In this document: piece after piece, positions 1 to 39,206 of the stretch
Position numbering within the stretch: position 1 is the stretch's first letter
Layout: every line of letters begins with the position of its first letter
Virus record (IMG/VR): IMGVR_UViG_3300030380_001028
Span: 1 to 39,206 of that record
DNA from: a virus
Length of the DNA stretch: 39,206 nucleotides
Direction: 5' to 3' (one strand)
Position numbers and translations under genes: made by a program
The notes under the pieces: generated by a model
What the model was told of the DNA's origin: nothing
Databases searched by the model: none
The model's input: only the letters and a program-made list of their open reading frames with translations

Positions 1-324
1 GGTTGGTGGGTGGTCAACAAAGGCAACGGTGAGTTTAAGTATGTCAGTGCTTCGGAGGTTGACTCTGAGCAGGTAATACAGGACATACAAGAAACGGTAA
101 ACTACATAGAGAAAGATGAGCCTTTCAAAAGATGCTTTGAGCCTGTACCTGAGACATACTTTAAGAAGCAATCAGGTAACCTGGTACTTAACAGTGCATG
201 TAAGTTTTGTAGCTTCAAGCATAAGTGTTGGGATAGTTTAAAGACACTACCTTCAAGGGTATCCAAGGCTAAAAACCCACCACAAGTTGACTATGTTTTC
301 ATAGGTGATGGCCTTGCAGCGTAG
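1..324 (+). CDS. PD-(D/E)XK-type exonuclease, C-terminal part (5' end outside window)
   Basis: The reading frame is open to the left edge, so the GTG at 10 is probably internal and the gene starts outside the window. The visible 107 residues open with a strand-like GWWVVNK and end with a cysteine cluster, C64, C67 and C73 counted from the GTG (CKFCSFKHKC). In phage RecB/Cas4-like PD-(D/E)XK nucleases a C-terminal cysteine cluster of this sort holds an iron-sulfur cluster or zinc. The catalytic core would lie upstream and cannot be seen. The likely role is DNA resection during replication, recombination or host DNA breakdown, which fits the endonuclease I gene overlapping its 3' end. Family assignment is inference from this tail alone. 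Confidence 0.55.
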   Translation, partial: GWWVVNKGNGEFKYVSASEVDSEQVIQDIQETVNYIEKDEPFKRCFEPVPETYFKKQSGNLVLNSACKFCSFKHKCWDSLKTLPSRVSKAKNPPQVDYVFIGDGLAA

Positions 325-742
325 GCACAATAAAAAATTATATCGTAGCGGTCTTGAACAAGAGGCTGCTGCGTTTCTAAAGACAAGACAGAAGTCAGTA
401 GAGTATGAGAAGATAAAGATAGAGTGGGAAGACTTACGCTACCGCACATACACTCCTGACTTTGAGTTAGATAACGGAATAATAATAGAGACTAAAGGAA
501 TATTTAGCGCATCAGATAGACGCAAACACATAGAGATACAGAGGCAACATCCAAAGCTAGACATCAGGTTTGTATTCAGCAACGCTAAAGCCAGGCTATA
601 CAAAGGAGCTAAATCAAGATACTGTGATTGGTGTGAACAGAAGAACTTTAAGTGGGCGCATCGTATCATACCTGAAGGATGGCTGATAGAAAAAGGCAAG
701 CGGATGAAACATCAGCGTGTCATAGTTAAAAGGAGAACCTAA
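308..742 (+). CDS. T7-like endonuclease I (Holliday junction resolvase)
   Basis: This 144-residue protein (T7 gp3 has 149) matches the phage T7 endonuclease I family, which cleaves branched DNA such as four-way junctions before packaging and helps degrade host DNA. The active-site pattern is intact: E17 in SGLEQE, D51 in TYTPDF, and E61 with K63 in IIETKG. These correspond to T7 E20, D55, E65 and K67 with nearly the same spacing. A CDWC pair near residue 101 is an extra feature. GTG at 305 directly precedes ATG at 308; the ATG is preferred. The start lies inside the end of the exonuclease gene, so the two are translationally coupled. The stop overlaps the next start as TAATG. Confidence 0.92.
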   Translation: MALQRRHNKKLYRSGLEQEAAAFLKTRQKSVEYEKIKIEWEDLRYRTYTPDFELDNGIIIETKGIFSASDRRKHIEIQRQHPKLDIRFVFSNAKARLYKGAKSRYCDWCEQKNFKWAHRIIPEGWLIEKGKRMKHQRVIVKRRT

Positions 743-1095
743 TGGGTTACGAAATAAAGGACGGTGATGTAGCTATAGTCATAAGTCCTGAGCTAGAAAA
801 GGATGAGTGGACAGGAATACTAAGAACAGGATTGGTATTTGGTGAATCAAAAAATCCTGAAGCAGTTAGAAATGCTATGGACTATGCGTTAACTATGGCT
901 GCAACTACAGTAGTGCTAGAAGAATACCCTGAACTTGTGGAGTACTTTGATGACGCAAGGCATACTATACTAAAAGAAATGTTTCCTGAACAGTATGCTG
1001 AATCAGAACTTGCACTTGCGAAAGAAAGAGAGTATACCACAGATGGTAACATAATTAAGTTAACCAAGTGGACAAAGACGTTAGGAGAAGCATGA
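742..1095 (+). CDS. conserved-type phage protein of unknown function (117 aa)
   Basis: The product is small, acidic and predicted helical. The N-terminal third looks like a beta segment (GDVAIVISPEL) and the rest has helices with many Ala and Glu. There are no cysteine motifs, no membrane segment and no recognisable active site. AGGAG at 731-735 lies six bases ahead of the ATG, which is fused to the upstream stop (TAATG). It sits between endonuclease I and a DUF3310 gene inside the early operon, so a role in replication or host takeover is likely, but function is not inferable from the sequence. Confidence 0.75.
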   Translation: MGYEIKDGDVAIVISPELEKDEWTGILRTGLVFGESKNPEAVRNAMDYALTMAATTVVLEEYPELVEYFDDARHTILKEMFPEQYAESELALAKEREYTTDGNIIKLTKWTKTLGEA

Positions 1096-1313
1096 CTGAT
1101 TTAGTAAACAGCCCACCTCATTACAACCAAGCAGGTATAGAATGTATTGATGCTATCCTTGCTGCAACTAACCATAACAAAGAAGGATACCTACAAGGTA
1201 ACATACTGAAGTACGTGTGGAGGTATGAATACAAGAACGGTCTAGAAGATTTACAAAAGGCACAATGGTATTTGAATAAACTTATTGAGGTATATAAAGA
1301 GAAGCACAAATGA
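1092..1313 (+). CDS. DUF3310 family protein (73 aa)
   Basis: The sequence opens with PPHYNQAGIECIDAI and has the block GNILKYVWRYEYKNGLEDLQKA, both typical of the DUF3310 family (sometimes loosely labelled nucleotide kinase) common in phage early regions. Biochemical function is not established. ATG at 1092 is preferred over GTG at 1068, because AGGAG at 1083-1087 lies properly ahead of it and it overlaps the previous stop as ATGA. The compact helical core, with its invariant Asn-Lys and Trp-Arg, suggests a small fold possibly related to nucleotide metabolism, in keeping with MazG and NrdJ nearby. Confidence 0.85.
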   Translation: MTDLVNSPPHYNQAGIECIDAILAATNHNKEGYLQGNILKYVWRYEYKNGLEDLQKAQWYLNKLIEVYKEKHK

Positions 1314-1480
1314 TACGCAAGTTTAGCGTCACGTATGTGATGGAGGTAGATGAGGACAACAACTTCTTATCTTCTCACGAAGAAGGACATACAGAAGATG
1401 TGCATGACTTAGTAAGTAATGTTATGCATGATGTAGATGATATTAGAATACAGAATTTAGTAGTGAAGGAGAGACAATGA
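1310..1480 (+). CDS. small acidic protein, unknown (56 aa)
   Basis: This is a 56-codon frame whose ATG overlaps the DUF3310 stop (ATGA at 1310-1313) and whose stop overlaps the start of the MazG-like gene (ATGA at 1477-1480). It encodes a beta strand (MIRKFSVTYVMEVDED), a His/Asp-rich middle and a closing strand (IRIQNLVVKERQ). This beta-alpha-beta pattern is common in very small phage proteins. The two tight overlaps and the lack of any gap support a real gene despite its size. No function is recognised. Confidence 0.75.
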   Translation: MIRKFSVTYVMEVDEDNNFLSSHEEGHTEDVHDLVSNVMHDVDDIRIQNLVVKERQ

Positions 1481-1833
1481 TAACACAGGAAGACATGGAT
1501 CATTTTGCAGACATGCAGTCACCTATAATTGACATGTCATACTATCAAGAGCAAGCAGTTAAGACTGCTATCTATACTGATCCTATTATTTACCCTGCGT
1601 TGGGATTGGGTAATGAAGCAGGTGAGGTACAGGGTAAGATCAAAAAGATGTTGCGTGATGGTACGTTCAACAAGGATGCTATTGCTGCAGAGATTGGTGA
1701 TGTATTGTGGTATATTGCTGCGCTGTGTCGTGACCTAGAGATAGACATGGCAGAGGTGGCGTTAAAGAACTTGTCAAAGCTGAAGAGCAGACAGGATAGA
1801 GGAACTATACAAGGAAGCGGAGATAATAGATGA
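1477..1833 (+). CDS. mazG: MazG-like nucleotide pyrophosphohydrolase
   Basis: A 118-residue single-domain protein with the all-alpha NTP pyrophosphatase metal site: E47 and E50 in GNEAGE, then E72 and D75 in EIGDVLWYIA, giving the EXXE...EXXD arrangement. Such enzymes hydrolyse (d)NTPs to monophosphate and pyrophosphate. In marine phages they have been proposed to adjust host nucleotide or alarmone pools, but the substrate here is not predictable. Placement in one operon with a ribonucleotide reductase supports nucleotide-pool work. ATG overlaps the previous stop, and its own stop overlaps the next start at 1830. Confidence 0.9.
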   Translation: MITQEDMDHFADMQSPIIDMSYYQEQAVKTAIYTDPIIYPALGLGNEAGEVQGKIKKMLRDGTFNKDAIAAEIGDVLWYIAALCRDLEIDMAEVALKNLSKLKSRQDRGTIQGSGDNR

Positions 1834-1976
1834 ACTACTGTGACATGAAAGGTTTGATATGGCCTTTTCTTTTTTGTGTATTTGTGATCTGTGTGTTGCC
1901 TGTGCTGCTAGTAGACAACGCAAAGTATTGTAAGCAAAGCATAGTACCCTGCTACCCTTGGACTGACCCACAATGA
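1830..1976 (+). CDS. small single-pass membrane protein (48 aa)
   Basis: A 48-codon frame joined to its neighbours by ATGA-type overlaps at both ends (1830 and 1973-1976). Residues 9-29 form one hydrophobic segment (LIWPFLFCVFVICVLPVLLV). A short soluble tail with two cysteines (YCKQSIVPCYPW) follows, which could form a disulfide if it faces the periplasm. The membrane segment is visible; orientation and role are not. It may belong with the next gene as a pair of small membrane proteins. Confidence 0.65.
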   Translation: MNYCDMKGLIWPFLFCVFVICVLPVLLVDNAKYCKQSIVPCYPWTDPQ

Positions 1977-2182
1977 AACCATCAGAAGCAGCAGAGATAG
2001 AAGCAAAGAAAACATTTGAACTGTTTATACTTTGGTCAAAGAGAGTTACTTTAGTAGCAATATTTTTTCTACTATTTGTAGTTTTTAAATGTAACAACGG
2101 AGTAGAGACAGGCAAAAGTGCAACAGGAAGTAAGTATAACGGTGAGGTGTACGCACCTACGAATATAGGAGAGGATAAATGA
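1973..2182 (+). CDS. small single-pass membrane protein (69 aa)
   Basis: The N-terminal 23 residues are charged and helical (MKPSEAAEIEAKKTFELF). A strong hydrophobic segment follows at about 26-43 (VTLVAIFFLLFVVF), then a polar tail rich in Gly, Asn and Lys. The layout suggests a tail-anchored inner-membrane protein with its N-terminus in the cytoplasm. Overlap with the upstream gene and with nrdJ (ATGA at 2179-2182) places it firmly in the operon. No family is recognised. A spanin or inhibitor role is possible but not supported by any motif. Confidence 0.7.
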   Translation: MKPSEAAEIEAKKTFELFILWSKRVTLVAIFFLLFVVFKCNNGVETGKSATGSKYNGEVYAPTNIGEDK

Positions 2183-4077
2183 GTAACTTATTACCAACGG
2201 ACTATCAATCATTCATACATCAATCACGCTACGCAAAGTACGTGGATGGCAAAGGCCGTGAGTCATGGGCTGAAACAGTAGGGCGCTACGTTGACAACGT
2301 GGTACGTCCAAAGCTAGGCAACGACTCGTGGGTTAATCAGATAGAGCAAGCTATACTTAACTTGGATGTAATGCCAAGCATGAGAGCCATGATGACTAGT
2401 GGTGCTGCGCTAGACAGAGACAACACAGCAGGGTACAACTGTAGTTATTTACCAGTTGATGACCCCAAGTCCTTCGATGAGGCTATGTTCATACTGTTGT
2501 GTGGTACAGGCGTAGGCTTCAGCGTGGAGCGTCAGTTTGTGCAGCAGCTACCAGAAGTACCTCAACTGTTTGACAGTGAGACTACCATCGTAGTTAAGGA
2601 TAGCAAAGAAGGTTGGGCTAAAGCATTCCGTCAACTGCTAGCATTACTATGGGCAGGTGAGATACCAAAGTGGAACGTATCAAAGGTCAGACCTGCAGGT
2701 GCTAGACTCAAAACATTTGGTGGTAGAGCTAGTGGACCTGGACCTCTTGTTGAGTTGTTTAACTTCTCAGTACAGACATTCAAGAATGCACAAGGCCGTA
2801 AGCTGTCCTCTATGGAGTGTCACGACTTGATGTGTTTCATCGGTCAGATAGTTGTAGTAGGTGGTGTCAGACGTAGTGCTATGATCTCTCTGTCTAACCT
2901 TAGTGATGATCGTATGCGTCACGCTAAGTCAGGGCAGTGGTGGGAGACAGCACCTCACAGAGCGTTGGCTAACAACTCTGTATCTTACACAGAGAAGCCA
3001 GACATAGAAACATTTATGCGTGAGTGGACTGCTCTAGTAGAAAGTAAGTCAGGTGAGAGAGGTATCTTTAATCGTGAAGCATCTAAAGCACAAGCTGCTA
3101 AGTATGGTAGACGTGATCCTGACTGGCAGTTCGGAACTAATCCATGTAGTGAAATCATACTTAGACCCTACCAGTTCTGTAATCTTACGGAGGTTGTTGT
3201 TCGTGCCACTGATACGGCTAAAGACTTGGAGCGCAAGGTCAAGATCGCCACAATACTTGGGACAATCCAAAGCTCGTACACAAAGTTTCCATACCTGCGT
3301 AAAGTGTGGCAACGTAATACTGAAGAAGAGAGATTGCTTGGTGTGTCTCTGACAGGTATCATGGACAACCCATTGATGACCTCAGTCAACTCTAACCTGG
3401 AGAAACTATTAGATGACTTACGAACTGTCTCTGTGGCTGTTAATAATGAATATGCTTCTCTGCTTGGTATACCTCAGTCTGCTGCTATTACCTGCGTCAA
3501 ACCTTCGGGTACTGTCTCGCAGTTGGTGGACAGTGCCAGTGGTATACATGCTCGTCACTCTCCATATTACATCCGTACTGTACGAGGTGATAATAAAGAT
3601 CCCCTTACACAGTTTATGATAGACAATGGTGTACCTAATGAGCCTTGTGTGTTCAAAGGAGATACCACTACAGTGTTTAGCTTTCCTGTCAGGTCACCAG
3701 AAAATGCTGTGACAAGAGAGAACATGAGTGCTATCGAGCAGCTAGAGACATGGCTTACATACCAACGCCATTGGTGTGAACACAAGCCTAGCGTAACCAT
3801 ATCGGTGCGTGATGATGAGTGGCTTGAGGTAGGTGCATTTGTTTACAAACACTTTGATGAAATGTCAGGTGTGTCATTTTTGCCACACTCAGATCATACC
3901 TATCAGCAAGCTCCTTATCAAGACTGCAGTAAAGAAGACTATGCAGAATTACTAAAGCTCATGCCAAAAAAGATTGACTGGAACAAACTTTCAGAGTATG
4001 AACAAGAAGACAATACAAAGTCCAGTCAAACATTTGCTTGCTCTGGTGACGTTTGTGAAGTAGTAGATATAACATAG
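2179..4077 (+). CDS. nrdJ: adenosylcobalamin-dependent (class II) ribonucleotide reductase
   Basis: This 632-residue enzyme reduces ribonucleotides to deoxyribonucleotides using a B12-derived radical and no oxygen-sensitive partner. All catalytic residues can be placed by spacing against the monomeric Lactobacillus leichmannii enzyme: C88 (C119 there), C323 in NPCSE (C408, thiyl radical), E325 (E410), C334 in FCNL (C419) and the C-terminal pair C621 and C626 in CSGDVC (C731, C736), which re-reduces the active site. Other family blocks are GGVRRSAM near 228 and KPSGTV near 441. It is about 100 residues shorter than the 739-residue reference, with roughly 54 of these lost between the first two catalytic cysteines. 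Host B12 uptake or synthesis is implied. MazG upstream complements it. Confidence 0.95.
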   Translation: MSNLLPTDYQSFIHQSRYAKYVDGKGRESWAETVGRYVDNVVRPKLGNDSWVNQIEQAILNLDVMPSMRAMMTSGAALDRDNTAGYNCSYLPVDDPKSFDEAMFILLCGTGVGFSVERQFVQQLPEVPQLFDSETTIVVKDSKEGWAKAFRQLLALLWAGEIPKWNVSKVRPAGARLKTFGGRASGPGPLVELFNFSVQTFKNAQGRKLSSMECHDLMCFIGQIVVVGGVRRSAMISLSNLSDDRMRHAKSGQWWETAPHRALANNSVSYTEKPDIETFMREWTALVESKSGERGIFNREASKAQAAKYGRRDPDWQFGTNPCSEIILRPYQFCNLTEVVVRATDTAKDLERKVKIATILGTIQSSYTKFPYLRKVWQRNTEEERLLGVSLTGIMDNPLMTSVNSNLEKLLDDLRTVSVAVNNEYASLLGIPQSAAITCVKPSGTVSQLVDSASGIHARHSPYYIRTVRGDNKDPLTQFMIDNGVPNEPCVFKGDTTTVFSFPVRSPENAVTRENMSAIEQLETWLTYQRHWCEHKPSVTISVRDDEWLEVGAFVYKHFDEMSGVSFLPHSDHTYQQAPYQDCSKEDYAELLKLMPKKIDWNKLSEYEQEDNTKSSQTFACSGDVCEVVDIT

Positions 4078-4085
4078 GAGTTATC

Positions 4086-4226
4086 ATGGATTTATTAAGT
4101 GCATCAATAACAACACCATTTTGGGTATGGCTTGTGTCAGCTTTGGCTACTGCCTACTACTATGATGTGATGAAGAAACGTATAGATAGAATAGAAAGAA
4201 AACTTAACAGCAGAGGTATGCAGTAA
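4086..4226 (+). CDS. small membrane protein with basic tail (46 aa)
   Basis: The frame begins at ATG 4086, nine bases after nrdJ, with GGAG at 4076-4079 as ribosome site, and ends in TAATG shared with the next gene. Residues 11-26 are hydrophobic (PFWVWLVSALATAYYY). They are followed by a strongly basic amphipathic helix (KKRIDRIERKLNSR) that could be a short coiled coil in the cytoplasm. A one-segment N-out membrane protein is plausible. Function is unknown. Confidence 0.65.
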   Translation: MDLLSASITTPFWVWLVSALATAYYYDVMKKRIDRIERKLNSRGMQ

Positions 4227-4423
4227 TGCCGTGGATTTTAATAGCAACTTTCTTCTTCAATGGAGAGCCTATGGTTATGAGTGACAATATTTTTTATGAC
4301 AATAAAGAACAGTGTCAAGCAGCAGTAAAGGTACGCAAAGAAATACTAGATGCTACTAGACCAGAGTATATGTCAGAAGCACAGTACTGGGTATGGTGTA
4401 CACAGATACCACAGGAGGTATAG
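4226..4423 (+). CDS. small secreted-like cysteine-pair protein (65 aa)
   Basis: The protein has a short hydrophobic N-terminus (PWILIATFFF), then a segment ending NKEQCQAA and a second cysteine near the end (WVWCTQ), 29 residues after the first. The pattern (hydrophobic start, aromatic strand, acidic or basic residue followed by EQC, then a distant Cys) recurs in the 68-residue protein at 37840-38046 in the late operon, so the two may be distant paralogues. A disulfide-bonded periplasmic protein is one reading. The hydrophobic stretch is too short for a confident signal peptide. Start is fused to the upstream stop (TAATG). Confidence 0.7.
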   Translation: MPWILIATFFFNGEPMVMSDNIFYDNKEQCQAAVKVRKEILDATRPEYMSEAQYWVWCTQIPQEV

Positions 4424-4424
4424 A

Positions 4425-5000
4425 GTGACTTGTTGTCAATATTGTAATGTAGAGTTAGTTCCAGGATTAAAAAGTGAAGGTGGTAACTGGAATCCACACT
4501 ACGTAAAATGTTCCTGGAATGTATGTAAATCTTGTTACAATAATAAATACTTGAATGGCTCTGAGGGATGGAATTTAAAAAGTAATCCTAAAAGGATGTA
4601 TGTTAATGGTAAGTACATACCAAAGTCACATCCATTATACAAACCTGGACGCTACAAAACTTTTAGTGATGCAGCCTTTGATGGTACGTATAAGTTAGAC
4701 TCTATTAAAGAAGGGTATGTATATGCGATAACTAATCCTGCTTGGCCTGAGTGGGTCAAGATAGGTATGGCTGTAGATGCTGACGATAGATGCAATGGCT
4801 ATCAGACTAGTAGTCCTTTCAGAGACTACAAAATAGAACACGTAGTTGTGACAAACAACAGACGTGCTGCTGAAGCAGAGGCACATAAGGTAGCAGCTAA
4901 GATAGCAAAAGAAGTAAGGGGGGAGTGGTTCAAGTTAGATATAGAACAAGCTAAAACTATACTGAACAACATAACTACAGACTTAGAAAAGACAGGTTAA
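4425..5000 (+). CDS. zinc-finger protein with T5orf172 (GIY-YIG-like) nuclease domain
   Basis: GTG at 4425 is chosen because AGGAGG at 4413-4418 sits six bases ahead of it; the longer frame from 4350 would run deep into the upstream gene. The 191-residue product starts with a cysteine cluster, C3, C4, C7, C29, C34 and C37 (CSWNVCKSC), probably zinc-binding and DNA-recognising. Residues 97-175 match the T5orf172/MUG113 relatives of GIY-YIG nucleases: GYVYAITNP, VKIGMAVDADDR (K112, G114, R122), then AEAEAH (E150 or E152) and GEWFKLD. Proteins of this kind act in DNA cleavage or as homing-type endonucleases. A position just past nrdJ fits either, since phage reductase genes often have such neighbours. 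Confidence 0.82.
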   Translation: MTCCQYCNVELVPGLKSEGGNWNPHYVKCSWNVCKSCYNNKYLNGSEGWNLKSNPKRMYVNGKYIPKSHPLYKPGRYKTFSDAAFDGTYKLDSIKEGYVYAITNPAWPEWVKIGMAVDADDRCNGYQTSSPFRDYKIEHVVVTNNRRAAEAEAHKVAAKIAKEVRGEWFKLDIEQAKTILNNITTDLEKTG

Positions 5001-5179
5001 TGGATTTAGAACTTGAGGCAAAAGCATTTATGGAATCAAAGCGTAGAGGTAAAATAGTCTGCCCTAAGTGTGATACCGAAATGATACAGGGCGGTGACCA
5101 CGATGGAGAGGACGATTACATAGTTAGTAACTTTAGTTGTAATACTTGTGAGACATTTATATTGTTATACTGGAAATGA
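5000..5179 (+). CDS. small zinc-ribbon protein (59 aa)
   Basis: ATG overlaps the previous stop (TAATG at 4998-5002). The protein has a helical basic start, then CPKC at 21-24 and CNTC at 47-50, the two knuckles of a zinc ribbon, separated by an acidic loop (GGDHDGEDD). It is the last gene of the rightward operon and ends four bases before a hairpin terminator. Small zinc ribbons in phages often bind nucleic acid or modify host transcription. No specific target can be read here. Confidence 0.75.
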   Translation: MDLELEAKAFMESKRRGKIVCPKCDTEMIQGGDHDGEDDYIVSNFSCNTCETFILLYWK

Positions 5180-5182
5180 AAA

Positions 5183-5201
5183 GGGCCGCTAAATGCGGCC
5201 C
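5183..5201. terminator. bidirectional hairpin terminator between convergent operons
   Basis: GGGCCGC at 5183-5189 pairs perfectly with GCGGCCC at 5195-5201 around a five-base TAAAT loop. Read on the - strand the stem is followed by TTTTC, as in an intrinsic terminator for the late operon. Read on the + strand it is followed by CTTCTCTTTAT, weaker but adequate. It lies exactly between the last gene of the early operon (stop at 5179) and the last frame of the late operon (stop at 5209). Confidence 0.85.
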
Positions 5202-5208
5202 CTTCTCT

Positions 5209-5283
5209 TTATACACAGTCACAATCAGTGTGACATTTACGATTCATCAAGGCACACCATAGCCTCTTGAAGTATCTTCTCAT
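5209..5283 (-). CDS. possible 24-residue Cys-rich basic peptide at end of late operon
   Basis: The ATG at 5283 follows directly on the stop of the 1152-residue gene. The purine-rich AGGGAG seven bases before it would serve as ribosome site. The peptide starts with five basic residues among its first eight (MRRYFKRLWC) and ends HTDCDCV, giving four cysteines and one histidine in 24 residues. The frame stops just before the terminator. Position and ribosome site favour a real microprotein. Length makes chance equally hard to exclude. Confidence 0.4.
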   Translation of the reverse strand: MRRYFKRLWCALMNRKCHTDCDCV

Positions 5284-8200
5284 TTACAATCTCCCTACTT
5301 CTTCTTGTACATCCTTTAAGTATTCTGCAAACATAGTAAACATTTCAAGCTCTCTAAAAGTCAAGTCTTCTAAGCTAGCAGTAACACCTAGTCTCTCTTC
5401 CATTAACTTCAAAGCCTGTCTAGTAGTTTCTTTATCATACTTCTGTATTGCTTTGGCTTGCTTACGAAGCATCATGTTTTTTGTACCAGTATAGCCTCCC
5501 TCCATACCCTTTCTTACCATAGACTTGAGGTCACCTAATCTCTTCTTTAGCATTCCTCGTTGCTGAGACAGTGATGCTTTTCTAAACTCAGGATTATTTA
5601 AAAGCTCTTGTGTATATCTTTCTAGTAGTGGAGCAACAAGTCCATTAAAGGCTTTGTCATACGCAGGTAGCTTAGTTCTTTCATTAGCTTTCCAAGGATG
5701 CATTTCTGCCATTGAGTATACTTTTTCTGTGGCAGTTCTTCCTGGCTTCACAGTTATACCAAAGATACGTGCAAAAGGATTGGGGTCATATATCTCCCCT
5801 GCTCTAGTTGCAACCTCCAAGTCTTCGCCTGTGATAGAGTCTGTCTTATCTATAAATGCTTCTATAATATTGTCTACATATTTTGTAGCAGACTGTGTAA
5901 ATACATTCATGCCATCTGCTTGACGTACATCCTTTGCACCATCCGTACCCATAGCAAAGCCTACAGTTTTATTGATAGCATCTAGTGGTCTGGTAAAACC
6001 TGAGACAAAGTTACCACCTACTTTGTAGAAACCATCTACTGCTTCTGCTCTCTTGTCTAGGTCAACGTTGGTCAACACATCTAGTAGATTGTTTATGTCA
6101 TTGGCAAACTGAGCATCCTTTGCAAGCTGTCCTACAACTAGTTGAGTTCCTATTTCCTGCTGTAGTTCTGGTGTTACTTGCTCACCGTTTCTCATTGTGT
6201 TAAGAACTCTACCTGCTGCTAACCACAAGGAAAAGGGAAATGTATTCTTAGCATCAACAATAGTACCACCGCCTACGTCAACCTCATAAACACCAAGACC
6301 TTTTTCTTTTCTCTCATTGTCGTAGTCCATAGACAAACGTAACGCTGTACTACCCACAAGCATACGAGCAAATGCATCTCTGTCTGATACATTAGGTTCT
6401 TTCTTTACAAGATTTCTACCAAACTTAATAAACTGCTGGGGTGCAGCTAGTGGTGACCACTGATATGCTGTGGCTACAACGTTGTTAAAGAACCTACCAA
6501 AAGGTAGTAGTGTACCTAAGCCTGGAGTGTTAGAAAAGTTTTCAGCAAACTTAGCTGCTGATCTTAGTAGCTCTGGCTGCTCCGTAGTTGTGTAATCTTT
6601 TGCAAACACAGACTTTAGCGTACTGTCCAAGGCTCCCTGTACTATCTCTTCATCAACGTCCTCGCCCCTTTTCATTACATCTCTCAAAGACATGCCTTTG
6701 TTTACCCTGAGATATTTATCCATCTCGTTCATAAACATCTGAGACTTTGTAAAGCTGTCCTGTATACGCACACCTGTCACTTGGCTTGCTGCTGTTGCTG
6801 CTGCTTCTACATTCTTGAAGAACTTATTGTTAGGGTTTATGTTGTATCTATCTGCTGTAGCTTCTACACCACCTGCCATAGTTTCAAACAATGTCTTACG
6901 TGCGCCCTCATTATCGTCTAAGAACTTTAGGTATGCATCGTGTGTGGTGTATGGGTCTAGTAAGTTACGCATCTTCTGTGCTTGTATCTGTGTGTATGCA
7001 CGAGCCTGACGCATGGTTTCTCTAGCTGCACTAGGGTTCACAGGAACCTGAGCCATAGCTTTCATTGACAGCATACCAAAGTTAAACAGATCAGCTACAG
7101 TTTGACCAACATAGTACTGAGAAAAACCAGCAACGTTTATCATGGTAGTAGCAGGAGATGAAACAAGCAAACGTTTCCATATAGACTGACCATACTTGAA
7201 AGGCTCTGCTTTCCTTAGCTTATTAGCCTCAACCAATGCATCAGCCATTTCATCTTCTATATTTTTTACATTCTTTTCACCGACAGCTACTAGTCCTGTG
7301 TTAATAAGATTCTTTGCTTGTGAAAATACAGCCAATGATTTACCTGATTCACTAGCCTCTTTTGCTATCAAGTCTCTTAACTGTGTACCTCCGTCCCCAG
7401 TAAACTCTCCTAGTTTTAGATCTGTATATTTACCCATAGCTTTATTTATATCTACAAGATCTTCTTCTGGTATAAACCTAGCTACGTTGGATATCACATC
7501 AGCAACTTTTACTTTGCTGTGTACCTTCATACCTTTTTCATTTAGTAGTTTTGCTAATCCACTTTTACCGTCTTGACCTATAACAATATTTCTTAATAAA
7601 TCAGATGGCATGTTAGCAATACTAAGATCTTTGCCACGCTCTACCTTTTCATTCCAAGATAGAACTTCTTCTTTTATTTGTTTAGCTACAGCTTTACTAT
7701 CCTCTTTACTTAGAACAGCACTGTTATTATTTATTACTTTGTTTGCTATGCTTTCAAGAGTATCACCTGTGTCCTCAAAGCCAGAAGCTCCACGGAACTT
7801 ACCAAAGCCTAGTTGAGCAGCACCTGCTACACCCCCAAGTAAAGACGAGAAAACAGTTTGAGTTTTACTGTACTGCTCCTGCGCCCCTGCCTCTAGATAA
7901 GTTTTTTGTGCTGCTGCATCTTGTAGCACAGCAGCCGCTGCATCTCCAGCTATCGTGTATTTTAAAGACTTTGTTGCAGCACTTTGAAATAACTCTGATT
8001 GTTTTTTACGCATAGCTTCTTGTGCTAAAAATCTTTTACCTTCTTTTTGTGTCTCTTCAGCTACCTGCCCTGCTATTTTGTTTGATGCTTTCTTTGATAG
8101 ACCTGCTTTAACTGCTCTAGCAGCAGCCTCTTTACCAGCTTTCTTTGCTGCAGCTTTAGCGGCATTCCTTGTTGCACCCTCACGCAAAGCATTTTTACCA

Positions 8201-8742
8201 GCATTACGAACAGCAGCCCTAACCATTTGCTTACCTGTTAGGGACACACCAGCTACAGCCAAACGTGATACACCGCCTGTGGCTAGTCCTAAATAGTTTG
8301 TGGGATCTTTAGCTGCTGCAAATACATAATCTTTTATACCATCAACAGCGCCCATAGCACCATCGTTTTGAAATACATTACCTAGTTGTTCATATATCTC
8401 ATACGCTTTTCTAGCCTTTGCTTTTGTAGCATCGTCAGCTTTATTAATAAATCTTAGTTCACCTGCAGTTGTAACACTGTTGGCATTGAAGTGACGTAGG
8501 TGATCAATATAGTCTTCAACCATTTCATCAGTAGGTGTGTCCTGATAGTCAACACCTTTACGTGATACCATATACTCACGTATTGCATTTGAGTACTCAT
8601 AGTTGTTTTTTATATCATCCTTTTTAAGCTTGACATTCTTATCTAAATAGAAGTCTTCTTGCTTTTGTTGTCCAGTAAAAGGAGTAGGTGATGGGCCACC
8701 TGTACCAAACTCTATTAAATTTTTTATATATTCTGATGACAT
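5284..8742 (-). CDS. large helical internal-virion-type structural protein (1152 aa)
   Basis: This long, Ala- and Lys-rich, mainly helical protein lies at the end of the late operon, where T7-like phages encode the giant internal core protein (gp16) ejected with the DNA. Residues about 174-231 are an unusually basic alanine-rich helix (AAKAAAKKAGKEAAARAVKA). A moderately hydrophobic stretch near 524-565 (TTMINVAGFSQYYVGQTVAD) could touch a membrane. No lytic transglycosylase motif is visible; the wall-degrading domain is in a separate protein at 11185-12768. Start ATG at 8742 lies just below the stop of the upstream gene at 8744. Role as an ejected or core protein is inferred from size, composition and position. 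Confidence 0.7.
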   Translation of the reverse strand: MSSEYIKNLIEFGTGGPSPTPFTGQQKQEDFYLDKNVKLKKDDIKNNYEYSNAIREYMVSRKGVDYQDTPTDEMVEDYIDHLRHFNANSVTTAGELRFINKADDATKAKARKAYEIYEQLGNVFQNDGAMGAVDGIKDYVFAAAKDPTNYLGLATGGVSRLAVAGVSLTGKQMVRAAVRNAGKNALREGATRNAAKAAAKKAGKEAAARAVKAGLSKKASNKIAGQVAEETQKEGKRFLAQEAMRKKQSELFQSAATKSLKYTIAGDAAAAVLQDAAAQKTYLEAGAQEQYSKTQTVFSSLLGGVAGAAQLGFGKFRGASGFEDTGDTLESIANKVINNNSAVLSKEDSKAVAKQIKEEVLSWNEKVERGKDLSIANMPSDLLRNIVIGQDGKSGLAKLLNEKGMKVHSKVKVADVISNVARFIPEEDLVDINKAMGKYTDLKLGEFTGDGGTQLRDLIAKEASESGKSLAVFSQAKNLINTGLVAVGEKNVKNIEDEMADALVEANKLRKAEPFKYGQSIWKRLLVSSPATTMINVAGFSQYYVGQTVADLFNFGMLSMKAMAQVPVNPSAARETMRQARAYTQIQAQKMRNLLDPYTTHDAYLKFLDDNEGARKTLFETMAGGVEATADRYNINPNNKFFKNVEAAATAASQVTGVRIQDSFTKSQMFMNEMDKYLRVNKGMSLRDVMKRGEDVDEEIVQGALDSTLKSVFAKDYTTTEQPELLRSAAKFAENFSNTPGLGTLLPFGRFFNNVVATAYQWSPLAAPQQFIKFGRNLVKKEPNVSDRDAFARMLVGSTALRLSMDYDNERKEKGLGVYEVDVGGGTIVDAKNTFPFSLWLAAGRVLNTMRNGEQVTPELQQEIGTQLVVGQLAKDAQFANDINNLLDVLTNVDLDKRAEAVDGFYKVGGNFVSGFTRPLDAINKTVGFAMGTDGAKDVRQADGMNVFTQSATKYVDNIIEAFIDKTDSITGEDLEVATRAGEIYDPNPFARIFGITVKPGRTATEKVYSMAEMHPWKANERTKLPAYDKAFNGLVAPLLERYTQELLNNPEFRKASLSQQRGMLKKRLGDLKSMVRKGMEGGYTGTKNMMLRKQAKAIQKYDKETTRQALKLMEERLGVTASLEDLTFRELEMFTMFAEYLKDVQEEVGRL

Positions 8743-8743
8743 A

Positions 8744-10192
8744 CTACTTCTCTAATAATCTTGGATCAGCATTTAAAAGTTTATCTATATTTAATGGTAG
8801 TCCTGTATTCTTATTGTGAGTGCTACCATATGTTGCATCCCAGTATTCAGCTTCGGTAACTTTTTTTGTACCTGTTCGTATACCAAACTGGTTTCTTCTT
8901 ATCACCGTTTTTGTTTTTCCTCCACCTTCAGCAGGTCTTGGCGGTGCAATTATTACCTTCCCAGTTTCAGGATCTACTTTTCCTTCAAGATTTCTATCCC
9001 AAAGTTTTCTACCAGCATCTATTGCATTCGGTCTTTCTCTAAACGTAATCTTAGATAGCGCTGTTTTTTGAGCTTCTGGATCGGGCGCTTTTTCTTCGGG
9101 AGCTTCTTCTTCTTTTTTGCTTGAGTCAAATAGTTCCTCCGTAACCATGTCTTCATCTGTAGGGGATGCTATGAAAGGTGTAATCTCTTCCTTTGTTTCT
9201 TCTTCTTGTTCTTCTCTATCTTCACCAAATATTGAGGCTTGTTGTATCACGTAGTCTTCACCTAATACAGACTCAATCATTTCTTTTGTTGTAGTATCTC
9301 TATAGAAGCCGCCTCTTCCATACTCAGATTCAAACTCACTTATGACTGGCGATACTGCTAATCTAATGAGTTCGTTTCTAGCTCTCTTTCTGATTGCTTG
9401 CGCCTCATCTTCAGTTAATGGTGGCTGCTGTTCCTCTTTTCTTTTTGTTTCTTCTCTAAGTACTTCTCCATTGATAAAGTCTTCGGCTACCGTTCCAGTT
9501 ACAGCATCTGTTGCTGCATCATTGAACTTAGATATAAACTGAGACTTACCTTTAGGTCCATAAAAATTAACATCTAGTAAAGTAAAACCTAAGTCTTTAA
9601 ACTGTGACTCGTATTCTGATTGTCTTGCTGCTTCATTTATGTCAGCTATAGACATACCCTCTACGTACTCAGTATCCTGCAAACGTCTTTCTGCCATAGC
9701 CATGTCATCAAGTCCGAATAATCTTCTAACTAAGCTACTTTGTTTGTCATCTTCTTGCTGCGCTTTTTCTAGTTTAGCAACTCCAAAAGTTCTATCAGCT
9801 AATTCTCTAAGGTTAAAGTCAACAAAGTCTCCGTTGATAGGTGGGATTACAGGCATGTTTACTATAGTTTCTACATCAGCCTCGCCTAACTTCTTGACAC
9901 CTAATTGATTAGCACCGTCTAGTAGCTTTTGATAAAGCTGAGATATACCTGTCATACCAGAAGACATAGCAGCTACAATGTGTTCTTTCCTAGCCCCTAA
10001 CGCTTTTGCTTTTTGAGCTAAAGCAACAGCTTCGTCAGCCCTTAGTTTTCTTTGGCTAACTACAGAAGCGTTTCTTTCAGCAGCAGCTTTCTGTTGCCTC
10101 TCAAACTCTTCAGCTTTTTCTTCACGCTCTTCTATGCCAGCAGTTAGCTGGTTTAGAAAACTAGCTGCGAATGCATTTTTATTGAATGCCAT
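8744..10192 (-). CDS. acidic coiled-coil structural protein, internal-virion type (482 aa)
   Basis: The N-terminal 70 residues are a predicted coiled coil (EEREEKAEEFERQQKAAAER), followed by a helical region. Two very acidic linkers rich in Glu appear in the middle and at about 335-370 (EDREEQEEETKEE), and the C-terminal part is Gly/Pro/Lys rich. No enzymatic motif is seen. Placement between the small 177-residue gene and the 1152-residue gene, at the end of the late operon, suggests an internal core or ejected protein, comparable in position to T7 gp15. Function is inferred from context only. Confidence 0.65.
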   Translation of the reverse strand: MAFNKNAFAASFLNQLTAGIEEREEKAEEFERQQKAAAERNASVVSQRKLRADEAVALAQKAKALGARKEHIVAAMSSGMTGISQLYQKLLDGANQLGVKKLGEADVETIVNMPVIPPINGDFVDFNLRELADRTFGVAKLEKAQQEDDKQSSLVRRLFGLDDMAMAERRLQDTEYVEGMSIADINEAARQSEYESQFKDLGFTLLDVNFYGPKGKSQFISKFNDAATDAVTGTVAEDFINGEVLREETKRKEEQQPPLTEDEAQAIRKRARNELIRLAVSPVISEFESEYGRGGFYRDTTTKEMIESVLGEDYVIQQASIFGEDREEQEEETKEEITPFIASPTDEDMVTEELFDSSKKEEEAPEEKAPDPEAQKTALSKITFRERPNAIDAGRKLWDRNLEGKVDPETGKVIIAPPRPAEGGGKTKTVIRRNQFGIRTGTKKVTEAEYWDATYGSTHNKNTGLPLNIDKLLNADPRLLEK

Positions 10193-10196
10193 TATA

Positions 10197-10730
10197 CTAA
10201 CCTCTCGACATTAAACCCATAGGTTTATTTTCTTCTGATGGTGTCATTTCTTCCTCTGGCTGCTCCTCAACCAACTCTTGTAACATCTGTTTACCTGGAT
10301 CGCTATCATCAGGATTATCTTTAAGGTAACTTAGTGCAACCATTTGGAAACGATCTAGCTCACTTTGCTCTGCTTCTTTTTGGTAATCCATAGAATCATC
10401 TTTAACATCAACACCTGTAGCTTGTACCGCTTGTTTAAGGAACTGATGTATGATAGGAGCTACCAACATACCTGCATCTATACTATGCATACCTCGTAAG
10501 TTGCCTGAACTAACTATACTAGTTACCACTGGCTTCAGAGGTAGGCCAGTTTGACACAGCGCAGCTACATCATTTATGACCTCATCGTTAGCTAGCTTTT
10601 CAATGTAGTACTTTGTAACATCCTCTATGTCAGACATCTCTGCTGGGTTCTCCCAAGGGTTGTTACGTGGAGTGTCTGTCAAAGACTGTCCTGGTATTGG
10701 TCTGTCAAATGGGGATATATCTTGTTCCAT
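10197..10730 (-). CDS. structural protein of unknown role, marine-phage type (177 aa)
   Basis: The sequence begins MEQDISPFDRPIPGQSLT followed by PRNNPWENPAEMSDIEDV, an N-terminal block I associate with a family shared by marine podo- and myoviruses and usually filed as structural or hypothetical. A helical middle follows (IDAGMLVAPIIHQFLKQA), then an acidic, disordered tail (EEQPEEEMTPSEE). It lies in the late operon between the holin-like gene and the coiled-coil protein. It could be a small virion component or a chaperone for the large ejected proteins. Confidence 0.6.
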   Translation of the reverse strand: MEQDISPFDRPIPGQSLTDTPRNNPWENPAEMSDIEDVTKYYIEKLANDEVINDVAALCQTGLPLKPVVTSIVSSGNLRGMHSIDAGMLVAPIIHQFLKQAVQATGVDVKDDSMDYQKEAEQSELDRFQMVALSYLKDNPDDSDPGKQMLQELVEEQPEEEMTPSEENKPMGLMSRG

Positions 10731-10738
10731 AGTTTTTC

Positions 10739-11185
10739 CTACTTAGTAAATCCTGCACCAAAGTATAAGCCTACAATAGCTGACACAATGTGTGTATCTA
10801 GTGGTGTTATTACAAATCCTTGTGCATACTTCCACTTGATAACCTCTTCACCTGGTCCGAAGATAAAATCAAGAAAGCCTACCTGTATCTCAGTGTAGCC
10901 TACGTATACGCCTACTTCAGGATAGAACACAGCAACCAACTTTGGCAACACTATTATAGCAAAGACTGCAGATAATGCAATAAGTCTTCTTGTCCATGCG
11001 AAATGTTTATCGTTCTTTCCTGCGTTACGTGCTTCTGCTGCAAAGCTTGCGTTAGCATTGGCACGTTCCATGAGCATCTTATTCTGCTCTTGTCTCATCT
11101 TCATGCTCTGTCCCCATATGGACATCACCCCACCTAGTACGGTAGAGCCAAGCATTGTTATTAGTTCTAGTGGTAATCCAAACAT
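10739..11185 (-). CDS. three-transmembrane holin-like protein (148 aa)
   Basis: There are three hydrophobic segments at about 5-25, 66-88 and 124-145, with a basic helical loop rich in Asn and Ala after the first (KMLMERANANASFAAEAR). The arrangement resembles the three-segment holins known from gene transfer agents and many marine phages. The start codon overlaps the stop of the LysM-lysozyme gene by one base (TAATG at 11185), so hole-former and wall-degrader would be made together. That pairing supports a lysis role. The assignment rests on topology and neighbourhood rather than a diagnostic motif. Confidence 0.6.
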   Translation of the reverse strand: MFGLPLELITMLGSTVLGGVMSIWGQSMKMRQEQNKMLMERANANASFAAEARNAGKNDKHFAWTRRLIALSAVFAIIVLPKLVAVFYPEVGVYVGYTEIQVGFLDFIFGPGEEVIKWKYAQGFVITPLDTHIVSAIVGLYFGAGFTK

Positions 11186-12768
11186 TATTTTTCGCCTAAT
11201 CCTTTTGGTCTTATTTTTGGTCTTATAGATTTGCTTGTAATAGGGTCCATTTCTATTCCTTCATAAATAGTAACACCTATTTCTTTAGCAATCTCATCTA
11301 TTATCTTATCTAACTTTCTATTAGATAGCTTTTTAAACCCTTCCCACTCTTTACGCATCTCCTCACGTGCGTTGTTACGTGATGCCAGTGTGCCATCTCC
11401 ACCTGTAGCTCTATTTTTAATTCTATTAACAGCTAAATGTGCTGCTATTTTATCTTGTGTAGGTCCATCAAATTTAGTATTATCTGTGATGCCTAAATTT
11501 TTTAATACCCCACGTCTATCCAAGTCTCTTAAAGTATTTCCTACTATTTGATACTTACCTACGGCTGTGGTGTTAAAACCTTTTTGTTTATTATACTTGT
11601 GAAACTCTCCATTAAGCTCTACAAAGTTTAGCACTTCCTCTATGGTCTTATTAGATACTTTAGTTCCTTTAAAAGGAGATTTTCTCTTTTCCGCATTTCC
11701 AAATATTGTGTCGTAGTTGTCGGCTTCTTTAGCTCTTAACGCTTTCATAAGTTCAGAACCTTCATCCATAAAAGAATAACTACCTACCATAAGAGAATCA
11801 GGAGTTACTCCTTGTCTAAAGCTGTTATAAAACTGTGCATCAGGATCTTTATCACCTCTAGTTGATATTCTAATAGTGTTCTCTGATTTAGGTGGAACTT
11901 TTAGTTTATCTCCTGTATATATGATATCTTTATCTTTGTCTTCTATGTTGTTTAGTTTTTGTAAAACTTCAACTGTAGTACCTCTTTCTTCAGCTATTTC
12001 AGATAAAGTATCTCCTGCTTTAATTGTATAATCTTCAGACATATCTAATAAAACTTTGTCTATGTCTTCTCTCAACTCATCATATGATGTCATGGCAGGT
12101 TTAAACTGCGTCATTGAAGGGTCATCCATTGGCCCAGCAGGAGGCTTATTAAAACCACGCCTTACTCCAAACATATTTATTGCAGGATTGTCTACATCAT
12201 CAGGTAAAGTAAGACTATTTACAAAATCCCCCTCACGTTTGGTAAGTCTAAAATAATCTCTAATAAAAGGAGGACTAAGTTCTTTTAGATCTTGATCACC
12301 CTTAAATTGTGATGTGTCAGGAACGTATACTTGAGGTCCAAAATATCTCTTGTCTTTGTACAAATTCTGTGGTTTTACAGTATCAAATGTAGGTTGAGTA
12401 GGCACTTCAAAATCACCAAAGCCTGACATGGCAGCATCAAAAATTCTTTTAACTTTTTCATAGCCTGTTTCTTTTGTAGGCTTTGGCTTTGGCCTTTGAA
12501 CAATGCCCTGTGTTAAAACCTGTGGTACTTCATCGTACGTACTACCTTTGTTTTTCTTTGTGTTTCTTCTAGTAGGAGGAGTATACGTACTTCTTGTAGT
12601 AGTATTACGTTGAGCAGGATCAGGTTCAAAGGCTCCAAGAGAGCGAGACTTGGATATAGGTGTACCTCTTCCTTTAGACAGACCTTGCTGCTTACTTGTC
12701 TGAGTTCCTGCTGCTCTACTGTAAGCAAGTTGTTGTGCTGCAAAAGATTGTCTTGGATCATACGTCAT
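11185..12768 (-). CDS. LysM and lysozyme-domain protein (virion or lysis muramidase)
   Basis: ATG at 12768 is preferred; the frame extends to 12897 but would overlap the upstream gene by over 100 bases. The first 245 of 527 residues are Pro/Lys/Thr-rich linker. A LysM peptidoglycan-binding domain occupies about 246-293 (YTIKAGDTLSEIAEERGTTV). Residues about 337-457 form a lysozyme-like domain with E348 before YDTIFG and then TAVGKYQIVGNTLRDL, an arrangement resembling lambda-R-type lytic enzymes (GH104-like). E348 is the probable catalytic acid. In podoviruses such proteins ride in the virion to open the wall during DNA entry. As no other endolysin is visible and a holin-like gene follows directly, it may also serve lysis. 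Confidence 0.8.
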   Translation of the reverse strand: MTYDPRQSFAAQQLAYSRAAGTQTSKQQGLSKGRGTPISKSRSLGAFEPDPAQRNTTTRSTYTPPTRRNTKKNKGSTYDEVPQVLTQGIVQRPKPKPTKETGYEKVKRIFDAAMSGFGDFEVPTQPTFDTVKPQNLYKDKRYFGPQVYVPDTSQFKGDQDLKELSPPFIRDYFRLTKREGDFVNSLTLPDDVDNPAINMFGVRRGFNKPPAGPMDDPSMTQFKPAMTSYDELREDIDKVLLDMSEDYTIKAGDTLSEIAEERGTTVEVLQKLNNIEDKDKDIIYTGDKLKVPPKSENTIRISTRGDKDPDAQFYNSFRQGVTPDSLMVGSYSFMDEGSELMKALRAKEADNYDTIFGNAEKRKSPFKGTKVSNKTIEEVLNFVELNGEFHKYNKQKGFNTTAVGKYQIVGNTLRDLDRRGVLKNLGITDNTKFDGPTQDKIAAHLAVNRIKNRATGGDGTLASRNNAREEMRKEWEGFKKLSNRKLDKIIDEIAKEIGVTIYEGIEMDPITSKSIRPKIRPKGLGEK

Positions 12769-12781
12769 AGTACTTATACCT

Positions 12782-15022
12782 TTAGAATGGTGCTGGGAAT
12801 ATGAGATCGACTGCCCTAGAAGTAACTTTACCAAGGAAGCTACCAGCAGCAGTTTCAACAAGACCAGCCCCATCGCCATCTGCTGCAATAGTTGCAACAG
12901 CTATAGCTTTGTCTCTTTCTTTTGCGTTGTCTGCTGATGCCCACGCCCATGCTAGTAAATCTCTTTCTCTTTGTATAACATTGTTGTATGCTGTCATTGT
13001 TAAATTATTTGCAGCCAGAGCAGCGTCACGGTTCGCTTGGTTAGCTGCTGCATTAGCTGCTGTAGCAATAGCTTGCGCCCACTGAGCGTTTGCCTGTGCA
13101 ATAATCAAATGGTTCTGTGCATTGAACTGATCACGTGCATTCTCTTGCTGTGCATTAAACTGTGATAAAGCATTAGCTTCACCTGCGTTAAATCTTTCCA
13201 TAGCATTTAGTTGCTCTGCATTGAACTGATTTACTTGTGATCCAAGATTAGCAAAGAACTGATCTGATTGATTCTGTGATGATGCATTGAACTGTCTGGC
13301 AGCATTCATAGCAGCAGTGTCACTAAGGATAGAGTTTACAGCTTCCTGTGCTTTGAACATAGTCATCTGCTGATTATTATCTAGGTTAGATAAATCCATT
13401 TGCAAGAATGATTGTGCATTTAGTACGGCTGCTTGTTGTCTGTTGTCTAGGTTAGCCATATCCATTTGTGACATGGTAGCTGCATCTGCCATAACCTTAG
13501 CCTGTCTATTTGATAGATTAGATAGGTCTACAGTCTGAGCTATTCTAGCATTCTCAAGTGCCACCTGTTGTTCAGCACTAAAGTTTAAGTTGGCTATCTC
13601 TGATATACGTGCTGCATTTATAACCTTGGCTTGAAAGGCTTGATCAAACTCCATGTTCATAAACCTGGCACGTTGTTCAGCTTTCATCAATGCCATCTCT
13701 TGTTTGTTAGCTGCATCCATCTGAGCAATAGGTAATGCTGCTTCCATAGCCGCCTGTGTAATAGCCATACCTGCCATAGAAGTAATAGACAATCCACGTG
13801 CAGCCATAGCTGCGTTAGCTGCTCTTATAGCACCTGCAGCCCAGGGTGGTGTATTGCCATAGACTTCAAAGTCCTGCATTAACTCAGCTAGCTCACCTTT
13901 TACTGTAGCTGCTTGAACTGGTCCTGTACCAAATGTAGATGCTACTTGCTGTCTGTCTACAGTTGGTCCATCTACTAGCTGATCAGGTGTGGCTAATAAA
14001 CGTGCAACAGGCTCTACTTGTTGAGCCTCGTCTAGTTGTGCTGCTTCTAGTCCTAGTGCTGATCCTGCAGTAGGGTCTATCTGCTCTGCTGCTATTTGAG
14101 CCTGTTCGTTAACTTGTCCTTCTGCTGCTTGCCTAGCTTGCATGTCTGCTGCTACTGCGTCTGCTGACATAGCAGGGTCTATCTGTGCAATCTGATCAGG
14201 CGCTGTAACTTGTGCAGCTTGGGCTGGATCAGCAAACTCTAAAGGTACAGCTTCTCTTGTCTCTCCTGCTTGTCCTGTGCCAAGAGGTATCAATGCTGCT
14301 TCACCTCCATCATCAGATACTACATTAGCTACAGTAACAGGTTTGGTAGGATCATCCATTATTTGTCTTGTAAGTTCTGATCCTTTTGGTAGCCCCTCGT
14401 TAACACCTGAGCCAGTAATTGTAGGTACACCAGTAGCAGGATTTACAGCTACGTTGCCACTACCACCTGTTGAGGTATTTAACATTTGACTAAAGGATGG
14501 ACCTGCTGTGTAGTTTGCACCTGCAGTGCCTGGACTAGTTGAATATACAGGAGCTTGTTGTGTGTACACAGGTGCTTGTTGTACTGGTGCAGGGGCTGGG
14601 TTCCTGTTGGAGTTGTTTGATCCTTCTCCTCCACGTCTGCCTCTAACAAGTTCCTGCGTACTAACTTGGCCTGGGTATTGTTTAGAAAGCTTTACCCTAT
14701 CAGCAAAAGAACCATCTCTCAGTACCTTATTAATTCTTTGTCTTTCTACAGCGGCATCATGGCTTGCTTTTGACTTAGCTGCAAACTCAGGTGTACCAAA
14801 GCCCTTAAATGGATTTAATGAAATCCCATCAGCAGCATTCACAGGCTGCTCAATCATACGCCTAGCTGCCATAGTGTACTTACCCATCTTTGCTGCTGCT
14901 GCAGGACTGGCTGCAAGGAATGCTTGTATAGACTTACTATCCATTGGCCCATCATAGCCCAGCGCTGGTAAGATTTTCTTTGCCATTGTCTCAGGCTTGA
15001 ATCCCATAAATTTTTTAGCCAT
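12782..15022 (-). CDS. hendecad-repeat coiled-coil structural protein (746 aa)
   Basis: The product has three parts. A basic N-terminus comes first (about 1-130); a Pro/Gln/Ala-rich, low-complexity middle rich in Gln, Asp and Ala runs to about 370; and a long helical region runs from 370 to 715. Inside the last part are three 22-residue repeats (499-564, starting DLSNLSN, DMANLDN, DLSNLDN) and at least seven strict 11-residue repeats from 577 to 653, each starting QFNA or a variant. Eleven-residue periodicity marks an extended coiled-coil rod. It lies next to the lysozyme gene and other internal-protein candidates, so a trans-envelope or inner core rod is plausible. The exact role is unknown. 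Confidence 0.72.
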   Translation of the reverse strand: MAKKFMGFKPETMAKKILPALGYDGPMDSKSIQAFLAASPAAAAKMGKYTMAARRMIEQPVNAADGISLNPFKGFGTPEFAAKSKASHDAAVERQRINKVLRDGSFADRVKLSKQYPGQVSTQELVRGRRGGEGSNNSNRNPAPAPVQQAPVYTQQAPVYSTSPGTAGANYTAGPSFSQMLNTSTGGSGNVAVNPATGVPTITGSGVNEGLPKGSELTRQIMDDPTKPVTVANVVSDDGGEAALIPLGTGQAGETREAVPLEFADPAQAAQVTAPDQIAQIDPAMSADAVAADMQARQAAEGQVNEQAQIAAEQIDPTAGSALGLEAAQLDEAQQVEPVARLLATPDQLVDGPTVDRQQVASTFGTGPVQAATVKGELAELMQDFEVYGNTPPWAAGAIRAANAAMAARGLSITSMAGMAITQAAMEAALPIAQMDAANKQEMALMKAEQRARFMNMEFDQAFQAKVINAARISEIANLNFSAEQQVALENARIAQTVDLSNLSNRQAKVMADAATMSQMDMANLDNRQQAAVLNAQSFLQMDLSNLDNNQQMTMFKAQEAVNSILSDTAAMNAARQFNASSQNQSDQFFANLGSQVNQFNAEQLNAMERFNAGEANALSQFNAQQENARDQFNAQNHLIIAQANAQWAQAIATAANAAANQANRDAALAANNLTMTAYNNVIQRERDLLAWAWASADNAKERDKAIAVATIAADGDGAGLVETAAGSFLGKVTSRAVDLIFPAPF
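13064..13528 (-). repeat. 22- and 11-residue (hendecad) coiled-coil repeats
   Basis: Three 22-residue units at residues 499-564 start D-x-(S/A)-N-L-(S/D)-N. After a 12-residue break, seven consecutive 11-residue units at 577-653 start QFNA, QFFA, QFNA, RFNA, QFNA, QFNA and QANA with no insertion. Two 11-residue units make one 22-residue unit, so both blocks share one geometry. Confidence 0.85.
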
Positions 15023-15025
15023 TTT

Positions 15026-15274
15026 TTATTTCCCTATTTGCATCCACAGTGATGCGGCAATGAATGTTATTACTGCTACGGTTGACATCTTTACAATAGT
15101 AGACCACACACCTCTTCTTGTATCACGCCATGTTTCTAGTAAGTTACGCATCTCAATTATATCTTTACGAGCATCGTCATCATGTAAGCCTACCTCACGT
15201 AATGCTGCTGTAGCACCACGCTTTGCTGCACGATCTAGCATTTCTTCTAATTCTTCTGGTGTAATGTTAGTCAT
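15026..15274 (-). CDS. small holin-like protein, one membrane segment (82 aa)
   Basis: The N-terminal half is an amphipathic helix (PEELEEMLDRAAKRGATAAL) leading to LHDDDARKDIIEMRNLLETW. One hydrophobic segment at about 60-78 (IVKMSTVAVITFIAASLW) precedes a short tail. The layout matches a family of short phage proteins that I recall being catalogued as DUF6127 and often annotated holin-like. With the three-segment protein at 10739-11185 this makes two candidate hole-formers flanking the lysozyme and rod genes. A one-segment antiholin or pinholin role is possible. Confidence 0.6.
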   Translation of the reverse strand: MTNITPEELEEMLDRAAKRGATAALREVGLHDDDARKDIIEMRNLLETWRDTRRGVWSTIVKMSTVAVITFIAASLWMQIGK

Positions 15275-15744
15275 TCTTTATTCACATATGCGCTTAAATC
15301 TATACTGGGTGTGTGTTCTATTATCTTAACAGTTTCCCAGTCGCCACTCTCATTTATCCTTTGATATATAGAATCTACATCAAGTGAAGTACCATAAAGG
15401 TTTCTACACTTTAAAACTCTAGCCTTTACTTGATCCACAGTTTGCCCATATAAAGCCTCACTGTCAAACTGAGATGAACTATAATACAAACCTTCTCCCG
15501 ACAAGTTAACTATTTCAGCATCTGTTAGTTTTTTATCAGTAGCCCATGACCATCCTGCTTCAGCAGAACCTGCTACTTGACGTACATCAATATATGTAGT
15601 TGGTTTATTGTCTAGTGTGTCTTTCATGGCAACAGCAGTTGCTTCAGCATCTTCTAAAGTAGCATGTCTTGTATTTGCATAACCCCAATACTCTAAAGTA
15701 TCATCTGTTAAATCTATACCGTTTACAGTAGTACCGTTAACCAT
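15271..15744 (-). CDS. unknown late protein (157 aa)
   Basis: The ATG at 15744 is used because it overlaps the stop of the glycine-rich gene (TAATG); an upstream TTG at 15759 is less likely. The protein alternates beta-type and helical segments, with a motif-like GWSWATDKKLTDAEI in the centre, and ends in an acidic tail (EHTPSIDLSAYVNKE). Its close coupling to the adhesin-like gene, in the place where many phages keep a fibre chaperone, suggests a fibre-folding or attachment role. No family motif confirms this. Confidence 0.55.
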   Translation of the reverse strand: MVNGTTVNGIDLTDDTLEYWGYANTRHATLEDAEATAVAMKDTLDNKPTTYIDVRQVAGSAEAGWSWATDKKLTDAEIVNLSGEGLYYSSSQFDSEALYGQTVDQVKARVLKCRNLYGTSLDVDSIYQRINESGDWETVKIIEHTPSIDLSAYVNKE

Positions 15745-16850
15745 TACGTTGAACCCCAAATTGTTCCATTATTTGTTACACTAGCCCAGTCTACTCCTCC
15801 CCAAGCAGCGCCTCCATTAGCGCCTGTCTGGTTTCTTCCATTACCTCCTTTAGCACCGTAGCCGCCTCCACCGCCACCGCCACTATCCGTTCCGCTAACA
15901 ACTCCGTTACTTCCAGCAGAGTTATAAGCGCCACCGTTACCCCCATGTTCATTACTACCTGTACCACGATACCCACCAAACGCACCTCTACCACCACCGT
16001 CACCCCCTGACTGTCCTACTCCTATCCTATATCTACCTATGTTGCCTGTTATTGCGCCTGATACAGTGTCAACTCTACGTCCACCACCGCCACCATCACC
16101 ACCATCATTAGAGTCAGCACCACCGCCTCCACCGCCAGCACCACCTCCATACCCACCCCTAGGGTTTGTCCTGTAGCCATTATAGCCATAACCGTTAATG
16201 CCACCACCAATAGGGAAAGGTCCACCGTTAATAACTGAGCTTGGATAAGGACCACCTTGCCCACCACCAGCGCCTCCACCACCAGATCCCATGTCATTAC
16301 CTTTACTATCATTGGCTCCAGCGGCTCCGCCACCGCCACCACCAGCTAGATATGCACCTGAATTATTAGTGAATGCTACGCCTGTAGCAGCGTTTGAAAC
16401 AGCATCACCACCATATTGTATTCCATATGTTGAACCTGGACTGGACTCTCTATACTGTCCGTTGCCACCCTTGCCCATAATAATACCGTTATTTATTAGT
16501 TGTAACTTATTATTAAAAGCATTTGAAATAGTTAAAGCGGCTGTTGTGTATACATTAGATATAATCCATACACCGCTATTAATAGTAACTACTGCTGTAG
16601 CACTACCATTCCATCCTGCATTAGTTAGATATGTTTCTAAATTTAAATTAGTTTGATTACTAGAGATAGTAAATGATTGCTCACTAGAAGCTCCATAGTA
16701 TAAAGATATAGCATGATTTCCATGCTGATCTCCTACAGAAATAATAGACCTTATGTCCGTATCATTAAAAGAACACTCAGTGCCGCTAACACCACCTGCT
16801 TCTATGTGCAGATCATTTAAAGATATTTGACCGCTAGTCTGAAGAGCCAT
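15744..16850 (-). CDS. glycine-rich tail-fibre tip adhesin-like protein (368 aa)
   Basis: Residues 1-150 form a beta-rich N-terminal module beginning MALQTSGQISLNDLHIEAGG, ending in strands rich in Asn and Ile. From about 165 to 350 the chain is dominated by glycine-rich motifs (AGGGGGGAAGAND, GGYGGGAGGGGGGADSND, GGGGGGGYGAKGGNG) separated by variable polar loops. This design resembles T4-type gp38 receptor-binding tips, whose polyglycine type II sandwich displays hypervariable loops. The gene overlaps the S74 fibre gene by 17 bases, so fibre and tip are probably made together. It has no catalytic motif. The role in receptor recognition is inference from architecture and context. Confidence 0.7.
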   Translation of the reverse strand: MALQTSGQISLNDLHIEAGGVSGTECSFNDTDIRSIISVGDQHGNHAISLYYGASSEQSFTISSNQTNLNLETYLTNAGWNGSATAVVTINSGVWIISNVYTTAALTISNAFNNKLQLINNGIIMGKGGNGQYRESSPGSTYGIQYGGDAVSNAATGVAFTNNSGAYLAGGGGGGAAGANDSKGNDMGSGGGGAGGGQGGPYPSSVINGGPFPIGGGINGYGYNGYRTNPRGGYGGGAGGGGGGADSNDGGDGGGGGRRVDTVSGAITGNIGRYRIGVGQSGGDGGGRGAFGGYRGTGSNEHGGNGGAYNSAGSNGVVSGTDSGGGGGGGYGAKGGNGRNQTGANGGAAWGGVDWASVTNNGTIWGST

Positions 16851-17478
16851 TCTTTAATTCCTCTATCTCAGCTTTTAATTCTTTTATGGCTTCAATAAGT
16901 AATCCATGAAGCTGATCATACTGAACTGTTTTATATAAACCTACATCACCGTCCATTTGAAAGTGTAACTTCTTTTCTTGTACAGCACTAGGTAATACTT
17001 TTTCTACCTCTTGAGCTATTACACCTGCAGATTTTTTACCATCATTATTGTAAACAAAGGTGTATCCATTAAGCTGATCAACTTTATCTAACGCACCCTC
17101 TATTTTTTCTATGTCTTTTTTTAGTCTTTCATCTGAAATAGTAGTGGAGTATGCGACAACGTTTGACTTAACATGCATGTCTCCATCGTTTTCCGTAATA
17201 AAACTTTCAAAGAAAGCATTCTTAAATTTTAACGATGTTGTACCTATGTCAACAGTGTTTGTTGTTTTAGGTCTTAGTACAGAAGCCGTTGCCACTATGT
17301 CCTGTGACGGTCCTATCTTTTCAATAGGTGCGCCCTCTGATGCTGTGCCATCGTGAGTGTGTCCAGTAGAAGCATTAAAAGCTGACTCTACCTGATTGTA
17401 TTCATTGTTTATATCAGCAGCATCAATAACGCCACCTGTAACAATATTAGCTGTTGCTTGTCTTGTATAACCTGCCAT
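16834..17478 (-). CDS. tail fibre with S74 self-cleaving chaperone domain
   Basis: The 214-residue protein begins with a short attachment-type segment (MAGYTRQATANIVTGGVIDA), followed by a beta region with HTHDGTASEG near 40. It ends in an intramolecular chaperone of endosialidase type (Peptidase S74). The active dyad is visible: S115 and K120 in SDERLKKDI, equivalent to the Ser-Lys pair of coliphage K1F endosialidase. The chaperone supports trimer folding and then cuts itself off before S115. The remaining fibre of about 114 residues is very short, so it may act as a connector for the glycine-rich protein whose gene overlaps its 3' end. Confidence 0.88.
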   Translation of the reverse strand: MAGYTRQATANIVTGGVIDAADINNEYNQVESAFNASTGHTHDGTASEGAPIEKIGPSQDIVATASVLRPKTTNTVDIGTTSLKFKNAFFESFITENDGDMHVKSNVVAYSTTISDERLKKDIEKIEGALDKVDQLNGYTFVYNNDGKKSAGVIAQEVEKVLPSAVQEKKLHFQMDGDVGLYKTVQYDQLHGLLIEAIKELKAEIEELKNGSSD

Positions 17479-17480
17479 AA

Positions 17481-20400
17481 TTACTGCCTATCATGTTGTC
17501 TGTACTCAAGCACTGCTGTGTCAAGAGTGAAGGTTGGATTTGTTGAATTATCTGTAATACGCATAGATACAGTTTTGAAAGAGCCTATTAGGTTTTCAAA
17601 AAACACTTTATCTAAACTGCCACCGTATGTACCTGTACCGTACAAAGAGTTTGGAGAACCAAATACAAATACACCACTAGCAGTTGGGGTAATAAAAGTC
17701 AAGTTAGTATTGTCTGTAAGAGTTACTGCTGTATCTAGAACAATGTTCTGTTGATTTGTTACCCCTGTTACCTTTACAGTTCCTGATATACCTGTTCCTA
17801 CAACTATTTGACCTACCAAAATATTTCCTGAATTATTGTCTACAGCCAAAGTTGAACTTGATGTAACTGTACCATTGACAATAGCAGTTGCAGTTGTACT
17901 ACCTGCTGTAGATATGTTTATCTTAGGAGGTTGTACTACAGAGAAATCATTTGATGAATCAAAGTCTAAGTTAAACTGCACATCCAGATTCATTTGTCCA
18001 GTAGGTTCTGCATAAAGTGTTAGCTTGTATAAAGTTTTTCTTAACTGGGAATCTGTTATGGGCATGTAAGGAGATTCATAGATAGATTCAATTTTCTCAC
18101 TATCAAAAGAATTGCCTGAATCCATTTCATAACAGAAGCCATCATTATTGGCAAACATAACTACTTCATCTGATCCTGCATAAGTACTATCTGCAACGTT
18201 AGCTTTTATGCCTTTAGTTGTAGCCCAACTTATACCTTCGCCACCCTGCGATATAAATTTAGTTGCAATTAAACCTTGAGCAATAGACTTTTGAACAGAG
18301 GGTAAGTATGAAAATATTCTGTACTGTGATTTGTTTCTAACTAATACAGAGCAAAAATTATCCGTTTGTGCAATAAAGTCTTTTGCATCATTAACTATAC
18401 TGTCTGAGGCTACGTCTAATGCAAAGTCACCAATACGATCTGTAGCACCTAAGAGCCTAATACCATCTGGTGAAAGATAAATTATGTCTCCACCAAATTC
18501 TTGTATTGTGTCTGAGTTAGTACATCCTATCTTGTCTGTTATAGGCTCAAGGGTAAAGTCAGACGCAGTATTACCTACTAATCTTTTTATTGTGTCCGTT
18601 GTAAATATGATAAGCTGCTCACGAAATACTATCATACCTGTTATATCGTTTGCAACATTTATAGTACCTGCACCATTGGCTACACTAAAGTCATCTATGG
18701 TAGCTGGTGCTGTAAAAAATATGTTATGACCCTTGGCAAAAAATGCTGTGTTCTTAAATATTACAGCGTTGTCTGAGCCTTCTATATCAGCAGAATCTGA
18801 AGAAGACATAAACGACATAGTATTAGCAGCAGATTCGTATATACCAGGATAGCCTTTACCGTCAACAAATAAAGTCTTTTCTACTCCTGTAAAATTAAAA
18901 CTAAAGTGTCTTGACTTTAAAGTGTTTGTAGCTGTACTAGTTCCTATCTGCGTCCAGTCTGTTCCTGTTCCGTAGAAATATACTGTCTTACCAACCTGAC
19001 TAGAAGAGAATGTACCAAAAGTAAAAACAGTATTATCTGCAAAGTTGGCATTTGTTTGACCACTAGATAAAGTCATACTGTTTTGATCTGCTGCTATGGT
19101 AGCAACGGTAACATCACCACTAATACCTGTACCTGTCACAAACATGCCTACTTTTATATTAGTGATAAAACTAAGAGCGACATTGTCTGCTAAGGATACT
19201 GCTGTGTCTAATACAATAGCAGTCTGACTAGTTACTGTTTTTACTGTAACTGTACCAGTAATACCTGTACCTGTTACAAGCATCCCTTTAGTAATAGTAC
19301 CAAATGCTGCACCAGTACCAGCTATGCTTATGCCTGTTATCGGACCTGTAGTTACAGCCGTACCTGCGATACCTACAGTTGCTACTGTGCCTGTTACTAT
19401 AGCAGTTCCTGCGATACTTGCAGTAGCTATAGTACCTGATATTACAGATGTTCCTGCTATTGTAACTGCTGTTATTGCGCCTGATCCATCTACTGTACTT
19501 ACAGTTATTGTCGCATCATTAGCAGTGGTAGCACCATCTAATTGTGTACCTACAATAGTAATTGTTTCACCTACTGCGTATCCTGAACCTGCAGCACCTA
19601 TGGCTACTGTATATGTACCTGCATCTCTGGTAACATTAAATGTAGCACTAGTACCAGAACCCCCATATCCAGATTGAGTAGGGTTAGTATAAGTTTGAGA
19701 AACGCTGTTCACACTGCCTATGGTTATAGTTGCGTCATTAGCAGTAGTAGCACCGTCTAACTGTGTACCAACTACTGTGATAGTTTCTCCTACTTTGTAT
19801 CCGCTAGTACCTGCGTTAGCAATAGCAACGCTATAAGAACCACTACTTCTAGTAATATTAAATGTAGCATTAGTACCAGAGCCACCGTATCCAGACTGAT
19901 TTGGATTTGTGTGGGTAACAGCAACGTTGTTTATACTATTTATTGTGACAGTTGCATCATTAGCAGTAGTAGCTCCTCCTAATGCCGTACCAGCTACAGT
20001 AAGAGTTTCTCCAACTTTGTAGCCACCAGTACCTGCGTTACCAATAGCTACACTATATGAACCGCCATTTCTAGTAACATTAATAAGAAGACCAGTACCA
20101 CCTCCACTATATGTGTAAGCTGCACTGCTGTAGAGAACACTAGCAGCCACACTTGTAACTGTCGCTGTTAAGTCGTTAGCTGTGCTAGCACCGCCTAAAT
20201 TAGTACCAGCTATTACTACTGTCTCGTTAACAGCATAGTCAGCCCCTCCTGCATTCACCGTTGCTGCATAAGTGCCATTTGTATTTGTTACATCAAAGGT
20301 AGCACTAGTGCCATTTCCTGAAGCAGTACCTGTTACTGCAGTAAAAGGACGTACTCTGTCTACTACTACGTTTTTTGTTGAAGTGGTAGCACCATTGACT

Positions 20401-21455
20401 ACTGCAGTGGCTCTGTTATTATCTAGAGTTACTGTAGACGAAGAACCAACAGTTGCGATACTCCAGCCCATGCCAGAATGCGAGGAACAATAGTAGAACA
20501 ATGGAGGCGCACCCAGCGCAACAGTTATCTCAGTATACGCTCCTGAGCTACCTGGAGTTCCTACTACTGTTACACCTGTTGTATACTGTGTACCTGCAGG
20601 TGAAGCATGTGTACCATTTGCTGTAGTACTAAAACGTAAGGGATGTCCAGCGTTACTTGAAGCACTTTGATCAAACCTATATGTAGCTCCCTCGTTTAAA
20701 CTTAGTGCAACATCTGCTGTAGCGGTAGACCCACCGATAGCATATTTATTTGTAGATCCTACATTGTAGTAAGGGTGGTTTGCTGGGTTACCTGATACTA
20801 CTGTAACTACAAAAGTACTAGTGGTGGTAGTAATACTATTACCCATAGCATTACCATGCGTAACGCAGTAGTATAGAGCAGGTTCCGTACCAGAAGTAGG
20901 CATAACAATAGTTACAGTTGCACCACTACTACCTGCTGTTCCTGATGATGTAACTCCTGAAGTAAACGCTGAACCACCTGCGTCTTTAAAACCTAAAGGG
21001 TGACCTGATACACTACTATCTGAAACATCAAATACATAAGTAAAGCCTCTGTTTAATGTTAATGCAGGTGCGGTAACACCATTGAAAGCAAACTTATCTT
21101 GACCACTATCATTTACAACTGTCACTGTGTAATTTACAACAGTATTACTAGTATTGTTAACAGTAGAGGTAGCTGTCTGAAACTCTGTTAAAGTAGAATT
21201 ATCTATCTGCCTAGCTACCACAGCCCTGCCTGAAGATACAACTTTTAATGCTTTTATATCTCCTGACCCAGGAACTTCTGTATCACTAAACTTAGAAAAA
21301 CCTTTTAGCTTACTGTATCCTCCCTCTTTGTTTGCCTCAAAATTTTGAAGAACAGTAGCAGAACCTATAGCATTTATACCTTGCTGCAAAGGAGTTAGGT
21401 TAGAGATCAATCCACCCTTGAACTCCATAGGAAATGTAGACCATTGTGTTGGCAT
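17481..21455 (-). CDS. nozzle-like tail protein with tandem cupredoxin domains and repeat insertions (1324 aa)
   Basis: The ends look like a phage tail nozzle or DNA-stabilising protein: residues 1-90 (EFKGGLISNLTPLQQGINA, NFEANKEGGY) and about 855-1170 (DGKGYPGIYES, PDGIRLLGATDRIGDFALDV). A gp11-like adaptor lies immediately upstream, as in T7 gp11-gp12. Between them about 770 residues are inserted. Two cupredoxin-like domains (107-209 and 213-335) carry complete type 1 copper ligand sets: H152, C197, H200, M204 and H271, C323, H326, M329. Four beta repeats of about 70-75 residues (378-655) follow, then four 15-residue repeats (661-720). Two copies of a GTGI module (721-764 and 766-813) precede the core, with a third near the C-terminus (1212-1255). 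Nozzle identity is inferred; the domains are clear. Confidence 0.75.
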   Translation of the reverse strand: MPTQWSTFPMEFKGGLISNLTPLQQGINAIGSATVLQNFEANKEGGYSKLKGFSKFSDTEVPGSGDIKALKVVSSGRAVVARQIDNSTLTEFQTATSTVNNTSNTVVNYTVTVVNDSGQDKFAFNGVTAPALTLNRGFTYVFDVSDSSVSGHPLGFKDAGGSAFTSGVTSSGTAGSSGATVTIVMPTSGTEPALYYCVTHGNAMGNSITTTTSTFVVTVVSGNPANHPYYNVGSTNKYAIGGSTATADVALSLNEGATYRFDQSASSNAGHPLRFSTTANGTHASPAGTQYTTGVTVVGTPGSSGAYTEITVALGAPPLFYYCSSHSGMGWSIATVGSSSTVTLDNNRATAVVNGATTSTKNVVVDRVRPFTAVTGTASGNGTSATFDVTNTNGTYAATVNAGGADYAVNETVVIAGTNLGGASTANDLTATVTSVAASVLYSSAAYTYSGGGTGLLINVTRNGGSYSVAIGNAGTGGYKVGETLTVAGTALGGATTANDATVTINSINNVAVTHTNPNQSGYGGSGTNATFNITRSSGSYSVAIANAGTSGYKVGETITVVGTQLDGATTANDATITIGSVNSVSQTYTNPTQSGYGGSGTSATFNVTRDAGTYTVAIGAAGSGYAVGETITIVGTQLDGATTANDATITVSTVDGSGAITAVTIAGTSVISGTIATASIAGTAIVTGTVATVGIAGTAVTTGPITGISIAGTGAAFGTITKGMLVTGTGITGTVTVKTVTSQTAIVLDTAVSLADNVALSFITNIKVGMFVTGTGISGDVTVATIAADQNSMTLSSGQTNANFADNTVFTFGTFSSSQVGKTVYFYGTGTDWTQIGTSTATNTLKSRHFSFNFTGVEKTLFVDGKGYPGIYESAANTMSFMSSSDSADIEGSDNAVIFKNTAFFAKGHNIFFTAPATIDDFSVANGAGTINVANDITGMIVFREQLIIFTTDTIKRLVGNTASDFTLEPITDKIGCTNSDTIQEFGGDIIYLSPDGIRLLGATDRIGDFALDVASDSIVNDAKDFIAQTDNFCSVLVRNKSQYRIFSYLPSVQKSIAQGLIATKFISQGGEGISWATTKGIKANVADSTYAGSDEVVMFANNDGFCYEMDSGNSFDSEKIESIYESPYMPITDSQLRKTLYKLTLYAEPTGQMNLDVQFNLDFDSSNDFSVVQPPKINISTAGSTTATAIVNGTVTSSSTLAVDNNSGNILVGQIVVGTGISGTVKVTGVTNQQNIVLDTAVTLTDNTNLTFITPTASGVFVFGSPNSLYGTGTYGGSLDKVFFENLIGSFKTVSMRITDNSTNPTFTLDTAVLEYRQHDRQ
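19491..20324 (-). repeat. four tandem beta-domain repeats within nozzle-like gene
   Basis: Four units of about 70-75 residues (protein positions 378-655) share G-T-x-A-T-F-x-V-T-R, a Gly-Tyr-x-V-G-E-T stretch and a GGATTAND or DGATTAND block. Units three and four are the most alike, also at DNA level, suggesting recent duplication. They are probably immunoglobulin-like or small beta-sandwich domains that extend the tail protein. Confidence 0.75.
20451..21137 (-). other. tandem cupredoxin-like domains within the nozzle-like gene
   Basis: Domain 1 (residues 107-209) has H152 in SGHPLGF and then C197, H200 and M204 in YYCVTHGNAMG. Domain 2 (213-335) has H271 in AGHPLRF and C323, H326 and M329 in YYCSSHSGMG. 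Order and spacing match type 1 copper sites: His, about 45-52 residues, then C-X2-H-X2/3-M, as in plastocyanin and amicyanin. Both are preceded by a TLNRG/SLNEG strand with the aromatic TYVFD or TYRFD. Confidence 0.8.
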
Positions 21456-22144
21456 TAGAAGTGTACTCTCGTGTCTCTTATGTACGGTGTTCTATTTATA
21501 TTGATAGTACGTAGATTTTTAATCTGTTGTTGGAACTTGTTAAGTGCTACTTCAGAAGCACCTGTGTCCCCTCTAAATTGAAAAGTGTAATACATTGCAC
21601 CGTCTACTATAGCAAATCTATACTGCTCTGGCAAGGCTGGTACGTCTAGTGCATTTTCTAAGTCGTAACCTGCTGAGTAATATTCGTAAACTATAGTGTA
21701 AGCTTTGTCAGGCACAGGATGACATAACAATTCTCTGCCAGGAGTTCTTACAATAAACTTCGGTACACCACGTATGTCTGCTGAGTTGTTAAATTCATCA
21801 TCTGCATACTTTTCTAGCCATTCTTCATATACTAAATGCTTTAGTTTTTCTGTTCCTACATTAAGAGTGTTATCTCTTTTTATACGAAAGGAGTTCATGT
21901 TTATTGTTTTTGCATCTGAAGGATAAAAGTATTTCATAGCACCTGCAGCTAGTACAAGATCTGACTGCACATGGTTCCAAGGCCATTCAAACTCTTCTTG
22001 ATTTATGTGTCGTATCGCAGCGTTGACTGAATCTTTTGCGACATTATAGTAACCTACAGCAGTAGCGAAGTTTGTACTGTCTAAAGCAACTTCATTCAAT
22101 CTAGAATTAACATCGTTAACTAAGCCAAGAAAATCGTAAGCCAT
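21455..22144 (-). CDS. head-tail adaptor / tail tubular protein A-like (gp11-like)
   Basis: A 229-residue protein of the adaptor type that in T7-like phages joins portal to nozzle. It opens with helical DFLGLVNDVNSRLNEVAL and has the tryptophan-rich element FEWPWNHVQSDL. Beta segments with KHLVYEEWLEKYADD lead to a C-terminal helical section (FQFRGDTGASEVALNKFQ) and the ending NINRTPYIRD. Its start is three bases below the stop of the 107-residue gene, and its stop overlaps the start of the nozzle-like gene (ATGC junction at 21455). The match is by architecture and order, so the label is probable rather than certain. Confidence 0.7.
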   Translation of the reverse strand: MAYDFLGLVNDVNSRLNEVALDSTNFATAVGYYNVAKDSVNAAIRHINQEEFEWPWNHVQSDLVLAAGAMKYFYPSDAKTINMNSFRIKRDNTLNVGTEKLKHLVYEEWLEKYADDEFNNSADIRGVPKFIVRTPGRELLCHPVPDKAYTIVYEYYSAGYDLENALDVPALPEQYRFAIVDGAMYYTFQFRGDTGASEVALNKFQQQIKNLRTININRTPYIRDTRVHF

Positions 22145-22146
22145 GT

Positions 22147-22470
22147 TTATCTTTCCCTAATAGGTAGTAATATTGTACGCTCATAGCTGAGTCCTTGAGC
22201 AGTAGTAATACTACACGTAGTTTTATACCTTAAATTATTTGTACCTAATCCAAATCTTGCAGTAGCTACATTGCCAGAAGTACTAGGAGCTACAAACTGT
22301 AATCCATTCACAGTAGTGCCGTTAGATAGGGGGCCAGTTTTAGTACCGTCCGCAGCCTCAATAAACCATTGTGCTGATACTAATGTGTCAGATCCTAGAA
22401 ACCTAGACCAGTCTACGCTAAAGTCTGCAACTTCATCTGGGTCTTTTTCAGGCCATTTGTAAGAAGACAT
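22147..22470 (-). CDS. small beta-sandwich tail protein, adaptor-like (107 aa)
   Basis: The protein begins YKWPEKDPDEVADFSVDWSR, a block typical of a family of small phage proteins that attach tail fibres or plug the tail. A set of alternating strands follows (VSAQWFIEAADGT, ATARFGLGTNNLRYKTTC) and a basic end. It looks like a compact immunoglobulin-like fold and carries no enzymatic motif. Position just ahead of the gp11-like adaptor suggests a fibre-to-tail adaptor. Confidence 0.6.
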   Translation of the reverse strand: MSSYKWPEKDPDEVADFSVDWSRFLGSDTLVSAQWFIEAADGTKTGPLSNGTTVNGLQFVAPSTSGNVATARFGLGTNNLRYKTTCSITTAQGLSYERTILLPIRER

Positions 22471-22480
22471 AGTTCAATCC

Positions 22481-23245
22481 TTAATTAGTTATATATACTA
22501 CTCTGTCCAGTCTAGTAGGCTCTATGAATACTCTTCTATCTTCTGGCATAATAAATACAGAACGTATTTGATTTAGGGTAGGACCAGCAGGAGGTATTAA
22601 TATTGTTCTATTTTCTGGGCGTACATAGACAGTAAAAGTGCCTATTATAGTAGGTGCTAATATTACAACAGTTCTACTTCTATCAAACCTATCAGCAATA
22701 CTGTTAAAATCAAAACTTTCCCCTATAGGGTTATCAAGATTTTGTAGTATGTTAGCAAGTACGTTAGCTGATGTTACATTAGCTTTACCTGATATATTAG
22801 GTAGTGTTGTACTTATGGTAGCCGATAAAGAGGTAGTACTTGTGGTGGCTTGTGCATCAAATTCTACAGAGTTTAGAGCAGAGACTATTTGATTTAGAGT
22901 TGTTAGTGTTGTATTTGCCACACCGTTTATGGTAGGCAAGGTAATTGCAGAAGGACTTACTACTGCTGTGGGTGTTATGTTTGCTATTGCTGTTAGTGTA
23001 ACAGAGTTTATGCTTGACGCAGTTAATACACTGTCAATAGTTATACGTGAGAATCCACCAAAGTCAATAGCTGGTGTACCAAAAGTACCAATAACTGTTG
23101 GTAAAGATGTGTTTGCAATACCTGTAATTGTAGGTACGTTTGTAGCAAAGGAAGCACTTACTGATGCAAGGTTAGTAGATAAGCCTAAAGATGTGTGTTG
23201 CTGCGCCCCAAACGGTGCATCTGCGAATGGTGCAAAGCCAAACAT
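22481..23245 (-). CDS. structural protein with hydrophobic-rich repeats (254 aa)
   Basis: The N-terminus is MFGFAPFADAPFGAQQ, a start found in marine phage structural proteins. The middle 30-180 is Ser/Thr/Ala/Ile rich with loosely repeated units such as PTITGIANTSLPTVIG, PTINGVANTTLTTL and PNISGKANVTSANV, which suggest a beta solenoid or rod. The C-terminus (FTVYVRPENRTILIPP) has the YVRPENR and FIMPEDRR pair, a duplicated short motif. It lies between the C1q-like gene and the small adaptor, so a fibre or collar component is likely. Confidence 0.6.
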   Translation of the reverse strand: MFGFAPFADAPFGAQQHTSLGLSTNLASVSASFATNVPTITGIANTSLPTVIGTFGTPAIDFGGFSRITIDSVLTASSINSVTLTAIANITPTAVVSPSAITLPTINGVANTTLTTLNQIVSALNSVEFDAQATTSTTSLSATISTTLPNISGKANVTSANVLANILQNLDNPIGESFDFNSIADRFDRSRTVVILAPTIIGTFTVYVRPENRTILIPPAGPTLNQIRSVFIMPEDRRVFIEPTRLDRVVYITN

Positions 23246-23248
23246 TAT

Positions 23249-23668
23249 TTATCCTACTAATCTATAGTGCGCCCAAGCATATCTAGCATCGTCAGTGCCT
23301 TGATACTGAGAAGAACTGCTTACTAATAAATCTATATAATCATTTGCAGCAAACTCAAATTCTATAGTACCTCTGGGCGCTCTGGTTTGTACGTAATTTT
23401 TAGAAAAGACTGTACCATTTTTACGAAAATCAACACCATAATTAATTCCAGTTTGAGCTAAAAGCGAGACAGTCATGCTATATATACCAGCTACAGGACA
23501 TACAAATCTATAATTTGTTGTATCATAGTGTGAACCATTTTGAGCGACAATGTTATCAAAGGGAACTACACCATTCATAGACGTATAACCACCACCCCCA
23601 AAGTCTACTAGCGCCCAAGGTACTTGACCAGGAGCAAGCCTAGCAAGTTTTCTAGCGTTACTACTCAT
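23249..23668 (-). CDS. C1q-like jelly-roll fibre tip (139 aa)
   Basis: Residues about 35-139 show the C1q/TNF-like pattern: FDNIVAQNGSHYDTTNYRFV, then CPVAGIYSMTVSLLAQ, an NGTVF turn, and the late FEFAANDYIDLLVSSSSQY with the closing AWAHYRLVG. C1q-type jelly rolls serve as trimeric binding heads in phage fibres. The short N-terminal segment (MSSNARKLARLAPGQVP) would join it to a shaft. The ATG overlaps the stop of the upstream fibre gene (ATGA at 23665-23668). It is the last gene of the fibre array. Confidence 0.75.
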   Translation of the reverse strand: MSSNARKLARLAPGQVPWALVDFGGGGYTSMNGVVPFDNIVAQNGSHYDTTNYRFVCPVAGIYSMTVSLLAQTGINYGVDFRKNGTVFSKNYVQTRAPRGTIEFEFAANDYIDLLVSSSSQYQGTDDARYAWAHYRLVG

Positions 23669-23690
23669 TGTGCTATCTCCATAAGTGTTA
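23663..23690 (-). repeat. 28-base identical gene-junction repeat, copy 1 (other copy at 27824-27851)
   Basis: The last codons of the 23665 gene and the start of the C1q-like gene contain the stretch TATGGAGATAGCACAATGAG and eight further matching bases, identical to the junction at 27824-27851 between two other fibre genes. The GGAGATA inside is the ribosome site of the downstream gene, and ATGA is the stop-start overlap. Confidence 0.85.
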
Positions 23691-24396
23691 TACTAGAAAT
23701 CTGATTTGCACTAACACTTGACATTCTACCACCAACTGCCATTCCCTGCCCCGCTGCATCTGCCATTAATGAGTATGTTACGCTTGAAGTAGAAGAAGGA
23801 GAATCTAAATAATGTATCGTCAAATCTTCAACATCAGAACCTGATGTGTTTGCATAACTAGATCGTAGAATTTTTTCAGTAGAGACTACTGTGCCGTTTC
23901 TTCCTACTTTTAACTTCCTAAAGGTAGTAGTAGTAGCATCTACACTTGCTACAGTATTAATTAAAACAAGCACCTTATTACTTGTAGAGGATGGAGTTAT
24001 GTTTGTTGTTATGTGAGTATTACTGTAGCTACCACTACTATTTATATCTGTTTTAGTATTAAAAGTTGCCTGAACTACTTGAACAACATGACCAGGTATG
24101 TTGACATTACCAGTAAAAGTACCACCACTTGCAGGTACTGCATCACCAACGCTAAACGCATCATATTTAACAACTTCTATCTCATCTCCTGCAACAGCAG
24201 CACTTGTAAGGGTAATTGCTGATCCGTTACTGGTGTAGTCTGTTGTCAGATCTAAAAGCAAGCCATTCATAAATACCTGTACAAAACCTTGTGTGTGAGC
24301 TATAGTAAATGCAGTCTGTCCTGCAGTAGCAGTAAAAGTAGTACTGCTAAAACTACCAGAACCAATAAAGTTTGATAAGTCTCTAGCTCTTGTCAT
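23665..24396 (-). CDS. tail fibre protein with T7-type anchor and beta head (243 aa)
   Basis: The anchor (about 20-85) has the marine-phage fibre pattern ATAGQTAFTIAHTQGFVQVF, NGLLLDLTTDY and GGTFTGNVNIPGHVVQV. The C-terminal head has TPSSTSNKVLV, LDSPSSTSSVTYSLM and the ending TLMEIAQ. The same head pattern returns in the proteins at 27826-28374 and 29368-29928. The last codons contain GGAGATA, which serves as ribosome site for the C1q-like gene. This is the most complete cassette of the array, with anchor and head in one chain. Receptor binding is the expected role. Confidence 0.75.
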   Translation of the reverse strand: MTRARDLSNFIGSGSFSSTTFTATAGQTAFTIAHTQGFVQVFMNGLLLDLTTDYTSNGSAITLTSAAVAGDEIEVVKYDAFSVGDAVPASGGTFTGNVNIPGHVVQVVQATFNTKTDINSSGSYSNTHITTNITPSSTSNKVLVLINTVASVDATTTTFRKLKVGRNGTVVSTEKILRSSYANTSGSDVEDLTIHYLDSPSSTSSVTYSLMADAAGQGMAVGGRMSSVSANQISSITLMEIAQ

Positions 24397-24401
24397 TTAG
24401 T

Positions 24402-24746
24402 TTATCCTAACAGGGTATCTAAAGTTAATGCTTTCAAAGCGTCAGCATCTGCTGCATTAGCTATCTTAGCGTCTGCTGTAATGTCTCGTAGTGTCTTCTT
24501 CTTAGCAGCTATAGCATCTGCACCTGAGCCAGCTTCTAAAGCTTTCATGTAGTCAACATCTAAAGCTTCTAAACGTGGCTTACGTTCTATCCTTAGATTG
24601 TCCTTATGTATTTCTCTAGCTTTGGTCATGTCTATCTCAACAGCGTTGCCGTTGTATTGCCAAGCACCTCGAAAGGTTCTATCACTAGGCACTGTTAGAG
24701 AAGATGCATCTCGTACATCTCCGTTAATATTGATGTATGTTGTCAT
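24402..24746 (-). CDS. tail-fibre assembly-type protein (114 aa)
   Basis: ATG at 24746 is used since it overlaps the upstream stop (ATGA); the extra five upstream residues are unlikely. Residues 19-29 contain VPSDRTFRGAW, then DMTKAREIHKDNLRIERKP and a run of LDVDYMKALEAGSGADAIAA typical of fibre-assembly or chaperone-type proteins encoded beside marine phage fibres. It is mostly helical. It follows the 137-residue gene whose last residues carry the same DR-FR-AW motif. The role as a fibre-folding partner is inferred. Confidence 0.6.
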   Translation of the reverse strand: MTTYININGDVRDASSLTVPSDRTFRGAWQYNGNAVEIDMTKAREIHKDNLRIERKPRLEALDVDYMKALEAGSGADAIAAKKKTLRDITADAKIANAADADALKALTLDTLLG

Positions 24747-25156
24747 TGTGCAATTCTCCATGCATTTCTAAATGAGCGATCCGTAGGGATCAGTTCGACA
24801 GGTACAATCTTCATAATTGTTCTGTTTCCTTTGTAGTCTCGCCAAGTCTCTACTGGGCAGTCCTTCATAATGAGATACTCTATTGCTTCCTCTTCTGTCA
24901 TAGGACCAATGGGTGCAGCGTAAGGATGTTCTTTTGGTTCTCCATCAGGTACATCCCTGTCACGCTGGTAAGTCTCTATCGGAGGGAGGACATTTCCAGC
25001 CAAAGCACAGGCCAACCAGTTTGGATCTGGGCATAGAACCTTAGCTGGTGCATCTGGTTCTCTAGGGTCTTCGAATAGCACACGATACTTGGATTGCACT
25101 GGCTCTAGTACTGCCTTAGCTTCTGCTAGTCTAACCCATAGGTGTTCATGCTTCAT
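24743..25156 (-). CDS. fibre-region protein ending in DRSFRNAW motif (137 aa)
   Basis: The protein has the element FEDPREPDAPAKVLCPDP, then PYAAPIGPMTEEEAIEYLIM with a Trp-Arg-Asp stretch (VETWRDYKGNRTIMKIVP), and stops soon after IPTDRSFRNAW. In related genes, as I recall them, this motif continues into the DMTKAREIHK segment, which here is found only in the next gene. That suggests gene fission or an extra copy of the hinge. Start and stop overlap the neighbours as ATGA. A fibre-attachment or assembly role fits the location. Confidence 0.55.
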   Translation of the reverse strand: MKHEHLWVRLAEAKAVLEPVQSKYRVLFEDPREPDAPAKVLCPDPNWLACALAGNVLPPIETYQRDRDVPDGEPKEHPYAAPIGPMTEEEAIEYLIMKDCPVETWRDYKGNRTIMKIVPVELIPTDRSFRNAWRIAQ

Positions 25157-25509
25157 GCTAGGTCTCCGTGAATAGAAGCTGTAAAGTCAAGACTGTCAGT
25201 AGCAGTATTACCAGAATTTGCTGCTCTCCACTGCCTTCCTGTAGCTGCACCAGTGTCATCATTCCATTGATGTCTATTGTTTCTACAAATAGCACCAGCA
25301 GCCCAAAAAGCATTAGACATACTGGTAACAAAAGTGTTTGTGAAAAGACCACTACCATCATCACTTATGGAGCTTATATTGACACTATCCTGTATAGCAG
25401 GTGTTTGATGATTGTAATTAAACCAAGCCTTTGCAGACCCATTGGTAACAAACGTAGTCGGTACAGTTGTTGTGCCATCGTTGAGGTTAGATATAGTCAG
25501 AGTACTCAT
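25153..25509 (-). CDS. short fibre cassette protein, GDLA family copy 1 (118 aa)
   Basis: A beta-rich protein with MSTLTISNLNDGTT at the start, a core containing SVNISSISDDGSGLFTNTF and the ending FTASIHGDLA. It shares start, core and ending with the proteins at 25506-25907 and 25904-26278, forming a tandem family of three. The middle and the exposed loops (CRNNRHQWNDDTGAATG) differ fully, as expected of a receptor-facing part. The stop codon and last codons form the ribosome site and start of the next gene. Confidence 0.65.
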   Translation of the reverse strand: MSTLTISNLNDGTTTVPTTFVTNGSAKAWFNYNHQTPAIQDSVNISSISDDGSGLFTNTFVTSMSNAFWAAGAICRNNRHQWNDDTGAATGRQWRAANSGNTATDSLDFTASIHGDLA

Positions 25510-25907
25510 GCTAAGTCTCCGTGAAAGGTAGCTGATACTCTTTGAATATCGAGGTTTGTTCTGTTTGTGGAGCTGTTTACATAAGCAGCTTCTCCTCTAA
25601 AAGAACTCGTTGTATGAGAAGCAGTAATTGCTGAATCGTCTCTACCCTCAAAGTTTATTATTACACTTGTGTTAAATGCACCTCTACTAGTACCTGCGGT
25701 ATGACCATATGCTGTGTCATTAAAGTTGTTAGCAAAATTAATACTGAAGTCGCCAACACCATTATCTGTTATTGTCGAGACATTGTTACTTGCATTGATA
25801 GTTGCAGTATCACATGCAAACCTAATATCAGCCGCAACAATACCTGACACTGCACGACTAGCTGTTTCACCTGTGGCTTTGATGTTGGTGACCGTTATCG
25901 TACTCAT
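25506..25907 (-). CDS. short fibre cassette protein, GDLA family copy 2 (133 aa)
   Basis: ATG at 25907 is chosen because it overlaps the upstream stop (ATGA) and yields the family start MSTITVTNIKATGE. The core NVSTITDNGVGDFSINFANN and the ending ATFHGDLA match the neighbours. Sequence between core and end (RGAFNTSVIINFEGRDDSA) is unrelated to that of the other two. The DNA across both junctions is nearly identical in about twenty bases. A short tail-fibre or fibre-tip protein is the likely role. Confidence 0.65.
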   Translation of the reverse strand: MSTITVTNIKATGETASRAVSGIVAADIRFACDTATINASNNVSTITDNGVGDFSINFANNFNDTAYGHTAGTSRGAFNTSVIINFEGRDDSAITASHTTSSFRGEAAYVNSSTNRTNLDIQRVSATFHGDLA

Positions 25908-26278
25908 GCTAAGTCTCCGTGGACAGTGTAACAAAAAGGACTGTCTTTATATGCACCATCGTAAATATAAACATCATCTCTTGATGAAGTCATACTACCG
26001 TATTTTACGGTTACAATATCATTTGCAGAATAGCCTGATGCATTTCCATTAGAACAGAAACCTGTATTTGCAAATGCGGTTATAAAATTTATGTAGCACA
26101 GTCCTGTTCCGTTATCTGTTATTGAAGAGACACCAAATGAATCTCCTACCCAAGCACCAGGAGATTCTGCTCGTAGTGTTTCGTCTGAAGTCCAAGCCTT
26201 TGCAGCGTGTTGCTTAGTCAAAGCAATAGGACCGTTACCTGTTTCGTCACTAATAGTTGTTGCTCGTATATTAGACAA
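25904..26278 (-). CDS. short fibre cassette protein, GDLA family copy 3 (124 aa)
   Basis: Third member of the tandem family, with MSNIRATTISDETGN at the start, the core GVSSITDNGTGLCYINFITA and the ending CYTVHGDLA. Three or four cysteines in the loops (about residues 60-120) distinguish it from its relatives. It overlaps the start of the next cassette's partner by eight bases at 26271-26278. It is probably a fibre-head module like the two neighbours. Confidence 0.65.
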   Translation of the reverse strand: MSNIRATTISDETGNGPIALTKQHAAKAWTSDETLRAESPGAWVGDSFGVSSITDNGTGLCYINFITAFANTGFCSNGNASGYSANDIVTVKYGSMTSSRDDVYIYDGAYKDSPFCYTVHGDLA

Positions 26279-26789
26279 CTGACAAGTTCCCCCCTGTTGC
26301 TACAGTCAATGTTACTCCTGATGCCACCGTGATTGGTCCACCTACAACGGAATTTTCTGTAGCTAATATTGTTACGTTAGTACTTAGTGTTTGATCGTTT
26401 CTTCTAAACATACCAACGCCTGAGCCTTTTACAGTGCCACTATGTGTGATGCTGCCACTGTGTGTGATGCTACCAGTAAATGTGCCATCACCACCAGAGG
26501 GTACAAAGTCAGCTATAGGTATGTCCTTTGCCACAACTATAATAGTAACAACATCGTTTAAGTTAGCTGCAGAGGCTAAGGTTATAGTGTTACTGTTACT
26601 TGCGGTAAAGTCACTATCATCCATGAGTACGCCATTTACAAACACCTGAAACTCTCTACCAGTAAAACCTAATGTCTTACTGTTATCATCAGCACCTGTA
26701 AAAGCTGTTTGACCTTGTGTAGCTGTATACTCAAAGACAGACCTTGCGAAGGATCTAGTGTCTTGAGGTTGTGTTCCAATGTATGGCAT
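26271..26789 (-). CDS. fibre anchor protein with repeat tail (172 aa)
   Basis: The anchor is clear: residues 20-90 read EYTATQGQTAFTGADDNSKT, FQVFVNGVLMDDSDFTAS and LASAANLNDVVTIIVV, the marine fibre-anchor pattern. A GGDGTFTGSITHSGSITHSG stretch with an exact six-residue duplication follows, and the protein ends in GPITVASGVTLTVATGGNL. The 156-residue protein at 28895-29365 has the same build, so they are paralogues. There is no C-terminal receptor-binding head, so separate short fibre proteins may dock on it. Confidence 0.7.
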   Translation of the reverse strand: MPYIGTQPQDTRSFARSVFEYTATQGQTAFTGADDNSKTLGFTGREFQVFVNGVLMDDSDFTASNSNTITLASAANLNDVVTIIVVAKDIPIADFVPSGGDGTFTGSITHSGSITHSGTVKGSGVGMFRRNDQTLSTNVTILATENSVVGGPITVASGVTLTVATGGNLSVV

Positions 26790-26797
26790 TTATTTTC

Positions 26798-27205
26798 CTA
26801 TGATGGTTTAGTAGGCCACGTTACGTCTTTGAGTCTGCCCTCACTATCTACAGTGGGAGACTGGTTAGCAGGTAGATCACGTAAAGCTTTTCTGTAGGCT
26901 GTACGCTCAGAACTCATGGTAAGATCACTTGATGCCCACCAGTCTGTTTCTGCCAAGCGTCTATCACGTTCTTCTCTTAGTTCTTTCATTGGTTCTGCTG
27001 CTACAAGCTCATCTTTTTTAGCTTTAACTGCAGACCAAGTTGTACCAAAGTCTTTAGGATCAGAACTCTCAATAGCCGAACCATTAGAGTCTGTCCCTGT
27101 TACTTTGCGAAACATAGCGTTAAACTCAGTTTCGTTTGTAGGATCTCCTCGGAGAACCCATTCTTTTACGCCTAATTCTGTTAGGGCGTTAGCTACGTCT
27201 GTCAT
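26798..27205 (-). CDS. tail assembly chaperone-like protein (135 aa)
   Basis: Residues 76-112 match the phage tail assembly chaperone pattern: LREERDRRLAETDWWASSD followed by ERTAYRKALRDLPA. The RD..L..TDW and YR..LRDLP elements are well kept. The N-terminal 60 residues are helical with no known motif. It sits between an anchor protein and fibre genes, in the position typical for a fibre chaperone. GGAGATA lies just ahead of its ATG, as with other junctions in this array. The role in fibre trimer folding is inferred. Confidence 0.7.
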   Translation of the reverse strand: MTDVANALTELGVKEWVLRGDPTNETEFNAMFRKVTGTDSNGSAIESSDPKDFGTTWSAVKAKKDELVAAEPMKELREERDRRLAETDWWASSDLTMSSERTAYRKALRDLPANQSPTVDSEGRLKDVTWPTKPS

Positions 27206-27214
27206 TTTTATCTC

Positions 27215-27829
27215 CTATGCCATAGCTTTTATTGAAAGTGTTGGTATGCTTACGTTATTTGTGCCACTTGCGCCACTGCCATCCCACCAACTATTTTTGT
27301 GTAATGAGGCTTGATAAGAGCCAGCGTATTCTCTTCCTTGCATCTTTATAGTTTTAGCTGATGTCCAAGATTTAAGTTTAGCATTGGCGATATCATCAGC
27401 AGCAAGACTGCTGTCAATCAATATAGGATAATCAAAATACATCTTTAAAGTTGCCTGATGATTTCCGTCATAAGCTGAGGCTAATGTTCTTCTAGCTAAC
27501 GTAACCTCAGTACCATCTATAAACAACTTATAATGACTTATACCTGAGAGTGCATCTGTATGAAAGTTAAAACTAAATGTATATACAACCGTTTTTGTCC
27601 CTGTTGGTGGAGTATATGCAACAGTTGAACCAGTAATGTCTGCATAAGAAGTTGTTAAACCTTGAACAGAATCGACATCACCAAATGTAATTCCTGATAC
27701 TGTTCTACCATCACAAAACCCATATATCTCTTGAAGCACAGTTCCTGTGCCAGTTACGCCTAAACTGCTGAGAGAATGCGTAGCACCTGCACCAGTTTGT
27801 AGATTATCAACTTTTAAGATAGAACTCAT
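27215..27829 (-). CDS. tail fibre head protein (204 aa)
   Basis: The start MSSILKVDNLQTGAGATHSL is shared in outline with the proteins at 27826 (MSILKVDTINE) and 28371 (MSTLHVENLKG), so these three use one N-terminal docking peptide. The rest is a beta-rich head (YTPPTGTKTVVYTFSFNF, GISHYKLFIDGTEVTLARR, KTIKMQGREYAGSYQASLHK) ending TLSIKAMA. ATGA overlap with the upstream gene at 27826-27829. It probably forms a small trimeric head that binds a receptor or another fibre. Confidence 0.65.
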   Translation of the reverse strand: MSSILKVDNLQTGAGATHSLSSLGVTGTGTVLQEIYGFCDGRTVSGITFGDVDSVQGLTTSYADITGSTVAYTPPTGTKTVVYTFSFNFHTDALSGISHYKLFIDGTEVTLARRTLASAYDGNHQATLKMYFDYPILIDSSLAADDIANAKLKSWTSAKTIKMQGREYAGSYQASLHKNSWWDGSGASGTNNVSIPTLSIKAMA

Positions 27830-27851
27830 TGTGCTATCTCCATAAGTGTTA
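27824..27851 (-). repeat. 28-base identical gene-junction repeat, copy 2
   Basis: Identical to 23663-23690. It ends the 27826-28374 fibre head (ending MEIAQ) and starts the 27215-27829 gene. The two genes downstream of the copies are unrelated in their heads, so the repeat marks a cassette border rather than a whole-gene duplication. Confidence 0.85.
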
Positions 27852-28374
27852 GGGTAGATTGGGGCGTCCCATTATAGCTTGCACCATCAGTATCAGTATG
27901 TGATCTGTTTAAATAAACAGCATAAGTTGTGTTATAGCCTCCCATATCCATACTATATGTAATCTCGTTTGTAGTAGCAGGACTGTCTAAAAAAGAAAAA
28001 CTTACCTGATTAAAAAAGTTTGTACTAGTTCCAGGTGCAGAGCCACCATAATGAACTGTATTCCAAGTAACTCTTTTTCTATTACTACCACGTTGATTTC
28101 CCAAACCTATAGGAGTTGAGTCTCTTAGTAGTCTACCTCTTGCTTGATAATAATGTTGTCCTACAGATAGATCTGCATAAATAAGTATTTTGCTACTTGT
28201 AGACGTTGGAGTTATAAGTGTTCTAAAGTCAGTTACTTCAGTAAAGTTTGGACCTACTGTTGTACTAAAAGTGTCGGCAAGAACAGTTTGCTTTACTTGA
28301 ATAACGTGTCCAGGAATCTGCACCCTATTACCCGAAGTCTTTTCGTTTATGGTATCTACCTTCAGGATGCTCAT
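27826..28374 (-). CDS. tail fibre head protein, TLMEIAQ family (182 aa)
   Basis: ATG at 28374 is chosen, since it overlaps the upstream stop and gives the shared start MSILKVDTINEKTSG; the longer frame from 28407 is not favoured. IPGHVIQVKQT links to a head with ITPTSTSSKILIYADL, LLRDSTPIG, FLDSPATTNEITYSM and the ending TLMEIAQ. Same head type as the proteins at 23665 and 29368. The last 28 bases through the next start are identical to those at the end of the 23665 gene. Receptor-binding role inferred. Confidence 0.7.
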   Translation of the reverse strand: MSILKVDTINEKTSGNRVQIPGHVIQVKQTVLADTFSTTVGPNFTEVTDFRTLITPTSTSSKILIYADLSVGQHYYQARGRLLRDSTPIGLGNQRGSNRKRVTWNTVHYGGSAPGTSTNFFNQVSFSFLDSPATTNEITYSMDMGGYNTTYAVYLNRSHTDTDGASYNGTPQSTLTLMEIAQ

Positions 28375-28898
28375 GCTTTTATCTCCACACACTCTATGTA
28401 TGACCAATTTGAATTAGCAAAAAGCTCGTTAATACCAAAGGCGTTGGCATTATTATTGCTGTGCGATCTATACTGAAGCTTATAAGTTATACTGCTTGTA
28501 GAACTTGGCTCGTGTATTTCGATCCAACTAGCTATTTGACGAGGAGAACCACTGAATGCACTAGTCTGACTAGCAGACGAATACCACATAAAACTGCTTG
28601 TCACATTAGTAATATCCGTTGCATCGGCCATTATCCGCACTGAACCTTTACCTGAAGCCATTATCTGAACGTAGACGTATACAGTGCTGTCACTAAAGTC
28701 ACAGGCAAAATTAATAGACCCACCAGCAGCATCAGTAAATGAAGTGCTAGTAGTGCTTTCCGCATTGTTCAAAAAAACTCTTGAGCGTTTAACCACAGCT
28801 TCAGGCGCAACAAGAGTTTGTCCACTAGGTACAATAATCTTATTAGCATTAGCGCCTGTTGTTGGCCCCTTTAGATTTTCTACATGTAACGTACTCAT
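28371..28898 (-). CDS. tail fibre head protein (175 aa)
   Basis: It begins MSTLHVENLKGPTTGANANK, the shared docking peptide, followed by IIVPSGQTLVAPEAVV. The head contains the FTDAAGGSINFACDF and VRIMADATDITNV strands, EPSSTSSITYKLQYRSHS and the ending YIECVEIKA, a diverged form of the MEIAQ ending. ATGA overlaps occur on both sides. It belongs to the same broad head family as 23665, 27826 and 29368 by the SSTSSITY element, although much of the loop sequence differs. Confidence 0.65.
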   Translation of the reverse strand: MSTLHVENLKGPTTGANANKIIVPSGQTLVAPEAVVKRSRVFLNNAESTTSTSFTDAAGGSINFACDFSDSTVYVYVQIMASGKGSVRIMADATDITNVTSSFMWYSSASQTSAFSGSPRQIASWIEIHEPSSTSSITYKLQYRSHSNNNANAFGINELFANSNWSYIECVEIKA

Positions 28899-29365
28899 AG
28901 TATTGTTAAGTTCCCTTCTATGGTCAATGTCACATTACTTGAAATAGTCAGAGGTCCGTTACAACTGGCATTGAGTGTGCTTGGTATAGTTGCATCTGTA
29001 GCCATAGTACTCTCATTAGTTTGAAACAAAGCTGTCTTCATTGTGTTGTTTGTTGTATCGTATATTGGCGCTCTAATGCTGCTACTAAATGTACCACCGC
29101 TAGAAAGAGATGGCGCATCTGCTACACTAAAGATATTGTGACATACTATAGCTATCTCATCGTTTAATGCTGCTGCTGTGTCTAACACCACGGTACTCCC
29201 TGAAGTAGCCGTATAGTCTTCTGGAGAAAGAAGCACTCCGTTTTGATATACGTCTATGAATGATGAGCCAAAGTATACAGCACTAAATGTAGTTTGTCCA
29301 GCAGTAGCTGTATAAGTATGTATTCTTCTTATGCCTTCTGATATGCTTTGTCCGATGTATGCCAT
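28895..29365 (-). CDS. fibre anchor protein (156 aa), paralogue of 26271 gene
   Basis: Anchor signature: HTYTATAGQTTFSAVYFGSS, VYQNGVLLSPEDYTATSGS, DTAAALNDEIAIVCHNIFSV and GGTFSSSIRAP. The protein ends GPLTISSNVTLTIEGNLTIL, close to the ending of the 172-residue anchor at 26271. Like that protein it lacks a large head. Two copies of this anchor-plus-cap form suggest two separate fibre sets, each followed by its own head proteins. Confidence 0.7.
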   Translation of the reverse strand: MAYIGQSISEGIRRIHTYTATAGQTTFSAVYFGSSFIDVYQNGVLLSPEDYTATSGSTVVLDTAAALNDEIAIVCHNIFSVADAPSLSSGGTFSSSIRAPIYDTTNNTMKTALFQTNESTMATDATIPSTLNASCNGPLTISSNVTLTIEGNLTIL

Positions 29366-29367
29366 TA

Positions 29368-29928
29368 CTATGCTATCTCCATCGCTATTAATGTACTACT
29401 TGTATTTCCTCCAAAAGTAGAACCATTGGCAGACCTGTTTATGTAAGAAGGATAACTAGTACCACCATTTGCATTACATTTTACGGAATATGTTATGGAA
29501 CTTGTTGTGGAAGGACTGTCTAAAAAGTTTATAGGCAAGGAACTAACAGCGTGTACACTATATGCTCTCCATCCAACATTAACAGCATAAGTGTCAATTC
29601 CACTAGTTAAACCTGCTCCTATTATTGTAGTATCCCTAAAAAGACCTAAAGAGTTATTATAACCATCGCCAGCTTGACCAACGCTAACTTGTGCCATTAG
29701 GTAGATTTTACTGGATGTTGAAGATGGCGTTATTGAAAGTGATAAATTTATGTCTGTAAAATTGCTGTTATCATTACCACCAACAGCAATGACTTGTTGG
29801 GTGTTATTTGTTCCTTGAACGACTTGAATAACGTGTCCAGCAGGAGTAGTTAATCCAGAACTAGCGTTTAGTGTTCCAGAGAAAGTAAAACCAGCAGCAG
29901 CAGTTGCTAAATCATGCGACTTACCCAT
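29368..29928 (-). CDS. tail fibre head protein, MEIA family (186 aa)
   Basis: The start (GKSHDLATAAAGFTFSGTLN) is a short connector, followed by TTPAGHVIQVVQGTNNTQQ. The head carries LSITPSSTSSKIYLMAQVSV, LGLFRDTTIIG, NFLDSPSTTSSITYSVKCNA and the ending TLIAMEIA. It is one of three close relatives (23665, 27826). The sequence GGAGATA in the last codons lies eight bases upstream of the next ATG at 29365. Receptor-binding or shaft-capping role inferred. Confidence 0.7.
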   Translation of the reverse strand: MGKSHDLATAAAGFTFSGTLNASSGLTTPAGHVIQVVQGTNNTQQVIAVGGNDNSNFTDINLSLSITPSSTSSKIYLMAQVSVGQAGDGYNNSLGLFRDTTIIGAGLTSGIDTYAVNVGWRAYSVHAVSSLPINFLDSPSTTSSITYSVKCNANGGTSYPSYINRSANGSTFGGNTSSTLIAMEIA

Positions 29929-30260
29929 TAGGTAATCTCCAGTATACTCATCATTACATCACAAGAGGAGGCTGCACTTGATGTTACCTTAATGCTATCG
30001 CCTGTTTGCAAGACAACCTTTTGATCACCTCCCACAACAACAAGTGAGCCTCCACTAGGAACCGTAGCTGTTTTAACTAAGAATGTTTCGTTAGAACCAT
30101 CGCTGTGTACTACATCGACTGTTATAGCTGCAGCAGTTCTGTTAGAACAAGACAAACCTATTATGGTTGTCTGTGTCGAACTACCAACCGTGTAACTTCC
30201 TACAGTCGTTGCCGATGTCCCTATACTACGAGAAGTCTTTCTAAGAAATGTGTTTGCCAT
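29928..30260 (-). CDS. small beta-barrel structural protein (110 aa)
   Basis: A short Ser/Thr/Val-rich chain (MANTFLRKTSRSIGTSATTV, NRTAAAITVDVVHSDGS, TVPSGGSLVVVGGDQKVVLQ) with the alternating hydrophobic pattern of an all-beta fold. It contains two cysteines. It shows no anchor or head motif of its neighbours. Its stop overlaps the next start at 29928. It resembles small phage proteins that cap or decorate tails or heads; the precise role is unknown. Confidence 0.6.
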   Translation of the reverse strand: MANTFLRKTSRSIGTSATTVGSYTVGSSTQTTIIGLSCSNRTAAAITVDVVHSDGSNETFLVKTATVPSGGSLVVVGGDQKVVLQTGDSIKVTSSAASSCDVMMSILEIT

Positions 30261-30264
30261 AATA

Positions 30265-30765
30265 TTATCCTAAAGCTATCGCCATTGCAACAGCGGTTCC
30301 TGCTGGATCACCTGCTGGGTTTGCCGCTATCCTAGCATCAACCCTAGCGTTAGTGTAGTACAAGTTAGAAGACCCTTCAGAAAGATTATCCGTGTCGTGA
30401 TTACCTAAAGTAATTATAGATGCTAAATCGTGATCCCCTGATGCAGGATCAAGGTGAGCAGCAACGCTTGCAGGTAAAGTTATGAATACAAATTTACTTC
30501 CTGCTGAAAAGTTTGTTGCTGATCCACTGTTTGAGCTAGACAGTACTGTTGTACGTGTCAGTGTGTTGGTTCCGCTATATGTTCCTAGTCCTACTTCCCA
30601 TTCATCTGCACCACCTTCATGTACTATTGCATAGTAAGTAGTGTCATTCGTAGACATAACAGAAGCAAAGGTATCAAACGTTGCAGTAGCGCCAGCAAGA
30701 GTCAAAGCTCCTGTGCCTGTAGTGGTGGTAGTTTCTCGTACTCTGTCTTTTAGTACTAATGCCAT
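30265..30765 (-). CDS. tail fibre-like structural protein with LYYTNARVDARI motif (166 aa)
   Basis: N-terminal beta region ALVLKDRVRETTTTTGTGAL, WEVGLGTYSGTNTLTRTTVL and FSAGSKFVFITLPA, followed at 126-146 by DNLSEGSSNLYYTNARVDAR, a motif known from many phage fibre proteins where it marks the shaft start. The protein ends soon after, so only the anchor and the first shaft element are present. Later fibre parts may be separate proteins. It is the second gene of the array in transcription order. Confidence 0.65.
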   Translation of the reverse strand: MALVLKDRVRETTTTTGTGALTLAGATATFDTFASVMSTNDTTYYAIVHEGGADEWEVGLGTYSGTNTLTRTTVLSSSNSGSATNFSAGSKFVFITLPASVAAHLDPASGDHDLASIITLGNHDTDNLSEGSSNLYYTNARVDARIAANPAGDPAGTAVAMAIALG

Positions 30766-30775
30766 TTGATTACCT

Positions 30776-31216
30776 TTAGGTTATACGTATGACTGCGTTG
30801 GATGCATCTGCAGTAGGAAAGATTACCGTAAAGTCACCTGCAGTAGAAGATACTGTAGAACTAAAAGCGAATATAGCTATTGCTTTATTACTGGCTGAAG
30901 TGTTATATATGATAGCCCCACCAGCCGATATAGTCAAGTTGGAAAATACCTCATCTGCAAAATCTACAAATGCCGTAGTTCCCGATAATGTAATTGAAGC
31001 CGAATCTAGTTCTTGCCCCCCTGCACTGTAGTTCGTACCTGTAGCCTCATCTGAGTTGCCTGTAATGTCAGAGTAGTTAGTTGTAGCTGCACCGTATGAA
31101 CCTGTAGGGGATGGCTTAATTAAAGCTAGTTTCAACGTATGTGTGTCTAAGTCGTGAACACCCCCAAGTAGCTCTTGCTTGAAGCTGTTGCACATTGCTG
31201 TAGTAATAGTACCCAT
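30776..31216 (-). CDS. beta-rich structural protein (146 aa)
   Basis: First gene after the capsid. The start MGTITTAMCNSFKQELLGGV and the following THTLKLALIKPSPTG belong to a type I associate with marine phages just downstream of capsid genes. The rest is strand-rich (SASITLSGTTAFVDFADEVF, GAIIYNTSASNKAIAIFAFS). A decoration, head-completion or minor tail role is possible. Separated from the capsid gene by a hairpin (31244-31267). Confidence 0.6.
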   Translation of the reverse strand: MGTITTAMCNSFKQELLGGVHDLDTHTLKLALIKPSPTGSYGAATTNYSDITGNSDEATGTNYSAGGQELDSASITLSGTTAFVDFADEVFSNLTISAGGAIIYNTSASNKAIAIFAFSSTVSSTAGDFTVIFPTADASNAVIRIT

Positions 31217-31243
31217 GAGAATGTCCTTATGTTAAATGCACGA

Positions 31244-31267
31244 AGAGGCCAGCGTTAGCCAGCCTCT
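31244..31267 (-). terminator. hairpin downstream of capsid gene, weak terminator or processing site
   Basis: On the - strand, AGAGGCTGGC pairs with GCTGGCCTCT around a TAAC loop, a ten-base stem with two G-T wobbles. The following bases are TCTTCG rather than a T-run, so full termination is doubtful. Located between the capsid stop (31281) and the next start (31216), it could reduce read-through so that capsid is made in excess, or protect the capsid mRNA 3' end. Confidence 0.6.
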
Positions 31268-31280
31268 AAGTTTAACTTGA

Positions 31281-32345
31281 TTAGGCAGCGTTGTAACGTG
31301 CTGTCACCAATGCTTGTGGGCGTAAGATTTTACGTCCGTAAAGGTGCATACCACGTACGATGTCTGCGAAAGAGTCTGGATCTCTGTAGTTCTCAACTTT
31401 GTTGATCTGCTCTGCAGAGGCCACAGCTTCTTCCTGACCTGCTAAGATTAAACCGAAGTTATCATCTTGTGCAGTTGTGCCAGAAGTTCCTGGTCCAGTA
31501 CCGTCTTTTGGTAGGTTGTTTGAAACATACACTTTCATGCCGTGAATGTTGTTTGCAACCAAGCCATTTTGTAGACCTGATCCACCGAAGTCTGAATTTA
31601 GAAGACGTGAGTCTTCGTCTTTCAACATTTCCATGAAGATTGGATCAACAACTAAGTAACGTCCACGTGAGTCAACATCTCCTGTGTCCATCTGACGAGC
31701 CATTCTTGCAATAAGCTGCAATGGTGAGGCTGTTGTGGTTCCCTTTGAAGTTGCTCCTGGTAGTCTAGGTGCTAGAGGGATAGAGTCACCAGTTGTACCT
31801 GATGAAGCTGAAGTTGAGATGTTAGTCATGTCAGACATATCTAGGTGGTTAACTTTCAAAAATTCACCATCTAGTTCACCTGCTGTTGGGTGCTGTGCAG
31901 AACCTGATACGTTTGTATCATACTGACCAGTTGATGACACTGTACCACACATGTATGCGAGTACATCTACATCAATAGCATCAGCCATTTTGTATGCTGC
32001 TCTGTCTGCAGCTAGGCTAACGAAGTCCACATGTGAGAACTGGTCTTCGATGTCATCCATTTTGAAAGCAAAATAGTTAGCTTTGTCAATGGTTAACTGG
32101 AAGTCCTGATCGTCTAGGTCTTCTATGCTGATTGCTGTTTTACGCTCAAGAGCGTTGACTGTTACGTCTGGCTCTTTTTGGATGCGTACAACATCACCTT
32201 GATTTGCAATCTCTCCGAAGTAGGAGTTGTTTGTGATTGCACTAATTACAGACGCTCTACGTAGAGCAATCTGCGCTTGTTTTGAGTACATTATCGGGCT
32301 GAAATTGCCGTTAAATCCACTCTTGCCTGATGCCAATCCTATCAT
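31281..32345 (-). CDS. major capsid protein
   Basis: A 354-residue protein of the size and build of HK97-fold capsid proteins in podoviruses, placed after scaffold as usual. Recognisable elements are the N-terminal MYSKQAQIALRRASVISAIT, a strand with GDVVRIQKEPDVTVNALER, the helix FVSLAADRAAYKMADAIDVD and the C-terminal region with YRDPDSFADIVRGMHLYGRK. There is no acidic protease motif. The start has the strongest ribosome site in the window, AAAGGAGA seven bases ahead, and a 223-base leader of its own, both in keeping with very high expression. Confidence 0.88.
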   Translation of the reverse strand: MIGLASGKSGFNGNFSPIMYSKQAQIALRRASVISAITNNSYFGEIANQGDVVRIQKEPDVTVNALERKTAISIEDLDDQDFQLTIDKANYFAFKMDDIEDQFSHVDFVSLAADRAAYKMADAIDVDVLAYMCGTVSSTGQYDTNVSGSAQHPTAGELDGEFLKVNHLDMSDMTNISTSASSGTTGDSIPLAPRLPGATSKGTTTASPLQLIARMARQMDTGDVDSRGRYLVVDPIFMEMLKDEDSRLLNSDFGGSGLQNGLVANNIHGMKVYVSNNLPKDGTGPGTSGTTAQDDNFGLILAGQEEAVASAEQINKVENYRDPDSFADIVRGMHLYGRKILRPQALVTARYNAA

Positions 32346-32568
32346 AATAATCTCCTTTATAGATATGGCGTTGAAGTAACACTACATACCCACGATGAAG
32401 AGGCTCTTAGTTTTAGGGTAGTCAGCTATGCTTCAAGGGTGGCCGCCCTATCTGCGCTGGGCCTATACTTAGAGGTAGGTCTTTGTGTGGCTAGTGCTTG
32501 ATTAAAGCATACACACTATTGTTGTGTATATGCTATAGTTTTATCTACGATATTAAAAATGTCAACTG
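32346..32568 (-). promoter_or_regulatory. capsid leader with possible sigma70-like promoter and inverted repeats
   Basis: This is the longest gene-free stretch of the window. On the - strand TTGACA (32565-32560) matches the -35 consensus, with TAAAAC sixteen bases further as a poor -10, so a promoter for the capsid is possible but not compelling. At 32506-32534 an imperfect inverted repeat (AGCATATACACA with TGTGTATGCT) is followed by TTAATC and may be a weak terminator of the scaffold transcript. GC-rich inverted patches near 32440-32465 could fold in the mRNA. The stretch ends in the capsid ribosome site. Confidence 0.35.
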
Positions 32569-33546
32569 TTATCTTGACATATCATAAATAAATCTTCCGT
32601 TACGTTGGGCGTCTAATATTTCTTCTTGACGCTTCTCGTATTCTTTAATAGACATAGCAGCTACCTCAGACTCACGAACCATATTAGCTGATTCATCTGG
32701 CTCAGGGGCTGCTGCGCTTTTTGTTTTTATAGAAGATGCTGCTGCCTTTTCTGCAGGTTTAGCTTTCTTCTTGTTTGTAATACCTTTATCTACTTTGTAT
32801 AAATCTATCACACGTGCTACAGATTTTGCATCATCAACATTTTCGTAAAGAGCATCTTGTACCCACTTAGGTTGATCTTCTGCCCATGTATGAAAGGAAT
32901 CATCTTGCCTTATTTCAATAAAGTCAGGATGCATCTTAACAAGTTCTGCTTCTGCTTTATCACGAGTGGCATTTAAACGAAGCTCTTCTAATTCTTCCAT
33001 ACGAGTTTCTAACTCTTTAGCAGCATTCTTAGATTTTTTATCAGCAATAGTTTCTATAATGCTTGCTACGTCAGGGTATTCTTTAGTCCAAGCCTCTAGC
33101 TCTTCGTCTGATTTAGGTAGAACAAGTTCTTGTTTGGATGCTTTTTCTAACTGTTTTTGTAGTGCTTCTATCTTTGCGTTAAACTCTTCTTCTTTCTTTT
33201 GTGAGTGTCTACGCAAATCACCATAGCGTTTCTTGAAGTTCTTCTCCTCAGCACCTAAGTCATCGTCTTCTTGTGCTTTGGCTTCTGGTTTTTCTTCTTG
33301 TTTGGTATCACTCTCTGCCTGTACTGGTTCAGCTTCAGGCTCTTCGCTACTGGGTTGATCTTCAGAACTTTCTTCATCTGGTTCAATTCCTTTAGCTCGG
33401 AGTGCTTCTTTCTTCATAGCTAGAAGCTCTTCTTCATCTTTCTTTATGCGTTCTTCATTACTTAGGTATCCACCTCTGCCCATTAATACTCTTGGTATTT
33501 CAGGTTTTACCATTGGATTAGGTTTAGCTGTTTCATTAGTAGCCAT
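32569..33546 (-). CDS. capsid scaffolding protein
   Basis: The protein is 325 residues, highly charged and helical. An acidic, low-complexity segment lies at about 55-100 (EPDEESSEDQPSSEEPEAEP). A coiled coil follows (KKEEEFNAKIEALQKQLEKA), then an acidic-basic helix region (AAKELETRMEELEELRLNA). The C-terminal part is basic and ends in a conserved-looking YEKRQEEILDAQRNGRFIYD. It lies directly upstream of the capsid gene. Scaffolds of this form drive procapsid assembly and then leave. No protease is visible in the window, so release is probably without cleavage. Confidence 0.85.
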   Translation of the reverse strand: MATNETAKPNPMVKPEIPRVLMGRGGYLSNEERIKKDEEELLAMKKEALRAKGIEPDEESSEDQPSSEEPEAEPVQAESDTKQEEKPEAKAQEDDDLGAEEKNFKKRYGDLRRHSQKKEEEFNAKIEALQKQLEKASKQELVLPKSDEELEAWTKEYPDVASIIETIADKKSKNAAKELETRMEELEELRLNATRDKAEAELVKMHPDFIEIRQDDSFHTWAEDQPKWVQDALYENVDDAKSVARVIDLYKVDKGITNKKKAKPAEKAAASSIKTKSAAAPEPDESANMVRESEVAAMSIKEYEKRQEEILDAQRNGRFIYDMSR

Positions 33547-33568
33547 TTGTTTTCTCCTTATGTTGGGG

Positions 33569-33582
33569 TCAGCCGAAGCCGA
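33569..33582 (-). other. UUCG-type RNA hairpin between linker protein and scaffold genes
   Basis: On the - strand TCGGC and GCTGA form a five-base stem (one G-T pair) around TTCG closed by C-G, the very stable UUCG tetraloop. It stands in the 48-base gap between the 661-residue gene and the scaffold gene, upstream of the scaffold ribosome site (AAGGAGA). Without a T-run it is not a classical terminator; an mRNA-stabilising element is a possibility. Confidence 0.45.
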
Positions 33583-33594
33583 GTGGCCTTATAG

Positions 33595-35580
33595 TTATTT
33601 GGATTTTTTATTTTTACTTTTCTTCTTTTTGACCATGCCTCCTTTACTCATCATGCCTCTTCTTGGATCGCCATAGTCAATGTTTGTTCTTTCATTGGAA
33701 GGTGCAACTGTTCTACCAATTTTTGCTATACTGTCGCCAGTCTTTTTTGAAGCTAGAGAAAAAGCTTTTGATCTATCCCTGGCTTTTTGTTTTTTCTTTT
33801 CTTTGTTGTCTTGTTGAGTAGTACGCATTTGCTGTACTTGAGTTTGTGGTGCAGGTTGCGGTTCAGGTTCTTCTTCTGGTTTAGAAAACGCATTAGCTGC
33901 AGCTTCTTTAGCTATTTGTTTGGCAGCTTCTATTTGCGCTCTAGTTAAAGGTACACCTGGAATCTCGGCATCTACACCTGGAGTTGTTATAGGTTGTCCT
34001 TCATCTGGTGATGGCCCCATACCTTCAAAACCTGTTAGCTGCATTTGACTAGACTCTTGTGGATCAGGTGTGTAAGGTTGTGCTATGTTCTGATTTGGAG
34101 CTAGCGTAGGATCACTATAATCTACATCAGGTCTAACTGGCGTAGGTATCTGAGATACAATTCTCTCAAACTCTTTGCCCTGAACTTTGTCTAATAAAGT
34201 TTTAACTAAACCAGGCTCTTCTCTATTTATCAACTCTAATAAACTATTTAGCCTCATCTTATCTACTTCAGAAGTAGCAGGATCAGCTATTCTTCTTTCT
34301 ATTTCAGCTTTGGTTCTTCTTGTTTTATCCCACATTATTAGTTTAGTAATAGGACTTAACCCAGCAAATATTTTGCTTCCCATAGTTCTCTGATCAGCAA
34401 TCATAGCTTTTAGTTCTTCTAAAGATAACTCTTTATAGTTTATAGGTGTAGGCGCTGGTGTAGAAGGTTTATCTCTTTTACTAGATGATGACTGTACAGG
34501 CTCAGAAGATATACCGTCCATAGTAGGTATAGTGTAGTTAACAACATCGTCTATGGAAACTGCATCACCTGCTGGGTAGTAACCTTCAGGTATTTCCATC
34601 TGAGGTACACCGTCCACAAAGGTTATAAATATTCTATGGCCCTCGTCATTCATGTATTCAACTACAGCAGTGTTTACACTAGACAGATCAAAGCCACCCT
34701 TCTGAGAGTAGAACGGTTCTGGATTTACAAGGCCGCCTTCGTCAAAATAATTAAAAGGGTTAAGTTTACCTAAATTAGGAGCTATATATTCTTCATACCT
34801 ATTTTTTCCATCAGGGTTAGTTGTAAAAAAAGGCTCATCATCTTTCTTCTTTACTCTCTTTTCTATATTATCATCCATAGTATTGAAATCAGCAAAACCT
34901 GTGTATTGGGCTATGCTCATACCAGCAGGTATATTATTAAGACCAGCAACTTCTACTCCTGGTCCTGTAAAGCTGTCTCCTCCTTTGCCAACATTGCTTT
35001 TTAAATAATCTGCACTGCTCATTCCAGCATTAGGATCAACTGCTGCTACATTAGTTGGGGCTGGTGTGGGGGCTGCTGGTTTAACTGCTGGTTTAACTGG
35101 TGGTTTGCGTTTTCTTCCAGTAAGAGATCCTCCTCTTATGTCTCTTACAGTTGGAGGTTTTCTAGTTCCAGGTGCGGAATAGCTTTTATATATACTGCCA
35201 CGGCCTCGTTCAACATTCATACCACCTTCAGACATAGCTACAGGCTCTTCATCATCCATAACATCTAGATCTTCTATAGTTATTTCGATGTCCATATCTT
35301 CATCCATCATGGGTTCTCCACCCATACGTCCATCTTGTGCCATCTGAGCATAGCCCATCTTAGCCTCAGCACGTAAGTCTTCAAATAGTTTTACACCATG
35401 AAAGTTTACTACATCAGCAGGAATAACTATCTCACCCTCACTGAGGTTGGCTGGTATGTCATCTCTTACGTTTTCTGCATTTGAACCAAGGGGTATTTCA
35501 TTACCAGAAACAGGATCTACTCCTATTGTATTGTCAGGTACATTACCAAAGTTCATTTCCATTTGTTGTTCAAGTGCCAT
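33595..35580 (-). CDS. large structural protein between portal and scaffold (661 aa)
   Basis: The sequence begins with a beta/loop-rich region containing DIPANLSEGEIVIPADVVNF, an element found in marine phage virion proteins. An acidic Met-rich patch follows (PMMDEDMDIEITIEDLDVMD), then Pro/Lys-rich linkers, a GG(L/M)-type triad (SEGGMNVERG, DEGGLVNPEP, SKGGMVKKKK) and a mixed C-terminal half. The last ten residues are almost all Lys, Ser and Asn. It could be an internal head or plug protein placed near the portal. No catalytic motif is recognised. Start ATG at 35580 overlaps the small upstream gene. Confidence 0.55.
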   Translation of the reverse strand: MALEQQMEMNFGNVPDNTIGVDPVSGNEIPLGSNAENVRDDIPANLSEGEIVIPADVVNFHGVKLFEDLRAEAKMGYAQMAQDGRMGGEPMMDEDMDIEITIEDLDVMDDEEPVAMSEGGMNVERGRGSIYKSYSAPGTRKPPTVRDIRGGSLTGRKRKPPVKPAVKPAAPTPAPTNVAAVDPNAGMSSADYLKSNVGKGGDSFTGPGVEVAGLNNIPAGMSIAQYTGFADFNTMDDNIEKRVKKKDDEPFFTTNPDGKNRYEEYIAPNLGKLNPFNYFDEGGLVNPEPFYSQKGGFDLSSVNTAVVEYMNDEGHRIFITFVDGVPQMEIPEGYYPAGDAVSIDDVVNYTIPTMDGISSEPVQSSSSKRDKPSTPAPTPINYKELSLEELKAMIADQRTMGSKIFAGLSPITKLIMWDKTRRTKAEIERRIADPATSEVDKMRLNSLLELINREEPGLVKTLLDKVQGKEFERIVSQIPTPVRPDVDYSDPTLAPNQNIAQPYTPDPQESSQMQLTGFEGMGPSPDEGQPITTPGVDAEIPGVPLTRAQIEAAKQIAKEAAANAFSKPEEEPEPQPAPQTQVQQMRTTQQDNKEKKKQKARDRSKAFSLASKKTGDSIAKIGRTVAPSNERTNIDYGDPRRGMMSKGGMVKKKKSKNKKSK

Positions 35581-35764
35581 TATTGACTGTCTCCCTCAGT
35601 AATTTTAACTTTCTAAGCACGTCTATCGCACCCTGTTGTCTGTGTATAACATGCGGCTCACTTGCTGTTTCTAACGCACGTTGTCTCATACTTATTAGTT
35701 CATCTATATGTTGTTGAAACTGTTCGTAACATTCTGTATCATTGACCAACTGCTTGAGGTGCAT
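35570..35764 (-). CDS. small helical protein next to portal gene (64 aa)
   Basis: This all-helical protein (NDTECYEQFQQHIDELISMR, QQGAIDVLRKLKLLRETV) overlaps the portal gene by 26 bases at its start and the next gene by 11 at its end. The layout resembles small helical proteins that phages encode beside the portal, possibly for assembly. Helix composition suggests a dimeric coiled coil. Function is unknown. Confidence 0.6.
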   Translation of the reverse strand: MHLKQLVNDTECYEQFQQHIDELISMRQRALETASEPHVIHRQQGAIDVLRKLKLLRETVNNGT

Positions 35765-37847
35765 TACCTGTAAATCCTTGTTCTTCTGGTAGTGGTGCTG
35801 TACCCACTCCTATTTGTGAACCTCCACCTCCAGATGTATCGGCTACGTCCTGTACACCCTGACCTTCTGGTCCTGCTGGTTGTTGTACAGGAGCTTGAAA
35901 GCCTTTTAGTATTTCAGCCTGTATAGCTGCATCACCCATAGAGTTAGTAACCTTGTCAGGATCTAAGTCCATACTCTTTGCAATCTCACGTATAATATAA
36001 TCCATTTTTGCAAAAGGTGCAAGTACTGGATTTTGTGCAACTTGCAAGAACTGCATCAAGCGTTGACTACGTACTTCGTTAGCCATCAAGCTTTCTGTGC
36101 CTGATGCGTGTACTTCTAGATCACCACGTATGTCATCATCAAAGTCAAACTGCATGTTAAATGCAAAGAATGCTTTACCTAATGGTCTAATTAAGTAGTC
36201 GTCCACATTCTTAACAACCGTTCTGATACTTCCGTTGGCAGCAGACATAAGCATACTAATACCAGAAGCAGTGCGACCAACACCACTAACACCTGTTTGT
36301 CCGTGTGCGAATGATGGGAATCCCGTTGACTCATCTGCTAAAACCCTTGCTTTATCAAATAGTTGCATGTTTTCCCCTGCTACATTAGGGAACTTAGTAC
36401 CGAAGATAGCTTGACCTGGAGCGCCACCTTGTCTACGAAATACCTTACCTGGATACACAGATAGATCTTGACCAGGAACTAAATTAGTTTCATCTACTTC
36501 TATGATAAGATTGCCAGACAGTGCAGCATTATCAATAGCCATACGCATAAAGCCATTCATTAATGTCTGTGTATCATCCATGTTTTCAGCAATACCAACA
36601 CCAAAGAAAGAGTATGGGTTATGCTCATATGGTACAGCATAGTACGGTATGCGTGTAGGCTTAAATGGATTTAGCACAAAGCGTAATACTTCTCCGTTAC
36701 TTATCCAAACATTACAGTTAACTTCATCTAAGTCACTAAGCTCACTAGGTATATCTACACCATGTTCTTCTAGTAGCTTTGTATCTACGTAACCCCAGAA
36801 CTCTAACACTTCCCAGCGCTCTGATGTTGGCTGAGTGTCATCGTCTTCCATAGTCATTTCCCAGTACTTCTGTGTGTAGTCTGGGCCTTTGTCTATAGCT
36901 AGTTGTACAGAGTCATCCATAAAGTATGGACGTGTTTTTAGCTTACGTAGTTGAGTACGTGACATCTTGTGTCTTTGTACAACATACTCTGCATCATCCA
37001 TAGCTTTGGCTTCAGGGTCTGGATAGAAATCCCATATGCTTACGTGATCACACTCTGGAACAGTTTTTATGACAGGGTCATACTCACCGTCTTCATTCCA
37101 GTTAGGATACTCTTTGTCTACAGCGAATGCACCTTTCATAACACCAGTACCTAGTAGTGCCATTTCAAATGCCATGCTTCTTAGATGTGTAGTAGCACCA
37201 GACTCCTGCAACTGATCATGGATTTTCTTTTCCATCTTCTTGGCTGCAACCATAGCAGGATGAAATGTAACTGTAGTTCCTGTAGTGCCATCACCTTCTA
37301 TTATCTTCTCACTAACAGGAGCAAGCTTATCTTCCATACCAGCTAATCTTGCCTGTAGATCAACAAGTGTTTCTCCTGGCTCTAGAGTAGTGTCACCATC
37401 TATTAGGTATGGCTTTGGTGGTGTTGATCCCATAGCATCACTGATAGCACCCATTGCATTCTCTGCATTAGGGTCTACATTTATGTGTACAGATTCTGCT
37501 ACACCATCAGGTAGAACAGAAGGATTTACAGACAAGGGGAACTTGTTATTACCAAACAACACATCCACTATCTGTCCGTAAGCTGCTAGTGTTTTTGTCT
37601 TTGTTACCTTTACAAATACACGTGACTTTTCCGTGTCAGTAAACTGCACATCTGAACCATACAATCCTCTATAGTTACGATATGCTTTTAGCCAACGTTG
37701 TTCATCAGCATATCTAGAATCTTCTGATCTTTTGTAACGGTCTTTTACAAAACTAACCACACTTCCTTTTTCTTTAAATATAGAATCAAGTGCGTCTTCT
37801 GCTGCCACAACATCCGCTGTTTCAAACATTTCTTCCTGTTCAGCCAT
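35739..37847 (-). CDS. portal protein (head-tail connector)
   Basis: At 702 residues the protein is of podovirus portal size. Family-type segments are the N-terminal KAYRNYRGLYGSDVQFTD, then DHVSIWDFYPDPEAKAMDDA near residue 268. The region from 411 onwards has NPYSFFGVGIAENMDDTQTL with MAIDNAALSGNLIIEVDETN, where portals line the channel. The C-terminal tail is Gln/Gly/Pro-rich (GPEGQGVQDVADTSGGGGSQ). It forms the twelve-fold ring for DNA packaging and exit. It follows terminase with two small genes between. The start overlaps the small secreted-like gene by eight bases. Confidence 0.9.
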   Translation of the reverse strand: MAEQEEMFETADVVAAEDALDSIFKEKGSVVSFVKDRYKRSEDSRYADEQRWLKAYRNYRGLYGSDVQFTDTEKSRVFVKVTKTKTLAAYGQIVDVLFGNNKFPLSVNPSVLPDGVAESVHINVDPNAENAMGAISDAMGSTPPKPYLIDGDTTLEPGETLVDLQARLAGMEDKLAPVSEKIIEGDGTTGTTVTFHPAMVAAKKMEKKIHDQLQESGATTHLRSMAFEMALLGTGVMKGAFAVDKEYPNWNEDGEYDPVIKTVPECDHVSIWDFYPDPEAKAMDDAEYVVQRHKMSRTQLRKLKTRPYFMDDSVQLAIDKGPDYTQKYWEMTMEDDDTQPTSERWEVLEFWGYVDTKLLEEHGVDIPSELSDLDEVNCNVWISNGEVLRFVLNPFKPTRIPYYAVPYEHNPYSFFGVGIAENMDDTQTLMNGFMRMAIDNAALSGNLIIEVDETNLVPGQDLSVYPGKVFRRQGGAPGQAIFGTKFPNVAGENMQLFDKARVLADESTGFPSFAHGQTGVSGVGRTASGISMLMSAANGSIRTVVKNVDDYLIRPLGKAFFAFNMQFDFDDDIRGDLEVHASGTESLMANEVRSQRLMQFLQVAQNPVLAPFAKMDYIIREIAKSMDLDPDKVTNSMGDAAIQAEILKGFQAPVQQPAGPEGQGVQDVADTSGGGGSQIGVGTAPLPEEQGFTGNAPQAVGQ

Positions 37848-38046
37848 TATATTCTTCCTTGTTAAAACAATCTAGTTGTATGTCGTAGTATGGGTTGTTT
37901 CGGAACTTGTTCCAATTAGAAGAATCAGCCATATTCAAACACTGCTCTTCTGTAAACATCTCTTGCATTATATACTGGTTGCCTGTATAGACCCAATCAG
38001 TTCCGTTGTTTCCCCATATACTTATTACTAATACAAAAGCTTTCAT
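37840..38046 (-). CDS. small secreted-like cysteine-pair protein (68 aa)
   Basis: The start (MKAFVLVISIWGNNGTDW) is hydrophobic, an aromatic strand follows (VYTGNQYIM), then TEEQCLNMAD, and a second cysteine 24 residues later in QLDCFNKEE. This outline also fits the protein at 4226-4423 (NKEQC, later WVWC). Similar sizes and cysteine placement suggest a shared family with copies in both operons. AGGAGA-like GGAGAAAAAATAAATG gives a good ribosome site. Its position between terminase and portal genes says little on function. Confidence 0.7.
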   Translation of the reverse strand: MKAFVLVISIWGNNGTDWVYTGNQYIMQEMFTEEQCLNMADSSNWNKFRNNPYYDIQLDCFNKEEYNG

Positions 38047-38186
38047 TTATTTTTTCTCCAAGGTCCGTTGTTAAAAGCAGCTTGCTCTTCGCAATTAGGA
38101 CATGTAGTGTTCCACATATTCGTATTGTAAGTTACCTCGCACTTAGGGCAAGTTTGTATTACATCAGTATCCGAACGTTGCGTCAC
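38043..38186 (-). CDS. zinc-ribbon microprotein with GTG start (47 aa)
   Basis: This short frame starts with GTG at 38186 inside the end of the terminase gene and ends in ATGA shared with the next gene at 38046. Its sequence includes TCPKC (13-16) and TCPNC (29-32), a clean pair of zinc knuckles, between polar segments, and ends GPWRKNK. The perfect fit between the neighbours and the two CP-C knuckles support a real gene. AGGAT ahead of the GTG is a weak ribosome site, so coupling to terminase translation is likely. A nucleic-acid-binding adaptor for packaging or transcription would fit but is not shown. Confidence 0.7.
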   Translation of the reverse strand: MTQRSDTDVIQTCPKCEVTYNTNMWNTTCPNCEEQAAFNNGPWRKNK

Positions 38187-39206
38187 TAGCTTGGAATCCT
38201 GTTCTCTGTTTAGCAGGGTTGTAATCCCATATGCTGCTTCTTGGTCTAGTCATTATACCATATCTTAATGCATCATACAAGTGGTCTTCTGCTTTGGTGT
38301 CTACATCTTCTGGATTCTTTTTGTCCAGTGGGATGCTTGGTATTTGTGCAATAGTGTTTACACAGTTATTCATAAATACTAACATAGGCTTTTCAGTAAA
38401 ATCATCTACCTTTAAACGTCTATGTATTTCGTTTTTACCTGCGATACGTGAACCTCTTGAGCGATCAGAAGGACGCCATCGACACCCTTTCATATTCATC
38501 TGCTCTGCTAATGATGGTCCAGTATCGCCTCGGTTGTGCCACAAAGAACTATCAAGCACACCGTATCTCATTCCACCGTCTTTAGCTTCTGCCTCTAGTA
38601 TCATATCAGCTAAGTCTGTAGCTGTAACCTTAGAGACATACATTTCTCTGTATACTATAAGCTGCTCATCAGGAGCCACAGTAAACCAAAGAACTCCAGT
38701 ATAACTACCATACCCATAATCGCAAGCACGAAACCTCGCCCACGATTGAGGAATTTCAAAGTGTTCGATAACGTGTTTTGCTCTGTCGAACTCTGGGAAT
38801 GCTGCTCCTTCGTTGATGTCCCAGTTACCTTCGAGGAGTTGCTTCCTCTGATGCTCTGGTAGTGATAAGAGCATGGCTTCATAGTCACCCTCTTCGGCAA
38901 GGTATGGATTATCGAAGAGTGACGCAGGAATAAACCTACGCTTAAATAAAGGCTGGCCTTCCTTGCTATGTCCTTTAGGGTATGTAATTGTTTTACTTGA
39001 TTCAATATCTGTAGCCCAGAACTCTTTACCTGCAGGGGCAGGATCTATAAACATCTTTTTTACCCAAGCATGTCCAGCGCCACCTGGGTTTGTTGTAGCC
39101 CTCATGTATAGCCCTAGTTGTTTACCGTAAGCGCTACGAAGACGTGACCTCATATAATCCCAAGCGTAAGGTGTAGGCCATTGAGTAAGTTCGTCAAATC
39201 CAATCC
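38164..39206 (-). CDS. terL: terminase large subunit, C-terminal part (N-terminus beyond window)
   Basis: The frame is open to the right edge; ATG at 39153 is internal. The first visible residues, IGFDELTQWP, are the Walker B motif (acidic D-E pair). TTNPGGAGHAW is the ATPase coupling segment. The nuclease domain follows with three acids placed as in RNase H-like terminases: D145 in RACDYG, D201 in GVLDSSLW and D294 in DHLYDALRYG (numbers from the internal ATG). The enzyme drives DNA into the capsid and cuts the concatemer. The Walker A part is outside the window, and the small terminase subunit may also lie there. Confidence 0.93.
   Translation of the reverse strand, partial: IGFDELTQWPTPYAWDYMRSRLRSAYGKQLGLYMRATTNPGGAGHAWVKKMFIDPAPAGKEFWATDIESSKTITYPKGHSKEGQPLFKRRFIPASLFDNPYLAEEGDYEAMLLSLPEHQRKQLLEGNWDINEGAAFPEFDRAKHVIEHFEIPQSWARFRACDYGYGSYTGVLWFTVAPDEQLIVYREMYVSKVTATDLADMILEAEAKDGGMRYGVLDSSLWHNRGDTGPSLAEQMNMKGCRWRPSDRSRGSRIAGKNEIHRRLKVDDFTEKPMLVFMNNCVNTIAQIPSIPLDKKNPEDVDTKAEDHLYDALRYGIMTRPRSSIWDYNPAKQRTGFQASDATFGY

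Follow-up and report, generated by a model that had tools for sequence, protein, structure and literature searches.

The window analysed here is the whole stretch of 39,206 bases from an IMG/VR virus record. It encodes a terminase, an SU10-type portal, a major head protein and an SU10-type adaptor, and its proteins find their matches in HMO-2011-type podoviruses. The gene of interest encodes a large protein whose body is homologous to the tail structure proteins of CRP-207, CRP-345 and HMO-2011, and the adaptor gene that adjoins it places the product in the tail. With a homologous body and a neighboring tail adaptor gene, the protein belongs with the nozzle or tail structure proteins of the HMO-2011 type, bearing out the nozzle-like tail assignment made in the initial annotation of this DNA. 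A sequence search of the PDB with the nozzle body found no relative. The same body (17481-21455; L098 4527-6035) carries the label 'amidase' in PHROGs (phrog_5107) as well as in HMO-2011, and two phage records call it 'dimodular nonribosomal peptide synthetase'; these labels look wrong, since no such Pfam domain was found. Elsewhere in the window, a 216-aa ORF with a T5orf172/MUG113 domain (4350-5000), possibly a homing-type endonuclease, lies beside a ribonucleotide reductase gene (2179-4077).

Table 1. Features of the carrier gene, its predicted cupredoxin domains and their candidate copper ligands. Positions are those of the window.
Feature	Position	Strand	Basis
Nozzle-type tail protein, 1324 aa, carrier of both cupredoxin domains	17481..21455	-	ORF; body homology to HMO-2011-type tail structure proteins
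SU10-type head-tail adaptor gene, directly upstream of carrier gene	21455..22144	-	PF24175, E 2.9e-16
Insertion, residues 98-823 of carrier, with two cupredoxins and beta-rich repeats	18987..21164	-	blastp vs CRP-207 gp47
Predicted cupredoxin domain 1, residues 105-215	20811..21143	-	AlphaFold2 pLDDT 95.8, pTM 0.88; Foldseek PDB
Predicted cupredoxin domain 2, residues 212-342	20430..20822	-	two-domain AlphaFold2 model; Foldseek PDB
H152 codon, domain 1 ligand residue	21000..21002	-	
Domain 1 ligand loop C197-x2-H200-x3-M204 (CVTHGNAM)	20844..20867	-	
H271 codon, domain 2 ligand residue	20643..20645	-	
Domain 2 ligand loop C323-x2-H326-x2-M329 (CSSHSGM)	20469..20489	-	

The carrier is built as a conserved nozzle body interrupted by a long insertion. 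Alignment by blastp to CRP-207 gp47, a tail structure protein of 512 residues, pairs carrier residues 1-98 with gp47 residues 1-97 and residues 824-1324 with 89-512, at 51% identity over 501 columns and 69% in the N-terminus. The two proteins thus share the nozzle body at both ends, but gp47 is without the 725-residue insertion that bears the cupredoxins. Nozzle ORFs of the CRP-207 kind in IMG/VR span 484-553 residues. Among siblings of the carrier, one (L091) has two cupredoxins at positions that differ from those seen here, and two others of 1004 aa (L089, 1360-4371; L090, 475-3486) have a long insertion with no cupredoxin. Since the insertion is this variable among nozzle siblings, it is most easily explained as an exposed loop. 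The same insertion contains tandem repeats of ~222 nt (74 aa) that are 60-81% identical (19504-20240), a region that also matches phrog_697 and phrog_32294 (structural and baseplate proteins). In a close relative a single in-frame TGA (L087 5039-5041) breaks the nozzle ORF, the frame resuming directly after it, which reflects either a sequencing error or a split gene.

The initial annotation had placed two tandem cupredoxin domains over an interval (20451-21137, minus strand) that corresponds exactly to residues 107-335 of the ORF. All eight of its ligand residues are found where it put them, and its distances from the first His to the Cys, 45 residues in domain 1 and 52 in domain 2, were recovered from the translation. 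Each domain has the four ligands in the order His...Cys-x(n)-His-x(n)-Met. The whole carrier has only 5 Cys and 10 His, with one Cys per domain, and a chance origin of the motifs can be ruled out: in 200,000 composition shuffles of the ORF, at least one C-x2-H-x2/3-M motif arose in 180 and two arose in none. Both domains have Pro directly after the first ligand His, as do 32 of 37 copies of the family, a feature that resembles the type 1 sites of multicopper oxidases. The ligand loop of plastocyanin is C-x2-H-x4-M, so the loop is of amicyanin length in domain 2 only, and is intermediate in domain 1, a small correction to the initial annotation.

Structure prediction points to a cupredoxin fold. 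For the two-domain AlphaFold2 model, computed from 37 sequences, the mean pLDDT is 82.4, and domain 1 modelled alone is a confident beta-sandwich (Table 1). Foldseek searches of the PDB with the two-domain model put copper nitrite reductases, laccases, CueO and related cupredoxin-fold proteins at the top (best E 5.5e-6). The best match of domain 1 is the three-domain nitrite reductase of Hyphomicrobium, a moderate match at a query-normalised TM score of 0.63, and the later matches are mainly other copper proteins, with a Shewanella peptidase (SO1698) among them. In the domain 1 model the penultimate strand ends with the Cys, the His comes just ahead of the last strand, and the Met falls in the early part of that strand, a predicted arrangement that fits cupredoxin topology. 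AlphaFold2 and Foldseek together thus give both domains a predicted Greek-key beta-sandwich of the cupredoxin type, as the initial annotation had supposed; we hold with high confidence that both are cupredoxins.

The resemblance to known copper proteins at the level of sequence is essentially that of the metal site. Neither the window nor any of 37 family members matches PF00127 or another Pfam copper family; one P-HM2 copy scores 19.3 bits against PF00127, below the cut-off of 21.2, and the NCBIfam amicyanin model is touched by one member of the 37 (E 0.045). Because no family member reaches the Pfam copper families, we gathered for comparison 31 PF00127 domains, taken almost entirely from bacterial genomes, in which no columns but those of H, C, H and M are invariant. 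Aligned to these by hhalign, the phage family matches with the four ligands in register (E 9.2e-5, probability 59%), and control profiles that were reversed or column-shuffled give no match. The match is gone once the ligand columns are masked, so that the evidence for the fold comes from structure prediction.

The best fold matches, the copper nitrite reductases (the three-domain enzyme of Hyphomicrobium denitrificans, PDB 2dv6 and 6tfo) and the two-domain laccases, share a tandem cupredoxin fold with the phage domains; the phage domains differ, however, in their low identity to these enzymes (~10-18%), their short ligand loop, their lack of type 2/3 His clusters and their place in a phage tail protein. 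There is no HxH in the carrier, which rules out both a multicopper oxidase, whose type 2/3 His pairs are absent, and an HxH iron-binding tail fibre. The T4 gp37 fibre, which is of this latter kind, is like the carrier in having a metal-site motif in a phage tail protein, a predicted one in our case, but its fold, ligands and metal are all different. The small blue copper proteins of PF00127 (plastocyanin, amicyanin, pseudoazurin) have the H...C-x2-H...M signature and its order in common with the phage domains, and the amicyanin loop, C-x2-H-x2-M, is the loop of domain 2. In contrast to them, the phage domains fall below the Pfam threshold, follow the first His with Pro and not with the Asn that is usual, though not universal, in PF00127, and are embedded in a large virion protein where PF00127 proteins are free in the periplasm or thylakoid. 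The plastocyanin and amicyanin parallel of the initial annotation is thus sound for ligand order, but these proteins are approximate models only, given that the nearest folds are nitrite reductases and laccases and that the first His is followed by Pro.

Conservation of the ligands was followed in 186 copies reduced to 37 at <70% mutual identity, a set partly gathered via peptide patterns that include the motif. The full ligand set is kept in 35 of these 37 diverse copies, and the ligands are among the most conserved columns; retention of the site in most homologues, on which the initial annotation had made its reading depend, is what we find. In a set unbiased by the motif, drawn from phage records by tblastn, the site is complete in 25 of 33 copies, and a copy with all four ligands is present in 20 of 22 phage records. 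The losses mostly concern second copies (P-HM2 gp7, S-H9-1, Syn1, S-H9-2, S-CAM22 and ACG-2014h). Two phages, S-SZBM1 and P-RSM6, have kept the first His and lost the Cys-His-Met loop, and these partial losses weaken the strict all-or-none pattern suggested by the 37-copy set. Since some copies, mostly second ones, are without most or all of the ligands, the fold can serve without metal. Against two relatives at 94% identity the carrier has a dN/dS of ~0.08, indicating purifying selection, and in one of the two relatives two ligand codons differ by synonymous changes only.

The family is widespread in ocean phages. One S-TIM5 copy used as a query matches 274 of 50,697 phage records, all of them marine-type by name: phages of Synechococcus, Prochlorococcus, Pelagibacter and Methylophilales and cyanophages, together with three 'Marine virus' records, one uncultured phage and one 'phage' record from seawater. 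The carriers are annotated as tail fibre, tail spike, gp9 fibre connector, gp7 baseplate or virion structural protein, and it is from annotations such as the last that we take them to be present in virions. In the T7-type fibres of Baldr, HTVC028P and MedDCM-S30-C28 the domain lies near the C-terminus, at 85-87% of fibre length. The two domains of the window fall into different supported clades of the tree, which rules out a recent tandem duplication and means that they were probably acquired separately. The P-HM2 protein PHM2_106 (L265 808-6291), of 1827 aa, has two cupredoxin copies and is annotated with PF07686 (Ig V-set); its second copy (TYSYICGIHSSMKGTITV) looks intermediate between the phage family and ordinary PF00127 copper proteins.

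Relatives also occur in bacterial genomes. A genome scan with domain 2 alone found none, and a scan with an alignment as query found 17, some of which are phage-like proteins inside assembled bacterial genomes. Among the bacterial relatives are proteins of Actinomarina and SAR86 that have lipoprotein-like N-termini and by their sequences look secreted. In Candidatus Actinomarina (L145 1899-5166; L146; L142) a lipoprotein-like protein carries a Thr-rich stalk and a C-terminal cupredoxin of the phage-tail family. Its gene lies near that of a cytochrome b561, with an FAD/NAD oxidoreductase also near in L145 and L146, and the locus is possibly an uncharacterised surface electron-transfer system.

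We propose that the two domains are cupredoxins of the type 1 copper type, accessory modules that would be displayed at the surface in a loop of the tail nozzle, and we consider it likely, as the predicted sites suggest, that they bind copper. Free copper in the cytoplasm is kept extremely low. Since tails assemble there, virions would be put together in a copper-poor host cytoplasm with their sites empty, and loading would be likelier after lysis or at the next host, the copper coming from seawater or from the envelope of that host. On the short tail, the loaded domains could then serve as rigid modules for adhesion or for contact with a receptor. An adhesion-type placement is suggested by the absence of the insertion from close relatives and its variability among siblings, by the position of the domain at fibre C-termini and by the spike, gp9 and gp7 carriers; we infer surface display, post-lysis loading and the adhesive role from considerations of this kind. 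A surface-displayed, copper-loaded adhesion module is the best explanation we can offer, and we adopt it tentatively; surface adhesion as the main role of the domains is likewise a possibility that we favor with reserve. Counting against this explanation are the confinement of the sequence link to the site itself, the moderate TM score, the existence of ligand-less copies and the two nozzle siblings (L089 and L090) without a cupredoxin.

Other readings of the domains have to be set against the adhesion module. An immunoglobulin-like (V-set) fold, in which the Cys of the YYC motif would be the C-terminal Cys of an Ig domain, is suggested by the PDB sequence search with the cupredoxin domain, which found nothing convincing but listed antibody chains first (weak matches at E >=0.005), and by the PF07686 annotation on the two-copy protein of P-HM2. 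But a single Cys per domain makes the Ig disulphide impossible, Ig domains have no conserved H, H and M, and with both models the leading Foldseek hits are copper proteins; the lone Cys and the Foldseek result rule out a V-set domain in the main, and we give it scarcely any credence. Type 1 sites are normally sites of electron transfer, and the Candidatus Actinomarina relative is encoded near cytochrome b561 and FAD/NAD oxidoreductase genes, so that one might imagine a redox sensor or trigger: the nozzle would change, and ejection would be primed, once the copper is reduced at the host envelope or electrons pass between the two sites. The structure of a type 1 site barely changes on reduction, however, the domain is far from the ejection gate in most carriers (fibres and baseplate proteins), and there is no known partner. 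We judge such a trigger very improbable. A more serious alternative is that the domains are structural only, interchangeable beta-domains that lengthen or decorate tail proteins and in which any metal just staples the fold. The cupredoxins do stand beside beta-rich repeats in the insertion, degenerate copies persist alongside complete ones, some nozzle siblings manage without a cupredoxin, and structural iron in the T4 gp37 fibre tip provides a precedent (PMC11705849). Yet conservation of the four ligands equals that of the best core positions, and a pure scaffold would have no need of this; moreover, a lone unpaired Cys on an exposed domain would be costly unless used. A purely structural role is therefore unlikely in our estimation, although it keeps an appreciable share of the probability.

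A further rival to the adhesion module is that the loaded domain would mimic a copper carrier and dock to a copper uptake receptor in the host outer membrane. OprC, a TonB-dependent copper transporter of Pseudomonas aeruginosa, is bound by the cupredoxin azurin (PMC6907878), and an iron Trojan Horse hypothesis has been proposed for marine phages with HxH iron-binding tail fibres (PMC11705849); by analogy, azurin-OprC and tail-fibre iron offer precedents for both halves of the copper-docking idea, and the domains do occur at fibre tips. Set against this, no carrier has a known receptor, the hosts are as varied as Pelagibacter, Methylophilales and cyanobacteria, and degenerate copies are present, all of which makes docking of this kind improbable. 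The wider proposal, that copper-loaded type 1 domains on many ocean phage tails recognise the host surface, possibly via copper uptake receptors, as a copper counterpart of the iron Trojan Horse, is to our mind a long shot as well.

The fold and the site are themselves already known; what appears to be new is their recurrence as a tail module of ocean phages, which we did not find described in the open-access literature. Our search of that literature, which did not cover subscription papers, returned no paper on cupredoxins or copper domains in phage tails. Existing annotation hides the family under such names as Ig V-set, tail fibre or unnamed structural protein, and Pfam has no match for it. 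A complete copper-type site with relatives across many ocean phages implies that the tails of these viruses may be copper-bearing. Should the sites bind the metal, a tail module widespread in ocean phages would be a copper protein, and many unassigned virion proteins would become open to a simple assay of color and metal content. Phages would then also gain a place in marine copper chemistry, and their adsorption would include a metal-dependent step that can be tested.
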